64,000 nucleotides of DNA, from assembly GCA_016790075.1 (NCBI GenBank), contig JAEUPP010000039.1, forward strand, positions 434,001 through 498,000, written 5' to 3'. The DNA comes from Rhodanobacteraceae bacterium. GTDB lineage: Bacteria > Pseudomonadota > Gammaproteobacteria > Xanthomonadales > Rhodanobacteraceae. Positions 1 through 64,000 of this stretch are shown here, in pieces. Within the stretch, counting starts at the first letter, position 1, and every line of letters begins with the position of its first letter. A model generated the notes under the pieces. The model was not told where the DNA came from. It saw only the letters and a list, made by a program, of their open reading frames with translations, and did no database searches. Made by a program: the position numbers and the translations under genes.

Positions 1-986
1 TGCGCCAGGCCAGCCAGGATCCGGAAGTACTCGCGATCAAGCAAACGCTCTATCGTGTCGGCGACCATTCCCCACTGGTCAATCACCTCATCGACGCCGC
101 GCGCAACGGCAAGGACGTCACCGTCGTCGTCGAGCTGCGCGCGCGTTTCGACGAGGAAGCGAATATCCGACTTGCCAATCGCCTGCAGGAAGCCGGCGTC
201 CAGGTCGTATACGGCGTCGTCGGCTACAAGACACACGCAAAAATGCTCCTGATCGTGCGTCGCGAACAGGGCCGCCTGCGTCGCTATGTGCATCTGTCGA
301 CCGGCAACTACCATCAGATCACGTCCAAGCTTTACACCGACTTCGGCCTGATGACCGCCGATACCGACATCGGTGAGGACGTGCACAAGATGTTTCAGCA
401 GCTGTCGGGACTCGGCACCGCGATCAAGCTCAAGCGCCTGCTGCAGTCCCCATTCACGCTGCACAAGGGGCTCATAGAGAAGATCGAACGCGAGATAGCC
501 CACGCGCGCGCAGGCCGGCCAGCACGCATCATCGCAAAGATGAACGCGCTGAACGAAGCCGGCGTGATCCAGCAGTTGTATACGGCATCTATCGCGGGCG
601 TGCAGATCGACCTCATCGTGCGCGGGGCCTGCGCGCTGCGCCCCGGCATTGCCGGGGTATCCGAAAACATCCGCGTGCGCTCGGTCATTGGACGCTTTCT
701 CGAACACAGCCGTGTCTACTGGTTCGGCAACGATGGCGCACCGGAAATCTATTGCGCGAGCGCGGACTGGATGGAGCGCAATCTGCTGCGCCGCATCGAA
801 ACCTGCTTCCCTATCGTTGACCCGGCACTGGCGCAGCGTGTTTACGATGAGGCGCTAGCGAATTTCCTCGCCGACAACACCCAGGCATGGATGCTGCACG
901 CCGACGGAACCTATGTGCGCACGGAACCGGGGGAGGACATGCCACATTCCGCCCAGCTCGCGTTGCTGGCAAGACTCTGCATGTAG
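1..986 (+). CDS. ppk1: Polyphosphate kinase 1, C-terminal part (5' end cut by window)
   Basis: This enzyme reversibly polymerises the gamma-phosphate of ATP into inorganic polyphosphate. The reading frame is open from base 3, so only about the last 327 residues are present. The fragment begins in the conserved AIKQTLYR region. It contains the KTHAKM segment, which holds the histidine that becomes phosphorylated, the LSTGNYH segment, and [12 protein letters not shown] with the second catalytic histidine. It ends normally at TAG. The exopolyphosphatase gene follows 69 bp downstream on the same strand, which is the usual ppk-ppx pairing. The N-terminal and head domains lie outside the window. 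Confidence 0.97.
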
Positions 987-1055
987 CCTCTCGTGGGCGC
1001 ACCTATTCGACCGCCGTGGCAGAATCCGTCGGCCCTACAGCCTTGAGGTCAGCGC

Positions 1056-2579
1056 GTGCCTAACGGCCAGAAGCCCATCCAGGACGGCGAACTGCTCGCC
1101 GCCGTCGATCTTGGGTCCAACAGTTTTCACATGGTCGTCGCGCGCTACCAGCATGGCGAACTGCGCGTGATTGACAGGCTGCGCGACAGCGTGCGCCTGG
1201 CGGCGGGCCTGCAGCGCGACGGCTCATTGGACAGTGGCCGGCGCGACCGCGCGCTCGCCTGCCTGGCCCGGTTTGGTCAGCGGCTGCGCGCACTACCACC
1301 TGGGCGGGTGCGTGCAGTCGCCACCAACACCGTGCGCCGCATGAGCGCGCCACATGCCTTTCTGTTGCCGGCGGAAACAGCCCTGGGCCACCCCATCGAA
1401 ATCGTGTCCGGCCGTGAAGAAGCACGCCTGATCTACCTCGGTGTTGCACACGGCCTGCCGGAGTCGCGCGAACGCCGCCTGTGTATCGACATCGGCGGCG
1501 GCAGTACGGAATTCATCATCGGCCAGGGCATGGACGCGCTGGAGACCGAAAGCCTGCAAATGGGTTGCGTCGCCAGCACATTGCGTTTCTTTGAAGACGG
1601 CAAACTCACCGCCAAACGCTGGCGTCAGGCCCAAACCGAGATCGGCGTTGAGCTGCAGCAGTTCGCGGCCGACTACCGGGCGCATGGCTGGGGTGAATCC
1701 ATAGGATCTTCGGGCACGATCCGCGCCATCGGCAATATCGTGCAGGCCAACAACTGGTGCGACAGCGACATCACACGCAGCAGTCTGGAACGTCTGCGTG
1801 ACGCGCTGCTTGCTGCCGGCAGCATCGACAAACTGCGCCTGCTCGGCCTGTCCGAAGAACGGCAAGGCGTCGTCGCCGGCGGCATCGCCATATTGCAAGC
1901 AGCGTTCGAGGCCCTGGATCTCGACCGTATGCAAGTTTGCGAGACGGCCATGCGTGAGGGGTTGCTCTACGACCTGATCGGTCGCGCCGAACAGCGCGAC
2001 CCGCGCACCGCAAGCATCGACTCGCTGATGCGCCGCTATGAGGTTGACCGCACCCATGCGCGCCGGGTCGAGGACACCGCGCTTTTGCTGTTCGAGCAAC
2101 TGGCCGAGCCCTGGCAACTCGACGGCGACGCACTCGCCTGGCTGCGCTGGGCTTCACGCATCCATGAGATCGGGCTCGCGATCGCCCACAGCCAGCACCA
2201 TGTGCACGGCGCCTACCTGGTACGTCATTCCGATCTCGCCGGCTTCTCGCGGCAGGAGCAGGATTTCCTCGCAACCATCTTGCGCTGCCACAGGCGCAAG
2301 CCCGACCAGGAGGCACTGGCTGCGCTGCCGGAGCGGCTGCGCCGCACAGCAATGCGCGTGACGGCGCTGCTGCGCGTAGCCACCCTGCTTCACCGCGCGC
2401 GCAGCGCCGATCGGTTGCCCGCATTGGCCATACACGGCGACGAACGCCTGCTTGAACTCAAGCTTGGCCGCGACTGGCTGGAGCAGCACCCCTTGACCGT
2501 GGCCGACCTTGATCAGGAACGCGAACACCTGAAGGATCTTGGTTTCAAGCTGCAACTACGCGCCGGCGAGAAGGTCTAG
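1056..2579 (+). CDS. ppx: Exopolyphosphatase (Ppx/GppA family)
   Basis: Ppx hydrolyses terminal phosphate from long-chain polyphosphate and opposes the kinase encoded just upstream. The start is GTG, preceded by a GAGG ribosome-binding site 8 nt away, giving 507 aa, normal for the Ppx/GppA family. The actin-like ATPase fold is visible as VDLGSNSFHMV near the N-terminus (phosphate loop 1) and DIGGGSTEFI near residue 145 (phosphate loop 2). The C-terminal half carries an HD-like helical domain with RIHEIG. Ppx and GppA (pppGpp phosphatase) are hard to separate by sequence alone; the position after ppk1 and the long C-terminal domain favour Ppx. Confidence 0.95.
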   Translation: MPNGQKPIQDGELLAAVDLGSNSFHMVVARYQHGELRVIDRLRDSVRLAAGLQRDGSLDSGRRDRALACLARFGQRLRALPPGRVRAVATNTVRRMSAPHAFLLPAETALGHPIEIVSGREEARLIYLGVAHGLPESRERRLCIDIGGGSTEFIIGQGMDALETESLQMGCVASTLRFFEDGKLTAKRWRQAQTEIGVELQQFAADYRAHGWGESIGSSGTIRAIGNIVQANNWCDSDITRSSLERLRDALLAAGSIDKLRLLGLSEERQGVVAGGIAILQAAFEALDLDRMQVCETAMREGLLYDLIGRAEQRDPRTASIDSLMRRYEVDRTHARRVEDTALLLFEQLAEPWQLDGDALAWLRWASRIHEIGLAIAHSQHHVHGAYLVRHSDLAGFSRQEQDFLATILRCHRRKPDQEALAALPERLRRTAMRVTALLRVATLLHRARSADRLPALAIHGDERLLELKLGRDWLEQHPLTVADLDQEREHLKDLGFKLQLRAGEKV

Positions 2580-2640
2580 CCCAGCTGCTGTGAACAGCTG
2601 CGCCGCGTATCATAGTCATTCCCGTCTCAAGGAGTTTCCC

Positions 2641-3294
2641 GTGCTGAAGCACTTTTTGCTCGCCTTCGCCCTAACCTTGCCGCTGGCTGCGACGGCCCAG
2701 AACCAACCCAAGCCCACGGACAAGACCGATGCGAAGCCCGCTGCCGCCAAGATCGCCGAAGCGCCGGCTGAAGGCACCAAGGCTGCAAACCCGCAGGTTG
2801 TACTGCATACCTCGATGGGCGACATCACCATCGAGCTGTATCCCGACAAGGCGCCGAAATCGGTCGAGAACTTTCAGCAATACGTGAAGGACGGGTTCTA
2901 CAACGGCACCGTTTTCCACCGTGTGATCAACGGCTTCATGATCCAGGGCGGCGGCTTTACCAAAGACCTGACCCAGAAGCGCACACGGCCAGCGATCCAG
3001 AACGAAGCGAACAATGGCCTGTCCAATCTCAAGGGCACCGTTGCCATGGCGCGCACTGGCGATCCACATTCGGCAACGGCGCAGTTCTTTATCAATGTCG
3101 TCGACAACAAGCGACTCGACTATGTCAGCGACCAGAGCGGCATGACTTACGGTTATGCCGTATTCGGCAAGGTCGTCGCAGGCATGGACGTGGTCGAAAA
3201 AATCAAGACCGTGGAAACCTCGCCCCAGGGACCATTGCCAAGTGATGTGCCCAAAGTCGCGATTACGATCGACAAGGCCGAACTGGCGCAGTAA
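2641..3294 (+). CDS. Exported cyclophilin-type peptidyl-prolyl isomerase
   Basis: A peptidyl-prolyl cis-trans isomerase likely assisting folding in the periplasm. The chosen start is GTG at 2641, with AAGGAG 7-8 nt upstream; it gives a signal peptide (hydrophobic to about residue 18, then ATAQ) and a 217-aa product. An in-frame start further upstream would bury the signal peptide. After a Lys/Ala/Pro-rich linker, the cyclophilin domain begins near residue 55. It contains VFHRVINGFMIQGG and ATAQFFINV, including the catalytic Arg and the Gln/Phe residues of the active site. A perfect inverted repeat follows the stop codon. Similar to PpiA/PpiB; the exact orthologue is not assigned. Confidence 0.93.
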   Translation: MLKHFLLAFALTLPLAATAQNQPKPTDKTDAKPAAAKIAEAPAEGTKAANPQVVLHTSMGDITIELYPDKAPKSVENFQQYVKDGFYNGTVFHRVINGFMIQGGGFTKDLTQKRTRPAIQNEANNGLSNLKGTVAMARTGDPHSATAQFFINVVDNKRLDYVSDQSGMTYGYAVFGKVVAGMDVVEKIKTVETSPQGPLPSDVPKVAITIDKAELAQ

Positions 3295-3308
3295 GGCATT
3301 GCATGCAT

Positions 3309-3346
3309 AAAGCGGGATCCCGCTCTTGCAGACGGGATCCCGCTTT
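3309..3346. terminator. Bidirectional terminator hairpin
   Basis: A perfect 14-bp inverted repeat (arms 3309-3322 and 3333-3346, core GCGGGATCCCG) with a 10-nt loop. It begins AAA and ends TTT, so it works from both strands. It lies between the convergent cyclophilin gene and the 160-aa exported-protein gene. Confidence 0.85.
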
Positions 3347-3372
3347 GACGAGGACGCCGACCACGCGTGCAA

Positions 3373-3855
3373 TCAGTCTACGGAGAATTGCTGCAACGTT
3401 ACCGGCACGATGATTGCGCTGATCGACGTAGGGCCGCAATTGGGCGTCCCGCCGAACGACGTCAGAAACACGTAATAAGTACCAAGCGCCAAACCGTCAA
3501 GGCCAAACGATTCGGCTCCACCTACTCCCCCCGCATCGGCATCGCGGATACAGGTCGATGCCGCTGAGCAGGAGCCCGACAGCAACGCCAGCTTCAGGTC
3601 ATAACCGGTAGGTGCGGCGGAGATGGAACCTACCATGCCGGGACCGACCACCAGGGAATAAACCGTATCAGGCGACGCGCCGATCGAATCCAGGCCGTTG
3701 CAAACGGACAATAGCTGATTGGTCGAGTTGCAGGTATCGATGCTTACTGTTCCTGTGCCAATTGCTCCGGCTGACGGCGTACAGGTCTGCGCCTGAACAC
3801 TTCCCGCTGACAGCAGTGCAGCAACGGCAAGAGAGGCAAGGCTGGTCTTGATCAC
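3373..3855 (-). CDS. Exported 160-aa protein, PPC-like domain (paralogue 1)
   Basis: Function unknown. The first 22 residues form a clear signal peptide ending VQA before QTC. The mature part has paired cysteines (QTCTPSAG, DTCNSTNQ, SVCNGLD, GSCSAASTC, PNCG), typical of disulfide-bonded extracytoplasmic proteins. The segment TGYDLKLALLSGSC followed by GLALGTYYVFLTSFGG resembles the beta-sandwich of bacterial pre-peptidase C-terminal (PPC) domains, but here it stands alone without a protease. About 60% of positions look the same as in the product of 5593-6078. The start ATG has CAGGAG upstream. It is the last of four minus-strand genes for exported proteins and ends against a strong terminator. 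Confidence 0.8.
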   Translation of the reverse strand: MIKTSLASLAVAALLSAGSVQAQTCTPSAGAIGTGTVSIDTCNSTNQLLSVCNGLDSIGASPDTVYSLVVGPGMVGSISAAPTGYDLKLALLSGSCSAASTCIRDADAGGVGGAESFGLDGLALGTYYVFLTSFGGTPNCGPTSISAIIVPVTLQQFSVD

Positions 3856-4138
3856 CGGTGGACTCCTGGTATTGGGACTGCTGTTAGTAAGACTTCGACC
3901 CCATCTGGACAGATTCGCTCAACGCCAGCAATGCCTGCGTACTCGCTGGCATGCCAGGCTGCGAGATCACCCAGCGGCGATCACGATTTAGCACGATGAT
4001 ACGAATGAAGCATAAGCAATCGGTTAAGCAGGCCTGCCATCCCGTCACTATCCGCCCTCACTATCAACGCATAAGCGCACGGGCCGCAGCAACCTTGGGG
4101 CTGCTGCAACCCAAATCACCCTTTTACAAGAGTGCAGT
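3856..4138. other. Intergenic region with possible minus-strand hairpin
   Basis: This 283-bp stretch separates two minus-strand genes. Near 4086-4107 an imperfect inverted repeat (GCAGCAACC/GGCTGCTGC) could fold with one G-U pair in the minus-strand transcript, as a weak terminator for the upstream 461-aa gene; no T-run follows. The AT-richer stretch around 3980-4060 probably holds the promoter of the 160-aa gene, but I cannot pick out a convincing -35/-10 pair. Confidence 0.3.
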
Positions 4139-5524
4139 TCAGCGCGTCGCGGCATCCGTCTCGGGTGGCCGCACTTTCACTCGCTGTGGCGCGGTAAGAA
4201 ACTCACGCTTGCCATCGGCGTAGAACGCCGCGATGCGATACCAATACTCCTTGCCGACCGTCGCCTGCGTGTCACGTATTGCGTACTTCGATGTGACGCC
4301 GGGCTTGAACACGGCCGATCTGCGCACGATTTCTCCCTGGCGCGCGTACTCGCCCCGCTCGCTATCGGCACGGTAAATTCCGTAGCCGTAGATCAGCTCC
4401 TCATTGTCGACTGCCCAGCGCAACAGCGGGCCGTTACCTGGCGGAACCACTGCTTCGACCGGCTTCTCGGCAGCGCTCATTGATTTGAGTGCACCGTTGA
4501 GCGAAGGCTGCGGCTTGTTGGCCAGGCCAGCCTTGGCCGACTTGGCCAACTCCTCATCGAGGCTCTTGATCTTGACTTCCTTGGTAACCAGCAAGCCACC
4601 GGTCGGCACCACGATGTCACGGTCGTATTCGACAACACGTACACGCAAGCTACCGTTGAGCTGCCCGCTGGGCTGATTGCCGTCGATCAAGAGGCGGACT
4701 TGCTGGCAATACTTCTCATCACCTACGCAGTTTTCGATCTTGGTCGTCCCGGCAATGCGCTCCAACACCGCCTTATCCAGGGTAAAAGGCTTGCCTTCGC
4801 TTCGATACTGCAGGATGTACTCGTTTTCCTGGCCTATACGCGCGACGCCGAGACTGAAGTTCGTCGTCGACGGCATGACGTCGCCGCGCACTTCGCTCTG
4901 AACAGGTATCCAGGCTTCCTTCTGCACCGCCGATTCGAGCTGGATCTTAAGGACGCCGGACAGCTTGCCCCAGGTCGACTTGTCACGATGACGTACGACC
5001 AGGCCACGGCCGTCCTTGTCGATCATCGCGTCGACAAAATCCGGCGCTTCCTTGACCGCGGCTATGCGTAGTTGAGGATCATCGGTTTCCAGCCGGTACG
5101 GAATAGCTGGCGACTCGCCGGCCTTGACCGTCTCGAAATCCAGCACTCGCTGCGGATTATTCACTACGCTCAAGCCATAAAACGAAATACGCGCCAAGGC
5201 CGGTGTTTTCGCCCCCTCGTATTCGATCTGGAAGCTATGACCACGAGCGCCGAGTCCGCTCTGACTGTCGATTTCGACATCGACGACCGCATTGCCTCGT
5301 GCGGCGACGCTGGCGGGGGCCGTCAGAACGCGATCGGTAGGTCTTAGCGCCTTGACGACAACCCCACGCAATTCGCTGTCAGTATCGTTGACGATAGTGA
5401 AATGCGAACGGGCTTTCTGGAACTGATATACAGGCCCGACATCGCCCGGCTCTACGGTCAAGGCGAACGCCGGACCGGCGCAAGAAAAAAGTCCACAGGT
5501 GGCAAAAACGAGTCGACGGATCAC
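4139..5524 (-). CDS. Exported 461-aa protein with DUF1573-like N-terminus and FN3-like C-terminus
   Basis: Function unknown. The start ATG follows AGAGGA, and the protein opens with a signal peptide (to about residue 21, PAFA). Residues about 24-110 (HFTIVNDTDSEL, then APASVAARGNAVVDVEI) look like an immunoglobulin-type ASH/DUF1573 beta-sandwich, a fold found in periplasmic scaffold proteins. A middle beta-rich section with two cysteines (ENCVGDEKYC) follows. The last 95 residues (LLRWAVDNEELIYGYGIYRA ending EYWYRIAAFYADG) resemble a fibronectin type III domain. It lies between two paralogous small exported-protein genes on the same strand. The domain calls are by eye; an adhesion or scaffold role is inferred. 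Confidence 0.7.
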   Translation of the reverse strand: MIRRLVFATCGLFSCAGPAFALTVEPGDVGPVYQFQKARSHFTIVNDTDSELRGVVVKALRPTDRVLTAPASVAARGNAVVDVEIDSQSGLGARGHSFQIEYEGAKTPALARISFYGLSVVNNPQRVLDFETVKAGESPAIPYRLETDDPQLRIAAVKEAPDFVDAMIDKDGRGLVVRHRDKSTWGKLSGVLKIQLESAVQKEAWIPVQSEVRGDVMPSTTNFSLGVARIGQENEYILQYRSEGKPFTLDKAVLERIAGTTKIENCVGDEKYCQQVRLLIDGNQPSGQLNGSLRVRVVEYDRDIVVPTGGLLVTKEVKIKSLDEELAKSAKAGLANKPQPSLNGALKSMSAAEKPVEAVVPPGNGPLLRWAVDNEELIYGYGIYRADSERGEYARQGEIVRRSAVFKPGVTSKYAIRDTQATVGKEYWYRIAAFYADGKREFLTAPQRVKVRPPETDAATR

Positions 5525-5540
5525 GGCAGTCCTCTAAAGT

Positions 5541-5570
5541 AAAAAGCCCGCCCCTTGCGGGACGGGCTTT
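5541..5570 (-). terminator. Rho-independent terminator
   Basis: On the minus strand, AAAGCCCGTCCCGCAAGGGG leads into CGGGCTTTTT, giving a GC-rich hairpin ending in five T. It lies after the 161-aa PPC-like gene (ends 5593) and before the 461-aa gene (starts 5524), so the two are probably separate or attenuated units. Confidence 0.8.
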
Positions 5571-5592
5571 GTGAAACCCAGAGCTTGGACGG

Positions 5593-6078
5593 TCAGTTGA
5601 CCGAGAAGTTCTGCAGTGCAACTGGCAGAGTCGGCGTCACGACAATGTTCGTGCTGCCGCAGTCCGGCGTACCGCCGAACGAGGTCAGGAACACGAAGTA
5701 GGAACCGGCTGTAAGACCCGTAAGGTTGAACGACTCGGCACCGCCGGCACCAGCGCTATCGGCATCGCGCGTGCAGGTTGTTGAAGCCGAGCAGGTACCC
5801 GACAACAGGGCCAGTTTCAGGTCATAGCCAGTCGGGGTAGCCGTCACGCTACCCGTGGGGCTGTTTCCGAGTGTCAAGGAGTAGACCGTATCCTCAGAAG
5901 CGCCAATGCTATCCAGGCCGTTGCAAAGCGACAACAGCTGGTTGGTCGAGGCACAGGTGTCGACCGTGATCGAACCTACGTTCAACGCGCCCGCCGAGGG
6001 GGTACAGGTTTGCGCATAGGCGCCACCGACCAGGAGCAACTGGGCGGCGACGGCAATCATCGTCTTTTTGAAGTTCAT
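5593..6078 (-). CDS. Exported 161-aa protein, PPC-like domain (paralogue 2)
   Basis: Function unknown; paralogue of the 160-aa product at 3373-3855. The ATG at 6078 is preferred because GGAG lies 11 nt upstream; a GTG at 6090 overlaps that site. A signal peptide (MNFKK, hydrophobic stretch, AYA) precedes QTCTPSAG. The same cysteine spacing and the same central block (SLCNGLDSIGAS, PTGYDLKLALLSGTC, LTAGSYFVFLTSFGGTP) recur, so the two genes come from a duplication. The PPC-like fold is inferred from the D-L-x-L-x-S-G pattern and the final G-S-Y-F-V strand. It lies 18-30 bp after the 261-aa exported-protein gene, probably in one transcript, and is followed by a terminator. Confidence 0.82.
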   Translation of the reverse strand: MNFKKTMIAVAAQLLLVGGAYAQTCTPSAGALNVGSITVDTCASTNQLLSLCNGLDSIGASEDTVYSLTLGNSPTGSVTATPTGYDLKLALLSGTCSASTTCTRDADSAGAGGAESFNLTGLTAGSYFVFLTSFGGTPDCGSTNIVVTPTLPVALQNFSVN

Positions 6079-6108
6079 GTTCAGGGTCACTCCGTTTTTT
6101 GCTGCGAT

Positions 6109-6894
6109 TTATTGGCCGATGAACGACTGACGACGCGAGTCAAACTCGTCGAAGTCAACGAAATCGGTGGCGGTGAAGTTGGTGCGCCACGCGTTGTTCG
6201 CACCGCCCAGGCCAAGCACGACCTGATCAACACCACCCCAGGCGCCGTTGGCGAGGCCGGTCACGGTGCCAGTCGGGGCGCCATCGGTCGTGGCCGTGGC
6301 CGCATCCGTGACCCAGTAACGGAGCTGGCCATTTGTGCCGGCACCCGCAGCGAAGGTCAGATCAATTTCGACACGGTTAGCACCGGCCTGGTTCGGCAGC
6401 GGAACGTCGAGCTGACGGTACTGACCGGCCGCCGCTGTGTCACCAATCAGGAAGCGCAGCTGGCGGGCCGAACCACTGCCCAACAGGAAGATCTGCAGCG
6501 CATTCTGCGTGCCACCCGGAGCAGCCGTCGGACCGACAACATTGAACGTCAACGCCGTGCGGTTGAGCTGGGTCAGCGCGATGGCGGTGCTGATCAGGTA
6601 ACGGGCGCGATAACGCTGTTCTGCATTCGGTGTCTGATCAACTGCACCGGCTTTCGCAGATGCCGAGGAATTCTGATTCAACGCCGTACGCATCTTGCAA
6701 GCTGTGCTATTCAGGCCCGGCGTCGCGACACTCAGAGCGGCCTGAGTCTGCAACGCTGCCGACCAAACACCCGCCGGAGTCTGGTTCTGGCCGATCGTTG
6801 TCGGGCACTGCGCCATGCTGGCACCCGCAAACGACATACCCGCCAGACCCAACACCGCCAGCGACAGTGTCTTCATCATGACATTGGCTTTCAT
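6109..6894 (-). CDS. Exported 261-aa protein of unknown function
   Basis: I do not recognise the family. The ATG is preceded by GGGAGA 6-7 nt away. The protein starts with a signal peptide (hydrophobic core LSLAVLGLAGMSFAGAS, cleavage near SMAQ). The mature protein is rich in Ala, Thr, Asn and Gly with few charges and alternating hydrophobic residues (for example TALTFNVVGP, ALQIFLLGSGS, ELRYW-like QLRYWVTDA), suggesting an extracellular beta-sandwich. It has two cysteines. It is the first gene of the minus-strand group and has a good promoter 78-107 bp upstream. Confidence 0.75.
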   Translation of the reverse strand: MKANVMMKTLSLAVLGLAGMSFAGASMAQCPTTIGQNQTPAGVWSAALQTQAALSVATPGLNSTACKMRTALNQNSSASAKAGAVDQTPNAEQRYRARYLISTAIALTQLNRTALTFNVVGPTAAPGGTQNALQIFLLGSGSARQLRFLIGDTAAAGQYRQLDVPLPNQAGANRVEIDLTFAAGAGTNGQLRYWVTDAATATTDGAPTGTVTGLANGAWGGVDQVVLGLGGANNAWRTNFTATDFVDFDEFDSRRQSFIGQ

Positions 6895-6971
6895 TTAATT
6901 TCTCCCAAGTTGGATCGGGCGAGAGCTAGCTCCCTGCCCACGGATAAGTTCATGGGGCCCGACAGAAAAGG

Positions 6972-7001
6972 AGTGTAATCAGCACAATCCAACGCCGTCA
7001 A
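6972..7001 (-). promoter_or_regulatory. Probable sigma-70 promoter for the exported-protein genes
   Basis: On the minus strand, TTGACG (6996-7001) is followed by an 18-bp spacer and TACACT (6972-6977). These match the -35 consensus at 5 of 6 and the -10 at 4 of 6. The predicted 5' leader to the ATG at 6894 is about 70 nt. Confidence 0.6.
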
Positions 7002-7135
7002 CGCTTTAGCGGCGTTCTTGTGCGCAATTTCACCAGATCCGGCGAACCGATTCGGCACCCGCTACGGGTACTCGGGAGCTAGTAACGCAGGCGAGGCTGC
7101 TGAGCGGACACTTCAGCCGAAAAATTCTTCTCGCG

Positions 7136-7165
7136 TTGACGCCGGGTGAGTCCGGTTGGGACAAT
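7136..7165 (+). promoter_or_regulatory. Probable sigma-70 promoter for the glycosyltransferase operon
   Basis: TTGACG (7136-7141), 18-bp spacer, GACAAT (7160-7165). Its position makes a translation start at 7156 impossible and supports the GTG start at 7192. Confidence 0.55.
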
Positions 7166-7191
7166 CGGCTTTTCGCGCAAGCCGGAGTCCC

Positions 7192-7920
7192 GTGTCAAAT
7201 CAACAGATTGGCTCTCGTCTCTGCCTTGCCGCGATTCCCGCCCGCAACGAGCAGGATACCGTCGGGGAAGTGGTGCGTGGCGTAGTCGCAGCGCTGGGCT
7301 GCTCCGTGATTGTCATCAATGACGCCAGCACGGACGATACAGCGGCGGTTGCGGCGGCGGCCGGCGCAACCGTCATAACGTTGTCGTTCCAGCTTGGCGC
7401 CTGGGGCGCTATCCAGGCAGGCATGCGCTACGCACTGCGTAACGGCTACGAGCGCGTCATCACTCTCGATGCCGACGGCCAGCACCACCCGGACCAGCTC
7501 CCCCTGCTCCTGCGCGCACACCTGGACAGCGCGGCCGACGTCACGATTGGTACCTGCCCGCAGCGGCTTAGCGCCGCCAAACGCCTGGCCTGGGCGTACT
7601 TCCGTCTGATAACGGGACTACAGGTCACCGATTTCACCTCGGGCCTGCGCATCTACGGACGCCGCGCGATCCGCTCGCTGGCTTCGCGTGAGGCCAGTCT
7701 CATTGATTACCAGGACATAGGCGTGCTGATGCTGCTGCGACACAAGGCGCTACGAATTGCCGAGGCACCGACCGTCATGTCGGCACGCCGCAGCGGTGGT
7801 TCGCGCATTTTCTCGTCCTGGTTCACGGTTGCGCGCTATATGATCGCAACTACTGTTCTGAGCATTGCCCGTGTTGGCGCCCACCGACGCCGCGGCCGCG
7901 CCGAAGTGGCAGCGCCATGA
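7192..7920 (+). CDS. Family 2 glycosyltransferase (dolichol-phosphate-sugar synthase-like)
   Basis: A GT-A fold transferase likely moving a sugar from a nucleotide donor to a lipid phosphate at the inner face of the membrane. The GTG at 7192 has CGGAG 6 nt upstream and lies just after a promoter; a TTG at 7156 is an unlikely alternative. The protein is 242 aa. Key features are AAIPARNEQDTV at the N-terminus, VINDASTDDT (nucleotide binding), DADGQHHPDQ with the DxD metal site, and the acceptor-loop motif DFTSGLRIYG. The stop codon overlaps the start of the DUF2304 gene (ATGA), a pairing often seen for this GT2 subfamily. It probably works with the GT4 enzyme downstream in envelope glycan synthesis. 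Confidence 0.9.
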   Translation: MSNQQIGSRLCLAAIPARNEQDTVGEVVRGVVAALGCSVIVINDASTDDTAAVAAAAGATVITLSFQLGAWGAIQAGMRYALRNGYERVITLDADGQHHPDQLPLLLRAHLDSAADVTIGTCPQRLSAAKRLAWAYFRLITGLQVTDFTSGLRIYGRRAIRSLASREASLIDYQDIGVLMLLRHKALRIAEAPTVMSARRSGGSRIFSSWFTVARYMIATTVLSIARVGAHRRRGRAEVAAP

Positions 7921-8297
7921 CGGCGCAGATCACTGCAGCACTGCTGGGCCTTGCCCTCGCCGGCAGCATTCTCTATCTGGTCAGGCGCGACCACCTGCAC
8001 GGCCCCTACGCGCTCTGGTGGCTGATCGTCGCAGCGGCGACCCTGGTGCTCGGCTTCGTGCCACGCACCATCGACTGGCTCGCCCATCTCAGCGGCATCG
8101 CCTATCCACCGGTACTGCCCATCATCATCGGCCTGTCCCTGATCCTGTTGCGCCTGCTGCAGCTCGACATCGAACGCTCCCGCCAGGAGCGACAGATCCG
8201 GCGCCTCAACCAGAAGCTGGCCATACTCGAAGAAGAACTGAATTTGCTGCGCCGCGCGGCACTAGCGCAGTCGAGCGCTCGCAAGCGCGAGGACTGA
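7917..8297 (+). CDS. DUF2304 small membrane protein
   Basis: A 126-aa membrane protein with three hydrophobic segments (about residues 5-20, 33-50 and 64-82), followed by a charged, probably coiled-coil tail (LDIERSRQERQIRRLNQKLA) and a Lys/Arg-rich end. This architecture matches the DUF2304 family, whose genes usually lie beside GT2 enzymes; the role may be to assist or anchor the transferase. The start overlaps the GT2 stop by 4 nt (ATGA), indicating translational coupling. The GT4 gene follows 9 bp downstream. Confidence 0.88.
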   Translation: MTAQITAALLGLALAGSILYLVRRDHLHGPYALWWLIVAAATLVLGFVPRTIDWLAHLSGIAYPPVLPIIIGLSLILLRLLQLDIERSRQERQIRRLNQKLAILEEELNLLRRAALAQSSARKRED

Positions 8298-8306
8298 TGC
8301 GGCGCC

Positions 8307-9467
8307 ATGCGCGTATTGCATATCGGTAAGTTCTACCCGCCTGCCCCCGGTGGCATAGAGGCGTTCACGGCCATGCTTGCCCGATCGCAGGCTGCGTCCG
8401 GCGATGACGTTGCCGTACTGGCCCATGCAGCCGCACGCAGTTGGTGCACCAGGCAGCGCCGCGACGGCCCGGTGTCGGTCCGGGAAACGGCATGCTGGGG
8501 ACAGCTTGCCTACGCGCCGCTCAGTCCCAGCTTCCCCTGGCAACTAGCAGCCCTGATCGCACGGCATCGCCCGGAACTACTCCACCTGCATGTGCCGAAC
8601 ACGTCAGCCTTCGCCGCACTGATCGTGCCGGCGGCACGCCGACTGCCCTGGGTCGTGCACTGGCATGCCGATATTCCGCTCGATAGCGCCAGCCGGCTAC
8701 TGCGGTTCGCCTATCCGTTCTATCGCCCCTGGGAACAGGCCTTGCTGTGCCGCGCCGATACCGTTATCGCGACGTCGAGCGCGTATCGCGACGCAAGCCA
8801 CGCCTTGGCGCATTGGCGCAAAAAGACCGTGGTCATACCGTTGGCACTCGATGAAGCACCGTTACCGGATGCAGGCGAACCGCTCTGGCCTGAGGGTATG
8901 CGGCGCCTGCTCGCGGTCGGACGACTGAGCCATTACAAAGGCTTTGAAGTCCTGCTCGACAGCCTTGCACGGCTACCGGACACTGCACTGCTGCTGATCG
9001 GCAGTGGCGAGCGCGAAGCCGCTTTGCGCGCGCGGGTCAATGAACTAGGCCTTGCTTCGCGCGTGTGCATGACCGGCCATGTCGACGACACGTTCCTGCA
9101 GCGCGCTTACGCGCAAGCCGACATTTTCTGCCTGCCTTCGCTCGACCGCGCCGAAGCGTTCGGCATGGTGCTGCTGGAAGCCATGCGAGCCGGCCTGCCC
9201 TGTGTCGCGAGTGCCATTCCGGGGTCGGGCGTCACCGAGGTCGTCGTCAGCGAACAAACCGGCCTGCTGACCCCGCCCGGCGACGTGGCAGCACTTGCTG
9301 CCGCACTCGACAGGCTAGGCCGCGACACAGCACTGCAGCGTCGTCTTGGTGCGGCCGGCCGGCGGCGCTGGCAGGACAACTATCAGCCCGACGCAGTCAG
9401 CGCGGCGACACGTCAGGCCTATGCACTAGCACTTTCGCATCGCGCAGCAGCAGAACGACCAGACTGA
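8307..9467 (+). CDS. Family 4 glycosyltransferase (GT-B fold)
   Basis: A retaining glycosyltransferase of 386 aa, probably adding a sugar during assembly of an envelope polysaccharide. The N-terminal domain starts with VLHIGKFYPPAPGGIEAF, the acceptor-side loop typical of GT4. The C-terminal Rossmann domain has LLAVGRLSHYKGFEVLLDSL and the E-x7-E donor site in DRAEAFGMVLLEAMRAGLPC. Third gene of the GT2-DUF2304-GT4 operon. Its last 71 bp overlap the end of the convergent membrane-protein gene on the other strand. Confidence 0.92.
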   Translation: MRVLHIGKFYPPAPGGIEAFTAMLARSQAASGDDVAVLAHAAARSWCTRQRRDGPVSVRETACWGQLAYAPLSPSFPWQLAALIARHRPELLHLHVPNTSAFAALIVPAARRLPWVVHWHADIPLDSASRLLRFAYPFYRPWEQALLCRADTVIATSSAYRDASHALAHWRKKTVVIPLALDEAPLPDAGEPLWPEGMRRLLAVGRLSHYKGFEVLLDSLARLPDTALLLIGSGEREAALRARVNELGLASRVCMTGHVDDTFLQRAYAQADIFCLPSLDRAEAFGMVLLEAMRAGLPCVASAIPGSGVTEVVVSEQTGLLTPPGDVAALAAALDRLGRDTALQRRLGAAGRRRWQDNYQPDAVSAATRQAYALALSHRAAAERPD

Positions 9468-10800
9468 GCGCCAGCGGAACCCAATGCAGAACGAGTCGGT
9501 TCGTTGCAGTCTCAGTCGCAGCCCATCTGGCGGCGGGTGTAAACACGAACAGGGCGAACAAGGCGCTTAGGCCCGATGCCAACACTAGTGCCAGCAGCAT
9601 GACCTCCCGCCGTTGCAGCTGGTCGCGGCGCCAGATCAGGCAAGTGACCAGCAGCGGCCAGAGCAAATGCCAATTGTTCTGCGTGAACAGCCCTTTGAAC
9701 AATTGAGTCGCGGCGACCGAGCTGGAAAAATCGAGATCGCCAACTGCCGCACCGCTCAACATCTCGCGCACCAGCGCCAGCCACGGCAACTGCAGCGTCC
9801 ACGACAAACCGACCGTGACCAAAGCAAGCAGCACCGCGATCGCAAGTCCGATACCACGCCAGCGCGGGGGCACCTGCACAAGCACGGCAACGCCGACGAC
9901 CAGCAGCGCCCAGATCGCTCCTTCAAACTTCAGCAGCGGCAAGATCGCGGTGCAGGCGAGTGCCAGCGCCAGTTGGGACCTGTCCCCGTCCTGCAACCAG
10001 CGCAACCCGCTCAACACGGCAAAAGCCAATGCCGCGGCAACCCAGAGATCGGCATAGCCGGCGAGCCCCGCATGCACCGATAACAATGGCAGCGAGGCGA
10101 GCAGATACGCGAACACGACACAGCCGCGGCGGGACGCGCCAAGTGCGCGCCATTGGCCGGCGCAGCCGACGATGAGTGCTAGCCAGAGCAGCGGCCAGGC
10201 GGATGCGATCGCGCCTTCATTCCAGGCACCAGCACCGGCCGCGAGCCAGAGCTCGATGCGGCTCAACAATCCGGGATAACGCCAGGCGAGCGCAGTATGA
10301 GCGTCGGGATCTGTGCTTTGCCACCAGACCCGTGGTTCAACATACGGCACCTGCCCCAGTGAAAACCAGGTCTTGGCTTTCAATGACCACGCGTTCCAGG
10401 CATCCCAGGCAAACACCGGGCGCAGCAGTGCCTCGTCCAGCACAAAGGCAAAACGCAGGGTAATCGCCGCCAGCAGCAACCAGGCCCAATACGGCAACCT
10501 GTCCGGGTCGACCGGCTCGGACCGGGCCGGCACGGCGTGGCGCAGCCGCCACCAGCCTGCGACTAGCAACAGCGCGAATACCGCGGCGAGCAACGGCAAC
10601 ATCGCGGCAAACAGCGCAACCCCGGGGACTTCCGGGCGCAGTCCGACCAGAAGTCCATTAGCGCTCAACCCGAGCAGAAATGTGTAGCCGCCTGCTGCAA
10701 GTTGGTCGCAACGACGGCGCGGAATGCCCGCGATGGCAAACCAAAGCACAGCACCAAGTCCGATGCTGCAGGCAAACGCCAGGAGCAGGCCCCAGGTCAT
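9397..10800 (-). CDS. Polytopic membrane protein, GT-C-like
   Basis: A 467-aa protein made almost entirely of hydrophobic segments (about 11-12 predicted membrane helices). A periplasmic-looking loop near residues 135-150 carries WDAWNAWSLKAKTWF, with an Asp/Trp arrangement like the catalytic loop of lipid-sugar-dependent GT-C transferases. That suggests transfer of a sugar or glycan from an undecaprenyl carrier at the outer face of the inner membrane. It follows the 397-aa gene with a 4-bp overlap (ATGA-type), so the two are co-expressed. Function is inferred from topology and neighbours; it could be another polysaccharide-assembly membrane protein. Confidence 0.7.
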   Translation of the reverse strand: MTWGLLLAFACSIGLGAVLWFAIAGIPRRRCDQLAAGGYTFLLGLSANGLLVGLRPEVPGVALFAAMLPLLAAVFALLLVAGWWRLRHAVPARSEPVDPDRLPYWAWLLLAAITLRFAFVLDEALLRPVFAWDAWNAWSLKAKTWFSLGQVPYVEPRVWWQSTDPDAHTALAWRYPGLLSRIELWLAAGAGAWNEGAIASAWPLLWLALIVGCAGQWRALGASRRGCVVFAYLLASLPLLSVHAGLAGYADLWVAAALAFAVLSGLRWLQDGDRSQLALALACTAILPLLKFEGAIWALLVVGVAVLVQVPPRWRGIGLAIAVLLALVTVGLSWTLQLPWLALVREMLSGAAVGDLDFSSSVAATQLFKGLFTQNNWHLLWPLLVTCLIWRRDQLQRREVMLLALVLASGLSALFALFVFTPAARWAATETATNRLVLHWVPLALSLVVLLLRDAKVLVHRPDVSPR

Positions 10801-11990
10801 GGCACAGCCCCCTCGAGAAAATAGAGCCGCAGCGGAGGCGCCTCGATCAGCGGGCGCGCTGGCAAGGAGGCCTCGTCGCCGATATGCAAACGCCCCGTCT
10901 TCGCATCGAAGGTCAACGATTCGACCTGCAACAGTGCGAGATACATGGGTTCGCGCCGCGCGGTCAGGGGCGGCCAGCCGGTCAGGTTTATCGGCGCGGT
11001 ACGTGTCGGCGCCAGATGATAGATAAGGCGAGCCCGCAGAAAATCCGATTCCGCATCAACCAGCAGACGCACCCGATCCGGGTCAGCACCATCGTCACGC
11101 AATGCCTGCCGCACCTGCTGTGCGGCCGCAAGCACATCGGTATCAGCGACGCGACGCTGGCGTTCTGGCCAATCCACCGACGCATAGACCTGCCGCGTGG
11201 CAGCGTGTCGATCAGCCAGACTCAGCCCCCAGTGCAGATCAAGCAGCAGCCAGGCAACCACCAAACCTGCAGCTAGTGGGCGCAGCCTGCGCACGCCGGA
11301 ACCCGGTGCAAACTGCCACAGCAGCAGCCCGGTGAGCACCAGGCCCAGGGTCAGCAGCAATACCGGAGAACGCGCGCGCGCTGCGCCGCTGTCGGGGCCG
11401 AGTGCACTGATCGACATCAGCGACCACGCCCGCCGTCCTGACCATTCGGTCGCAACCGCCGCGGCCCGCCCCCCCCAGGACGGTGACCAGAACTCAGCAC
11501 TGTTGAGGCGAAACCCACGGAACGCGTGCTCGGCGGGGACCGATTGGGCGACAGGATAGACCGCAAAGCCAATCTCGGTGATCGCTCCCCGCCAGTCAGC
11601 CTCGCGTGAAAGGTCCAACGTACCGGTGTCGCCGCGACTGCGCGTCAACGCAACGGTGCGCACATCACTCGGCGAGTCCGCACGCCTATAAAGAAATGCC
11701 ACCTCAAGCGTCGGTGCCAGCGCCTCGAACCGGTAACGCAGCACCGGCCACTCGGCCGCATCGGCCATGTCGACGCTGCGCACGAGCAGCGCGCCGTGAT
11801 TCTCGTCTTCCCTCTCCACGAACAGTTCGCCAGCGTCGATCTGGCCTCCGCTGAGTGCCGCGAATTCAGCCCCCTCAAGCCGGTAGCGCTGCTGCGGCCA
11901 CGGTGACTGGAATGGGCTCAGTTCGAGGAAAATCGCAATGAGCAGAAACCAGAGTGCGACGAGGGCGAGAGAGAGGGTGCGAGGCATCAA
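10797..11990 (-). CDS. Membrane protein of unknown function, partner of the GT-C-like protein
   Basis: I do not recognise the family. The 397-aa product has an N-terminal membrane helix (LSLALVALWFLLIAIFLEL), a soluble beta-rich domain to about residue 190, and two more helices (SPVLLLTLGLVLTGLLLWQF and LRPLAAGLVVAWLLLDLHW). A second soluble domain carries VYASVDWPERQRRVADTDVL, a segment also seen in proteins encoded next to membrane glycosyltransferases. Its stop overlaps the start of the GT-C-like gene, and its start overlaps the end of the DUF455 gene by 4 bp, so all three minus-strand genes are probably one operon. A role in envelope glycan assembly is inferred from context. Confidence 0.65.
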   Translation of the reverse strand: MMPRTLSLALVALWFLLIAIFLELSPFQSPWPQQRYRLEGAEFAALSGGQIDAGELFVEREDENHGALLVRSVDMADAAEWPVLRYRFEALAPTLEVAFLYRRADSPSDVRTVALTRSRGDTGTLDLSREADWRGAITEIGFAVYPVAQSVPAEHAFRGFRLNSAEFWSPSWGGRAAAVATEWSGRRAWSLMSISALGPDSGAARARSPVLLLTLGLVLTGLLLWQFAPGSGVRRLRPLAAGLVVAWLLLDLHWGLSLADRHAATRQVYASVDWPERQRRVADTDVLAAAQQVRQALRDDGADPDRVRLLVDAESDFLRARLIYHLAPTRTAPINLTGWPPLTARREPMYLALLQVESLTFDAKTGRLHIGDEASLPARPLIEAPPLRLYFLEGAVP

Positions 11991-12802
11991 GCCACCAAGC
12001 TATCGAGCCGGTCGAGCTCAAGCGGCGTGAAACCAGCGGCAAGGCGATCACGCCGGTTGAACGGCCCCTTGAGCGCACCGCGGTAATACTGCTGCAGCAG
12101 CTGCTGGAAGGTATCAGCGGGATCGACGCCAGCGCGCTCGCAACACCAGACGAACCAGCGTGTACCGGCTGCAACGTGAGCCACTTCCTCGGCCAATATT
12201 TGCTCCAGTATCGCCACGGTTGTGATATCGCCGACCGTACGCAGCCGCTCTATCATGCCTGGCGTCACATCGAGTCCGCGCGCCTCGAGCACTCGCGGCA
12301 CCAGCGCCATGCGTTCCAGGCAATTCTGGGACGTGCGCCGGGCCATCTCCCAGAGTCCATCGTGCGCCGGCAGATCGCCGTAGCTCAGGCCAAAGTCCGC
12401 GAGGCGGCGCTGCAGCAACGAGAAATGCCGGGCTTCGTCATTCGCGACAGCAATCCAGTCCGCATAGAAAGCCGCCGGCATGTCGCGAAAGCGATAGACC
12501 GCATCCCAGGCAAGGTTTATCGCGTTGAATTCAATATGCGCGACCGCATGAACCAGCGCGGCGCGCCCCGCTTCCGTACCCATTCCGCGTTGCGCCAACG
12601 CGCGCGGCGGTACCAGCGTCGGTCGCGCTGGCCGGCCAGGTTCGCCTATGGGCCGCGGCGGCGCTGCCGGTTCAATGACAACACCGCCGGCGAGAAACGC
12701 CTGGGCTGTCGCAACCGTGCGTTCAACCTTGCGCTGCGGCAGCGTTTCCTCGAGGCAGTCCTGTGCGGCGACGAACAGATTGGTCGATACGGGTGCAAGC
12801 AT
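11987..12802 (-). CDS. DUF455 family ferritin-like protein
   Basis: A 271-aa helical-bundle protein of the DUF455 family. The expected carboxylate/histidine metal ligands of a ferritin-like di-iron site are visible in HIEFNAINLAWD, NDEARHFSLL and LAEEVAHVAAG. No substrate is known to me for the family. The ATG at 12802 is chosen because family members begin shortly before the F-x-x-A-x-x-C-L motif (LFVAAQDCLEE). ATG at 12853 or TTG at 12859 would add an atypical hydrophobic extension; none has a strong ribosome-binding site. It overlaps the next gene by 4 bp. Confidence 0.85.
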   Translation of the reverse strand: MLAPVSTNLFVAAQDCLEETLPQRKVERTVATAQAFLAGGVVIEPAAPPRPIGEPGRPARPTLVPPRALAQRGMGTEAGRAALVHAVAHIEFNAINLAWDAVYRFRDMPAAFYADWIAVANDEARHFSLLQRRLADFGLSYGDLPAHDGLWEMARRTSQNCLERMALVPRVLEARGLDVTPGMIERLRTVGDITTVAILEQILAEEVAHVAAGTRWFVWCCERAGVDPADTFQQLLQQYYRGALKGPFNRRDRLAAGFTPLELDRLDSLVA

Positions 12803-12924
12803 GGCGTCCAGGCGGTACGCGAACCAGAGCCCGATTATGCCCGCAGGCAGCATGCCCAATGCTAGTGTGGCGTCACTGTGCCTGCACGCCGCTTCGGCCT
12901 GTGGCCTACGACGGAGACTGAGGC

Positions 12925-13713
12925 GTGGTGGAAAAATGGCGTATCCCTGAACTCGACGAAACAGCGCTGAGCGCGGCGCTTGCCCGGTTTCTTGCGAGCG
13001 CGGATACAGCCCTTGACGATGCCTATCTCAGCGCCAAGCGCGCGCTACCGACATCCAGTGCCGAGCTGGTGCGCGCCTACGCCAAGGTGCGTGGCGCATT
13101 GGCGCCGGGTCAACGCTTGCTCGACTGGGGCTGCCGTCACGCCGCGCTATCGGCGCTCGCACATGCCGAGTTTGGCGACCGTATCGACCTGCATGGTTGC
13201 GATGTTTGCGACCCCAGCGACTACGCCACATTTCACGAGCGCTGCGGCTTGCACTATCGACGCCTGACGCACCCGTGGCGGCTCGACTACCCCGATGCGC
13301 ATTTCGACGCCGTACTTGGCGGCGGCACACTCGAGCACGTACCCAATGATGGCGCTTCGTTGGGTGAACTCTGGCGCGTGCTCAGACCCGGCGGCGCCCT
13401 GCTGATCACGCATCTGCCCAACCGGAGCTCCTGGACCGAATTCGTGTCGAGGCGCCTGTTTCCCGCCCAGGCGCACCGACGGCGCTATGTGTGGTCGGGT
13501 TTTCGCCGCCGCTTGTTGCATTACGGCTTCGAGGTTGTCACGGGCGGCCACCACCAGCTCGCCCCTTCCAGCCTTCCGTCTGCCTGGCGCAAGCCTGTGC
13601 TGGAACGCGCACTAGTCGTGGCTCAGCCGCTGAATGCCCTCGAAAACGTCTGGCCACTGCGGTGGTTCAGCGCAACGCTCTGGTGCATCGCGCGCAAACG
13701 CGAAGGTTTCTGA
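12925..13713 (+). CDS. Class I SAM-dependent methyltransferase
   Basis: A 262-aa Rossmann-fold methyltransferase with the SAM-binding loop LLDWGCRHAA, an acidic residue at the end of strand 2 (HGCDVCDPSD), the post-motif DAVLGGGTLEHVPN and RVLRPGGALLITHLPN. The substrate is unknown; the layout is like UbiE/COQ5-type enzymes. The GTG start has GGAG 8 nt upstream. It stands alone on the plus strand between the glycan/DUF455 genes and convergent purF; a small-molecule, lipid or sugar substrate is possible. Confidence 0.85.
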   Translation: MVEKWRIPELDETALSAALARFLASADTALDDAYLSAKRALPTSSAELVRAYAKVRGALAPGQRLLDWGCRHAALSALAHAEFGDRIDLHGCDVCDPSDYATFHERCGLHYRRLTHPWRLDYPDAHFDAVLGGGTLEHVPNDGASLGELWRVLRPGGALLITHLPNRSSWTEFVSRRLFPAQAHRRRYVWSGFRRRLLHYGFEVVTGGHHQLAPSSLPSAWRKPVLERALVVAQPLNALENVWPLRWFSATLWCIARKREGF

Positions 13714-13728
13714 ATTGCACCAGAAACA

Positions 13729-13750
13729 GCGCGGCGCAAAACCGCCGCGC
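13729..13750. terminator. Bidirectional terminator hairpin
   Basis: Perfect 8-bp GC stem (GCGCGGCG/CGCCGCGC, loop CAAAAC) between the convergent methyltransferase and purF genes. There is no T-run, so its strength is uncertain. Confidence 0.5.
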
Positions 13751-13761
13751 CCGATCGCGGC

Positions 13762-15237
13762 TCAGGACGCTCGCCGCAAGTTCTTTGCTTCGTCGGAGCG
13801 CGCGAATTCGAGTTCGCGCAAGTAGTCTGCCTGCACTCCGGTGACATACTCGCCGGAGAAACATGAGGTGTCGAAGGTTCTCAGGTCTTCGTTGCCTTCG
13901 CTGACCGACGCGACCAGATCATCGAGATCCTGGTATACGAGCCAGTCGGCGCCCAGCAGTTCTGCAACTTCGTCTTCGCTGCGATTGTGGGCAACAAGCT
14001 CAGCCGCAGCCGGCATGTCGATACCGTAGACATTGGGATAACGCACCGGTGGCGCTGCCGAAGCAAAATAGACCTTGGTCGCTCCGGCTTCCCGCGCCAT
14101 CTGAATGATCTGTTTGGATGTAGTGCCGCGCACGATCGAATCATCGACCAGCAGCACGGTCTTACGGCGGAACTCCAGGTCGATTGCGTTGAGCTTGCGG
14201 CGCACGGACTTCACGCGTTCACTTTGACCGGGCATGATGAAAGTACGGCCGATATAGCGGTTTTTCACGAAACCTTCGCGCATCGGCACCCCCAGCTCAC
14301 TGGCCAGCGAACTTGCCGCCGTGCGCGCCGTGTCGGGAATCGGAATCACCGCATCGATCCCATGATCCGGGCGCAGCCGGCGAATCTTCGCCGCAAGGCG
14401 CTCACCCATACGCAGACGCGCCTTGTAGACCGACACGTCCTCGATCATCGAATCGGGCCGCGCAAGGTATACGTATTCAAATATGCACGGCGTATGTGCG
14501 TAGCCTTCAGCGCAGCGGCGATGATGCAGGCTGCCATCGAAACCCAGCAGTACCGCCTCACCCGGCTCCACGTCGCGCAGACGGCGAAAGCCCAGTATGT
14601 CCAGCGCGACGGATTCGGAAGCCACCGCGTATTCCTTGCCTTCCGGCGTATCGCGTTCTCCCAGCACCAGCGGACGGATGCCATGCGGATCACGGAACGC
14701 GAGTATCCCGTAGCCCAGCACCAGCGCCGCGACGGCGTAGCCGCCGCGTGCGCGCGAATGCACACCCGCTACGGCCTTGAACAGATGATCCGGCGTCAGA
14801 CTCATGCGCTCCTGGATCTGCAGTTCGTGCGCCAGCACGTTGAGCAGCACCTCCGAGTCGGAATTCGTATTGATATGGCGCCGGTCGCCCTCGAACAGTT
14901 CGCTGCTGATCGTGTCGGCGTTGACGAGGTTGCCGTTGTGCGCCAGCGCTATACCGTAGGGCGAATTGACGTAGAACGGCTGCGCCTCGCCGACATCGTC
15001 GGAGCCTGCCGTCGGATAGCGGCAATGGCCGATGCCAACGCGGCCACGCAGCTTCAGCATGTCATCGCGCTGGAACACGTCGCGCACGAGACCTCGTGCC
15101 TTGTGCAGACGCAGTTTCGAGCCGTCGACCGTAGCGATGCCCGCCGCGTCCTGACCCCGATGCTGCAGCACCGTCAGCCCGTCGTACAGCGCTGAAGCGA
15201 CCTCGGATTTGCCCACTATTCCAATAATTCCGCACAT
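13762..15237 (-). CDS. purF: Amidophosphoribosyltransferase
   Basis: Catalyses the first committed step of purine synthesis, glutamine + PRPP to 5-phosphoribosylamine. The start at 15237 puts the nucleophilic cysteine at position 2 (MCGIIGIVG), as required after removal of the initiator Met; upstream in-frame codons are excluded on that basis. The N-terminal Ntn glutaminase domain has HNGNLVN and the Asn/Asp residues for glutamine. The C-terminal phosphoribosyltransferase domain has VLLVDDSIVRGTTS, the PRPP loop. At 491 aa the length is normal. The cvpA gene lies 13 bp upstream, the conserved cvpA-purF pair. Confidence 0.98.
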   Translation of the reverse strand: MCGIIGIVGKSEVASALYDGLTVLQHRGQDAAGIATVDGSKLRLHKARGLVRDVFQRDDMLKLRGRVGIGHCRYPTAGSDDVGEAQPFYVNSPYGIALAHNGNLVNADTISSELFEGDRRHINTNSDSEVLLNVLAHELQIQERMSLTPDHLFKAVAGVHSRARGGYAVAALVLGYGILAFRDPHGIRPLVLGERDTPEGKEYAVASESVALDILGFRRLRDVEPGEAVLLGFDGSLHHRRCAEGYAHTPCIFEYVYLARPDSMIEDVSVYKARLRMGERLAAKIRRLRPDHGIDAVIPIPDTARTAASSLASELGVPMREGFVKNRYIGRTFIMPGQSERVKSVRRKLNAIDLEFRRKTVLLVDDSIVRGTTSKQIIQMAREAGATKVYFASAAPPVRYPNVYGIDMPAAAELVAHNRSEDEVAELLGADWLVYQDLDDLVASVSEGNEDLRTFDTSCFSGEYVTGVQADYLRELEFARSDEAKNLRRAS

Positions 15238-15250
15238 GACGACGTTACCG

Positions 15251-15832
15251 CTAGGAGGAGGATTTCTGTTGCACACCGGCCTCGGCCGGCGGCGGCGAAT
15301 GGGGTACGGTCGGCGCGCCTTGCAGCACCGGCAGCGTCAGCAGACCCCGATAGTCCAGATGTTTATTGACACTTTCCGGCAATTTTGCCGACAGCCACTC
15401 CGCCCCGTTCTGGAACCCAGGCATCAAGCGCGACTGCTTCCACCAGGGATCACGTGGCAGCGGCGTGAAGCCGAGCAGCAACACCACAATCACTACGAGG
15501 GCAAGTCCACGAGCAAGCCCGAACACCATGCCGAGCAGGCGATCAGTACCGCTGAGACCGCTGCCCGCAACGAGCTTGCGCAGAACGAAGGAAACCAGCG
15601 CACCGGCGACAAGCACACTGATGAAACACAGACCGTAGCCCAGCAGCAGACGCACCGATGGCACGTCGACGCTGGTGAATTGCGCCGCCAGTTTCTCGCC
15701 GAACAGCCAGGCGACCCAGAACGCGGCCGCCCAGCAGGCCAGGGCCATGATCTCCGCAATAAGCCCGCGCCAAAGCCCTATCAGGACCGACAGGGCCAAC
15801 ACGCCAAGGATGCAGTAGTCGGCCCAATTCAC
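15251..15832 (-). CDS. cvpA: CvpA family inner-membrane protein
   Basis: A 193-aa protein with about four membrane helices (near residues 5-20, 27-45, 65-88 and 103-122), starting MNWADYCILGVLALSVLIGL as typical CvpA. In E. coli it is needed for colicin V production and for envelope and bile-salt resistance; its biochemical role is unclear. The last 45 residues are polar and Pro-rich. It sits between the SPOR-protein gene (13 bp) and purF (13 bp) in the conserved order. Confidence 0.95.
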   Translation of the reverse strand: MNWADYCILGVLALSVLIGLWRGLIAEIMALACWAAAFWVAWLFGEKLAAQFTSVDVPSVRLLLGYGLCFISVLVAGALVSFVLRKLVAGSGLSGTDRLLGMVFGLARGLALVVIVVLLLGFTPLPRDPWWKQSRLMPGFQNGAEWLSAKLPESVNKHLDYRGLLTLPVLQGAPTVPHSPPPAEAGVQQKSSS

Positions 15833-15845
15833 AGCCTGCTTTGCC

Positions 15846-16772
15846 TCAGGGCACCGTCACGATCATGCCAGTGATCGTGAGTTTCTGTTTGGCCTGGTCC
15901 CGCAGCTTCTCGCTGCCCGCGCGATCCGCTTCCGGGCCCAAGCGCACACGCCAGAGTTTTTCCACCCCCTGCCCCGTGGTGTCGACAAAACTCGGCAGAC
16001 CGGCGCCCTTGGCCCGCGCCAGCAACTTGTTCGCCTCTTCCTGCGACTTGAATGCGCCAAGCTGCACCGCCCAACCACCGGCGCGATTTGGCGGCAGCGC
16101 GGTGACCGGCATATCCGCTTTGGCGGCGGCCGGCACAACCTCGACAACGCTACCCCTGAGCTTCGCATCGGCCTGCTGCAGCTTCAGCCGCGCGGCTTCC
16201 GCCGTGCTGCGATCTTCGTACGGCCCCAAACGCACACGCGTCGCCGGCTTGCCGTCGACTTCGGCCGATTCGGTATACGCGAGCAGGCCGTGTTTCTTCG
16301 CACTCGCGACCAGTGCGTCCGCATTCGTGCTGTTGGCAAAGACACCCAGATGTACGGCGTATCGGCCGCTGCTGCTTGCCGCCGGCGCAACGCGCTCAGG
16401 CACTGGTCTGCTGGCTGCCGGATCGGCCGGTTTCGCGGGCGTTACGCTCGGCTTCGCTGGCGCAGCCCCGTTGCTTTGCGGATAAGGTACTTCGGTCGCG
16501 TTGCGCGGGTTCACACCGGCATCAACGGTCGCAACCTTGTCGCTGGCTGCCGCAGGTTTTTCGGGCAGAGGTGCCGGCGCCGTCAACTTGCCGCCCTCGG
16601 CCGGCACCACACGAGTCTGAAATTCGCGCTCCGGTGCCGGGGGAATCGTCAGATTCTCGGTGACTGTGTCGGTCTTTGGCGGCGAACCGGAGAGAAACAT
16701 CGGAACGAAGATGACCGCCAGGGCGATCAGGACGGCGGCACCGATGAGACGCTGTTTCAATGCGGAATCCAT
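15846..16772 (-). CDS. SPOR domain protein (DedD-like) with two SPOR repeats
   Basis: A 308-aa single-pass inner-membrane protein. The ATG at 16772 is preceded by GGAGG 10 nt away and gives MDSALKQRLIGAAVLIALAV as a cytoplasmic start plus membrane helix; this matches DedD. After a Pro/Ala-rich linker there are two SPOR-like domains: one from about residue 150 (YAVHLGVFANSTNADAL, TRVRLGPYEDRSTAE) and one from about residue 232 (WAVQLGAFKSQEEANKL, WRVRLGPEADRAGSE). SPOR domains bind denuded peptidoglycan at the septum, so a cell-division role is expected. DedD of E. coli has one SPOR domain; two here is a difference. Gene order folC-dedD-cvpA-purF is conserved. Confidence 0.93.
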   Translation of the reverse strand: MDSALKQRLIGAAVLIALAVIFVPMFLSGSPPKTDTVTENLTIPPAPEREFQTRVVPAEGGKLTAPAPLPEKPAAASDKVATVDAGVNPRNATEVPYPQSNGAAPAKPSVTPAKPADPAASRPVPERVAPAASSSGRYAVHLGVFANSTNADALVASAKKHGLLAYTESAEVDGKPATRVRLGPYEDRSTAEAARLKLQQADAKLRGSVVEVVPAAAKADMPVTALPPNRAGGWAVQLGAFKSQEEANKLLARAKGAGLPSFVDTTGQGVEKLWRVRLGPEADRAGSEKLRDQAKQKLTITGMIVTVP

Positions 16773-16800
16773 AGCCAGGCGGCCTCCAGGAACGGCGGGA

Positions 16801-18090
16801 TTATACGCGGTGAGTGCTTGCGACCTGCAGCGCCGCTTCCTGCGACCAGCGCAGCGCGGCAGCGGCAACCAGGAAGGAACCAAATGCGACGACACGTGCG
16901 CCCGCCTGCAGGCGTGGGGCTAGCGCCGCCAGCGCCGCTGCAACCCCACCCCAGCAGCTACGCCGCAACGGGCCGAGCGCCGCGCCAAATTCAGTATCCA
17001 GCGAAAGCAGATCACGGCCACGCTCGGACTCGGTCGACAGATCGACGAGATGCCATTCGTCTATGCAGTCACGCAAGGGCTGCAACATGCCCGCGACATC
17101 TTTATCACTGAACGCCCCGAACAAGGCCAAGGTTTCCGCCGCCGGCTCGCGCACCAGCCACTGGGCGAGTACCGCTGCCGACTGCGGATTGTGGGCTACG
17201 TCAACCACGAGCTCGCCCGCGCCAATCCGCAGCCGCTGCAGCCGCGCACTGACCTGCGCCTCGGCGACGCCACGGGCCAGAGCGGCCGACGGTAGCGGCA
17301 GTCGCTCGCGCAACGCATATAACGCGGTGACCGCGGCCGCCGCATTTGCCGGCTGACAACTGGCCGCCAGTTGCGGTGCCGGCAATGCCAGCTGCGTCGC
17401 GCCAGGGCCGCACCAGCACCAGCCGGCACCGGCTGGCTGCATGGCATAGTCCAGACCGGCGCGCAGCACGACGGCACCGCAGGCCGCCGCCGCCTCAAGC
17501 AGGCCCAGCGGTGGATCGGTTTCGGCAATCACCAGCGGGCGTCCGGCCCGGGCGACACCCGCCTTTTCCCGGCCGATGCTGTCGCGATCACTGCCTAGCC
17601 ATTCCTGGTGATCAAGCGCAATCGTGGTCACGATGGCCACATCCGCATCGATGAGGTTGACCGCGTCAAGCCGGCCGCCAAGGCCGACCTCGAGTATGGC
17701 GGCATCGAGCGCTGCGTCGGCGAACAGCAGCAGCGCAGCCAGGGTGCCGAATTCAAAATAGGTCAGCGGAATGTCGCCACGCGCCGTTTCTATGCGTTCA
17801 AACGCATGGACTAGCGGCACGTCATCCACCATGGCGCCGGCGATGCGAATCCGTTCGTTATAGACCAGCAGATGCGGCGAGGTGTAGGCAGCGGCGCGAT
17901 AGCCGCCAGCCGCCAGCATGGCTTCGAGGAACGCAACCGTCGAGCCCTTGCCGTTGGTACCCGCAACCGTAATGACTACCGGTGCAGGTCGCGGCGCGCC
18001 AAGCCGGCGCCAGACTTCACCGACCCGGGCAAGGCCAAGATCGATACCGCGCAGGTGAACGCCGAGCTGATAGTCAAGCCACTGCGGCAA
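16801..18090 (-). CDS. folC: Bifunctional folylpolyglutamate/dihydrofolate synthase
   Basis: Adds glutamate to dihydropteroate and to folates, an ATP-dependent ligase of the Mur family. The sequence shows the P-loop TVAGTNGKGSTVA, the YTSPHL omega-loop segment, and DVAHNPQSA in the C-terminal domain. The start is a TTG at 18090, which begins LPQWLDYQLGVHLRGIDLGL, the expected N-terminal helix; I see no ATG or GTG upstream before the accD stop. At 429 aa the length is normal. Translation may be coupled to accD, whose stop is 32 bp upstream. Confidence 0.95.
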   Translation of the reverse strand: MPQWLDYQLGVHLRGIDLGLARVGEVWRRLGAPRPAPVVITVAGTNGKGSTVAFLEAMLAAGGYRAAAYTSPHLLVYNERIRIAGAMVDDVPLVHAFERIETARGDIPLTYFEFGTLAALLLFADAALDAAILEVGLGGRLDAVNLIDADVAIVTTIALDHQEWLGSDRDSIGREKAGVARAGRPLVIAETDPPLGLLEAAAACGAVVLRAGLDYAMQPAGAGWCWCGPGATQLALPAPQLAASCQPANAAAAVTALYALRERLPLPSAALARGVAEAQVSARLQRLRIGAGELVVDVAHNPQSAAVLAQWLVREPAAETLALFGAFSDKDVAGMLQPLRDCIDEWHLVDLSTESERGRDLLSLDTEFGAALGPLRRSCWGGVAAALAALAPRLQAGARVVAFGSFLVAAAALRWSQEAALQVASTHRV

Positions 18091-18122
18091 GCTGCGCGGT
18101 GTGCAACCGGTGCTGGACGTAC

Positions 18123-19016
18123 TCAGGCCGCCGCTCCAGCAACAGCCGCCGGGGCATGGCGCGGCTGGCGCATAAGCATCGCCAGGATGTCGGCCAGCTT
18201 GTTGCGCGCTTCACGCCGATCGGCGATGAGGTCTATCGCCCCGTGCTCGACCAGGAACTCGGAGCGCTGGAAGCCTTCCGGCAAGGTCTCGCGCACGGTC
18301 TGCTCTATGACCCGCGGTCCTGCAAAGCCGATCAGCGCCTTGGGCTCGGCGATGTTGAGATCCCCCAGCATGCCCAAACTGGCCGAAACACCGCCCGTGG
18401 TCGGATGTGTCAGCACCGAAATATAGGGCAGCCCCGCCGCGCGCAAGCGCGCTAGCGCCGCCGAGGTCTTGGCCATCTGCATCAGTGAATACAGGCCTTC
18501 CTGCATGCGTGCGCCGCCGGTGGCCGACCAGCACACGAACGGTATGCGATCGGCCAGCGCGCGTTCGGCCGCGCGCGTGAACTTCTCACCGACTACCGAC
18601 CCCATGGAGCCGCCCATGTAGCTGAAGTCAAACGCAGCGGCAACGACCGGGCGGGTCTTCAGCAGCCCTTTCATCACGATCAGCGCATCCTTCTCGCCGG
18701 TCTGCTTCTGCGCCGCGACAATACGATCCTTGTACTTTTTTGAATCTTTGAACTTCAGCGCATCGACCGGTTCGAGATCGGCGAACAGCTCCTCGGTCGA
18801 ACCTGAATCAAAGAATGCGAGCAGGCGCTTGCGCGCACCGATGGTGTGGTGATGGCCACACTGGGGGCAGACTTCGAGGTTGCGTTCCAGCTCCGGGCGG
18901 TACAGCACCGCGGCGCAGCCATCACATTTCTCCCACAACCCCTCCGGCACTTTGCCCTTGGCACCATTGCCTTGGGTGCGGATACGCGACGGCATTAGTT
19001 TGGAAAGCCAACTCAT
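18123..19016 (-). CDS. accD: Acetyl-CoA carboxylase carboxyltransferase subunit beta
   Basis: Beta subunit of the AccAD carboxyltransferase, making malonyl-CoA for fatty acid synthesis. The ATG at 19016 has GGAGAGG upstream and begins [13 protein letters not shown], the standard AccD start; an in-frame ATG at 19133 would add a 39-residue Pro-rich extension. The four-cysteine zinc finger (C-x2-C-x15-C-x2-C) lies near residues 30-52. The crotonase-type domain includes [17 protein letters not shown] and [16 protein letters not shown]. 297 aa. It lies between trpA and folC, as in many gammaproteobacteria. Confidence 0.97.
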
Positions 19017-19122
19017 GTCACCAACCTCTCCAGTTTCCGCCGGCGGCTGCTGGACCGACGGGGGTTCAAGCAATGGCGCGTCCCCGCGCGATGCCGGGGC
19101 ATGTGCAGGATCAACTGGCCGC

Positions 19123-19941
19123 TTACGCGGCATGACCTGCGGTTAGCGCGTCCAGCGCCGCCCGGATGGGGGCGAGGAACGCTTTTGCACGCTGCACCGC
19201 ATCTGCGGCGTCGACGCCGCCCGCCAGTGTATCGACGAGCGCGCTGCCGATCACTACCGCATCGGCAAATTCCGCTATCGTCGCCGCGGTAGCGGCATCC
19301 TTGACGCCAAAGCCAACTGCAAGCGGTGTGCGTGCCCGCTGGCGCAATGCCGTGACGCGCTCGCGCACCGCGTCAGTGCTGAGATGGGCAGCCCCGGTAA
19401 TACCGGCAAACGATACGTAATAGAGAAATCCCTGCGCTGCAGCGCAGACTTGCTGCAACCGCATTTCATCGGTGGTTGGCGCTGCCAGGAAAATCTGGTC
19501 GAGGCCTGCGGCGCGCAGCGGCTGCGCAGTGGCAATTTCCTCGACCGGGCAGTCAACCAGCAGCACGCCATCGACACCGGCTTCAACGGCTTCTGCGGCA
19601 AAGCGCTCAACTCCACGAATCTCGACCGGGTTCAGATAGCCCATCAGCACGACCGGCGTCTGTGTATCGCACCGGCGAAATTCACGCACCCAATCCAGAA
19701 TCTGTCCCAGCCCCACGCCTTTGGCCAGGGCGCGCTCATTCGCATGCTGGATGACAGGGCCATCGGCCATGGGATCGGAAAACGGCACCCCCAGCTCGAT
19801 CAGGTCAGCCCCCGCCTCGACCAGCGCATGCATGATGGCAACCGTCGCCTCGGGCAGCGGATCTCCCGCGGTAATAAAGGGAATCAGGCCGGGCCGGTGC
19901 AGGGCCTGGAGCTCGGCGAAGCGTTCGGAAATACGGCTCAT
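19123..19941 (-). CDS. trpA: Tryptophan synthase alpha subunit
   Basis: Cleaves indole-3-glycerol phosphate to indole, which is channelled to TrpB. It is a TIM barrel of 272 aa. Catalytic Glu is in [18 protein letters not shown] together with the active-site Asp. FITAGDP near the N-terminus and the phosphate-binding end (GFGVKDA and VVIGSALVD) are typical. It follows trpB by 38 bp and precedes accD by about 106 bp. Confidence 0.98.
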
Positions 19942-19979
19942 AGGTAACTTTTCCGGGGGCGATGCGATCAGGAACGCGG

Positions 19980-21188
19980 TCAGACCAGGCTCAGGCCTTC
20001 GCGCCGGGCGATGGTATGGACATCTTTGTCACCGCGGCCGGAAAGGTTGACCAGTACGAGCTGATCCTTGGGCAGATCGCGGGCGAGTTTTATTCCCTGG
20101 GCGACGGCATGGCTCGATTCCAGCGCCGCGAGTATGCCTTCACTGCGGGCCAGTTCATGAAACGCCGCGAGCGCTTCGTCATCGGTGATCCCAAGGTAGT
20201 GCGCGCGGCCACTGTCCTTGAGGTAGGCGTGCTCCGGACCCACACCGGGATAGTCCAGGCCCGCAGAAACGGAATGCGTTTCGATGATCTGGCCGTTGTC
20301 GTCGCAAATCACATAGGTGCGGTTGCCATGCAGCACACCGGGGCGGCCTGCCGCCAGCGATGCGGCGTGGCGGCCGGTTTCAATACCGTCGCCTGCCGCC
20401 TCGGCACCGTAGATCCTGACCTCGGCATCGTTAAGAAAAGCGTGAAACAAGCCGATCGCGTTGGAACCACCACCTACGCAGGCGACCAGCGCATGCGGCA
20501 GGCGGCCATACTGTTCCAGCATCTGCGCCCGCGCTTCACGCCCGACGACGGCGTTGAAGTCGCGCACCATTTGCGGATACGGATGTGGTCCGGCGACCGT
20601 ACCAATCATGTAGAACGTGTCATCTACATTCGTTACCCAGTCGCGCAGCGCTTCATTGAGTGCGTCTTTCAGGGTCTTGGACCCGGACTGCACCGGGCGC
20701 ACCTCAGCACCCAGCAGCTTCATGCGATAGACATTGATTGCCTGGCGTTCGACATCGACCGCACCCATGTACACGACGCAAGGAATACCCAGGCGCGCAC
20801 AGACGGTCGCACTCGCAACTCCGTGCTGGCCTGCACCCGTCTCGGCAATGATGCGGCGCTTGCCCATGTGCTTGGCGACCAGGGCCTGGCCTATCGTATT
20901 GTTGATCTTGTGCGCGCCGGTATGGTTCAGGTCCTCGCGCTTGAGCAGGATCTGCGCGCCGCCGACACGACGCGACAGCCGCTCGGCGTGATAAATCGGA
21001 CTCGGCCGGCCGACGTAATACTTGAGGTCGTAGTCGAACTCGGCGATAAAACTCGGATCGACACGCAGCCGTTCGTAGGCAGCCGTGAGCTCGGCCAGCG
21101 GAGCCATCAGGGTCTCGGCTACATAGACGCCGCCATAGGCACCGAAGCGGCCTTGCGCATCGGGCAAATTATGAAAATCAGTAGTCAC
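19980..21188 (-). CDS. trpB: Tryptophan synthase beta subunit
   Basis: PLP-dependent condensation of indole and serine to tryptophan. The chosen start is GTG at 21188, which overlaps the trpF stop (GTGA), giving 402 aa and the usual N-terminal [18 protein letters not shown] start at 21257 would run 69 bp into trpF and is less likely. The PLP lysine is in [11 protein letters not shown] (about residue 94); the phosphate-binding GGGSNA motif and ETGAGQHG, with the catalytic Glu, are present. Coupled to trpF by the overlap. Confidence 0.97.
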
Positions 21189-21832
21189 GCAATAGTTCCC
21201 TGATCGGTATGGGCACGGCCCAGCGACTGTATGAATTGGCGCATTTTCAGTGCGCACTTGATACCGGGCGCACTCTCGATACCACTCGACACGTCGACCG
21301 CATAAGGCTGCGCGATCCGCACGGCGTCCGCGACGTTACCCGCATGGAGGCCTCCGGCCAGCAGCAGTGGCCGCGCCATATCACGCGGCACCCGCGTCCA
21401 GTCGAAGGCGATGCCGCTGCCGCCTTGCCCGCCCACGGCATGACTGTCGAGCAGGAAGCCCGCCGCCTGCGGGTGTGAACGCACATACGCGGGCACATCG
21501 GCAACACCGCCCATAGGCACAGCCTTGAGATAGCGCCGGCCGAACGCCGTACAGTGTTCAGCCGCTTCGTCGCCGTGAAATTGCAGCAGATCCGGCGCGA
21601 CCCGGCTAATGATTTCGTGGACCCACGCCGGCTCATCGTCCAGCAGCAGGGTGACTACGGCCACGAACGGCGGCACGGCGGCGCGCAGTGAAACCGCAAG
21701 ATCCAGCGGCACGAAGCGCCGGCTGCGCCGTGTCATCACCAGCCCAATCGCGTCCACCCCTAGCGCACAGGCGGCGGCAACATCGTCGGCGCGGGTCATG
21801 CCACAGAATTTGACACGCACCCGCGCGTTCAT
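21185..21832 (-). CDS. trpF: Phosphoribosylanthranilate isomerase
   Basis: Amadori rearrangement of phosphoribosylanthranilate in tryptophan synthesis; a TIM barrel of 215 aa. The ATG at 21832 overlaps the truA stop (ATGA) and starts [14 protein letters not shown], where the cysteine is the catalytic base. The general acid Asp is in [13 protein letters not shown], and the end has [13 protein letters not shown] and [13 protein letters not shown], the phosphate site. It overlaps both neighbours (truA by 4 bp, trpB by 4 bp), so the three are translationally coupled. Confidence 0.97.
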
Positions 21833-22596
21833 AAGGTCACTTCCGCCGGAAGCTGCCATTCACCGGGATAGGACGGATGCAGGAAGGTGAGTCCCTGCGA
21901 GGGCGCGGTCGGTCCGGCCAGTTTGCGGTCACGGCTCTGCAGCACATCGCGCACCCAGTCCGGCTCCCGTTCGCCCAGGCCAACCGGCAACAGGCTGCCG
22001 ACGATATTGCGGACCATATGATGTAAGAACGCGTTCGCCTGGATATCGAAGCCAATGCGGTCACCGTCGCGCGAGACCTCCAGCGAGTGGATGGTGCGCA
22101 CTGGATTGGGCGCCTGACAGGCAACGGTTCGGAACGCGCTGAAATCGTGCTCGCCGAGCAAATGCCGCGCCGCCTGCTGCATGCGCGCGGCATCCAGCGG
22201 CAAACGCTCCCAGGCCACGAAACGGGCATCCAATGCGGGCCGCACAGCGCGATTGAGCAGGCTATAGCGATAGCGTCGGGCGCGTGCGGAAAAGCGCGCA
22301 TGAAAATCGCCGGGAACTCGCTGCAGCCAGCGCACGCAGACATCATCAGGCAAGCGTGAGTTCGTGCCCAGCAGCCAGCTCCGGTCAGCTCGCTCCACCG
22401 GCGCGTCGAAATGGACGACCTGGCAACGCGCGTGCACGCCGGCATCGGTACGGCCGGCGCAGACCACTTCGACCGGTGTCGCCGCAACAAAGGACAGGGC
22501 CTGCTCCAGCACACCTTGAACCGTGCGACCGCTGTTCAGCCGCTGCCAGCCGAGAAAGTCGGTGCCGTCATATTCGACGCCCAGGGCGATGCGCAA
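21829..22596 (-). CDS. truA: tRNA pseudouridine(38-40) synthase
   Basis: Makes pseudouridine at positions 38-40 of tRNA anticodon stems. The start is read as TTG at 22596, with GGAG 5 nt upstream. This gives [18 protein letters not shown], which matches the family N-terminus, and 255 aa; earlier in-frame starts (to 22704) would add an atypical N-terminus. The catalytic aspartate is D51 in [11 protein letters not shown]. Also typical are YRYSLLNR and [11 protein letters not shown]. It is the first gene of the truA-trpF-trpB coupled set. Confidence 0.95.
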
Positions 22597-22757
22597 TCCA
22601 GCTCCGGCGTATCCACAAAGGGGCGCGATTGTAGCTGTCCCCGCGTTGAAAAGAAGAGACGGACCGACTTTAGCTCGGCAGACAATCGCCAGCCCCGGCT
22701 GCAATCGCTTCTGACAGCGGAATAATATTCATTGCTATCAATATGTTGACCGAAAAG

Positions 22758-24104
22758 TCATCCGGAAAACTCCGCCGCCTGTTGATCGAAGCAGCTCAGC
22801 GTCGCCTGCAGTGGCTGGCCCGCTCCCAGGCAACGGACATCGACGAAATTGAGCGCATAGGGAAAACGGCTCTCGTCGCGCAGATCGTCCAGACTTAACT
22901 CCGGATGCTGTTCCACGTCGACATAACGCGTCCAGCTGCCAGGATTGAAATAGCGCGCCGGGTTTGACACTTGCAACTCGTCGGGCACGTGGGTGTGACC
23001 GAGCACGATCACCTCGGCCTGAGGCACGCTTGCGGCACGTTCGCGGGCGACCCGACGCAGCGCATCCTTGCCAAACGAGGAACCTTGGGCCAGCGCAGCC
23101 AGCGTGTTGCGCCTTGCAGACGCGCTCAGGGTAGCGGCGCCTCGTGCATCGAGCTGCAGCGCTGCAGGCGTGCCGGCCAGGTGCGGCCAGTTGCGCACGA
23201 TGAACTCGGCGAGAGCGTCTTCGCTGCGCAGGCTATCGCGCAGCACCTGCGCAGCAAGCGGCGACGGCAGCGCGTCGCCCAGCGCCGCAGCTAGCGGATC
23301 TGCCGGATCACGCAGACGCCGCAGCAGACGCGTGCCCACACCGGGATCTGCACCCGTCTGCCCCAGCGTTCGCGGGTTGCGCGCCGCAAAACGCAGGAAC
23401 GCCCAGCCCATTGCCGTGAATCCCGATTTGTCATCGGCGTAGAGCAGCCTGGCGAGACTTTGTACCGGATGCAAATTGTCCGCAAAGGGATATTTCCTTT
23501 CCATCCGATTGACAAATTGCAGCATGAACAGCGTTCCCGGACACATTTCCAGTCGCTCCTCGCGGTCGGCGTCGAAACGCCGCGGATCAGCCCAGTTCTT
23601 GAAAGTGTTGACGGGATCAGGAATGTGGCCATGTGCGATCTGCAGGCGTTCGTCGTACCGGCCTACCCATTCCTTGCCCAGCTCGAACTGCAGCGTGGCG
23701 TGCGTCGCCGCGCGCAAGCGCTGCTGCACCCCCGCCCAGTACAGGTCCACGTCGTGATTGCCGGCAGCAAGAGTCACGGTGTTGCCGCCGCTTGCCAGCA
23801 TGCCCAGCGCGTCAAAAATGTCTCGATGGCCTGCCAGCACTACCTCGAGCTTCAGACACGATTCGCGTTCGCTGCACCAGAAACTCTTGTCGACGCCTTC
23901 ATAGGCATCCGGCGCGGTCTGGGCGAACTCGAGAAAGTCGCCGTTGATAAACAACTCTATCTCGCCACGCGCCGCCTCTTCGCTGCCGCTCAGCTCATCC
24001 AGGAAACGCCGGAACTGGTGCTGCTGGTAGACGTGGTCATCGCCGGGGTCAGCGCTGCCACCACCGAGATGCAGGTCGCTCACAATAACGGTACGCAGCT
24101 TCAC
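22758..24104 (-). CDS. Calcineurin-like metallophosphoesterase
   Basis: A 448-aa binuclear-metal phosphoesterase. The metal ligands are all visible: SDLHLGG (D10, H12), NGDFLEF (D56), GNHD (N116, H117, D118), HGH (H158/H160) and GHTH (H370, H372), followed by NPGSW. Between the fourth and fifth motifs there is an insertion of about 200 residues (about 165-365), helical and rich in Ala, Arg and Leu, which is not part of the basic fold. No signal peptide, so probably cytoplasmic. It follows the CHAT protease gene on the same strand after 94 bp. The N-terminal layout is like LpxH, but the insertion and neighbour argue against a lipid A enzyme. Substrate unknown; a nucleotide or phospholipid is possible. 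Confidence 0.88.
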   Translation of the reverse strand: MKLRTVIVSDLHLGGGSADPGDDHVYQQHQFRRFLDELSGSEEAARGEIELFINGDFLEFAQTAPDAYEGVDKSFWCSERESCLKLEVVLAGHRDIFDALGMLASGGNTVTLAAGNHDVDLYWAGVQQRLRAATHATLQFELGKEWVGRYDERLQIAHGHIPDPVNTFKNWADPRRFDADREERLEMCPGTLFMLQFVNRMERKYPFADNLHPVQSLARLLYADDKSGFTAMGWAFLRFAARNPRTLGQTGADPGVGTRLLRRLRDPADPLAAALGDALPSPLAAQVLRDSLRSEDALAEFIVRNWPHLAGTPAALQLDARGAATLSASARRNTLAALAQGSSFGKDALRRVARERAASVPQAEVIVLGHTHVPDELQVSNPARYFNPGSWTRYVDVEQHPELSLDDLRDESRFPYALNFVDVRCLGAGQPLQATLSCFDQQAAEFSG

Positions 24105-24198
24105 GGCAAGTCCTCTTTCGTGAGTAGAGAAGTGAATTGCAACGGCGCCGTTCCAGCCCTACTGGTGCGTTCGGATCAGCCGGGCAACCGCGCCTTGG

Positions 24199-26046
24199 TC
24201 AGATCGGTCGCTCCGGCTCCAGCTGGCATTGAACGCTGTAGAACAAAGGCGCCGGGTTGCCTTCCTGCGCATAGGTAGCGCGCAGGCGGCGCACGTTTTC
24301 CGCGAGCGGCCGGGTGCGATCCAGGCAGGCCTGCACCAGCTCGGCGCCAAACTTCGCGCCGAACACCATAGGCACATAGAAACTGGTGGCAATCATGCCC
24401 AGCGCATCCTGGCGCCGGAACGCCTGCAGAAATCCGCCGGACAGCACTGGCGACGTGGTTCCGCTGTTGCATGCATTGAGGATCAGTATCGGCGCAGACA
24501 GATAGCGGCTGCGGCTATGGATAGCGCCGGGGTTGATCTCGCAATCGAAATCCAGCATGAGCGATTCACTTGCACCACGCTGCGGACTGGCGCCCGCACC
24601 ATGGCAATAGACATAGATCACCACCGCATCCGTCTGCGCCGCCAGCAGCACTCGCTTCATCGCTTCGCAGTCCATCGCCGGCACGACACCGACGCCCAGT
24701 TGCTGCAGCGAGCTACTCAGCGCCTGGTGAATGCGGGCTACACCCTCGCCGCCTATCTGGGTGTCGATATTCAAACTGACGCGCGGGGCCGCGTCGCGGT
24801 GGCGCTGCTTGAGTTCGCGGCCGCGCCCGTCGGCATGCAGAACTTCGATCGCGAAACGCGCGCCCCAGAAATCCCGGACATCGAGTGCCCGTTCGCGCAG
24901 GTTCGTGGGCCAACGCTTGTCAAATTCATAGGGGTACATCAGTTCCAGCGGCAAGGTAACGCCTGCCGTCGATACCGTCAGGCGCGTGCCATCGGGCTGC
25001 GCATTGATGCGTGCGAGGAGTTGCCTGGCCTCATCCCCCAGTGACAGCTCCTCATACAGCAGCGAGCCCGCACTTGCGGCACGTTCCAGACAGGCAGCCA
25101 GATGAACCGGTTGCGGATTGGCCGAATCCCAGGATTCAGCCTCGAAGAAATCCGCACCGAGTTCGCTCTGTAAGCGGTCCAGCAGCGCCTGCAGCGACGA
25201 CTGAGTCAGCGTGCGCACACAAGCCGACGAGAGCGCATCGGCGACGCCGTGATGAAACTCGCCAAGAGTAATGACCAGACCCTCGGCCGAGAGGCTGAGG
25301 TAAAGCAGCAGCTGGCGCTCCGGCAGCACCTTGTCGGCTTGCTGCGCGCCGCCCGCGTCGAGATCGATCAGCGGCGGAGGGTCGGCAGGCGGGAGGTCCG
25401 GCGCCAGCGCATCGGCTACCGGAACCGGCAGCGTCAAGCCATAGAGAAGTGCCGTTGCCGCAAAGAACTGCAGCGTCAGGTTGGCGTGGTCATAGCCGGA
25501 CGCGGCCACATCGAGATCAAACGCAACTTCCTGCTGCAGCTGGCCGTCGACGAATTGCGCGAGCTGGACCGGCTGGTTCACCGTGACGCCAGCGCCGCCA
25601 TGCAGCACCAGCGTCAATTGCGCTTCTGGTGTTTTATTGACGGCGGCGAACTTTGAACCAGAAAACCGCGCGTATGCCTTGGGATCGGCCAGGTCGCTGA
25701 AAATCAGTCTGGCGCGCAGGCCGCGGCGCAACGCCCCACCGCGCCAGCCTTCACCGCCGAAACGCAAGGTGAACTGGGGTTCCGGCGAATCTTGTGATTG
25801 TTCGGACAGGCCTTCCAGCCCTGACTGGCCATCATCTCCGGAACGAACGGCGATTTCGTACCCGGGATTCGGCTCCTTGACTTTATAGTGTGTAAGAACG
25901 ACTTCGCCGACATCCACGCCGCGCCTACGCCAGCCACGGCGCCGCAGCCATTTGAGCAGTTCGCGCAAGCCCAGCCCCCTGCCGAGCAGCGCACCGGCGG
26001 CCACGAAACAGCCTACGAACAGACCAAGAAAGTCCCAGGAACCCAT
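24199..26046 (-). CDS. Membrane-anchored CHAT-domain protease-like protein
   Basis: A 615-aa protein. The ATG at 26046 (GGAG 11 nt upstream) gives MGSWDFLGLF as the start of one membrane helix (about residues 5-27), followed by basic residues. Residues 45-300 have no family I recognise. From about 360 the CHAT fold begins, with the LPLELMYPYEF element; the predicted caspase-like dyad is His482 in YVYCHGAGASP and Cys526 in LILNACNSGTTSP, and ATSFYVP follows. CHAT proteases are often effectors or regulators in conflict, gasdermin or sensor systems. Here the domain is C-terminal, tethered to the membrane, and its gene is followed by a metallophosphoesterase gene. Both lie between fimV and truA. 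The substrate is unknown. Confidence 0.85.
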   Translation of the reverse strand: MGSWDFLGLFVGCFVAAGALLGRGLGLRELLKWLRRRGWRRRGVDVGEVVLTHYKVKEPNPGYEIAVRSGDDGQSGLEGLSEQSQDSPEPQFTLRFGGEGWRGGALRRGLRARLIFSDLADPKAYARFSGSKFAAVNKTPEAQLTLVLHGGAGVTVNQPVQLAQFVDGQLQQEVAFDLDVAASGYDHANLTLQFFAATALLYGLTLPVPVADALAPDLPPADPPPLIDLDAGGAQQADKVLPERQLLLYLSLSAEGLVITLGEFHHGVADALSSACVRTLTQSSLQALLDRLQSELGADFFEAESWDSANPQPVHLAACLERAASAGSLLYEELSLGDEARQLLARINAQPDGTRLTVSTAGVTLPLELMYPYEFDKRWPTNLRERALDVRDFWGARFAIEVLHADGRGRELKQRHRDAAPRVSLNIDTQIGGEGVARIHQALSSSLQQLGVGVVPAMDCEAMKRVLLAAQTDAVVIYVYCHGAGASPQRGASESLMLDFDCEINPGAIHSRSRYLSAPILILNACNSGTTSPVLSGGFLQAFRRQDALGMIATSFYVPMVFGAKFGAELVQACLDRTRPLAENVRRLRATYAQEGNPAPLFYSVQCQLEPERPI

Positions 26047-26297
26047 GCTCGGTCGCACTCCGTGCAGCGGCGCTGGAGCCAAAGATACAAGCCAGCGTTG
26101 TTCAACTGTCGCAGATCCAGCACGCCCTTTGCACACTGATCAGCACTATTCAGTGCCGCTGCCTTCTGCTGACTCTTCTTCCTTGCGGGTAAGTAACGGA
26201 CGTTCAACTTCAGACAGGTACGCCCTGCCGGGTGCACCACCAAGCAAAAAGCCGGCTTACGCCGGCTTTTTGCCTCAATCGTCGACTGGAACCGAAC
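26047..26297. other. Intergenic region between fimV and the CHAT gene
   Basis: 251 bp with the fimV terminator (26246-26271) and about 200 bp upstream of the CHAT start. The latter must contain its promoter, but I cannot identify a clear -35/-10 pair. The terminator implies the CHAT/phosphoesterase genes are transcribed separately from fimV. Confidence 0.4.
26246..26271 (-). terminator. Rho-independent terminator after fimV
   Basis: AAAAAGCCGGC, 4-nt loop, GCCGGCTTTTT: an 11-bp perfect stem with T-run on either strand. It lies 27 bp beyond the fimV stop. Confidence 0.88.
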
Positions 26298-28982
26298 TCA
26301 GCGGATTTCGGCAAGTAGCTTGCGTGCCTCGCCTTTCTGCGGATCGGAACCTTCAATCAGCACTTCTTCCAGCATCGAGCGGGCGCCATCCGGATCACCC
26401 ATGTCGAGATAGGCCCGGGCCAGATCGAGTTTGGTCCCGATCGCATCGTCGGATGCCAGCAGGTCGTCGTCGATACGAGCCGCCGGTGGCGCGAGATCCG
26501 GGATCGGCGGTAGTGGCTGAACCTGAGTCTGGTAGTTATTCGGGGCGGGCGGCGGCGCCAGGTCGAATGAAAAATCATCACGAGCTGCAGGCGGCGGCGG
26601 TGCAGCGCTGCGGTCAGCAAGGTCGAAATCAAAAGCGTCATCGGCAGCTGGCGACTTTGCCGGAGCCGGCGGCGGCGCACCAAAGCCACCGTCGTCGAAG
26701 CCGTCGAACCGCATCGGCTCCGCTGATGTCTCCTGGTAGCTGCCAAACGCGGGCGCACTGGCCACCTGCTCGGCAAACAGCGGATTGGAAGGTACCAGCT
26801 CGCGCCCCATAGCCTGCACCTGCTGCCACTCGGGCATATTGGTGTCGTAAATGTGGGCGTACATGGCCTGGGCCGCCGCTTCAAACTTGTCGGCGTCGCC
26901 TTGGGAGTAATAGAGGCTGGTCAGTTCGAGGTGTGCCGAGGTGTCGTCAGGGTATTGCGCGAGACGATCGAGCAGCGCGTCCTCTTCATCCTGCAGCGGA
27001 GACGTCGTCTCCGCGTAGGCTGCACCGCCAGCGACCGCTGCCGGGGCCTTTTTCTTGCCGAGCATGCGCGAGGCCAGGAAACCCAGTGCACCCAGTACAG
27101 CCAATCCACCGAGACCGTACATCCACGTCATCGGCTCGGCATACCAGGGTTTTGCTGCGGGCAACGGCTGCACCTTTGCCGGCACGGACGGCTTGGCCGG
27201 CGTAGTCGTGCTGGTTGCAGGCTTGGCCGGCGTTGAAGCTGCCGGAGGAGTGGTCGGCGCCGTTGTCGTCGTCGACGTCGTATCCGTGGCCGTGCCTGGA
27301 CTCGTTGATGAGGTCGCGGCAGGCGTAGTGGTTGCCGGAGCAGACGTTGGTGCGGTGGATGTCGTAGTACCGGGCACGGTCGACACAGCCGTACTCGGAG
27401 CGGTCGACGTGGTCGCGCCAGGTGCCGTTGAAGTTGTTGTGCTCGGCGCTGTCGAGGGCGTTGTGCCGGGCGCTGTTGATGCGGTAGTCGCCGGTGCAGT
27501 TGGCGCCGTACCCGGTGTCGTCGACGAGGTCGTGCCGGGCGTAGCCGAGGTCGCCGACGGTGCTGTGCTGGTGCTAGCCGGTGCTGTGGCGTTCGACGCT
27601 GGTGCCGTCGTCGATGCCGTACTCGACGGCGGGGTAGCAGTACCCCAGATTTCTTCCTTCGTGATCGCCCCGCCCTTGTCGGCGGGTTTGGCCGTCGTGC
27701 TGCTCGTGGTCGTCGGCGCCGATACCGTCGTCGGTGCAGCCGTTGTTGCCACCGGCGTCGCCGTGCCTGTCGGTTTGGCCGCAGCCTTTTCCTGCAGCTC
27801 CTTGAGCTTCTGCTGCAGCGCCGCGAGTTCGGAATCCTTCAGCGTGAGCAGCTTGTCGTTCTTGGTCTTGAGCTCCTCAAGTTCGCGCACGCGCGACTTC
27901 AGTTCGCTCGCTTCCTGATTACTGCTGGCCAACGCCTCCTTGGTGCGTGCGAGTTCTGCACGCACGGTCGAGTCGCCAGTGCCGCCGGCACCGGGACGCT
28001 CAGCGCTGGCCGAGGAATCCTTGCTGGTCTTGGGCGGAACGAGTTCGAGGCGGTCGCCTGGCTTGGCCGCCGAAGCGCCAGACGGCGACGCCTTCGCGGG
28101 TGGCGAGCCACTATCGGCAACCAGGGTCGGTGCCGCCGCTCCACCGCGAGCAGCGTCGTTCTGGCTACGTACCTCTGCCGCCGCCGCAGCGGCCGATCCC
28201 GTGGCGCGGATCTCATCAGCACTGGGCACACGCAGGATGGCGCCGCGCTTGAGCGAATTGATGTTGTCGCGATAGAACGCGCTGGGATTCGACCGCAGCA
28301 GCGCAACCATGACCTGATTCAGCGAAACGCTGTCGTCAGGACGTGTGGCAGCCGCGACTTCCCATAATGTCTCACCCGAAGCGACCGGACCATATTCACC
28401 TGGCGCTGTATTGCGGGGCTCCGCAGACGCCGTTGTTGCTGCAGGTGCCGACGCCGTCTCGGTAGTAGTACGTGCCGGCTTGCCAGCGGGTTTGGCCGGC
28501 TTGGCCTCCGGCAACTGCGCCGACGCCGCCTGCGCTGTGCTATCGCGCACCGGCGTGGTGCTCGCCCGTGATCCCTTGATCGCGGGCACCATCGTCGGTG
28601 GATCGAGCAGGACGGTGTATTCGCGTAGCAGTTTGCCCTTGGACCAATTCACTTCGATAAGGAAATCGAGGAATGGGTCGCGCACCGGCTCCTGCGTCGT
28701 GACCTTGATGACTGCGTTGCCCTTGGCGCCCGTTGCCAAAGTGAATTCGAGCGGCACCAGGATGCGCGAGCGGGACAGGCCAACACGCTCGAAATCGGCT
28801 GCAGCAGCGAGCGCCACGCTGACGCTAGCCGTCTCGTCGGGGCCGCCGGTCACCGGGATCTCGGCAACCAGGGGCTCGTTCAAGCCCGACTTGACCTGGA
28901 TCATTCCCAGGCCCAGCGCCAGCGCGTTGGTACTGCCCAGCGCGAGCGCAACGGCCAACGTAAGTTTCAGCGATCCATTCAT
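26298..28982 (-). CDS. fimV: FimV family polar hub/peptidoglycan-binding protein
   Basis: An inner-membrane protein that in Pseudomonas organises the pole, type IV pilus/type II secretion assembly and cAMP signalling. The 894-aa product begins with a signal peptide (to about residue 22) and the FimV N-terminal domain (IQVKSGLNEPLVAEIPV). A LysM-like region is at about 195-255 (GETLWEVAA, NPSAFYRDNINSLKRG), a coiled coil at about 340-400 and a Thr/Ala/Pro-rich stretch at about 405-610. A membrane helix follows (MYGLGGLAVLGALGFLASRM), then a TPR-like cytoplasmic part. The end LDLARAYLDMGDPDGARSML is the FimV C-terminal signature. It lies between asd and truA, the usual neighbourhood apart from the CHAT insertion. 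Confidence 0.95.
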   Translation of the reverse strand: MNGSLKLTLAVALALGSTNALALGLGMIQVKSGLNEPLVAEIPVTGGPDETASVSVALAAAADFERVGLSRSRILVPLEFTLATGAKGNAVIKVTTQEPVRDPFLDFLIEVNWSKGKLLREYTVLLDPPTMVPAIKGSRASTTPVRDSTAQAASAQLPEAKPAKPAGKPARTTTETASAPAATTASAEPRNTAPGEYGPVASGETLWEVAAATRPDDSVSLNQVMVALLRSNPSAFYRDNINSLKRGAILRVPSADEIRATGSAAAAAAEVRSQNDAARGGAAAPTLVADSGSPPAKASPSGASAAKPGDRLELVPPKTSKDSSASAERPGAGGTGDSTVRAELARTKEALASSNQEASELKSRVRELEELKTKNDKLLTLKDSELAALQQKLKELQEKAAAKPTGTATPVATTAAPTTVSAPTTTSSTTAKPADKGGAITKEEIWGTATPPSSTASTTAPASNATAPASTSTAPSATSATPGTTSSTTPGTAPTAPATTASTAPGTTPSTAPSTTTSTAPGATTSTAPSTAVSTVPGTTTSTAPTSAPATTTPAATSSTSPGTATDTTSTTTTAPTTPPAASTPAKPATSTTTPAKPSVPAKVQPLPAAKPWYAEPMTWMYGLGGLAVLGALGFLASRMLGKKKAPAAVAGGAAYAETTSPLQDEEDALLDRLAQYPDDTSAHLELTSLYYSQGDADKFEAAAQAMYAHIYDTNMPEWQQVQAMGRELVPSNPLFAEQVASAPAFGSYQETSAEPMRFDGFDDGGFGAPPPAPAKSPAADDAFDFDLADRSAAPPPPAARDDFSFDLAPPPAPNNYQTQVQPLPPIPDLAPPAARIDDDLLASDDAIGTKLDLARAYLDMGDPDGARSMLEEVLIEGSDPQKGEARKLLAEIR
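27170..27780 (-). repeat. Low-complexity Thr/Ala/Pro repeat region inside fimV
   Basis: Imperfect tandem codons encode units such as S-T-A-P-G-T-T-T over about 200 residues. The DNA has many short GT/GC-rich repeats (for example around 27330-27560). The repeats stay in frame, consistent with a flexible periplasmic linker that can change length by slippage. Confidence 0.75.
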
Positions 28983-29227
28983 GAGGTCAGCCCCCTGGGT
29001 GGCAGTGGCCTACGGCCTAAGTCTTAGCTCTGTCTCGAAGCCCCGCGAACCACCGGCGGGTGCGCAAGCACCGACCGATCCCCTTCGCAGCCTAAGTCCT
29101 ACGTAATTACCACAACAAATCAAACAGTTACGGCTAGATTCATGGTGTTTCGCATCCCTGCACGACATAACCCGGCGACCTGAACGGCCGCCGGCCAATC
29201 TCGAAAATGCCTTATAACACAACCGTA

Positions 29228-29256
29228 ACTATAGATCACAGATACGATTTCACCAA
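29228..29256 (-). promoter_or_regulatory. Possible promoter for fimV
   Basis: On the minus strand, TTGGTG (29251-29256), a 17-bp spacer and TATAGT (29228-29233). The -10 matches at 5 of 6 and the -35 at 3 of 6. It overlaps the last codons of asd and would leave a leader of about 240 nt before fimV. Confidence 0.35.
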
Positions 29257-30273
29257 TAGCTCAGCAATCTGGACCGCGTTCAGTGCGGCACCTTTGCGAA
29301 TGTTGTCGGAAACAATCCAGAGGTTGAGCCCGCGCGGATGCGAGATATCCTCGCGAATACGCCCCACGAACACCGCATCTTGGCCCGCCGCATGCGAAAC
29401 CGGTGTCGGATAGCCGCCAGGCGCACGCTCGTCGACCACGACTATGCCGGGCGCGCTTTCTAGCAGTTCGCGGGCACGCTCGGCTGTGACCTTGTCGCGA
29501 GTTTCGATATGCACCGCCTCGGAATGGCCGTAGAAGACCGGCACACGCACGGCCGTCGGGTTCACTTCGATGCTCGCATCACCGAGGATCTTGCGCGTCT
29601 CCCAGACCATTTTCATTTCTTCCCTGGTGTATCCATTCGGCTGGAAGTCGTCGATCTGCGGAATCAGATTGAAGGCAATCTGCGCCTGGAACTTCTGCGG
29701 TTTGGCCTCCTGGAAATTCAGGACCGCAGCGGTCTGACGCCCCAGTTCCTCCAGACCGGACCGCCCCGCCCCCGACACTGACTGGTAGGTCGCCACGTTG
29801 ATGCGCGTGATGCCTGCCGCGCGGTGGATAGGCGCGAGTGCGACCAGCATCTGCATCGTCGAACAGTTCGGATTCGCAATGATGCCGCGCGCCGTGTAGT
29901 CCGCGATCGCTTCCGGATTCACTTCGGACACGACCAGCGGGATGTCATCCTGGTAACGAAACTCCGAGGTGTTGTCGATGACGGCGGCGCCAGCCGCAGC
30001 GGCGCGCGGTGCGTGCACACGGCTCACGCTGCCGCCGGCCGAGAAGAACGCAATGTCGACCCCGGCAAAGTCGTACTTGGCGAGATCCTGCACGGTCACT
30101 TTCTGGTTGCCGAAATCAACCTGGCCGCCGGCAGAGCGCTCGCTAGCCAGTGCGACAAACTCGCTGACCGGAAATTTGCGCTCTTTCAGAATGCTGATCA
30201 GGGTTTCGCCGACCGCACCGGTCGCGCCGACCATGGCCACCTTGAACTTGCGTTCCGCAGAGCTTGCAGACAT
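29236..30273 (-). CDS. asd: Aspartate-semialdehyde dehydrogenase
   Basis: Reduces aspartyl phosphate to aspartate semialdehyde for lysine/DAP, threonine and methionine synthesis. The ATG at 30273 has CTGGAG 8 nt upstream and is preferred to the TTG at 30279; 345 aa. The NADP loop VAMVGATGAVGETL, the catalytic cysteine in NPNCST, and the HSEAVHIET region with the His base are visible. It is placed after aroC and before fimV, an order found in related genomes. Confidence 0.97.
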   Translation of the reverse strand: MSASSAERKFKVAMVGATGAVGETLISILKERKFPVSEFVALASERSAGGQVDFGNQKVTVQDLAKYDFAGVDIAFFSAGGSVSRVHAPRAAAAGAAVIDNTSEFRYQDDIPLVVSEVNPEAIADYTARGIIANPNCSTMQMLVALAPIHRAAGITRINVATYQSVSGAGRSGLEELGRQTAAVLNFQEAKPQKFQAQIAFNLIPQIDDFQPNGYTREEMKMVWETRKILGDASIEVNPTAVRVPVFYGHSEAVHIETRDKVTAERARELLESAPGIVVVDERAPGGYPTPVSHAAGQDAVFVGRIREDISHPRGLNLWIVSDNIRKGAALNAVQIAELLVKSYL

Positions 30274-30335
30274 TTCCAATTCTCCAGTTTAATACAATGG
30301 GAATACGGGTGCCCGGCCGCGCACCCGCAAGGGGT

Positions 30336-31433
30336 TCAGGGTTTGGCCGGAATTCGCGGCTGGACCGGCGTGACATCGCCGCACTGGGCGCGATGGCGCA
30401 GCGCCTGATCCATCAGAACGAGGGCCACCATGGCCTCGGCAATAGGTGTCGCGCGGATGCCTACGCAAGGGTCGTGGCGTCCCTTGGTCACGACCTCAAC
30501 CGGTTCGCCGCGGACGTTCACGCTGCGCCCCGGAATGAGGATGCTTGAAGTGGGCTTGAGCACTATCGACGCGACAACGTCCTGACCGGTCGAAATGCCG
30601 CCAAGGATGCCGCCTGCATGGTTGGACAGAAAACCTGCGGCGCTGATCTCGTCACGATGCGCGCTGCCATGCTGCGCGACTGCGGCAAATCCGTCGCCGA
30701 TCTCGACGCCCTTTACCGCGTTGATGCTCATGAGGGCAGCAGCAAGTTCTCCGTCGAGTTTGCCATAGACGGGTTCACCCCAGCCTGGCGGTACGTTCGA
30801 CGCCACGACATTCACCCGCGCGCCGATCGAATCGCCCGACTTGCGCAGGCGATCCATGAACTGCTCCAGCTCCGGCACCATAGCCGCATCCGGCCAGAAG
30901 AACGGGTTGCTATCGACCGCATCCCAGTCGAACCGCGTGGGGGTCAGCGGCCCCAGCGCCGCCAGCCAGCCGCGCACCTGCACGCCATGGCGCTGGGCGA
31001 GCCAGCGCTTGGCGATGACGCCTGCGGCGACACGCATCGTGGTTTCGCGAGCGGACGAGCGGCCCCCACCACGCGGATCGCGCCGGCCGTATTTCTGCCA
31101 ATAGGTATAGTCCGCATGCCCTGGACGGAAACGCTCGGCAATCTCCGCGTAATCCTTGGAGCGTTGATCGGTGTTGCGGATCAGGAGCGCAATCGGCGTA
31201 CCGGTTGTAAGCCCTTCGTAGACGCCGGACAGGATTTCCACTTCATCGGCTTCGCGCCGCTGTGAAGTATGGCGACTGCGCCCCGTGGCACGCCGCTCAA
31301 GATCCGCGCGGAAATCCTCGCCAGCAATCGCCAATCCAGGCGGACAGCCGTCGATGACACAACCGATTGCCGGGCCGTGACTTTCGCCGAAGGTTGTTAC
31401 GGTCAGCAGTTTTCCGAACGCATTGCTCGACAC
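30336..31433 (-). CDS. aroC: Chorismate synthase
   Basis: Converts EPSP to chorismate with reduced FMN, the last step of the shikimate pathway and the source of tryptophan precursors used by the trp genes nearby. 365 aa, starting [20 protein letters not shown], the family signature with the FMN-contacting His. Further family motifs are [15 protein letters not shown] and [14 protein letters not shown]. It lies between prmB (54 bp) and asd (62 bp) on the minus strand. Confidence 0.98.
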
Positions 31434-31487
31434 AGTTTCTCGCCTACGAAGTAAAGTCGCGACCGGCCAGACTGCAACCGGCTCGCC

Positions 31488-32408
31488 TCATGTACGCGCG
31501 GCCAACGCCGCTCGGATATCAGCCGCATGGGCGAGAAGATCTCGCCGTTCGAGTACGAACACACCCATCTGACCGACATTGAACTCAACCCAGGTAAACG
31601 GCACGCGCGGCAGCAGCGCAACAAGCGCGTGCTCGCTTTCACCGACCTCGACGACAAGCAGACCGTCTTCAGACAAATGCGCCGGCGCCTGGACAAGAAT
31701 GCGCAGCGCGAAATCAAGACCATCGTGACCGGCCTTCAAGCCTAGCGCCGGTTCATGGCTATATTCGGGCGGAAGTTCGGCAAATTCCTGCTCGGTGACA
31801 TAGGGCGGGTTGGATACGATAAGGTCGTAGACCTCGCCGCCGAGCGCGGCGAACAGGTCCGACTCGATGACGCGCACACGGTCCTGTACGTCCTGGAACT
31901 GCACGTTTGCCCGGGCGAGTTTGAGCGCCTGTGGACTGATGTCAGCTATATCGACCTGCCAGCTGGCATTGTGCGAAGCCATCGCAATGCCGATACAACC
32001 CGATCCCGTGCAGAGGTCGAGCGCCCGCTCGACACTGACCTCATCGAGCCAGGGCGAAAAACCATTCTGAATGAGCTCGGCGACCGGTGAACGCGGCACA
32101 AGCACGTTCTCGTCGACTTTGAACAACAGGCCGGCGAACCAGGCCTCGCCCGTGAGATAGGCTACCGGCTTGCGCTCGCTGATACGGCGTTCAATCAGCG
32201 AAAGGATCTTTTGCTTTTCATCGGCTACGAGCTTGGCCTGAGCGTAGTTCGGTGACAGATCGTGCGGCAGATGCAATGCCCAGAGCACCAGATGCGTCGC
32301 TTCGTCAAGCGCGTTGTCGTAGCTATGGCCGAAGGTCAGTCCGGCGCCGGCGAAGCGGCTCGCGCCATAGCGGATGAAGTCGACGATAGTGGAAAGTTCG
32401 GAAGTCAT
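31488..32408 (-). CDS. prmB: Ribosomal protein L3 glutamine N5-methyltransferase
   Basis: Methylates a glutamine of ribosomal protein L3. The ATG at 32408 gives MTSELSTIVDFIRYGASRF and 306 aa; an in-frame start at 32633 would overlap the divergent sco1-like gene and is rejected. The SAM site is LDLCTGSGCIGIA and the catalytic SNPPYV tetrapeptide of glutamine methyltransferases is present. The N-terminal helical domain (LWALHLPHDLSP, VAYLTGEAWF) fits PrmB better than PrmC. It sits upstream of aroC, as in E. coli. Confidence 0.95.
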   Translation of the reverse strand: MTSELSTIVDFIRYGASRFAGAGLTFGHSYDNALDEATHLVLWALHLPHDLSPNYAQAKLVADEKQKILSLIERRISERKPVAYLTGEAWFAGLLFKVDENVLVPRSPVAELIQNGFSPWLDEVSVERALDLCTGSGCIGIAMASHNASWQVDIADISPQALKLARANVQFQDVQDRVRVIESDLFAALGGEVYDLIVSNPPYVTEQEFAELPPEYSHEPALGLKAGHDGLDFALRILVQAPAHLSEDGLLVVEVGESEHALVALLPRVPFTWVEFNVGQMGVFVLERRDLLAHAADIRAALAART

Positions 32409-32623
32409 GATATGGGCAGCGACGAAGGGCCGCAGAGTATAGGGCGCCGGAAACACGGCGTCCGCGTCTATACTTCGGCGGAGCACCCCGGACGAACCAC
32501 AACCCGCTTTGAATCCCCGCCGCAACATCACGCGGCTTGGTCGCCGATGCCGCAAGCGCTGGTCGAACGCGAAATTCTTCCGGGTGTGAGGCCACACGAT
32601 AGAGACTTGCCCAGACCTTCCCA

Positions 32624-33265
32624 ATGAATACACGTCATAACTCGGGCCGGACCTTGCCGACGGCCTTGATTCTCATCGCCGCATTTGCGGCCGGGCTCGG
32701 CCTGTGGTTGCTGAGCCAGCAGTTCACGAATCGCGAACCGGCGACCACCGCACTCACGCGTTACCCCACGCCACGCGCGATCGCGACGTTTCAGCTAGCA
32801 CGCAGCGATACCAAGCCATTCACCCAGGCCGATCTGCAGGGCCAGTGGAGTCTCGTGTTTTTCGGCTTCACGAATTGCCCGGACATCTGCCCGAACACGC
32901 TGGGCGTACTCAAACAGGTGCGCGCGCAGCTAGTGCAGTCCGGCGCCGGCGACCGGATCCGCGTGTATTTCATTTCTGTTGATCCGCAGCGCGATCAGCC
33001 CGATACGCTGGGTCGCTATGCCGCGTACTACGACCCGGCTTTCATCGCCGCCACCGGTAGCGACGAAGAACTCACCCGCCTGACACGCTCGCTGGGCGTG
33101 ATGTATACACGCGGCCCCGCCAGCGGGGACCAATACACCGTCGATCACAGCGCCTCGATCGCACTTGTCGACCCGCAAGCGCGCCTGGTCGGCCTGTTCC
33201 GCCCCCCGCTGGAGGCAGCCACGATCGGTACCGACCTATTGACCCTCATAAACAGTCGCCAATGA
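32624..33265 (+). CDS. Sco1/SenC-like copper metallochaperone
   Basis: A thioredoxin-fold periplasmic protein that delivers copper to cytochrome c oxidase CuA sites. The 213-aa product has an N-terminal membrane anchor (about residues 13-31) and the Cu ligands C85 and C89 (NCPDICP) and H175 (TVDHSAS). It is divergent from prmB with 215 bp between the start codons. It overlaps psd by 4 bp (ATGA), so the two are coupled. No cytochrome oxidase genes are in the window. Confidence 0.93.
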
Positions 33266-34101
33266 AACCCGCCATCCTGCTCCAATACGCGCTGCCCCAC
33301 CGCCTGCTGTCGCGGCTCGTCTACTGGGCTACGCGCCGGACCTGGCGGCCGTGGAAAAATTTTCTGATTGGCCAGATCGTGCGTCGTTATCAGGTCGACC
33401 TCAGCGAAGCACAGGTGACCGAACCGTCCGGATTCGAGCATTTCAACGCTTTCTTTACCCGCGCCCTGAAGCCTGCCGCGCGCAGCGCCGATCCAGCTGC
33501 CGATGCAGTGCTCTGCCCCGCAGACGGCAAGATCAGCCAGGCTGGCGCCATACGCGCCGGCCGCATCATTCAGGCCAAGGGCCAGGACTACACTGTCGCG
33601 GAACTGCTCGCATCCGACGAGGACGCGACCGCTTACACCGACGGCAGCTTCGTTACCGTCTATCTGTCACCGCGCGACTACCACCGCGCGCATATGCCGC
33701 TGGATGGCGTGCTGCAGAGCACCGTGCACGTGCCCGGCCGCCTGTTCAGCGTGGCTCCGGCACCGGTCGCCGCAATCCCGCGCCTGTTCGCACGTAACGA
33801 ACGCCTGATCTGCCATTTCCAGGGCGAGCATGGCCCCTTTGTTGTGGTAATGGTCGGCGCCATGCTGGTATCCAGCGTGTCGACGGTCTGGTCCGGACTC
33901 GAAATTCCACCGTACGCCCGTCGAGTCACGCGGCGTGACTGGCGCGATCGTGCGATCCGGCTTGAACGTTTTGCCGAGATGGCGCGATTCAACATGGGAT
34001 CGACCGTGATCGTGCTGTTACCGCCGGCGGCCGGTGAAATGGACGCGCTCGCCCCCGAGCAGCCGGTCAAGGTTGGGCAGCGCATAGGCCGCCAGCGCTG
34101 A
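33262..34101 (+). CDS. psd: Phosphatidylserine decarboxylase proenzyme
   Basis: Makes phosphatidylethanolamine at the inner membrane. The 279-aa proenzyme has the catalytic Asp in CPADGK (D88), His residues in [10 protein letters not shown] (H141, H144), and the self-cleavage site at residues 245-248, M-G-S-T. Most bacterial enzymes have L-G-S-T; Met for Leu is a mild change, and Ser247 becomes the pyruvoyl group. Coupled to the upstream Sco1-like gene by a 4-bp overlap. Confidence 0.96.
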
Positions 34102-34289
34102 CAGCGCTGACAGCGGGTTTGGAGCAAAAGCCGGGGAAACGGCGCAACAACGGCTGGCAACTCGCCATACCAAACCATTCGGGTGACAAGGATTGTCAGT
34201 TTGTGACCGATTCGGCTAATCTGCACCGCTCATCGGTTTAGTATCGCCGGCGATCGTCATACCAGCAGACCAAATTCAGGGGGAGTCTC

Positions 34290-34727
34290 ATGCAGCAGTT
34301 GATCTGGCGGCTTGTCGCAACGAAACGCGCCTATCAGTTGCAGCGCGAGTTCAAGGAAATCGACAAGCTCATGAGCGTGCTGAACAATGCTTCACGCCTG
34401 CAGCTTGCGACCCTGACCCAGAAAGAGTTCTCCGCCGCAGCCAAGAGCGAGTTCCCGCATCTTTACGGTACGCCACCCGAACAACGCTATAGCGCCTGGG
34501 GCAGCGGTACGACTATCGGCCTCTCGCGCGCCCGTTCCGATAACCTTCCGGTACGCCTGCGCGGCATCGCCCTTTGGCTGACCGTCGCCTATCACGAAAC
34601 CCGTGGCACGACCCTGCCGGCGCTCGACAGCGTGCACCGTTCCCTGCTGCGTGCGCTGCGTGTGCTGCGCGAATCCGCTCCAGCGGCAACTGCTGATAGC
34701 TGGTTTTCCAGCGAACAGGCAGCTTGA
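34290..34727 (+). CDS. Small protein of unknown function (145 aa)
   Basis: I do not recognise the family. Start ATG with GGGGGAG 5-6 nt upstream. The protein is basic and largely helical: AYQLQREFKEIDKLMSVLNN at the N-terminus, a central segment LYGTPPEQRYSAWGSGTT, and a hydrophobic helix RGIALWLTVAYHETRG. No signal peptide. It is a single-gene unit, with about 190 bp of upstream region and a strong terminator 36 bp after the stop. TTGTCA (34193-34198), 18 bp, TAATCT is a weak promoter candidate. A real gene is supported by the ribosome-binding site and terminator. Confidence 0.65.
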   Translation: MQQLIWRLVATKRAYQLQREFKEIDKLMSVLNNASRLQLATLTQKEFSAAAKSEFPHLYGTPPEQRYSAWGSGTTIGLSRARSDNLPVRLRGIALWLTVAYHETRGTTLPALDSVHRSLLRALRVLRESAPAATADSWFSSEQAA

Positions 34728-34760
34728 TTCCTGACCCTACTTCGAGTTCGGGCTAGAAGA

Positions 34761-34792
34761 AAACCGCGCGCCAGGGACGGCGCGCTTTTTTT
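34761..34792 (+). terminator. Rho-independent terminator
   Basis: Stem GCGCGCC/GGCGCGC (34766-34772, 34779-34785), loop AGGGAC, then seven T. It also has upstream A residues and could serve the convergent transglycosylase gene. Confidence 0.82.
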
Positions 34793-34826
34793 CGCGTGTG
34801 TTTGGGCTGCCGCGCTTTCCTGCCCG

Positions 34827-36344
34827 CTATCTGGCACAGACCGGAATCTGCAGCGTCTGACCCGGCTTGATTGCATACCCCGGCGCACGCAGACGATTGA
34901 TGCTCGCTATTTCACGCACTTCCGCACAACGGTGTTTGCGCGCGATCGCGGCAAGCGTGTCGCCCTTGCGCACTGTATAGCGGCCGCGGCTGCCGGCTGA
35001 GCTACCTGGCGTTGCCGCCTTGGCCATGGCTACCTGCGGCATGGTTGCGGCATGCAGCTCGGCTGCCAACGCCTGCCAGGGGCCTTGGGCACAGACGCGT
35101 GGAAACGCCGCCTCGAGCACGGCTGGCACCGACAGCTGAGTGCCCGGCGGCAGGGAGGCCTGATGGTCATAAGCCGGGTTGAGGTTGCGCAGGGCGCGGA
35201 ACCAGCCATCGCGACTGCCACCTTCCTGACCAAAGCAGATCGACAGCTCCGATAGCGACATGGAGCGCGTCAAGGCGACACTGCCCAGACGTGTATCGAT
35301 CTTCGGAAACTCAAGGTTGTAACGCTCCGGATGCATGAACAGCCAGGCTGCCGCAAGCACCATGGGCACGTATTCGCGAGTTTCCTGCGCCAACGCGCCG
35401 TACACCGACGGATCCCAGAAACGTGCGCGACCACCAGCGGCAAGTCGCCCCATGCGCCCTTCGCCGCCGTTGTACGCTGCGAGCACGAGTTCAAGGTCGT
35501 TGTTGAACACGCGCAGCTGTTCGTTGAGGTAGGCCGCATTCGCGCGCGCCGACAGGGTCGGATCAAAGCGCTGATCGAAGCCGTTGCTCGTGGCCAGACC
35601 AAAACGCAGGCCGGTCGCATACATGAACTGCAGGGGACCACTTGCGCCGGAACGCGATACAGCATGCACCTTGCCACCGGACTCTTTCGCGATAAAACCG
35701 AACAGCAAGGCTTCCGGCAGACCGGCCTTCTGGTACTCAGGCCACATAAGCTGCCGCATGTACTGATAGTTGACGTAGGCCTGGATCAGGTTCGGCCGAT
35801 ATTGTGTCAACCACTCCTCAAGCGCAGCCTTGACTGGCTCGTTGAGCGCGATGATCTCTGCCAGCGGCCGCCCCCTGAGCAAAGTGATCGAGCGTGCCGA
35901 CTCCGGCAGATCGGATACGAGAGGCGAGCCTTCGCCAGCGGCCTTGACCTCGAACTCGTCGCCGGCTGGTCTCTCAGTTTGCCCGGTAGCAGCGGCAATC
36001 GGCGCATCACGCCGGAGCAGACCATCGAACGCCGACAGAAAACGCTCCTCCTCACAACCGGACAACTGATGGCAGCGCAGTGCCGCCGCACGCAGATCAT
36101 CGAGCGCAGCATTGCCTTCACGGGCCGCCCGTTCGCGCTCGCCAGCATCGGCCAGCTCAGCACTTCCCTCGTAGCGCGTCACAGCATCGCTCAGGCGTGT
36201 GTAAAGCTGGCCGATCTCCGTTTCATCAGCGGCGGGTAGCGGCACAGTCTTTGCGTTACGCGCCGGCTTACCTGCGCAGGCGGCCAGCAACAATACAACG
36301 GCCGCAGCCGGAACAAGGCAAATACGCAAGACTCTACTCTCCAA
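34827..36344 (-). CDS. Membrane-bound lytic transglycosylase with LysM domain (MltD-like lipoprotein)
   Basis: Cleaves the MurNAc-GlcNAc bond of peptidoglycan with formation of anhydromuropeptides. The 505-aa product has a lipobox (LLLAAC, Cys23), so it is probably an outer-membrane lipoprotein. The SLT domain starts near residue 205; catalytic Glu is E221 in GFIAKESGG, followed by SGASGPLQFM and AAYNGGEGRM. A LysM domain occupies about residues 457-502 (YTVRKGDTLAAIARKH to IKPGQTLQIP). E. coli MltD has two LysM repeats; only one is clear here. It diverges from the HerA-like gene. Confidence 0.93.
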   Translation of the reverse strand: MESRVLRICLVPAAAVVLLLAACAGKPARNAKTVPLPAADETEIGQLYTRLSDAVTRYEGSAELADAGERERAAREGNAALDDLRAAALRCHQLSGCEEERFLSAFDGLLRRDAPIAAATGQTERPAGDEFEVKAAGEGSPLVSDLPESARSITLLRGRPLAEIIALNEPVKAALEEWLTQYRPNLIQAYVNYQYMRQLMWPEYQKAGLPEALLFGFIAKESGGKVHAVSRSGASGPLQFMYATGLRFGLATSNGFDQRFDPTLSARANAAYLNEQLRVFNNDLELVLAAYNGGEGRMGRLAAGGRARFWDPSVYGALAQETREYVPMVLAAAWLFMHPERYNLEFPKIDTRLGSVALTRSMSLSELSICFGQEGGSRDGWFRALRNLNPAYDHQASLPPGTQLSVPAVLEAAFPRVCAQGPWQALAAELHAATMPQVAMAKAATPGSSAGSRGRYTVRKGDTLAAIARKHRCAEVREIASINRLRAPGYAIKPGQTLQIPVCAR

Positions 36345-36465
36345 ACACGAACGGCCCGCACGTTACACAGGCCGGCCTAACGACACAACCGCACGGAATT
36401 CCCGCGACATGGCCGACCGTCGCTACAATCAGGCTTCATACCTATGCGATAGGCCGGGAGTGGAC

Positions 36466-37974
36466 GTGAGCGACATTCTACTGGGCAAGAGTGACATCGA
36501 CGTAGTGCTGCGAGCCCGATACGCGAACCGCCATGGCCTTGTCGCCGGAGCAACCGGCACTGGCAAGTCAGTCACCTTGATGCGTCTGGCGGAAGGCTTC
36601 TCGCAGATGGGCGTCCCGGTATTCCTTGCTGACGTCAAGGGCGACCTCGCCGGCCTCAGCGAACCCGGCGGTGGCAATGCCAAGATCGATGCGCGAGTGG
36701 CCGAACTCAAGCTTGACTGGAAGGCCGCAGCCAATCCCGTCGTGTTCTGGGACATCTTCGGCGAACTTGGCCATCCGGTACGCAGCACGATTTCCGAGAT
36801 GGGCCCCAACCTGCTGGCACGCCTGCTTGAACTTAACGAGACGCAGGAAGGTGTGCTGGAAGTCGTGTTCAAGCTTGCTGACGACGAAGGCCTGCTGTTG
36901 CTCGACCTCAAAGATCTGCGCGCACTGCTGACCTTTGCCGCGGAAAACGCGAAGCCGATCTCGCAACGCTACGGATTGATTTCCGGCCAGTCGATCGCGG
37001 CGATTCAACGCGCACTGCTGGGCCTGGAACAAGCCGGCGGCGACCGCTTCTTCGGCGAACCCGCCCTTGACCTCAGCGACTTCCTGCGCCAGGACATGAG
37101 TGGTCGCGGCGTCGTCAATATCCTCGCAGCCGACAAGCTGATCCTGAGACCCAAGCTCTATTCGACCTTCCTGCTCTGGATGCTATCCGAACTGTTTGAA
37201 CGCCTGCCCGAGGTCGGCGATCTCGACCAGCCCAAGCTCGTGTTCTTCTTCGACGAAGCGCATTTGCTGTTCGACGATGCACCAGCTGCATTGGTACAGC
37301 GCGTGGAGCAGGTCGTGCGCCTGATCCGCTCCAAGGGCGTTGGCGTCTATTTCTGTTCGCAGAATCCCGACGACGTGCCGCAGACCATACTCGGCCAGAT
37401 GGGCAACCGTGTGCAGCATGCGCTGCGCGCGTTTACACCCCGCGATCAAAAAGCGGTCAAGGCCGCAGCCGAAACCTTTCCACCGAATCCGAAGATCAAG
37501 AAAGTCGCCGACGTGATCACCCAGCTTGGTGTCGGCGAAGCACTTGCCACTACATTGCAGGACGGTGGCGTACCGCTGCCGGTCGAACGCGTGCTGATCG
37601 CCCCGCCCGGCTGCCGCCTGGGTGCAATCACCGAAGCTGAACGAGCAACGATACGTTCGCGCTCGCCGGTCGGCGGCAAATACGACACGAGCATCGATCG
37701 CGAATCAGCCTACGAGAAGATCACCGCGCGCAATGCCGAGGCCAACTCCACGACCGTGGCGGAAACCAAGCCGGAAGAGCCCAAAAAAGCCGACAAGCGT
37801 ACCGAGGCAGGCAATGGCTGGGGCGATATGATCAAGGGTGCCCTGTTCGGCACCGGCCGGCGCCAGGGTGTTATCGAGGCAACCGCCAAATCCGCCATGC
37901 GCTCCGTCGGCAATCAATTGGGCCGGCAGATTCTGCGCGGCGTTCTTGGCTCCATCCTGGGCGGGCGTCGCTAA
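36466..37974 (+). CDS. HerA/FtsK-like ATPase, DUF853 (YjgR) family
   Basis: A P-loop ATPase of 502 aa. The start is GTG at 36466 with GGGAG 5 nt upstream, beginning SDILLGKSD; an ATG at 36409 lacks a ribosome-binding site. Walker A is GATGTGKS (residues 28-35) and Walker B LVFFFDEAHLLF; CSQNPDDVPQTILGQMGN is the sensor/arginine-finger region of HerA-like proteins. The C-terminal 100 residues are polar, then amphipathic (IKGALFGTGRRQG). The cellular role of the YjgR family is unknown to me; related ATPases process or pump DNA. The next gene begins 31 bp downstream. Confidence 0.9.
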   Translation: MSDILLGKSDIDVVLRARYANRHGLVAGATGTGKSVTLMRLAEGFSQMGVPVFLADVKGDLAGLSEPGGGNAKIDARVAELKLDWKAAANPVVFWDIFGELGHPVRSTISEMGPNLLARLLELNETQEGVLEVVFKLADDEGLLLLDLKDLRALLTFAAENAKPISQRYGLISGQSIAAIQRALLGLEQAGGDRFFGEPALDLSDFLRQDMSGRGVVNILAADKLILRPKLYSTFLLWMLSELFERLPEVGDLDQPKLVFFFDEAHLLFDDAPAALVQRVEQVVRLIRSKGVGVYFCSQNPDDVPQTILGQMGNRVQHALRAFTPRDQKAVKAAAETFPPNPKIKKVADVITQLGVGEALATTLQDGGVPLPVERVLIAPPGCRLGAITEAERATIRSRSPVGGKYDTSIDRESAYEKITARNAEANSTTVAETKPEEPKKADKRTEAGNGWGDMIKGALFGTGRRQGVIEATAKSAMRSVGNQLGRQILRGVLGSILGGRR

Positions 37975-38005
37975 CCTCCGCTCATCAAGACTCTGAAGAT
38001 CCCTC

Positions 38006-39295
38006 ATGACCGACAAGACCATCGTGCCGTTCTGGCAACGGCTGCGCGAAATCTCCCTCTACCCCACGCAGCCCGGCGCGATGGTGACACTGATCGTGCT
38101 GTCACTCGCTCGACTGCTTGGCCTGCTACCTGGGGTCGGCGGCATCGCCAACTTGCTGGTGATGATTGCACTGTACAAATTCGCCTTCGAGGTTCTGCGC
38201 GCGACCGCCAACGGAAATATGCAGCCCCCCGAAAATGCACTCGACATGGACGAGTCGGTGGGCCGCTACGGGGTGCTGCTGCAGGCTGCGTTTATCGTGC
38301 TTGCCGTTCTCTCGTTCTTCGTTGGCGGGTTGCTGTTCGGTACGGACGGCCTATGGTTCGGCCTGGCCGCATCGGTGATCCTGGTGTTCGGCTGGCCCGG
38401 TGCCTGTATGTCGCTGGCGATCGACCAGAATTTCGGGCACGCGCTGAATCCGAGTACCTGGCTGCAGATCATGGGGCGCCTCGGATGGCCGTATTTCCTT
38501 GCGTTCGGCCTGATGGGCCTGATTTTCCTGAGCGCGGGTAATGCGCAGGCGCTGATAGAGGATGTCTTGCCGCTAGTGATCGGCCTGCCCGTGTTCTATT
38601 TCATCTCGGGCTACGCGCTGCTCGCGACCTTCCATCTGATGGGATATCTGGTCTGGCAGTACCAGGACGAACTCGGTTTCACGCCCGATGCGGCACCCGC
38701 GCCGCTGATCAATCGCAACGCCGACCCGGATCAGGCCATCCTCGACGAAGCGGCGCAGATGGTCCGCGACGGTGAAACCGACCTCGCCACCGAGACCTTG
38801 CGCGCGCATCTGCGCGAGCGCGGCGGCACCGAGGCGGTACATACGCAGTATCGAAAACTGTTGCGCCTGAAAGGGGATACCACCGAACTACTGCGCCACG
38901 GCAAGGAGTGGCTACCGATACTGCTTGCGCAGGACCGCGAGAAAGCAGCGGTGGAGCTCTTCCGTGACCTCAGCGAACTCGACCCGAGTTACGCGATCAA
39001 CGACGCCGAGTCGAATACCCGTCTCGCCAATCGTGCCGCAACCCTAGGGCAGACCCAGCTCGCGCTGCGCCTGATCAGTGGCTTCCACAAGCGCCACCCC
39101 AAGAGTTCGGATACTCCGCAGATGTATCTGCTCGCAGCACGCCTGTTCAGCGAGCGCATGGGCAAGGACGCGGAAGCCAAGGCCTTGCTGACCCAGATCC
39201 GCACCGCCTATCCGACGCACGCACTGATTCCGGAAGTCGACGCGCTGCTGAAGCTGATCGAATCGCTGGGCACCAAGAAAAACGCAGCCACCTGA
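38006..39295 (+). CDS. Membrane protein with C-terminal TPR-like domain
   Basis: A 429-aa protein. The first 230 residues hold about six hydrophobic helices (for example LIVLSLARLLGLLPGVGGIA, FIVLAVLSFFVGGLLFG, WFGLAASVILVFGWPGACM, YFLAFGLMGLIFLSA and LVIGLPVFYFISGYALLATF). They resemble DUF4013-type membrane proteins. From about residue 245 helical repeats follow (DQAILDEAAQMVRDGETDLA, TQLALRLISGFHKRHPKS, DAEAKALLTQIRTAYP) that look like tetratricopeptide hairpins. Function unknown. It follows the HerA-like ATPase gene by 31 bp and is probably co-transcribed. Confidence 0.75.
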   Translation: MTDKTIVPFWQRLREISLYPTQPGAMVTLIVLSLARLLGLLPGVGGIANLLVMIALYKFAFEVLRATANGNMQPPENALDMDESVGRYGVLLQAAFIVLAVLSFFVGGLLFGTDGLWFGLAASVILVFGWPGACMSLAIDQNFGHALNPSTWLQIMGRLGWPYFLAFGLMGLIFLSAGNAQALIEDVLPLVIGLPVFYFISGYALLATFHLMGYLVWQYQDELGFTPDAAPAPLINRNADPDQAILDEAAQMVRDGETDLATETLRAHLRERGGTEAVHTQYRKLLRLKGDTTELLRHGKEWLPILLAQDREKAAVELFRDLSELDPSYAINDAESNTRLANRAATLGQTQLALRLISGFHKRHPKSSDTPQMYLLAARLFSERMGKDAEAKALLTQIRTAYPTHALIPEVDALLKLIESLGTKKNAAT

Positions 39296-39305
39296 TGCGC
39301 CGACG

Positions 39306-39330
39306 CGAGCCGGCTTGTTTTGCCGGCTCG
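39306..39330. terminator. Bidirectional terminator hairpin
   Basis: Perfect 9-bp stem CGAGCCGGC/GCCGGCTCG (39306-39314, 39322-39330) with a T-rich loop, between the convergent membrane-TPR and iscA genes. Confidence 0.6.
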
Positions 39331-39338
39331 CCGAACCG

Positions 39339-39665
39339 TCAGCCTATGGTGAAACTCTCGCCGCAACCACACTCACCCGTCATGTTCGGGTTCTCAAAGA
39401 CGAACTGAGCGTTAAGACCACTTTTCTGGAAGTCTATCGCCGTGCCGTCAACGAAGGGCAGGCTCTTGGCATCGACGACGAGCTTGACGCCAGCATCCGC
39501 GATCCAGTGATCGTCGTCGGCAATCGTATCGGTCAGGTCGACGACATAGCTGTAGCCGGAACAACCGGTACGCTTGACACCAAAACGCACAGCCTTGGCG
39601 TTCGCATCACGGGCCAGGAAATCAAGCATGCGCTGTCGCGCAGCGGGGGTCAGGGAAATGGGCAT
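39339..39665 (-). CDS. iscA: A-type iron-sulfur carrier (IscA/ErpA family)
   Basis: Carries or delivers Fe-S clusters to apoproteins. The 108-aa protein has the three conserved cysteines: C35 in KRTGCSGYSY, and C99 and C101 in GECGCGESF at the C-terminus. The segment SLPFVDGTAIDFQKSGLNAQF is closer to IscA than to ErpA. It is not near an isc operon within the window, so the symbol refers to the family type. Confidence 0.9.
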   Translation of the reverse strand: MPISLTPAARQRMLDFLARDANAKAVRFGVKRTGCSGYSYVVDLTDTIADDDHWIADAGVKLVVDAKSLPFVDGTAIDFQKSGLNAQFVFENPNMTGECGCGESFTIG

Positions 39666-39841
39666 GAGTGGATTCTAGTGGTCTGAAACAGGACTACCAA
39701 CAACGCGATACGCACCGGATACGCAGAGGCATGGGGCCAAGGCCCAGGAAAACCAAGGCTACCGCCGTCTGCGTAGCAGTTCCGTTATTATGTACGGCTT
39801 CCCGGCGCAAACCGCGCCACGTTCTGTTGGAGTAGAGATCC

Positions 39842-41242
39842 ATGGCGGTAGTCAGCATCAAGGCGGCGCTGGCAGGCACTTACCCGGTTGGCAGTGAGGT
39901 CACGGTCCGCGGGTGGGTGCGCACCCGGCGCGACTCCAAGGCCGGACTTTCGTTCGTGAATCTCAGTGACGGCTCATGCTTCGATGCAATCCAGATCGTC
40001 GCGCCGAATACGCTGGCGAACTATGAAACCGAGGTGCTCAGGCTCAGCGCCGGCTGCAGCGTCATTGCCAGTGGCACCCTCGTCGAATCACAGGGCAAGG
40101 GCCAGAACTTCGAGCTGCAGGCCAGCACGATCGAAGTCACCGGTTTCGTCGACGATCCGGAAACCTACCCTATCCAGCCCAAACCACATTCCATGGAGTT
40201 CCTGCGCGAGGTCGCCCATCTGCGACCGCGCACGAACGTGTTCGGCGCCATTACGCGTGTGCGCCACTGCATCGCACAGGCCGTACATCGCTTCTTCCAT
40301 GAGAACGGCTATTACTGGATCAATACGCCCATCATCACGACCAGCGACGCCGAAGGCGCCGGCCAGATGTTTCGCGTGTCGACGCTAGACCTCGCCAACC
40401 TGCCACGTACCGACAGGGGTGGGATCGACCACAGCAAGGACTTTTTCGGCAAGGAGGCGTTTCTGACCGTATCAGGCCAGCTCAACGTCGAGGCCTACTG
40501 TCTTGCACTCAGCAAGGTCTATACCTTCGGCCCAACCTTCCGCGCCGAGAACTCCCAGACCTCGCGCCATCTCGCCGAGTTCTGGATGATAGAACCGGAG
40601 ATCGCATTCGCCGACCTTGCCGCTGACGCCGATCTGGCCGAAGCACTGCTAAAGTACGTGTTCAAGGCGGTGCTCGACGAGCGCGGCGACGACATGGCGT
40701 TCTTCGCAGACCGCGTCGAGAAGACAGCGATCTCACGCCTTGAGAACTTTCTGGCCTCACCGTTTGAGCGTATCGACTACAGCGATGCGGTCAGCATATT
40801 GCAGAAGTCCGGCAAGCAGTTCGAATTCCCCGTTGAATGGGGCATGGACTTGCAGACCGAACACGAACGCTTCCTCGTCGAGCAGCATGTGGGCCGTCCG
40901 GCCGTGGTCATGAACTACCCGGAACAGATAAAGGCGTTCTACATGCGCCTTAACGACGATGGCAAGACCGTTGCGGCCATGGACATACTGGCGCCCGGCA
41001 TCGGTGAAATCGTCGGTGGTTCGCAGCGCGAGGAACGTCTAGATCTGCTTGACGCGCGTATGGCGAAAATGAACATCGACCCGACGCACTATCACTGGTA
41101 TCGCGATCTGCGCCGCTACGGTTCGGTCCCGCATGCCGGCTTTGGTCTGGGCTTCGAGCGCCTCGTCGTCTATACCTGTGGCCTGGCAAATATCCGCGAC
41201 GCCATCCCCTATCCACGCGTGCCGGGCCACGCCGAGTACTAG
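39842..41242 (+). CDS. asnS: Asparagine-tRNA ligase
   Basis: Charges tRNA-Asn. 466 aa, class IIb synthetase. An N-terminal OB-fold anticodon-binding domain ([14 protein letters not shown]) is followed by the catalytic core: motif 2 in [20 protein letters not shown] and motif 3 in [12 protein letters not shown]. The ATG has GGAG 11 nt upstream. The E-N-S-Q-T-S signature separates it from AspRS. Its presence indicates direct Asn-tRNA charging. Confidence 0.98.
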
Positions 41243-41377
41243 GACGGTACCAGCCCTTGCCTGCAGCGCTGCCCCGACGCCGTTCTGCCGTTCCCAGAGG
41301 CCTTGCCGGACGCCGACCGTGCAGGCAATTGACTGTGCCCTGGCCCAAGCGTTCCGGCTTATCTGGGATCTACTGAC

Positions 41378-41683
41378 GTGTTATTCCTGCTGTTGCTCGC
41401 ACTCGGATTGGCCATCTTCGGCCTGACTGCTTATGTCATGAGCTGGCCGCTGGTTGCGACCCAGTTGCGCGACCGGCATCCACAGGATCGTCCGCTCCTG
41501 GGTGCAACCCTGTTCTCGCCCCAGGCGTACGGCTGGTTCCTGCGGTGCGCCTGGCGCAGCTCGGCCGACCAGCACCTGCGTTTTCTTGCGCTGCCAGGCA
41601 GCGTCGCCGCCTGGGCTATCGCCATCGGCAGCAGCTGCGCGGCTCTGCTGCTGCTTTTACGTATGACGGGAGTGCTGGTATGA
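41378..41683 (+). CDS. Small membrane protein of unknown function (101 aa)
   Basis: A GTG-initiated gene. The product has an N-terminal membrane helix (FLLLLALGLAIFGLTAYVM) and a C-terminal one (VAAWAIAIGSSCAALLLLL), joined by a soluble segment of about 50 residues with DRHPQDRPLLGATLFSPQAY. I do not know the family. Its stop overlaps the start of the next gene (ATGA), which argues that both are real and co-translated. Confidence 0.6.
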   Translation: MLFLLLLALGLAIFGLTAYVMSWPLVATQLRDRHPQDRPLLGATLFSPQAYGWFLRCAWRSSADQHLRFLALPGSVAAWAIAIGSSCAALLLLLRMTGVLV

Positions 41684-42024
41684 GCGACGACATCGACCAC
41701 GGCAACGAAGCCCCTGAGGGACGTGCACGCTCCTACTGGTGGTGTGCCGGCTTCGGCGACACGCTGATCTGGTCGCGTCTGGACATACTCGACAGCGGCA
41801 TTGCCGAAGTCTTCGGTGCGACCGGCGAGTACCTGCGCTATGACGACGAAACCGCGGCTCGCATGGCACTGCTCGACGCCGACTTCCGCGAATTCGACGG
41901 GCTCGACGAGGAAGACGCAGCCGTCATGGGTTTCGATCTGGAAAGCATGGACATACCACGCGGCGAGAGCGACGAGGAATTGCTGCCGCGCATGGTGCAC
42001 AAGATTGCTCGCGGAATAGGCTGA
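41680..42024 (+). CDS. Small acidic cytoplasmic protein of unknown function (114 aa)
   Basis: The ATG at 41680 overlaps the preceding stop by 4 nt; in-frame codons upstream of it belong to the other gene. The protein is strongly acidic (for example FDGLDEEDAA) with a WWCAGFGDTLIWSRLDIL core. No signal peptide or membrane helix. Family not recognised. It lies 14 bp before the SDR gene, with GGAGG before the SDR start, and is likely part of the same transcript. Confidence 0.6.
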   Translation: MSDDIDHGNEAPEGRARSYWWCAGFGDTLIWSRLDILDSGIAEVFGATGEYLRYDDETAARMALLDADFREFDGLDEEDAAVMGFDLESMDIPRGESDEELLPRMVHKIARGIG

Positions 42025-42038
42025 GAACGGAGGCTTGC

Positions 42039-42827
42039 ATGCAACTTGATCTGAACGGCCGTCACGCCCTGGTCTGCGGCGCCTCGCAGGGCATAGGCCT
42101 TGCCGCTGCACAGGAACTCGCCCAGCTCGGCGCCAACGTCACCCTGCTTGCACGCAACGCCGAAACACTGACGGTGGCCGCCGCTGGGCTGCCACGCGTA
42201 CACGCCGCGCAGGCCCATGGATTCATCGCCGTGGACATGGCCGACAACGATACCTTGCGCCGCAAAGTGGAAAGTACAGCTTATGCCGCCCCCTTCCATA
42301 TTCTGGTGAACAACACGGGTGGCCCGCCGGGCGGCCCGGCGCAGGCGGCGCAGGCGGAGGCCTTTGTCGATGCCTTCCGGCATCACCTGCTGGCCAACCA
42401 CGCGCTGCTGCAGAGCGTGCTGCCGGGCATGCGCGAGGCAGGCTATGGTCGTGTCATCAACGTGATCTCGACCTCGGTCAAGGAACCGATCAGGAACCTT
42501 GGCGTCTCCAACACGATACGCGGCGCCGTCGCGAGCTGGGCCAAGACCCTGGCCACTGAGCTGGGACCCTACGGCATCACCGTCAACAATGTGCTGCCCG
42601 GATACACCCGCACTCAGCGCCTGACTCAGATCCTGAGTGATCGCGTGCACGCCAGCGGCAAGAGCGAGCACGAGGTCGAACAGGCCATGCTCGCCACCGT
42701 GCCAGCCGGACGCTTCGCCGAACCGGCCGAAATCGCCGCGGCGATCGCCTTCCTGGCCTCTCCGGCGGCGGCCTACATTAACGGCATCAATCTGCCCGTG
42801 GATGGCGGGCGCATGCAGTCGCTCTAG
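42039..42827 (+). CDS. SDR-family protein with altered catalytic tetrad
   Basis: A 262-aa short-chain dehydrogenase/reductase fold. The dinucleotide loop is ALVCGASQGIG (close to T-G-x3-G-x-G but with Cys for Thr). Instead of N-N-A-G it has LVNNTGGPPGG. At the active site, Ser144/Ser146 are present, but the position of the catalytic Tyr is Ser157 (GVSNTIRG) and that of the Lys is Arg161. This matches a known SDR subgroup that looks like beta-ketoacyl reductases but lacks the full tetrad. Enzyme activity is therefore uncertain. It lies 85 bp before the semialdehyde dehydrogenase gene. Confidence 0.88.
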   Translation: MQLDLNGRHALVCGASQGIGLAAAQELAQLGANVTLLARNAETLTVAAAGLPRVHAAQAHGFIAVDMADNDTLRRKVESTAYAAPFHILVNNTGGPPGGPAQAAQAEAFVDAFRHHLLANHALLQSVLPGMREAGYGRVINVISTSVKEPIRNLGVSNTIRGAVASWAKTLATELGPYGITVNNVLPGYTRTQRLTQILSDRVHASGKSEHEVEQAMLATVPAGRFAEPAEIAAAIAFLASPAAAYINGINLPVDGGRMQSL

Positions 42828-42912
42828 CAACGATCAGCCCCCGTTATCGAAGCGGCCGGACTTGCCGTCACGCCAAGTGCTGCGACTGCCCGGCGCGCGC
42901 TACCATCGTGCG

Positions 42913-44367
42913 ATGACCCAGACCCTTAGCAATCTGATCGATGGCCGCCTCACTGCGCCCGCCAATGGCCGCTATCTCGAGGTGTTTGAACCGGCTACGG
43001 GCCGGTGTTACGCGCTAGCGCCCGACTCCGATTCAGCTGACGTGGCGCTAGCCCTGACCAGCGCCCAGCAGGCGTTTCCAGACTGGTCGCAGCAGCCTTC
43101 CACCGAGCGCGCCAGACACATGAATCGGCTCGCGGACCTGATCGAAACACGACTTGAGCAATTCGCCCAGGCAGAGTCACGCGACAGCGGCAAGCCACTG
43201 CAGCTGGCGCGCAATGTCGATATTCCGCGCGCCGTAGCCAACCTGCGATTCTTCGCTGCTGCCATCACGCAGTGGGCCAGCGAAGCGCATGCGATGGAAG
43301 ATCGTGCACTGAACTACACCTTGCGCCAGCCGCTAGGTGTAGTTGCCTGCATCAGCCCCTGGAACTTGCCGCTATACCTGTTCACCTGGAAGATTGCACC
43401 GGCACTGGCCGCCGGCAACTGCGTGCTGGGCAAGCCCTCCGAAGTCACACCGCTGACCGCGCAACTGCTTGCCGAAGCGAGCATTGAAGCCGGCTTTCCC
43501 CCCGGAGTGCTCACCATCCTGCACGGCAGCGGCGCGCAGACCGGCCAGGCACTGGTCGATCATCCGGCAATCAAGGCCATCTCGTTCACTGGCTCAACCC
43601 GGGTTGGAGCCCAGATCGCCCTGAGCGCCGCCCGTCAATTCAAGAAGGCCTCGCTTGAGCTTGGCGGCAAGAACGCGACCCTGGTATTCGCCGACTGGAA
43701 TGCCAGCGAAGCCCAGCTTGACACCATCGTGCGCTCGGCCTTCGCCAACCAGGGCCAGATCTGCCTCTGTGGTTCGCGCATTCTGGTCGAGCGCAGCATC
43801 TACGCCGAATTCCGTGAACGCTTCGTCGCCCGCACCAGGGCGCTGCGCGTTGGGGATCCATTGCTGCCCGAGAGCGACCTAGGCGCAGTCGTGTCACAGG
43901 CCCATTTCGACAAGGTCATGGGCTGCATCGCACTTGCCCGGGAGGAAGGCGGTCGCATACTGACCGGTGGTGAGGCCGTCGCCGTACCCGGGCGCTGCGA
44001 GAACGGCTGGTTTATCGCACCGACCGTGATCGAAGGACTGGGAGCACAATGCCGTACGAATCAGGAAGAGATCTTCGGCCCAGTCGTCACCTTGCAGCCC
44101 TTCGACGACGACGCCCAGGCACTCGCGCTGGCGAACTGCACGAACTACGGACTGGCCGCATCGGTCTGGACACGCGACCTCACTCGCGCGCATCGCGTCG
44201 CCGCCGGGCTGCACAGCGGCATCGTCTGGATCAACTGCTGGATGCTGCGCGATCTGCGCACCCCGTTCGGCGGCGTCAAGCAATCGGGGCTGGGGCGCGA
44301 AGGCGGGGTCGAGGCACTGCGTTTCTTTACCGAGACCAAGAACGTCTGCATAGCGCTGGACCCGTAG
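42913..44367 (+). CDS. Aldehyde dehydrogenase, 2-aminomuconate/2-hydroxymuconate semialdehyde type
   Basis: NAD-dependent aldehyde oxidation. The ATG at 42913 gives 484 aa; the frame is open further upstream but runs through the SDR gene. Features: SPWNLPLYLFTWKIAPAL, the FTGSTRVG NAD loop, general base Glu in LELGGKN, nucleophile Cys in NQGQICLCGSR, and an end WINCWMLRDLRTPFGGVKQS. The last segment is characteristic of 2-aminomuconate and 2-hydroxymuconate semialdehyde dehydrogenases. The RidA protein downstream resembles 2-aminomuconate deaminase, so the two may act in succession in tryptophan/kynurenine breakdown. The assignment of substrate is inferred. Confidence 0.88.
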   Translation: MTQTLSNLIDGRLTAPANGRYLEVFEPATGRCYALAPDSDSADVALALTSAQQAFPDWSQQPSTERARHMNRLADLIETRLEQFAQAESRDSGKPLQLARNVDIPRAVANLRFFAAAITQWASEAHAMEDRALNYTLRQPLGVVACISPWNLPLYLFTWKIAPALAAGNCVLGKPSEVTPLTAQLLAEASIEAGFPPGVLTILHGSGAQTGQALVDHPAIKAISFTGSTRVGAQIALSAARQFKKASLELGGKNATLVFADWNASEAQLDTIVRSAFANQGQICLCGSRILVERSIYAEFRERFVARTRALRVGDPLLPESDLGAVVSQAHFDKVMGCIALAREEGGRILTGGEAVAVPGRCENGWFIAPTVIEGLGAQCRTNQEEIFGPVVTLQPFDDDAQALALANCTNYGLAASVWTRDLTRAHRVAAGLHSGIVWINCWMLRDLRTPFGGVKQSGLGREGGVEALRFFTETKNVCIALDP

Positions 44368-44460
44368 CCGCGGTCCGCTGCCGCGTCAATCCCGCCATCG
44401 GCATTTCTCCCAGGCCTGTCGCAATGGCTATGCTTGCGCTTTTGTTCCGGAGCCCGCCTC

Positions 44461-45114
44461 ATGAGTGACCTGTCCGACCTGCTCAAGCGCAACAAAGCCT
44501 GGTCAGAGGCCATGCGTGAGCAGGACAAGGATTTCTTCAAGCGTCTGTCAAACCAGCAGGCGCCCAAATACCTCTGGATCGGTTGCTCCGACAGCCGCGT
44601 GCCGGCAAATCAGATTACTGACATGCAGCCTGGCGAGGTTTTCGTCCACCGCAATATTGCCAACGTGGTGGTCCATACCGACCTCAACTGCCTGTCGACC
44701 ATCCAGTTTGCCGTCGATCTGCTCAAGGTCGAGCACATCATGGTCGTTGGCCACTACGGCTGCAGCGGCGTGCATGCCAGCCTGACGGGGGTTCGCGTCG
44801 GCCTCGCTGACAACTGGCTGCGCCATATCGGCGACGTTGCGCAGAAACACGCCGCCATGCTCGACACGCTTGAACTCGATGCCCTGCGCCACGCACGCCT
44901 GTGTGAGCTCAACGTCATCGAGCAGGTGACCAACGTGTGCCAGACAACGATAGTCGAGGATGCCTGGTCGCGTGGCCAGCCGCTCAGCGTTCACGGCTGG
45001 ATCTACAGCCTGTTCGACGGACGCATCACCGATCTCGGCATGACCGTGGAAACGCGCGACCAGCTTTCCAGCGTGTATCAGGCAGCCGTGCAAAGGCTTG
45101 CCGCTTCGCGCTGA
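44461..45114 (+). CDS. can: Beta-class carbonic anhydrase
   Basis: Interconverts CO2 and bicarbonate. The ATG at 44461 gives 217 aa beginning MSDLSDLLKRNKAW, the usual E. coli Can-type N-terminus. Zn ligands C42 and (D44) in GCSDSRVP, H98 and C101 in VVGHYGCSGV are all present. It lies between the aldehyde dehydrogenase and the exported ChaN-like gene on the same strand; whether it is tied to that pathway is unclear. Confidence 0.96.
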   Translation: MSDLSDLLKRNKAWSEAMREQDKDFFKRLSNQQAPKYLWIGCSDSRVPANQITDMQPGEVFVHRNIANVVVHTDLNCLSTIQFAVDLLKVEHIMVVGHYGCSGVHASLTGVRVGLADNWLRHIGDVAQKHAAMLDTLELDALRHARLCELNVIEQVTNVCQTTIVEDAWSRGQPLSVHGWIYSLFDGRITDLGMTVETRDQLSSVYQAAVQRLAASR

Positions 45115-45238
45115 AGTGCTTGTCACCGTGCTTGCGCATTCGATCGTCCGGGCGCGCAGTTACCGCAACGCACATCCGCTGCAAAATCGCCCCATGCAAG
45201 CCTGATCTATGCTCGGCGCTACCATCAGGAGTCCACTC

Positions 45239-46567
45239 ATGCCCGCCAGCCCGCTTCTTGCCCTGCCCCTGTTTCTCGCCGGCTTCGCAACAATGGCCGG
45301 GGCCGCAAGCTGGAAGGAGCAGCAGGTGGCGGCCGCCGAAAAATCAGAAACCATACTGCGCCAGGCCGAGAAGGTGCGCGGGCTGCTGGCGCAATACCAG
45401 ATACTGCGCGCCGCCTATACCGCGGACGACAGCAAGGCGTTCCGCCTGATCTTCGGACAGTATCTGAGCTGGCATCAGTCCTATCTTGGACTGCACGACG
45501 AGGCCATGCAGTCGTTCTCGATCCAGCAAAGCGCCGACAAGCAGGATGCGCCATCACCACTGGAAGGAGATACATGGCGCATGGCACCGGCCGCGGACAC
45601 CATCGTGCGCCTGGCCAAGGAACAGCGCGCCGTGTTCTTCAACGAGGCACACAACGCCGCGATCACGCGCTCGCTCACGCTGGAAATGCTGCCGCGTCTG
45701 CGCGAGCTGGGCTACACGCACTTCGCAGCCGAAACCTTGTACGAGACCGATACGGCGCTGGCGAGCCGCGGCTATCCGAACGAAGCAAGCGGTTTCTACA
45801 CACAGGAACCGGTCTACGCAGAAATGGTGCGCACCGCGCTGAAGCTCGGCTTCACTGTCATCGCTTATGAAGCCACGTCCGAAGCCGTCGGCGATGCGCG
45901 CGAAAAGGAACAGGCACGCAACCTGTACAACCGTGTATTCAAGAACAACCCGGATGCGCGCGTCGTGGTCAACGCCGGGTATGCACATATCGTCGAGTCC
46001 GGGAAATACCTCGGTGGCGCGAGCATGGCTCAACATTTCAGCAAGATCGCGCATATCAATCCGCTGACCATAGAGCAGACCATGCTGATTCCGCATACCG
46101 AGGTCAGCCAGGACCATCCCTACTACCGCGCCTTGCTGGCCAGAGAGACCCCCAAGAGCGCCGTCGCCTTCGTTGACAAGGACGGCCAGCCCTGGAGCTT
46201 GCGCGCCGGACAGTACGACATCAGCATCGCGCTGCCACCGTACACACACGACAACGGACGTCAAAGCTGGCTCGCACTCAACGGCATGCGCCGTACCTAT
46301 ACCGTTGATGGCGAAATCTGCCGTTCGGTCATGCCCTGCCTCGTCGAAGCCCGTTACGCCAGCGAAGGTGACGACGCTATCCCGGCCGACCGCATCGTGA
46401 TCGGCCTGCAGGATTCCTCGCTGACCGGCAGTGAACGCAAGTTCCGCAAGGTCAACGACCTGCGCACCGATCTCTATCTGCGCCCCGGCCGCTACCGCGT
46501 GCGGGCAAGCGGAGCGGACAATCAAATCGTCAACACCCAGATCATCACCGTCGGTTCAAGCGAGTGA
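45239..46567 (+). CDS. Exported ChaN/erythromycin-esterase-like protein
   Basis: The ATG at 45239 has AGGAG 9 nt upstream and opens a signal peptide (to about residue 21). The 442-aa product has AVFFNEAHNAAITRSL followed by LGYTHFAAETLYE and DARVVVNAGYAHI, the Glu/His pattern shared by the ChaN haem-binding and EreA esterase superfamily (also TraB/Tiki). The last 150 residues form a second beta-rich domain. Substrate unknown; I see no basis for drug resistance. The stop overlaps a GTG at 46564 of the RidA frame. Confidence 0.78.
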   Translation: MPASPLLALPLFLAGFATMAGAASWKEQQVAAAEKSETILRQAEKVRGLLAQYQILRAAYTADDSKAFRLIFGQYLSWHQSYLGLHDEAMQSFSIQQSADKQDAPSPLEGDTWRMAPAADTIVRLAKEQRAVFFNEAHNAAITRSLTLEMLPRLRELGYTHFAAETLYETDTALASRGYPNEASGFYTQEPVYAEMVRTALKLGFTVIAYEATSEAVGDAREKEQARNLYNRVFKNNPDARVVVNAGYAHIVESGKYLGGASMAQHFSKIAHINPLTIEQTMLIPHTEVSQDHPYYRALLARETPKSAVAFVDKDGQPWSLRAGQYDISIALPPYTHDNGRQSWLALNGMRRTYTVDGEICRSVMPCLVEARYASEGDDAIPADRIVIGLQDSSLTGSERKFRKVNDLRTDLYLRPGRYRVRASGADNQIVNTQIITVGSSE

Positions 46568-46575
46568 CGCCATCC

Positions 46576-46998
46576 ATGACTGACCCCATACACACGAACA
46601 ACGCGCCGGCCCCTGTTGGCGCCTATCCGCACGCACGCCGTGTCGGCAACCTGCTGTTCCTGTCGGGCGTCGGCCCACGCACTCCGGGCAGCAATGAAAT
46701 TCCGGGCAATGTATACGATGCCGAGCGGCGTCTGATCAGCTACGATTTCGAGGCGCAGTGCCGCCAGGTTTTCGCCAACGTGCGCGCCGTGCTGGAAGCT
46801 TCCGGCGCGCGCTGGGAGGATCTGGTCGATGTCACGGTCTACCTGACCGACATGCAGCGCGACTTCGCGAGCTACAACCGCCTTTACGCCGAACATTTCA
46901 CCAGTGCCCAGCCCTGCCGCACCACGCTGGGCATTACTGCACTACCGACGCCGATTGCGATCGAACTCAAGTGCGTGGCCGCGATAGAGTCTGGCTGA
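46576..46998 (+). CDS. RidA family protein, 2-aminomuconate deaminase-like
   Basis: A 140-aa member of the YjgF/RidA family, which hydrolyses imines/enamines or acts as a deaminase. The ATG at 46576 is preferred over a GTG at 46564 that overlaps the preceding stop. Typical segments are GAYPHARRVGNLLFLSG, VFANVRAVLEASGA, LVDVTVYLTDMQRDF and RTTLGITALPTPIAIELK. The conserved Arg of RidA (in the C-P-A-R-x region) appears as PCRTTLG. The pattern G-x-R-T/P-G-S-N with D-x-E-A-Q-C resembles 2-aminomuconate deaminases. With the aldehyde dehydrogenase it suggests a lower kynurenine pathway; the upstream genes are not here. Confidence 0.82.
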   Translation: MTDPIHTNNAPAPVGAYPHARRVGNLLFLSGVGPRTPGSNEIPGNVYDAERRLISYDFEAQCRQVFANVRAVLEASGARWEDLVDVTVYLTDMQRDFASYNRLYAEHFTSAQPCRTTLGITALPTPIAIELKCVAAIESG

Positions 46999-47056
46999 TA
47001 CCAGTACGCCCGATTCCCGCCGACGCGGATTGCCGGCAGCCGCAGGCAACGGTGGC

Positions 47057-47239
47057 ATGTTCGCAAGCTCAATCCAATTGACGGACAAACTCCGGATTCA
47101 AGGCCGCGATTGCGTGATCGCTCCAGCATCGCACCGTGTGTGCCGCTGCGAACATTGCACGGACCAGCGTACGGAGAAATGGTCGCTGTTTGCGCAAATC
47201 GAGCTTGATGATGACGAGCTGAAGCGCATCGCGACATAG
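47057..47239 (+). CDS. Possible small protein with C-x-C-x2-C motif (60 aa)
   Basis: A short frame starting ATG at 47057 (TTG at 47030 is an alternative) and ending TAG just where a 14-bp hairpin begins. The product has cysteines as VCRCEHCTDQ, a possible metal site, and an acidic end. It has no clear ribosome-binding site and no recognised family, so it could be chance. Confidence 0.3.
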   Translation: MFASSIQLTDKLRIQGRDCVIAPASHRVCRCEHCTDQRTEKWSLFAQIELDDDELKRIAT

Positions 47240-47274
47240 GCGACGCTGCGCCGATGGACCGGCGCAGCGTCGCC
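47239..47274. terminator. Strong bidirectional hairpin
   Basis: A perfect 14-bp stem (47239-47252 and 47261-47274, GGCGACGCTGCGCC and its complement) with 8-nt loop. It lies at the end of the 678-aa gene on the minus strand and of the RidA/small-frame transcript on the plus strand. No T-run. Confidence 0.6.
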
Positions 47275-47286
47275 TGAAGGCCACAC

Positions 47287-49323
47287 TTAACTTTCGAAAT
47301 TGCTGACGAAAATCACGTCACTCGGTGCCGGTGCAATCACCGTCGCCGCATACGACGCCGGCGTTCCGGCCTGTGCGACACGCAACTCGATATCGGCAGC
47401 AGCCGGGGCGAGATTCGCAATGAACGAGAAACGATACAGCGTGCCCCAGTTGAGCGGATTCAGCACCGCCGGCACGCCCGGCGCCGGAGCAGGATTGACC
47501 GGAGCAGTCCAGGTCAGGCGGCCGCCACTGTTGCTCGAGGTCCAGTTGTTAGCCGTGTCGAGATCGCCGTCGCTGAATTCGATACCACTCACGGTCGCCC
47601 CCGCGGGCAACGGCAGGCTGAAGCTGTCATAGCCGTAGTTGTGGATTACGCGGAAGCGCTGCGCTGGAGTGGCATCGTCGTCATAACTGGGCGTACCTGA
47701 GGTTACACCGCGCGCGAAGTCGACATTCATGACGGCGTAGTCGTAGCGCCACTGTCCACCGCCAAGATCGCGCGCCTTGACCGCAACGCGCGTATGGCCT
47801 TCATTATTGGCAATTTCTACATTGCGCTGATTTGGATCGGCAGTGCCTGGCGTAACCCACTGATTGATGGCCGGTCCCAGCCGCGTCGGCGTACCGTTGG
47901 AAATGCTCCAGGGGCCAGCACCGGTAAAGCTGAAGGTGACCGGGCGCGAGGCCATGGTGTTATAGACGTTGACGTCGTCACGCACGATGTACCAGGACTC
48001 GAAGCGGAAGGTGCCGCTCGCTAGCTGCGATTCGCGCACAATCAGGCGCTGGCTGTAGTTGGTATTGCCCGAGCTGTCTTCCAACAGGTCGCAATTGGGA
48101 TCGTAGATCGAACCGCAACGGCCCCAGGCGTCGCCATTGGGAATGATCTCGCTGCGTGGACCGAGGTCGCTATTGCTGTCGTTGTTGCTGGTCGCATAGG
48201 TATCGCTGCAGGAGCGGCCGAGAATATGCGAGTTGCTGCCACCGCTGCCTGGGCTTGTGGAACAACCGACATTGACCGTCAGGAATGCGTGCTTGACGCC
48301 AGAACGCCCTACCTGGTCGATGCGCCCTTCGCTGTCGAAGCGGTACAGGTTCCAGATCAGGTTCGGATGCTGATCATTATTGTAGGGGGCGTAGGTGCCG
48401 GTGAATTTCTCAAACCAGGCTACATCAGCCGAGTACAGCGCCGAGCTCGTGCCCAGCGGATCGCCGGCGACCGTAGCCTGCGCCGTCCCATTGTTGACAT
48501 TGTTGCGAAGCGTGGAATTCGGTGTGAATACGGCATAGCCGTCGGTAGCGCCAGCCGGGCCATCGCAGCTGCAGGTACCCGCACAGTTCAGCGCCCTGGT
48601 ACAACGCGAGTACTGCGCGTCGAAGGCAAGCATGAATACGTCGGCCTGGTACTTGGCGCCGGGCACACCGGGTACATCGGTGTTTGGCCAGACTGGAGCA
48701 CCGCCGCCCAGCACGATGAAATTGCCATCCTGAGCGGTGACGTCGAGCTGCATGCGCATTTGCGCGATAGCCCAGCCATCTACCCAGGGCTTGCCGATAC
48801 GGCGCGCAAGGTCCGGATGAATACGCAGATCCATGGTACGTACCTGGAGCTGCCGTCCATCGGCAGTCACGGCGTACATAAGCTTGTCCATGAAGAACCA
48901 GGCGCGGCCGTTGGCATCGACGAGTTCCAGCGTGAGCGCATCATTGCTCCGCGGCTGCAAGGTCGCGTCGACCAGCGACAGTTCCCCGTCCGGCGTCTTG
49001 AGCCGGAAACCACCGCGCAAAGCCAGGCGGCCACCGACAAAATGATCGAAGTTCAACGCGTTGACCGCGAACTGCAGGCCGCCCTGCGAACGCAGACCGA
49101 CGGCGACGAAGCCGCGGCGGTCCGGATCACCAACGCCGTTGCGCTGATCCAGAGCCATGCCGAGGTCGGCCAGTAGATCTTCGTTCCAGATAAAGCCGAG
49201 GTCGCCGCCATGCGCGGTCCAGACCTGCGGCTGAGCAGGCTGACTCGGCGACTCAGCCACTGCGCTGCTGGCCGCCACCCCCAGGAGCAGTACGAAAACA
49301 CCGCGAACTAACGTCATGACCAT
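47287..49323 (-). CDS. Large exported protein, three-paralogue family, member A (678 aa)
   Basis: Family not recognised. Signal peptide (about residues 5-23). The N-terminal segment GGDLGFIWNEDLLADLGM is shared with member B. All three members share NDQHPNLIWNLYR, a K-H-A-F element, LGPRSEIIP, WGRCGSIYDPNCD and FESWYIVRDDVNVYNTM. Cysteines occur in pairs (SRCTRALNC, CSCDGP, GRSCSDTY), suggesting disulfides or metal binding. The C-terminus is I-F-V-S-N-F-E-S, like tails I recall in exported proteins of this order. The gene follows member B by 93 bp with a hairpin between them. Confidence 0.78.
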   Translation of the reverse strand: MVMTLVRGVFVLLLGVAASSAVAESPSQPAQPQVWTAHGGDLGFIWNEDLLADLGMALDQRNGVGDPDRRGFVAVGLRSQGGLQFAVNALNFDHFVGGRLALRGGFRLKTPDGELSLVDATLQPRSNDALTLELVDANGRAWFFMDKLMYAVTADGRQLQVRTMDLRIHPDLARRIGKPWVDGWAIAQMRMQLDVTAQDGNFIVLGGGAPVWPNTDVPGVPGAKYQADVFMLAFDAQYSRCTRALNCAGTCSCDGPAGATDGYAVFTPNSTLRNNVNNGTAQATVAGDPLGTSSALYSADVAWFEKFTGTYAPYNNDQHPNLIWNLYRFDSEGRIDQVGRSGVKHAFLTVNVGCSTSPGSGGSNSHILGRSCSDTYATSNNDSNSDLGPRSEIIPNGDAWGRCGSIYDPNCDLLEDSSGNTNYSQRLIVRESQLASGTFRFESWYIVRDDVNVYNTMASRPVTFSFTGAGPWSISNGTPTRLGPAINQWVTPGTADPNQRNVEIANNEGHTRVAVKARDLGGGQWRYDYAVMNVDFARGVTSGTPSYDDDATPAQRFRVIHNYGYDSFSLPLPAGATVSGIEFSDGDLDTANNWTSSNSGGRLTWTAPVNPAPAPGVPAVLNPLNWGTLYRFSFIANLAPAAADIELRVAQAGTPASYAATVIAPAPSDVIFVSNFES

Positions 49324-49365
49324 GATCAGAATTCCCTGAATAAGGCGATAGGACTATTGCCAGTA

Positions 49366-49398
49366 GCAACCTGCGGCACTGTCCAAGCCGCAGGTTGC
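49366..49398 (-). terminator. Hairpin between paralogues B and A
   Basis: A perfect 11-bp stem GCAACCTGCGG/CCGCAGGTTGC (49366-49376, 49388-49398) with an 11-nt loop. It lies just after member B and 43 bp before member A. There is no T-run, so it may only attenuate transcription or protect RNA ends. Confidence 0.45.
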
Positions 49399-49415
49399 CT
49401 ACCTTGGCTGGTTGC

Positions 49416-51491
49416 TTAGTGCCTGGAGGCCGACTCGAAGTTGTCCACGAAGATCAGATCGACAGCCGGCGTGGCCGGCGCCAGCACCGAAGCCGTATAG
49501 GAGGCTGGTGTACCGCTCTGCGCGACATGCAGATCAACATCGGCTGCCGTTGGCGCCTGGTTGGCGACAAACGAGAAGCGGAACATCGTGCCCCAGTTAA
49601 GTGGATTGAGAACGGCAGGGGTATTGGCCGGTGGCGTCGGATTCACCGGCGCCGTCCAGGTGACGCTGCCGCCGGAAGTCGTCGCGGTCCAGTCGTTGGC
49701 CGCATCGAGCTCGCCATCGTTGAATTCCAGCGAGCTTACCGTGACGCCGGCCGGCAGCGGCACGCTGAAGCGGTCGAAGCCGAAATTGTGGATTACGCGG
49801 AAGCGCTGGGCCGGATCGGAGTCGTCACTGTACTTGCTGGTCCCCTGCGTCACGGCACGCGCAAAGTCGAGGTTCATCACCGCGTAGTCATAACGCCAGG
49901 CACCGTTGCCGAGGTCGACCACGTTGACGGCGACGCGGGTATGACCCTCCGCGCTCGCGACCTCAACGTTTTTCTGGTTCGGGTTGGCGGTGGTCGGGCT
50001 GACCCAGCGGTTGATGACCGGGCCCAGCAGCTGCGGCGTGCCATTGCTCATGGACCAGCTCGCGCCATAGCTGAAGGTCACGGGCCGCGAGGCCATGGTG
50101 TTGTAGATATTGATGTCCTCGCGAACGATGTACCACGACTCCATGAAGTAGGTACCGCCAGCCGTTAGCTGCGACTCGCGCGTGATCATGCGCTGGCTGT
50201 AGTTGGTATTGCCGCTGGGATCGGCGCTCAAGTCGCAATTGGGATCGAAGATCGAGCCGCAACGCCCCCACTCTCCCCGGGCCGGGATGATTTCGTTGCG
50301 CGGGCCCAGATCGCCATTGCTGTCGTTGTTGCCGGTACCGTAGGTATCGGAACAGGCCAGACCGAGGATGGCGCCGGTGCTGCCGCCGCTGCCAGGACCA
50401 GAATTGTCACAGCCAGTATTCGTGGTGACGAATGCGTGCTTCACACCGGAACGGCCTATCTGTTCGATGCGGTTGTTGGCGTCGATGCGGTAGAGGTTCC
50501 AGATCAGATTCGGGTGCTGGTCGTTGTCATACGGCGCGAAGGTGCCGCTGAACTTGCGGTACCAGGCTACGTCCGCCGAATACAACGCACTGCTGGTGCC
50601 GTTGGGATCGCCCGCAACGGTAGGATTGGCCGTGCCGTTGTTGACGTTGTTGCGCAGCGTTGAAGACGGGGTAAATACCGCATAGCCGTTGGTCGCGGTA
50701 TTCGGGCCGTCGCAGGTACAACCCGTCGTGCAACCGAGACTGTTCGTACAGCGCGAGTACTGCCCCTGGAAGCTCAGCATGAACACGTCGGCCTGGAAGC
50801 GCTGCTCCGGGGTTACGCCCGGAACCACCGTGCCAGGCCATACCGGAGCCCCCTGCACGATATCGATGTAGTTGCCGTTCTGCGCCACGACCTCCAGACG
50901 CATGCGCATCTGTGCGACCACCCAGTCAGTGATTTCCGGCTTGCCCAGACGCCGCGCAAGATCAGCATGCAGGCGCAGGTCCATGGTCTGCACGTCGACC
51001 GTGCGGCCTTCGTCGGCGATGGCATACATCAGGCGATCAAGGTAAAACAGCTTGTTGCCGGCCGCGTCGACCACATCCAGCATCTGTGAATTCGTACCAC
51101 GCGGAACCACAACCGCGTCGACCAGTGAAAGCTCCCCAGCCGGCGAATTCAGGCTGAAACCGCCGCGCAGGGCAAGCCGCCCGCCGACAAAGTGATCGAA
51201 ATTGGTATCCGTGACGGCGAAGCTGAGCCCGCCCTGGTCACGCAGCGGCACGGCGACGAATTCACGGCTGTCAGGATCAGAAACACCGGTCGCGCTCTTG
51301 AGCGTGATGCCGTAGTCGCGCAGCAGATCCACATTCCAGATAAAACCGAGGTCGCCGCCCAGCGCCGTCCAGGTTTGCTTTACGACGGGCTGCGGCTGCG
51401 GCTGTGGTCCGGACGCGGCCATTGCCAGCGGTGCGCTGAAAGCCGAGGCCAACGCCAGGGCCAGTACGAAACGATGCGAATGCAGGTTCAT
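49416..51491 (-). CDS. Large exported protein, three-paralogue family, member B (691 aa)
   Basis: Close paralogue of member A over its full length. The ATG at 51491 has GAGG 5-6 nt upstream and gives a signal peptide (MNLHSHRF, hydrophobic core to about residue 27); the frame is open for 370 bp upstream but without this signal. Shared elements include GGDLGFIWNVDLLRDYGI, NDQHPNLIWNLYR, LGPRNEIIP, WGRCGSIFDPNCD and SWYIVREDINIYNTM. Cysteine pairs (SRCTNSLGC, TGCTCDGP) match. It ends with D-L-I-F-V-D-N-F-E-S plus ASRH. It follows the pentahaem cytochrome gene by 226 bp. Function unknown. Confidence 0.78.
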   Translation of the reverse strand: MNLHSHRFVLALALASAFSAPLAMAASGPQPQPQPVVKQTWTALGGDLGFIWNVDLLRDYGITLKSATGVSDPDSREFVAVPLRDQGGLSFAVTDTNFDHFVGGRLALRGGFSLNSPAGELSLVDAVVVPRGTNSQMLDVVDAAGNKLFYLDRLMYAIADEGRTVDVQTMDLRLHADLARRLGKPEITDWVVAQMRMRLEVVAQNGNYIDIVQGAPVWPGTVVPGVTPEQRFQADVFMLSFQGQYSRCTNSLGCTTGCTCDGPNTATNGYAVFTPSSTLRNNVNNGTANPTVAGDPNGTSSALYSADVAWYRKFSGTFAPYDNDQHPNLIWNLYRIDANNRIEQIGRSGVKHAFVTTNTGCDNSGPGSGGSTGAILGLACSDTYGTGNNDSNGDLGPRNEIIPARGEWGRCGSIFDPNCDLSADPSGNTNYSQRMITRESQLTAGGTYFMESWYIVREDINIYNTMASRPVTFSYGASWSMSNGTPQLLGPVINRWVSPTTANPNQKNVEVASAEGHTRVAVNVVDLGNGAWRYDYAVMNLDFARAVTQGTSKYSDDSDPAQRFRVIHNFGFDRFSVPLPAGVTVSSLEFNDGELDAANDWTATTSGGSVTWTAPVNPTPPANTPAVLNPLNWGTMFRFSFVANQAPTAADVDLHVAQSGTPASYTASVLAPATPAVDLIFVDNFESASRH

Positions 51492-51717
51492 TGCCGCCTC
51501 ATGAAAAAGTGGATAACCGCGCATTTCCCTGCAGGTGATTCCCTGGCATGACACGTAAGGCTCCCAGCCAAGCGCGACCGCCATGATGTACCGAAAGACC
51601 AGCATGGCCGCGGTGCCCCCCCCTTGGAACAGCCCCGACTCAAGCCGCCGCCCTGACATAACGAGCGGCCTTGCCTCAAGGCCACGCTGCTTAGCGCGAC
51701 CATGCCTACTGTTGAAC

Positions 51718-53622
51718 TCAGTTGCCCGCCAGCACCGTGCTCGTTGCCGCCGTCTCCGGCGGCGACTTGCCAAAGGCCGGGTCGTTCCAGAGCGAGTACA
51801 GAAATTCACCACGCGACTGCGACTGCGGGCCGACATTGAACGGACGCCCAGGGCCGCCCGCACACAACGTATTCTCCGCCGGGATTGCCGGCGCGGTCAC
51901 AGCCTGACGGCGCAGGAACTCGATGTAATCCTTGCTCGCGATCTGATGGCGCAGATTCGCCTCGATACGCACCGGCAAGCTGGTGCCTGCCGGCAATACG
52001 AAGGTGTAGAGCGTGTCGTCATAGTTGACCAACGTACCCGAACCCGGCGCCGTCTCCGGATAGCTGTAATTGACGGGACGCACTTCATCCCCGTTCGGAT
52101 CAGCCGCGGTACGCGGACGCAGTCCCAGCGGCGGAATGCGGTTGTCCTTGGCAATGCAATTGTTCAGTACGAAGTGGAAGTGCTTCTGGCCACCCGACTC
52201 GGTGCGGCAGACACCCGGCGGCGTCGCATCCCAGATGCCCTGCAGGACTTCGTAGATCTTGATCTGGCTGTCTTCGGTCAACACACCGGTGGCTGCGTCG
52301 TAGGCACCGCTTTCACTGATCAGGCTGTTGTTGGCCGCAAATGCCTTGACGTTGAGCCACATGCGGCGGCCCTCGGAATAACCGGTAGGCAGCTTGTGGC
52401 CGCTGAGGTTGGTCGTACGCACACGCACCGTAACACTGCCTGGCGTACCCGCGGTCGGCGCGGTATAGGCGGTAACCGTCGAGGTCAGCGAGGCACTGGA
52501 CTGCAGCATGGCCCGCGCCCAGGCTATGGTGCGATCGTAGTCTGCGGGGTCACCGGAACCGGTCGCTGCGTAAAGGGTCTTGATGATCGCCGGTATCCAG
52601 GTATTCGCCCCGACGAAGGTGTGTACGGGCAGATTTCCCGTACGCGATCCCTCTTCGTTCAGGGTGCAGGCCTGCGCCAGCGGATCGTTCGAGGTCGGCA
52701 TGTGGCAGGTCTGGCACGGTTGGGATTTGGCCAGCGCCGGCTGCCCCGGGGCGACGGACTGCAGACCATCGCGGAAGATCAGATCGGCGAACAGGCTGCG
52801 CTGCCATTCGCTGTAGGTACGCTCGATGGGGAAAGGGCGCGTGGTCGCCGTACCGTTTTCGAGAATCAGGGTCTTGAGCGGGCCCTGATTGGTGTCCGGC
52901 GTCGACACATCGTGGCAGCTGCCGCATAGCTCCGAGCTCTGGTGCAGGGGCGAGTACTGCCAGCCATGTGGCGGCTCCAGCAGACGATTCACATAGGAAT
53001 ACGGTCCGCGCCGGCAGGGGCCGCCATATTCATCGCCTTCGGGGGTGATGCAGCTGCCCGCATCGTCGACCCAGATATTGGAGTTGCCGATCTCGAACGG
53101 CTGGCCCTGCGGCCCGGCCGGCATCATACGATGGCAGTAGTGGCAGCCTATGCCGCCGTAGTCGTTACCGAAACCATCGGTGTCGTTGTAGTCGCCGGTC
53201 AGCAGGCACCCCGAAGCACCGCTGGCGGGATTCAGATTGCCGCCGCCGGCCTTGACCACACGACCGCCCAGCCAACCCGCAGGGGTGTGGCAGCGCAAGC
53301 AATAATCGCCAGCGCCGGGATAGTCCTTGTTCGCGACATCGAGTGCGGCCCAGAACAACGGATCGCGAGTGGCATTCGCCATCATCGAGCCGGCCCAGGT
53401 GCTATGCGGCAGGAACTGGTTGCCGGGCGAAGAGAAGCCGCGATGGCAGCCCAGACAGTTACTGGTTGGTTCCAGTGCCGTCTGCAGCAGCGGCTGCGTA
53501 CCATGCGGAGTGAGATCCAGCGCCATGGCGGGCGCGACAGCAAAGATCATGGCTGACGCCAATACCAACCAAGACAGCCGCGTCCACGACGCCGGCCGCC
53601 TCATGCACACCAACCGCCCCAT
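51718..53622 (-). CDS. Exported pentahaem c-type cytochrome
   Basis: A 634-aa electron-transfer protein. The ATG at 53622 has GGGGGA upstream and gives a signal peptide (to about residue 34, PAMA). Five CxxCH haem sites are at residues 56-60, 108-112, 160-164, 233-237 and 303-307. After the haem region a beta-rich domain contains NLSGHKLPTGYSEGRRMWL, a segment also found in other multihaem cytochromes. Additional histidines (PHS, LHQ, HMP) could be distal ligands. It lies between the genes for members C and B of the exported paralogue family. A periplasmic or surface redox role is expected; the partner is unknown. Confidence 0.88.
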   Translation of the reverse strand: MGRLVCMRRPASWTRLSWLVLASAMIFAVAPAMALDLTPHGTQPLLQTALEPTSNCLGCHRGFSSPGNQFLPHSTWAGSMMANATRDPLFWAALDVANKDYPGAGDYCLRCHTPAGWLGGRVVKAGGGNLNPASGASGCLLTGDYNDTDGFGNDYGGIGCHYCHRMMPAGPQGQPFEIGNSNIWVDDAGSCITPEGDEYGGPCRRGPYSYVNRLLEPPHGWQYSPLHQSSELCGSCHDVSTPDTNQGPLKTLILENGTATTRPFPIERTYSEWQRSLFADLIFRDGLQSVAPGQPALAKSQPCQTCHMPTSNDPLAQACTLNEEGSRTGNLPVHTFVGANTWIPAIIKTLYAATGSGDPADYDRTIAWARAMLQSSASLTSTVTAYTAPTAGTPGSVTVRVRTTNLSGHKLPTGYSEGRRMWLNVKAFAANNSLISESGAYDAATGVLTEDSQIKIYEVLQGIWDATPPGVCRTESGGQKHFHFVLNNCIAKDNRIPPLGLRPRTAADPNGDEVRPVNYSYPETAPGSGTLVNYDDTLYTFVLPAGTSLPVRIEANLRHQIASKDYIEFLRRQAVTAPAIPAENTLCAGGPGRPFNVGPQSQSRGEFLYSLWNDPAFGKSPPETAATSTVLAGN

Positions 53623-53714
53623 GCTTCGTCCCCCTGCCCCTAAACATACCCAGACGCACGCAACCATGGAAAATAGCACGGCTTATGCCAATGAGGCATG
53701 GGCCTTAGTAGTAT

Positions 53715-55661
53715 TTATTCAGCTCTTGCTCCCACCGTGCTGCTTAGATCGGCCGCGTTGGCGGCGGGCCGCGGCCGCGAGACCGGCTCCCAGTCGCGCA
53801 GCGGAGCAAAGGTTGCCGCATGCCAGATGGACTCCGCGGCACCAAGGTGTGCCTTGCTGTCGCGCGGCGCGAAATCGCTGACGAAGCCGAAACGGAAAGT
53901 CAGGCCCCAGCCCAGGGGCGTCGAGCTACCCCGCGTCCAGGCCACGCGGGTGTTGTCCCGCGCGACGCTCCAGCTCGTGCCGGTATCAGCGACAGCGGCG
54001 AAATCCTGCGCCTCGATCAACGCCTGCGGATCGGTAAATACGGCGAAACGCTCCACGCCAAGGTTCTGCTCTACACGCAGATTCGGCTCCTGGCCGCTAG
54101 TCCTGGTCAGGGTCAGATCGAGATTGAACACCATGTAGGCATAGGCATAACGCCCGTCGCCGCGGCGGGTCACACGCGTCGCCAGCAGTGCCCGGCCTTG
54201 GGGTGTAGAGACCAGGCTGCGGCGCTGCCAGGCGCCGGCCGGGGCCATGTCCAACCAGCGATCCAGCATGCTGCCGCGGCGAAAATCGTTGACCTCGAAA
54301 CGCCAGACATAGGCGTTCGGGTCCAGCCCCTGCCCGCGCACCTTCTGCGGCTCGATCTGCATCAGACCGATGTTGTTCCAGGGATTGGCATCGTCACGCA
54401 CCACATACCAGTACTCGAGAAACCAGCGCGCGCCCACATGCCGCGACGGCAGCAGCTCGCTTTCGCGCACGGCCAGGCGCTTGGCACGGTTGTAGGCGTC
54501 GTCAGGCAGCAGACCTTCGTCGGAATCACGCAGGCCGTCACAATCTTTGTCATAAAGCGACCCGCAGCGTCCCCATTGCGCTGTGTACGGGATGATCTCG
54601 CTGCGCGGAGCCAGACCGCTGGGATAGTCGTTGCTGAATCCGCCGTACGTATCTTCGCATCCCGGAAACAGCACATGACCTTGCGCACAATCGCAAACGG
54701 CGTTGATGGTATGAAACGCGTGTTTGGCTGCTGACGCAGCGATCTGCACGAGCTGGCCGTCCGCATCGAGCCGATACAGATTCCAGACCAGGAAAGGGTG
54801 CTGGTCGTTGGCGTAGGGCGGCGCCGGCGGCGAGAACTTCGCATACCAGGCAACCGCGGCGCTGCCGGCATTGCGCAGGCTCGCATCCGGAGCCAGCACC
54901 ACGAGTCCGTCCTCGCTATCGGCGCTGCAGGCACGCGAATGACCGCCCAATCCGTCACTTCTTCCACAACGATAAAAATTAACACCGTCGGGCTGACGCT
55001 CCTCCCAGTTGAGCGCCAGCCGCAGCATCTCGACATCTGCCTGCGCCGCCACCGACGGCCACTGCAGCGGACAGGCACCCGCCGCCTTGGACGCCATGTC
55101 CGCACTCGCTGCAGCAAGCCCCTCGGTCTGAACGCCGCCGACAAGCACGCCCGTCCACTGCGGACGCCCTAGCCGCTGTGCCAGCACTTCGCTGACGCGC
55201 ATATCCATGTGCTGCAGCGACAGCGCGCCGTCTTCGGCGACATAGGCATGTGCATGATCGAGCTGGAACCAGACCTCGCCCGCCGCATCGGCGAGCTCCA
55301 GCCCCATGCGCGCACTACCGCGGCGGCGCAATTGAAATCCCGCCAGATCGAGTCGTTCGCCGCTGCTCAGGCGCAGCCGCGGCCCGCCCTGATGCCGTAC
55401 CGCTCCGGCCAGCAGCGCACCGAAACGGCCGGGCCTGCCGCTCCAGCGCAGCGAGGCCGCGTCTACCGCCGCGTAGCGTTGCTCGCGGTAGTCGGCACGC
55501 TCGCGCTGCGCAACGCAACCGCCGCACTCGTCAAGCACCTCGATACCCAGCGGAGCCAGCGCCCCACGATTGAACAGCAGCGTGGTCTCGGCGGCCTGCG
55601 CCGCACCTGCGATGCAGCAGATCGCGCACAGTGCGGCAGCACGCAGGTAGCTCGCTTTCAC
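53715..55661 (-). CDS. Large exported protein, three-paralogue family, divergent member C (648 aa)
   Basis: Divergent paralogue of members A and B. Signal peptide to about residue 23 (AAQA). It keeps [13 protein letters not shown], a K-H-A-F element, a DTYGG segment, [29 protein letters not shown] and [18 protein letters not shown]. The [12 protein letters not shown] stretch resembles a calcium-binding loop (inference). Extra cysteines near residue 46 (ECGGCVAQR) are specific to C. It lacks the I-F-V-x-N-F-E-S tail. Its ATG overlaps the dapE stop (ATGA), so it is co-translated with a lysine-synthesis gene. The cytochrome gene begins 92 bp downstream. Confidence 0.72.
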
Positions 55662-56788
55662 GACAGCAGCAACCGCTCGGCGATCGCAAGATACAGCGCC
55701 GGCAGGCGTTCGAGATCCGCCACCGCAACATGCTCGTCAAGCTTGTGTATGGTCGCGTTGACCGGCCCGACTTCGACCACATCCGCACCCAGCGGGGCGA
55801 TAAAGCGGCCATCGGAGGTGCCGCCCCCCGTACTCGCCAGCGCCGTGACCTGAAGCGTGTCGGCGATGGCAGCGATCGTGTGCTCGCGCAGCGGACCAGC
55901 ATGAGTGAGGAATGGTTCGCCCGAGAGATCCCAGCGCAGCTCGATATCGAGTCCGTGCCGGCGCAGCACAGCCTCGGTGCGCTCACGCAGCGACGCAGCA
56001 CTGCTTTCGGTACAGAAGCGGAAGTTGAACGTTGCCTGCAATGTTCCAGGAATCACATTGTTCGCCCCGGTGCCGGAGCTGATATTGGACACCTGGAACG
56101 AGGTAGGCGGGAAATCCGCATTGCCTTGGTCCCAGCAGGTGGCCACGAGTTCGGCCAGAGCCGGGGCAAAGGCATGAATAGGATTCAGCGCTTTCTCTGG
56201 ATACGCCACATGCCCTTGCACGCCACGCACACTCAGATAACCCGACAATGATCCGCGCCGACCAACACGGATCACATCGCCAAGCCGTGTGCTGGAGGAC
56301 GGTTCGCCAACGACACACCAGTCGATACGCTCGCCACGCGCGCGGAAGGTTTCGGCAACACGGCGCACCCCGTCCCGCGCGGCGCCCTCCTCGTCGCTGG
56401 TCAGCAGCAGCGCGATACGCCCTGGGTGACCGGGGTACTGCGCGACGAATTGCTCCAGCGCGAGCACGAAGGCCGCGACCGAACCTTTCATGTCGGCCGC
56501 ACCTCGCCCGTAGAGCAGGCCGTCGCGCACTACCGGCACGAACGGCGGACTGCTCCAGTGCTCGGTTGGGCCACTGGGCACGACATCCGTATGCCCGAGG
56601 AAAACAAGTACCGGACCTGCGCCGCCGTGGCTGGCCCAGAGATTGTCGACCTCGCCATAGCGCAGCTGCTCGACCGTAAAACCGGCATGGCGCAGCCGGT
56701 CGCCGATCAGCGCCTGACAACCGGCATCGTCCGGCGTCACCGACACACGCCGGATTAGGTCGCAGGTAAGTTCGATAATCGCCGACAT
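55658..56788 (-). CDS. dapE: Succinyl-diaminopimelate desuccinylase
   Basis: Hydrolyses N-succinyl-LL-diaminopimelate for lysine and peptidoglycan. The ATG at 56788 lies 1 bp after the preceding stop, giving 376 aa. Metal ligands and catalytic residues are visible in [26 protein letters not shown] (Glu-Glu) and [15 protein letters not shown]. It is downstream of dapD and the ArsC-like gene, and overlaps member C by 4 bp. Confidence 0.96.
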
Positions 56789-56789
56789 G

Positions 56790-57146
56790 TCAGCTCGCAA
56801 AACGCTGTGCAAACAGCTTGTCGTTGAAGCCGACGCTGACCTGGCCGTCCTCGGTCACCAGCACCGGCCGGCGCACGATGGCGGGGTGTTCCTTGATCAG
56901 CAGCGTCCATTCCGGCGTGCTCTCGGGCGCCTTGCGCGCCTCGGGCAGGCTGCGCCAGGTTGTCGAGCTGCGATTCACAAGCTTGTCCCAGCCGCCGAGT
57001 GCAAGCGCCCAGGCCTTCAGAGTGTCCGCGGGTACGCGCTGCTCGCGGTAATCGACGAACTCATAGGCAACCTGGTGCCGCTGCAGCCAGTTGCGCGCCT
57101 TCTTGCAGGTATCGCACTTTTCCAATCCGTACACTTTTGCATTCAT
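56790..57146 (-). CDS. ArsC/Spx family thioredoxin-fold protein (YffB-like)
   Basis: A 118-aa protein with the redox motif C-D-T-C in [16 protein letters not shown], followed by [10 protein letters not shown] and [10 protein letters not shown]. It is not necessarily an arsenate reductase; members of this branch (YffB) bind glutathione, and their role is unknown. The ATG at 57146 lies 1 bp after the dapD stop, and the stop 1 bp before dapE. The place next to dapE is widely conserved in gammaproteobacteria. Confidence 0.92.
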
Positions 57147-57147
57147 C

Positions 57148-57972
57148 TCAGTCACCCCGCAGCAACTCATTGACTGAAGTCTTGCTGCGTGTCTTCTCGT
57201 CGACCCGTTTGACGATCACCGCGCAATACAGACTATGGCTGGCGTCCGCGGCGGGCAGCGAACCCGCGACGACGACGCTGCCCGCCGGTACTCGGCCGTA
57301 GTGAACTTCCCCGCTGGCGCGGTCGTAAATGCGCGTCGACTGGCCGATGAACACGCCCATGCCGATAACACTGCCACGCTCGACAACAACACCTTCGACC
57401 ACCTCGGAACGCGCACCGATAAAACAACCGTCTTCAATGATGGTAGGACCAGCCTGCAGCGGTTCCAGCACTCCGCCTATGCCGGCGCCACCAGACAGAT
57501 GTACACCGGCACCGATCTGGGCACAGGAACCGACCGTGGCCCAGGTGTCGACCATGGTACCCGCCCCGACATAAGCGCCGATATTGACAAAACTCGGCAT
57601 CAGCACGACGTCGCGTCCGATATAGGCGCCACGCCGCACAATGGCGCCGGGCACAGCGCGTGCGCCGAGTTCGCGAAAACGTGTTTCGTCAAAATCCTGG
57701 AAGCGTAGATCGACCTTGTCGTAGTACGGCGCCGGAGCCCCGGCCATCACACGATTCGGATTGAGCCGAAACGACAAGAGCACGGCTTTCTTCAGCCACT
57801 GGTTGACCCGCCAGCCGCCCTGGCCATCGGGTTCGGCCACGCGGCGCTGGCCGCTTTCGAGTGCGGCCAGCGCGGCTTCGACCGCATCACGCGTCGCGCT
57901 GTCGGCGCTGGCGGGCGCAAGGTCCGCGCGGCGTTCCCAGGCCGCGTCAATCTGCTGTTCAAGTGCTTGCAT
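57148..57972 (-). CDS. dapD: Tetrahydrodipicolinate N-succinyltransferase
   Basis: Succinylates tetrahydrodipicolinate in lysine/DAP synthesis. 274 aa, with a left-handed beta-helix of hexapeptide repeats ([39 protein letters not shown]) and the N-terminal helical part. The start overlaps the end of glnD by 14 bp. Gene order glnD-dapD-(ArsC-like)-dapE. Confidence 0.97.
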
Positions 57973-60649
57973 GGGGCTCCTTGGTTAAACCGGCCGTGTC
58001 GGGGTCGAGGCGTTCCCTGAGCGCCTGCAGCAGCGCCTGTTCCGCCTCGGCAACCAATGGCCGATTGTTCTGGTCGGTGATCTGGAAAAAATCTTCGGCA
58101 CGCTCGCCAAAGGTGGCGATGCGTGCATCGTGTACACGTATCCGGTTCTCGCGCAGTGCAAGTGCGACCACGGCAAGCAGCCCCGGCCGGTCGGAACAGA
58201 CCAGTGACAGCTGCGTACGCCCGGTTGCCGAATCGCTGCGGAAGGTGATGCGCGGCGCCATCTGAAAATGCCGCAATGGCCGCGCCAACGGCCGTTTCGC
58301 CAGCTGGGGCCGATACGGAAGCTGCACCAGGGCGCGTTCGAGTTCACGCCGCACACGCTCGACCTGCTCGAGCAGGGCCAGGGCACGCCCCTGCGCATCC
58401 AGCACAAGAAACGTATCTAGGCTCATGCCCGAAGCCGTGCTCAACACGCGCGCTTCCTGCACCGAGAGATTGAGCCGGTCCAGCGTGGCCGCTACGGTGG
58501 CGAACAAGCCATCCCGGTCTTCGGCATAGACAAAGATCTCGCTGCCACCACGGACGCCGTCGGACTGGATCGCGACCAACGGCAGGTCGCCAGCTTCAGC
58601 GGCGAGGATCAGGCGGGTCTGCCAGGCGACCTGCTCCGGGTGATAGCGCAGGAAGGCCTGCACGGGAAAGTCACGCCAGAGACTGTCGACATCGGCATCG
58701 TCCAGACCGTCGGCACGCAGGATTTCGCGCGCCTGCTCCTGGCATTCGGCCAGTTGGGCCGAAGTCTGCAATGGCCGCTCCAGCCCGGCGCGCAACACAT
58801 AGCGCGCCGCAACGTACAGATCGGCAAGCAGCCGGTCCTTCCAGGAGTTCCATAGTTTCGGACTGGTGCCGGCGATGTCAGCGCAAGTCAGCAGATATAG
58901 CAGGTCCAGGCGCTCCCACTCACCGACCTGCACCGCAAACCGGTGCACGATATCGGGGTCGGTAATGTCCTGGCGCTGCGCGGTCACACTCATCAGCAGA
59001 TGCCAGCGCACCAGCCAGGCAACCAGCTCGGTCTCGCTCGCGGGCAGGCCCAGGCGGTAGCAGAACGCACGTGCCTCGACCTCACCGAGTTCGGAATGGT
59101 CGCCACCGCGGCCCTTGGCGATATCGTGAAACAGCGCTGCGAGCAGCAGCAGTTCCGGCTTGGCCACACGCTGGTAGACCTCATGCCCCAGTGCGAATTC
59201 GCGGCTCGCAGTGGCGTCGGCGAAACGTGCAACGATGCGCAGCACGCGCAGGGTATGCTCATCCACCGTATAAACGTGGAAAAGATCATATTGCATACGG
59301 CCGACGACCTTGCCGAAGGCGGGCAGGTACTGCGCCAGCAGTCCGTGGCGGCTCATGCGCGCTAGCGCCGGCACGGCGGCGGCCCCCAGCCGCAGCAGGC
59401 GCAGGAACGCAGACTGCACCGCCGGATCGTCGCGCAGACGTTCCGCATGCACCTCAGTCGCCGTCTGTAGCCGAACCAGCGCATTCGCGCGCAGGCCCTT
59501 GAGCCGGACGTCCTCGGCGAGTGCGACAAATATGTCAATGAGTGCCGCCGGACGGCGCAGGAACAGATCCGGCTCACGCAAGTCCAGGCGCTCACCGATC
59601 GCGACAAAATCTTCACCTACCGGCTCGGCTGCAAACAGTACCGGCGCTGCCAGCGCTTCATCGCAACGCTGCAGAAATGCGGCGTTGGCGCGCTCCAGCG
59701 CCATGGCCGCACGGAAATAATCCTGCATGAACTGCTCGACACCGAGATTGTTCACATGCTCGTCCTGATAACCGAGGCGGCGCGCGAGTTCACGCTGGTA
59801 GTCAAACAGCAAGCGGTCTTCCAGGCGCGGCGCAAGCAGATGCAGGGCATAACGCGTACGCCAGAGCACGCGGCGCGCCACATCAATGGCCGTTACCTCG
59901 GCGCTGCCCAGCAACCCCTGTACCTGCAACTCACGCCAGTCGCTCACGCCGAACAGGCGCTGGCCCAGCCAGGCGATCACATGCAGGCTGCGCAAGCCAC
60001 CGGGGCCATCCTTGAGATTGGGCTCCAGGTTGTAGGCCGTGTCGTGATAGCGCGCGTGGCGCTGCTCCTGTTCCTGGCGCTTGGCCGCCAGATATGCAGC
60101 CGCAGGCCACAGGGTCGCGTCCTCGCGCAGCGCCGACCACCCAGCCTCGAAACGTTCGCTGCCCGCCAGCCGCCGGCCATCGAGCAGGCTGGTATACACC
60201 GACACGTCCTGAGCAGCGAGCTCACGGCACTGCTGCAGCGTGCGCACGGCGTGTCCGGGCTTGAGCCCGAAGTCCCAGAGACAGGTGAACAGCGTTTCCA
60301 GCGAGCGCGCTAGCGAACCCTGTGGCGGTGCCTCAACGAGCACGAGCAGATCAAGATCCGAACGTGGGAACTGCTCGCCACGTCCAAAACCGCCGACGGC
60401 GTACAGCGCTGCACCGGCGACTTCGCCAACAATGGCCATCCAGATATGCCGCAGCAGGCGCTGCAGCGCCTCGGCGCGCAACGGCACGAGCTCGTCAGCC
60501 GCTGCGCCGTCGCGAAAGGCTTCGGCGAATCCGCGATCGACATCACCCAGCCATTGGCGCAACGCCAGCCGCGCCTGCGCTGAAATGCCCGAACGCGGCA
60601 CAGCCGCCGGCAGGCGCGGCAATGCAGGTCTGGCCGGTGTCGCGCTCAT
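57959..60649 (-). CDS. glnD: Bifunctional uridylyltransferase/uridylyl-removing enzyme
   Basis: Senses glutamine and uridylylates or deuridylylates PII to control nitrogen metabolism. 896 aa. The nucleotidyltransferase site is [19 protein letters not shown] (G-x-G-x2-E and D-x-D). An HD domain for uridylyl removal has [16 protein letters not shown], and two ACT domains follow (one near [18 protein letters not shown], the second near [16 protein letters not shown]). The ATG at 60649 is used; a GTG at 60652 is equally possible. Overlaps dapD by 14 bp. It is placed between map and dapD, as in other gammaproteobacteria. Confidence 0.97.
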
Positions 60650-60745
60650 CACGCCTCGATGTCAGGAGCAGAAATCGCGGCAACAGTAGCGCCTGGCCAA
60701 AACCACCCGCAAGCGCATGAGCGGCGACGCGCCCATATCGTATGC

Positions 60746-61513
60746 CTAGGCCGCTTTGGGCCAAGGCGTCAGAATTTCGTAGCCATCGTCAGTCACGGCT
60801 ACCGTGTGCTCCCACTGCGCCGACAGCGAATGGTCGCGTGTGACCACGGTCCAGCCATCGGGCATCAGACGCGTTGCCGCCTTGCCCGCATTGACCATGG
60901 GCTCGACCGTGAAGCACATGCCCTTCTCCAGGCGCAGGCCCGCACCGGGTTTGCCGTAGTGCAGCACCTGCGGCTCTTCGTGGTAGACCCGGCCTATGCC
61001 GTGACCGCAGTACTCGCGCACTACCGAAAAACCAGCCGCTTCGACATGCCGCTGGATCGCATGACCGATATCGCCCAGATACGCACCAGGCCGTACCTGG
61101 GCGATACCGAGCATCATGGATTCGTAGGCGACGGTACAAAGCCGCTGCGCCCGCACTTCAGGCTTGCCGACGAAGTACATGCGGCTGGTGTCGCCATGGA
61201 AACCGTCGCGGATCACGGTCACGTCGATATTGATGATGTCGCCATCCTTGAGCACCTTGCGCGCGTCAGGAATGCCATGGCAGATGACGTGATTGACCGA
61301 GGTGCAGATGGTCTTCGGAAAGCCCTTGTAGCCGAGGTTGGCCGGGATCGAATGCTGCACGTTGACGATGTGGTCATGGCAGATCCGATCGAGCTCCTCC
61401 GTCGAGACCCCCGGCTTGACGTACTGCCCTATCATTTCCAGCACCTCGGCGGCGAGCGCGCCGGCGATGCGCATCTTGGCAATGTCTTCGGGGGTCTTGA
61501 TCGTTACGGGCAT
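60746..61513 (-). CDS. map: Methionine aminopeptidase type I
   Basis: Removes the initiator methionine from nascent proteins. 255 aa. The metal ligands are in [20 protein letters not shown] (two Asp), [12 protein letters not shown] (His) and CFTVEPMVN (Glu), with the final Glu near [13 protein letters not shown]. The ATG has GAGGAAG upstream. It diverges from rpsB, as in E. coli, and precedes glnD. Confidence 0.97.
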
Positions 61514-61929
61514 GGCTTCCTCGGGTCGTAAGCCCCTGGCGGTATGCGGAACTCCAGATGATAGCAGGCGCGATCGCGAGCCATGCTCAGAGCGGCTACG
61601 GAACGCTCAGGGGCCCGCTCGCAGACAGGCAGCGGCAGGCCAGACCCAACGGCGTCGGTGTCCCGATCAATCGAAAACTTGCCCTAGCCGTACTCGCACC
61701 GCTATGCTTCCGCGGATTTTCCGCCCGCCCCACCCGGCCAAGGCGTGAAATCCAGGCTGGGAGCAAGTCCCGCCACCACGGCGATCCTGCCGAATCCACA
61801 CACGTTCCGTCACCGCTCCGGGGTGCTTCGCAAGAAGTCGGTCGCGGGGGAACGTGGAGGTCAACAACCCCGGGCCGCTGCACTGCCAACACGATATCCG
61901 TGCGCGCCCGTTATTTTTGGAGCACTACC
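61514..61929. other. map-rpsB divergent region with rpsB leader
   Basis: A 416-bp stretch without a convincing gene. The map side is about 150 bp with the GAGGAAG ribosome-binding site. On the plus strand a promoter lies at 61679-61708, followed by a leader of about 215 nt to rpsB. That leader is GC-rich and could fold into several stems (for example around GGGGTGCTTCGC, 61820). Autoregulation of rpsB-tsf by S2 through its leader is known in E. coli; here I only infer the possibility. Confidence 0.5.
61679..61708 (+). promoter_or_regulatory. Probable rpsB-tsf promoter
   Basis: TTGCCC (61679-61684), 18-bp spacer, TATGCT (61703-61708). Both hexamers match the consensus at four positions. The leader to the rpsB ATG is about 215 nt. 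Confidence 0.5.
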
Positions 61930-62814
61930 ATGCCTCAAGTCACCATGCGCCAGATGCTGGAAGCCGGCGTCCACTTCGGTCACCAGACGCGCTACTGGAA
62001 CCCCAAGATGTCGCCGTACATCTTCGGCGCCCGCGGCAAGATCCACATCATCAACCTCGAGAAGACCGTTCCGCTGTTCGGCGACGCGATGAACTTCCTC
62101 TCGGGCCTTGCGCAGAAGCGCGGCACCATCCTGTTCGTCGGCACCAAGCGTTCGGCGCGTGAAGCGGTCAAGGACGAAGCCGAGCGTTGCGGCATGCCGC
62201 ACGTCTCCGCCCGCTGGCTCGGCGGCACGCTGACCAACTTCCGCACGGTCAAGCAGTCGGTCGCGCGCCTGAAGGAGCTCGAAGCCATGGCCACCGACGG
62301 CCGCTTCGACCGCCTGGTCAAGCGCGAGGTGCTGAGCCTCAAGCGCGAATCGGAAAAGCTGAACATTTCGCTGGGCGGCATCAAGAACATGAACCGCCTG
62401 CCGGATGCGCTGTTCGTGATCGATATCGGTCATGAAGACATCGCGATCAAGGAAGCCAAGAAGCTCGGCATTCCGGTCGTGGCCGTGGTCGATACCAACT
62501 ACGACCCCAGCCTGGTCGATTACGCCATTCCGGGCAATGACGACGCGATCCGCGCCGTGCAGCTCTATGTCCGCGCTGCAGCCGACGCCGTGCTCGAAGG
62601 CAAGGCCGCGGCCCCGCAGGCCGCGGTCAGCGACAAGGACGAGTTCGTCGAGCTCGACGCAGAAGGCAACGTCAAGGCCGCAACGGAAGAAGCGCCGCGC
62701 AACCGCAAGCCGGCTCCGCCGCGGGGCAAGCCGGGTGCGAAGCCCGGCCAGCGTCCGGGTGGCGCGCCGCGTGGCCGCAACGGCGGCGGCCGTCCGGCAC
62801 CGCAGGGCGAGTAA
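61930..62814 (+). CDS. rpsB: 30S ribosomal protein S2
   Basis: Ribosomal protein of the small subunit. The ATG at 61930 (TTTGGAG 9 nt upstream) begins [20 protein letters not shown]. The frame is open further upstream, but this is the family start. S2 motifs: [26 protein letters not shown] and [20 protein letters not shown]. 294 aa is longer than E. coli S2 (241 aa) because of a basic Pro/Gly/Arg-rich tail from about residue 248. It is divergent from map and followed by tsf. Confidence 0.98.
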
Positions 62815-62824
62815 CCTCGCCAAG

Positions 62825-62874
62825 GCCGCGCGGATCTCAAGTCCGCGCGGCAGCGCGTCACGACCCTGTCGTGA
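62825..62874 (+). other. Two hairpins between rpsB and tsf
   Basis: A 10-bp stem GCCGCGCGGA/TCCGCGCGGC (62825-62834, 62842-62851) and a second, 6-bp stem TCACGA/TCGTGA (62858-62863, 62869-62874). There is no T-run, so they may attenuate, or be RNA processing sites, adjusting the rpsB:tsf ratio. Confidence 0.5.
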
Positions 62875-62938
62875 TGCCGATACACGATTCCGTTTTCCTG
62901 GCGCGGCTTAGGCCGCTGCCGCAACTATCGAGGTTTAC

Positions 62939-63817
62939 ATGGAAATCACCGCGAGTCTGGTCAAGGAACTGCGCGAGCGCTCGGGCGCCGGCATGATGGA
63001 GTGCAAGAAGGCACTGACCGAGAACGCCGGCAACATCGAGGCCGCGATCGAATACCTGCGCAAGTCGGGCCTGGCCAAGTCGATCAAGAAGGCCGACCGC
63101 ATCGCTGCTGAAGGTCGCATCGTGCTGGCCCAGAACGGCGGCAAGGCCGTGCTGGTCGAAGTCAATTCCGAAACCGACTTCGTCGGCAAGGACGAGAATT
63201 TCATCAAGTTCGCCACCACCGTCGCGCAGATCGCCCTGAGCACGGGTGCGAGCGATGTTGATGCACTGAAAGCGGCCGCTTACGCCGATGGCAGCACGGT
63301 CGAAGAAGCACGCGCAGCGCTGATCGCCAAGGTCGGCGAGAACGTGCAGCTGCGCCGCCTGGTCAAGGTCGATTCGAGCAATACCGTAGCTGGCTATGTG
63401 CACGGCGGCCGCATCGGCGTGCTGGTCGAGCTCACCGGCGGCAACGACGAACTGGCACGTGGTATCGCCATGCATGTCGCAGCCATGAACCCGCCCTACG
63501 CCAAGGCGTCGGACGTACCGGCCGACTTCATCGCCAAGGAAAAGGAAATCGAGCTCGCCAAGATGACCGACAAGGACAAGGCCAAGCCGGCCGAGATCCT
63601 CGAAAAGATCGTCAGCGGCAAGATCGCCAAGATCGTCAATGAGGTCACGCTGACTGGCCAGCCCTATGCGCTGAATTCGGACATGACGGTCGAAGCCGTG
63701 TTGAAGAAGGAAGGTGCCGACATCGTCGGCTTCAAGCGCCTCGTCGTCGGCGAAGGTATCGAGAAAGTCGTCGAAGACTATGCAGCGGAAGTCATGAAGC
63801 AGGCCGGCCTGGCCTGA
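62939..63817 (+). CDS. tsf: Elongation factor Ts
   Basis: Guanine-nucleotide exchange factor for EF-Tu. 292 aa. The N-terminal UBA-like domain is [18 protein letters not shown], the T-D-F-V motif that displaces nucleotide is in [12 protein letters not shown], and the C-terminal part is typical. ATG start; GAGG lies 6-7 nt upstream. It is the last complete gene before a terminator. Confidence 0.98.
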
Positions 63818-63843
63818 GCGTCACCCGGTTGACGTAATACCCG

Positions 63844-63871
63844 AAGGCCGCAGCAAAAGCTGCGGCCTTTT
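63844..63871 (+). terminator. Rho-independent terminator after tsf
   Basis: AAGGCCGCAGC/GCTGCGGCCTT (63844-63854, 63859-63869), loop AAAA, then TT. A perfect 11-bp stem 26 bp after the tsf stop. Confidence 0.9.
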
Positions 63872-64000
63872 GCATTTGGCGAGACAGTCAGGCAGTGCGT
63901 CTCCGCTGCACTATTTACAAGGCTGCTGTCTTCAGCTTGCAGGCACTCGCATCCTGCAAGTTTTTCGCTGATTTCATGCAGCCGTAGTAAGCCCGGGAAA
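63872..64000. other. 3' end of window, no gene seen
   Basis: 129 bp after the tsf terminator. An AT-richer part near 63912-63960 could include a promoter for the next gene (pyrH is expected here from conserved order), but nothing can be confirmed. Confidence 0.3.

Follow-up and report, generated by a model that had tools for sequence, protein, structure and literature searches.

Three paralogous large proteins (PAR; paralogues A, B, and C) and a pentahaem c-type cytochrome are encoded side by side in the window (the whole 64,000-nucleotide stretch of DNA that was analysed), and it is proposed, tentatively and with somewhat less than an even chance, that they belong to an exported redox cassette of inferred biochemical function, in which the large proteins travel by means of a C-terminal sorting tag not previously described. 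The four genes would be the form taken in the window strain by an extracytoplasmic redox cassette found in the Tahibacter/Dokdonella group (Rhodanobacteraceae). In the proposed mechanism, the conserved core of PAR would form a ligand-, metal-, or substrate-binding site that holds or presents a substrate; the substrate would then be oxidised, with the chemistry supplied by a copper amine-oxidase-like protein in many relatives and by a tyrosinase at one distant locus (in genome G124); and electrons would leave via the cytochrome, serving as an exported relay. A, B, and most of the copper amine-oxidase-like proteins, but few of the cytochromes, have the same kind of C-terminal tail, which may act as a sorting or anchoring tag that co-locates the parts.

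The genes lie on the minus strand in the order M20 peptidase, C, cytochrome, B, and A. Paralogue C (648 aa) occupies positions 53715..55661, the cytochrome (653 aa) 51718..53679, B (691 aa) 49416..51491, with an open frame that extends past 51491 to 51863, and A (678 aa) 47287..49323, all on the minus strand, and this order agrees with the earlier note, which had placed a five-CxxCH protein between C and B on one strand. The preceding M20-peptidase gene (55658..56812, minus strand; dapE-like by reading) overlaps C by 4 bases and is regarded as a neighbour, not as part of the cassette. An M20-peptidase-like gene, recognised by eye, also lies upstream of PAR or the cytochrome in loci L160, L162, and L163. 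A promoter and terminator scan of the locus gave signal at the level of shuffled sequence.

Global alignment of A with B showed 68.7% identity over 674 pairs, with C more distant from both (35.3% to A over 586 pairs, 35.8% to B over 587 pairs), and the pairwise scores were 93–360 standard deviations above those of 50 shuffles; C belongs to a divergent subgroup. Four motifs, namely NDQHPxLxWNLYR, LxPRxEIIP, WGRCGSxxDxxCD, and WYxVRxD, occur once each and in the same order in all three proteins, at residues 316, 387, 400, and 444 of A, 323, 395, 408, and 453 of B, and 285, 350, 363, and 418 of C. The conserved core blocks, with coordinates computed from residue numbers, comprise residues 316–450 of A (NDQHP...WYIVRDD; 47974..48378), 323–459 of B (50115..50525), and 285–424 of C (54390..54809), all on the minus strand. 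The N-termini look, by eye, like Sec signal peptides, suggesting export. The earlier description of three paralogues sharing ordered blocks is therefore upheld.

Across the family, an alignment (A1) of 42 PAR rows, from which L026, L027, L028, and L061:11293-13716 were dropped and in which L054, L058, and L068 were never included, contains 42 invariant columns, many of them polar, and a conserved core of the form DQHP...WNxYR...KH...CxDxY...PRxE...WxRCxS...YxxRxD. No sequence family in Pfam, NCBIfam, or the PDB covers PAR (A, for example, has no Pfam or NCBIfam family), consistent with the earlier failure to recognise one. Eight Pfam families were matched by any of the 42 members at E up to 1, and the weak matches (LtfC, WzyE, DUF5122, bacHORMA_2, and others) were dismissed as chance, with E values of at least 0.0069 and with hits varying between members. 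Neither B nor the G124 homologue had a match in a plasmid collection, and no mention of PAR, of its cassette, or of the tail was seen in listings and abstracts of open-licence PMC papers.

An AlphaFold2 model of B (m82a810228c53) reached a mean pLDDT of 87.6, but showed no convincing full-length match in PDB or viral structure searches. In the PDB search an integrin ranked first (E 1.2e-4, prob 0.69, TM-score 0.13), and the best viral row had a prob of 0.08, neither of which is informative. PAR are mostly beta-structured and, judging from their N-termini, exported proteins. Since their predicted fold has no convincing full-length match, an active site in PAR stays putative, and in this respect the model speaks against the proposed cassette.

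One of the best partial Foldseek matches of the same model points to a different role, in which PAR would bind or hand over haem as a relative of the HtaA conserved-region domain of Corynebacterium, and would supply or repair the haem of the cytochrome. The C-terminal domain of HtaA (6jsc_A) was matched with prob 1.00 and E 2.6e-3, at a TM-score of 0.53 by target and 0.16 by query, with the matched part of the model not given, and a haem protein does adjoin PAR. HtaA domains bind haem through conserved Tyr and His ligands. However, Tyr and His are neither invariant nor nearly so in residues 40–230 of PAR, the N-terminal part in which, judging from length, the resemblance would lie, no HtaA family is among the Pfam matches of the 42 members at E up to 1, and the betaproteobacterial PARs described below have no haem neighbour, so that this role appears very improbable.

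The CxxCH motifs of the window cytochrome lie at residues 75, 127, 179, 252, and 322, and none of the five varies when the protein is aligned with 18 homologues. They are followed by a GHKLPTG stretch, which is spanned by a weak match to ExtKL (NF040886). Such matches at E up to 0.1 were obtained for 16 of 19 cassette cytochromes (best, 4.6e-9); the window cytochrome differs from ExtKL in having five haems and in scoring 14.8 bits against the 250-bit cut-off of NF040886.

PAR and this cytochrome occur together in 23 of 117 genomes of the family. PAR alone was found in one genome (G037), and the cytochrome alone in G088 (a strong match) and G008 (a weak one); with the weak G008 omitted, the association has a Fisher p of 4e-22, in a test that ignores relatedness. 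The two are at most 4 kb apart in 22 of the 23 genomes, and in the remaining one (G079) they lie on different contigs, 9.4 and 4.2 kb long. Genomes contain several PAR copies, with up to seven matches in one of them (G057). Fifteen of 59 PAR matches are more than 10 kb from a cytochrome or on another contig, and 13 of 43 cytochrome matches have no PAR within 5 kb, these being four strong matches (at contig edges or in G088) and nine more distant homologues. Genes in the loci were called by a simple GC-position rule, which sets some starts and frames wrongly, and locus and genome counts are not independent, with several PAR loci belonging to genomes also among the 117. Some of the solitary PAR copies in family genomes adjoin a subtilase gene.

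Of 24 Lysobacterales loci, 12 also include a gene for a copper amine-oxidase-like protein, as in Tahibacter aquaticus (L037:6636-7859). This gene is present in 14 of the 117 genomes, each of which also contains both PAR and the cytochrome. No match to it was found in 10 of the family's 24 genomes with PAR, among them the window genome; the module here thus consists of PAR and the cytochrome, and some function of PAR must be independent of this enzyme. In a Foldseek search with a moderately confident model (pLDDT 63), all 50 matches listed were copper amine oxidases, with E values from 9e-12 to 7e-10 (best 9.2e-12, prob 1.00, TM-scores by query of 0.45–0.51), and the partner in relatives is accordingly predicted to have the fold of the catalytic domain of these enzymes. 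A weak hhalign alignment to Escherichia coli TynA (E 0.007, probability 5.5%) placed NYDY (Y496 by count) on WYQY (Y201) and THQH on THWHH, pairing what we take to be the TPQ-precursor tyrosine and the two HxH copper ligands of TynA with residues of the partner. All 16 copper amine-oxidase-like sequences share W200, Y201, Y203, H233, H235, and H236; H311, conserved in 90% or more of rows, and the invariant stretch YRDWKD, both outside the aligned part, are candidates for the third copper histidine and the catalytic aspartate, respectively. The partner thus resembles the TPQ amine oxidases (PF01179, TynA) in predicted fold and in a TPQ tyrosine and a pair of copper histidines that can be aligned with theirs, but differs in length (about 400 aa against 757 for TynA) and in having WYxY for NYDY, with the Asn before the TPQ tyrosine replaced by Trp. 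Its best PF01179 score is 17.3 bits against a gathering score of 27, and a PDB sequence search with the protein returned no amine oxidase. PAR itself was considered as a relative of this enzyme and rejected: comparison of the two profiles aligned the tail only, and no amine oxidase is among the 50 PDB fold matches listed for PAR.

A distant homologue of the PAR core was found in G124, the sole match among 385 genomes of its class, between a tyrosinase and a one-CxxCH protein that is probably a cytochrome c, though below Pfam cut-offs. A wider and unlikely reading is that PAR is the defining component of a modular, so far undescribed redox system at the cell surface, in which the conserved core would be dedicated to exported copper oxidases as partners (TPQ amine-oxidase-like in Rhodanobacteraceae, tyrosinase in G124), c-type cytochromes would be the electron sink, and a new, non-tripartite tag, IFx[DN]GFE, read by some machinery, would co-locate the parts in Rhodanobacteraceae. 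If the proposed cassette is real, a family without a database name would join extracytoplasmic electron transfer, multihaem cytochromes would be linked with copper oxidases on the cell surface, and the C-terminal tag would lend itself to easy testing.

The link between PAR and the cytochrome is not universal. The cytochrome was matched in 0 of 11 betaproteobacterial genomes with PAR, and no called gene with even one CxxCH is present in those 11 loci; the genome of PAR locus L066 likewise gave no cytochrome match, and that of L065 gave only a weaker homologue on another contig. Of the idea of a linked system put forward in the earlier note, linkage is supported by the co-occurrence and the short distances described above, but obligate pairing of PAR and cytochrome is not supported; homologues without a multihaem neighbour, which that note had held to speak against the idea if widespread, do exist in these 11 genomes; a match to a characterised family was not found. 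The betaproteobacterial PARs in the tree, which holds 10 of the 11 loci, form one clade nested among Dokdonella-type PARs, and they probably derive from one transfer of PAR alone. With a single nested clade, the counter-evidence to the link loses force.

Partners that look dispensable to PAR nevertheless argue against the proposed cassette, as do the PAR and cytochrome matches lying apart from each other, the scarcity of tails among the cytochromes (4 of 22), and the weak scores of the copper amine-oxidase-like protein and of the one-CxxCH protein in G124. PAR could instead be a free-standing exported enzyme or binding protein, with the cytochrome and copper enzyme serving something else at a site that collects exported proteins; betaproteobacteria indeed keep PAR with its conserved core and without the cytochrome, and the solitary copies noted above, including those next to a subtilase gene, fit this as well. 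This explanation is rather unlikely, given the near-perfect co-occurrence of PAR and cytochrome in the 117 genomes at distances of 0–4 kb, the copper enzyme never being found without both, and the recurrence in G124 of the core with a probable cytochrome and a copper oxidase.

The nature of the two copper partners raises the further alternative of oxidative matrix curing, in which PAR would be a surface substrate whose lysines (through the amine-oxidase-like enzyme) or tyrosines (through tyrosinase) become oxidised and then cross-linked, with the cytochrome removing electrons. Known relatives of both partners modify Lys or Tyr, and multiple PAR copies per genome would suit this role. The strongly conserved polar core, however, suggests binding or catalysis, not a bulk substrate, and matrix curing seems improbable in view also of the betaproteobacterial loci without called CxxCH genes and of the window genome, where the copper amine-oxidase-like gene was not found.

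The tag proposed for the exported cassette is the tail IFx[DN]GFE, which was not noticed in the earlier note. A and B end in degenerate forms of it (DVIFVSNFES in A, 47290..47319; DLIFVDNFESASRH in B, 49419..49460; both on the minus strand, with coordinates computed from the stop codon), and C has no tail. In the Lysobacterales loci and the window, with L068 left out, the tail is carried by 26 of 39 genes for PAR, 14 of 16 for the copper amine-oxidase-like protein, and 4 of 22 for the cytochrome, compared with 1 of 202 other called genes, a class that false gene calls may swell; the reversed motif gave 0. In the loci that were read, the strict form is mostly located at the C-terminal ends of unrelated proteins, and of 35 loci from tail-bearing genomes, 32 have 0–15 residues between the motif and the stop; positions were read in 63 loci, part of all matches (these 35 and 28 from other genomes, including L143, the single tail match of G081), and in some cases (L132, L141) the upstream part appears to be in the wrong frame. 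No best-stretch Pfam or NCBIfam match covers the tail in 10 scanned proteins.

As a short C-terminal motif common to many unrelated, exported-looking proteins, the tail resembles PEP-CTERM, GlyGly-CTERM, and MYXO-CTERM, and some tagged proteins match, below cut-offs, myxosortase- or rhombosortase-dependent M36 peptidase and choice-of-anchor families, with the match stopping before the tag. Sorting signals of this type are tripartite, consisting of a motif, a hydrophobic helix, and basic residues. By direct reading, IFx[DN]GFE differs in having neither a subsequent hydrophobic segment nor a basic end. For MYXO-CTERM, the tripartite rule is stated in the literature. The tail is carried by three genomes (G075, G088, and G100) that lack a PAR match, which makes PAR an unlikely sorting machine for it. 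In its strict form, the tail occurs 6–56 times in 27 of the 117 genomes; a further genome has a single occurrence and 89 have none, and it is present in all 24 PAR genomes; this presence/absence contrast offers a basis for seeking the reader of the tail by phylogenetic profiling.

The three paralogous exported-looking proteins A (47287-49323), B (49416-51491), and C (53715-55661) and the cytochrome gene between C and B (51718-53679), all on the minus strand, lie where the earlier note placed them, and the four motif blocks it described recur once each and in the same order in A, B, and C. Pairwise identities are 68.7% (A/B), 35.3% (A/C), and 35.8% (B/C), with alignment scores 93 to 360 standard deviations over shuffles (50 shuffles), and the five CxxCH motifs claimed for the cytochrome were all counted and are invariant across 19 aligned sequences. 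The paralogy and the five-haem finding are real and far exceed chance. The 5.6-Mb genome holding the window gave a single cytochrome match. In the named collection, B is closest to homologues (best segment 82% and 81%) from Tahibacter caeni and from a metagenome assembly bearing the title Lysobacteraceae bacterium, which would place the window genome near Tahibacter in the Rhodanobacteraceae. Adjoining the cassette on the opposite strand is a 452-aa exported-looking protein (45209-46567) whose match to the ChaN/Tiki type is weak (E 0.042, below cut-off).

A, B, and C, referred to with their homologues as PAR, matched no named family in Pfam or NCBIfam; 42 aligned PAR rows gave only scattered family matches (E at least 0.0069), and no PDB sequence was similar beyond chance (best E 0.061). 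PAR is thus a protein family without a name in the libraries searched. The model of B (mean pLDDT 87.6) is beta for the most part, and no convincing full-length fold relative was found in the PDB, the top row being an integrin (TM-score 0.13). Among partial fold matches the HtaA haem-binding domain has the best support (prob 1.00 but E about 1e-3), which would suit a rival reading of PAR as a haem-handling protein; neither an HtaA sequence match among the 42 rows nor a conserved Tyr/His was found.

Among the 117 family genomes, PAR was found in 24, the cytochrome in 25 (24 strong), and both in 23, a co-occurrence with a Fisher p of 4e-22 (n = 117, relatedness of the genomes ignored). The distance between the two is less than 4 kb in 22 of these 23 genomes, and in the remaining one (G079) they occupy separate short contigs. 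No cytochrome lies within 10 kb of 15 of the 59 PAR matches in these genomes, and no PAR within 5 kb of 13 of the 43 cytochrome matches, nine of the 13 being distant homologues. In a set of 36 PAR loci, partly overlapping with the 117 genomes in that some loci come from the same genomes, the cytochrome is present in 19 of 24 Lysobacterales, 0 of 11 betaproteobacterial, and 0 of 1 Vicinamibacteria loci; of the five Lysobacterales loci lacking it, three (L036, L042, and L063) sit on short contigs or close to the end of a contig, and the Vicinamibacteria locus is a 3.9-kb contig. Genome searches found no cytochrome for locus L066, and for L065 only a weaker homologue elsewhere in the genome. The cassette is real at the level of the lineage: the linkage proposed earlier is supported by the 23 genomes with both genes, 22 of them within 4 kb, but a fixed pair is not supported, given the 11 betaproteobacterial genomes.

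These 11 genomes (eight titled Rubrivivax, one Hydrogenophaga, and two "Beta proteobacterium") gave no match in a cytochrome search in which two control genomes matched, and CxxCH was absent from the called genes of their loci. Ten of the eleven PARs, included in the tree and among the 42 alignment rows, group as a single clade (100/99) inside the Dokdonella-type PARs on a midpoint-drawn root, nearest to the rows of L044 and L040, so that the simplest reading is a single transfer of PAR alone. Since the core residues are kept in these ten, PAR presumably has a role that does not depend on the cytochrome; a rival explanation is that it is a free-standing enzyme.

Half of the Lysobacterales loci (12 of 24) encode a further exported-looking protein, about 400 aa or longer; in the loci inspected it often lies downstream of a small protein that by eye resembles a lipoprotein (204-233 aa). 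All 50 Foldseek matches listed for its model were copper amine oxidases (TM-score by query 0.45-0.51), whose fold it is predicted to adopt, and hhalign, at low probability, could align it with E. coli TynA at the TPQ tyrosine and the HxH copper ligands. In place of NYDY at the TPQ site, the small copper amine-oxidase-like proteins of about 400 aa at L035:6645-7865, L041:4772-5968 and 6676-7854, and L057:6267-7817 have WYxY; some carry an added C-terminal Ig-like stretch. The gene occurs in 14 of the 117 family genomes, all 14 with PAR and cytochrome, and was not found in the window genome (rated 95.65% complete) with the same query that matched relatives. With such an oxidase nearby, PAR might instead itself undergo oxidative curing.

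A second pairing was found in G124, a proteobacterium of another class and the only one of 385 genomes of that class with a PAR-core match (E 2e-32). Here the PAR-core protein is immediately flanked by a one-CxxCH protein and a tyrosinase (PF00264, E 9.5e-27; L159:7065-10162). The former is a probable cytochrome c, judged from its motif and weak Pfam matches (E 0.003 and 0.016, below cut-off). Finding a PAR core next to both a probable c-type cytochrome and a copper oxidase of another type is the best argument for a biochemical reason behind the linkage, albeit from one case.

A C-terminal tail is present in A (DVIFVSNFES, 47290-47319, minus strand) and B (DLIFVDNFESASRH, 49419-49460, minus strand), both of which fail the strict pattern IFx[DN]GFE. 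With a relaxed motif followed by 0-19 residues, the Lysobacterales loci and the window carry the tail on 26 of 39 PAR genes, 14 of 16 genes for the copper amine-oxidase-like protein, and 4 of 22 cytochrome genes. Of the 202 other genes called in these regions one has it, and none of the 11 betaproteobacterial PARs does; the motif reversed ended no gene. In the cytochrome at L056:5498-7612, a tail-like insert, VFADAFDGVRAPT, immediately precedes the protein's conserved C-terminal GKSPPE rather than standing at the very end. As DNA, the strict pattern occurs in 6-56 copies in 27 of the 117 family genomes and in a single copy in one more, and is absent from the other 89; its reverse is absent from all. 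Phylum-wide (398 genomes), more than two matches were seen only in the three members of the tail-bearing group and one or two in 36 others, the reversed pattern also giving one or two in some genomes. The motif lies within 15 residues of the stop in 32 of 35 loci read from tail-bearing genomes and in 3 of 28 from others; in L092 and L156 it directly follows a signal-peptide-like start, and in L146 it lies between domains.

The many exported-looking strict-tail proteins of this Tahibacter/Dokdonella-centred group (L089-L095, L122, L123, L130-L142, and L144-L156) have a constant tail peptide with differing codons among the matches listed, and the ten scanned are mutually unrelated. Reprolysin-type M12B peptidase, M14 carboxypeptidase, BNR/sortilin, Ig-like, and delta-60 repeat families were matched. 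Below cut-off there were matches to an ExeM/NucH-like nuclease and to parts of M36 peptidase families whose names refer to a sorting signal, the M36 matches stopping before the tail. The tail is probably a new C-terminal sorting or anchoring tag, differing from PEP-CTERM, GlyGly-CTERM, and MYXO-CTERM (PMC1569441, PMC3237569, and PMC11980579) in having neither their hydrophobic nor their basic part. Because the strict tail occurs in all 24 PAR genomes of the family and in three without a PAR match, PAR is more likely a passenger of the tail system than its machine.

From the observed linkage, tail, and predicted fold of the copper partner, we tentatively infer, as the likeliest mechanism, an exported redox module, a reading preferred to its rivals but in itself doubted somewhat more than believed, our confidence being slightly lowered by the weak residue alignment to TynA and the below-cut-off G124 cytochrome. 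PAR would bind or present a substrate, which the copper enzyme, where present, would oxidise; the electrons would pass to the cytochrome, and the tail would sort the parts to one place for co-assembly.

Elsewhere in the window genome, a PAR fragment of about 80 query residues with one stop (L004, G000:C15:189870-190094) is a probable relic. In another genome, G016, a PAR gene next to a dapE-like one is broken into two overlapping open frames (L162:5409-7558) and has the look of a decayed copy.
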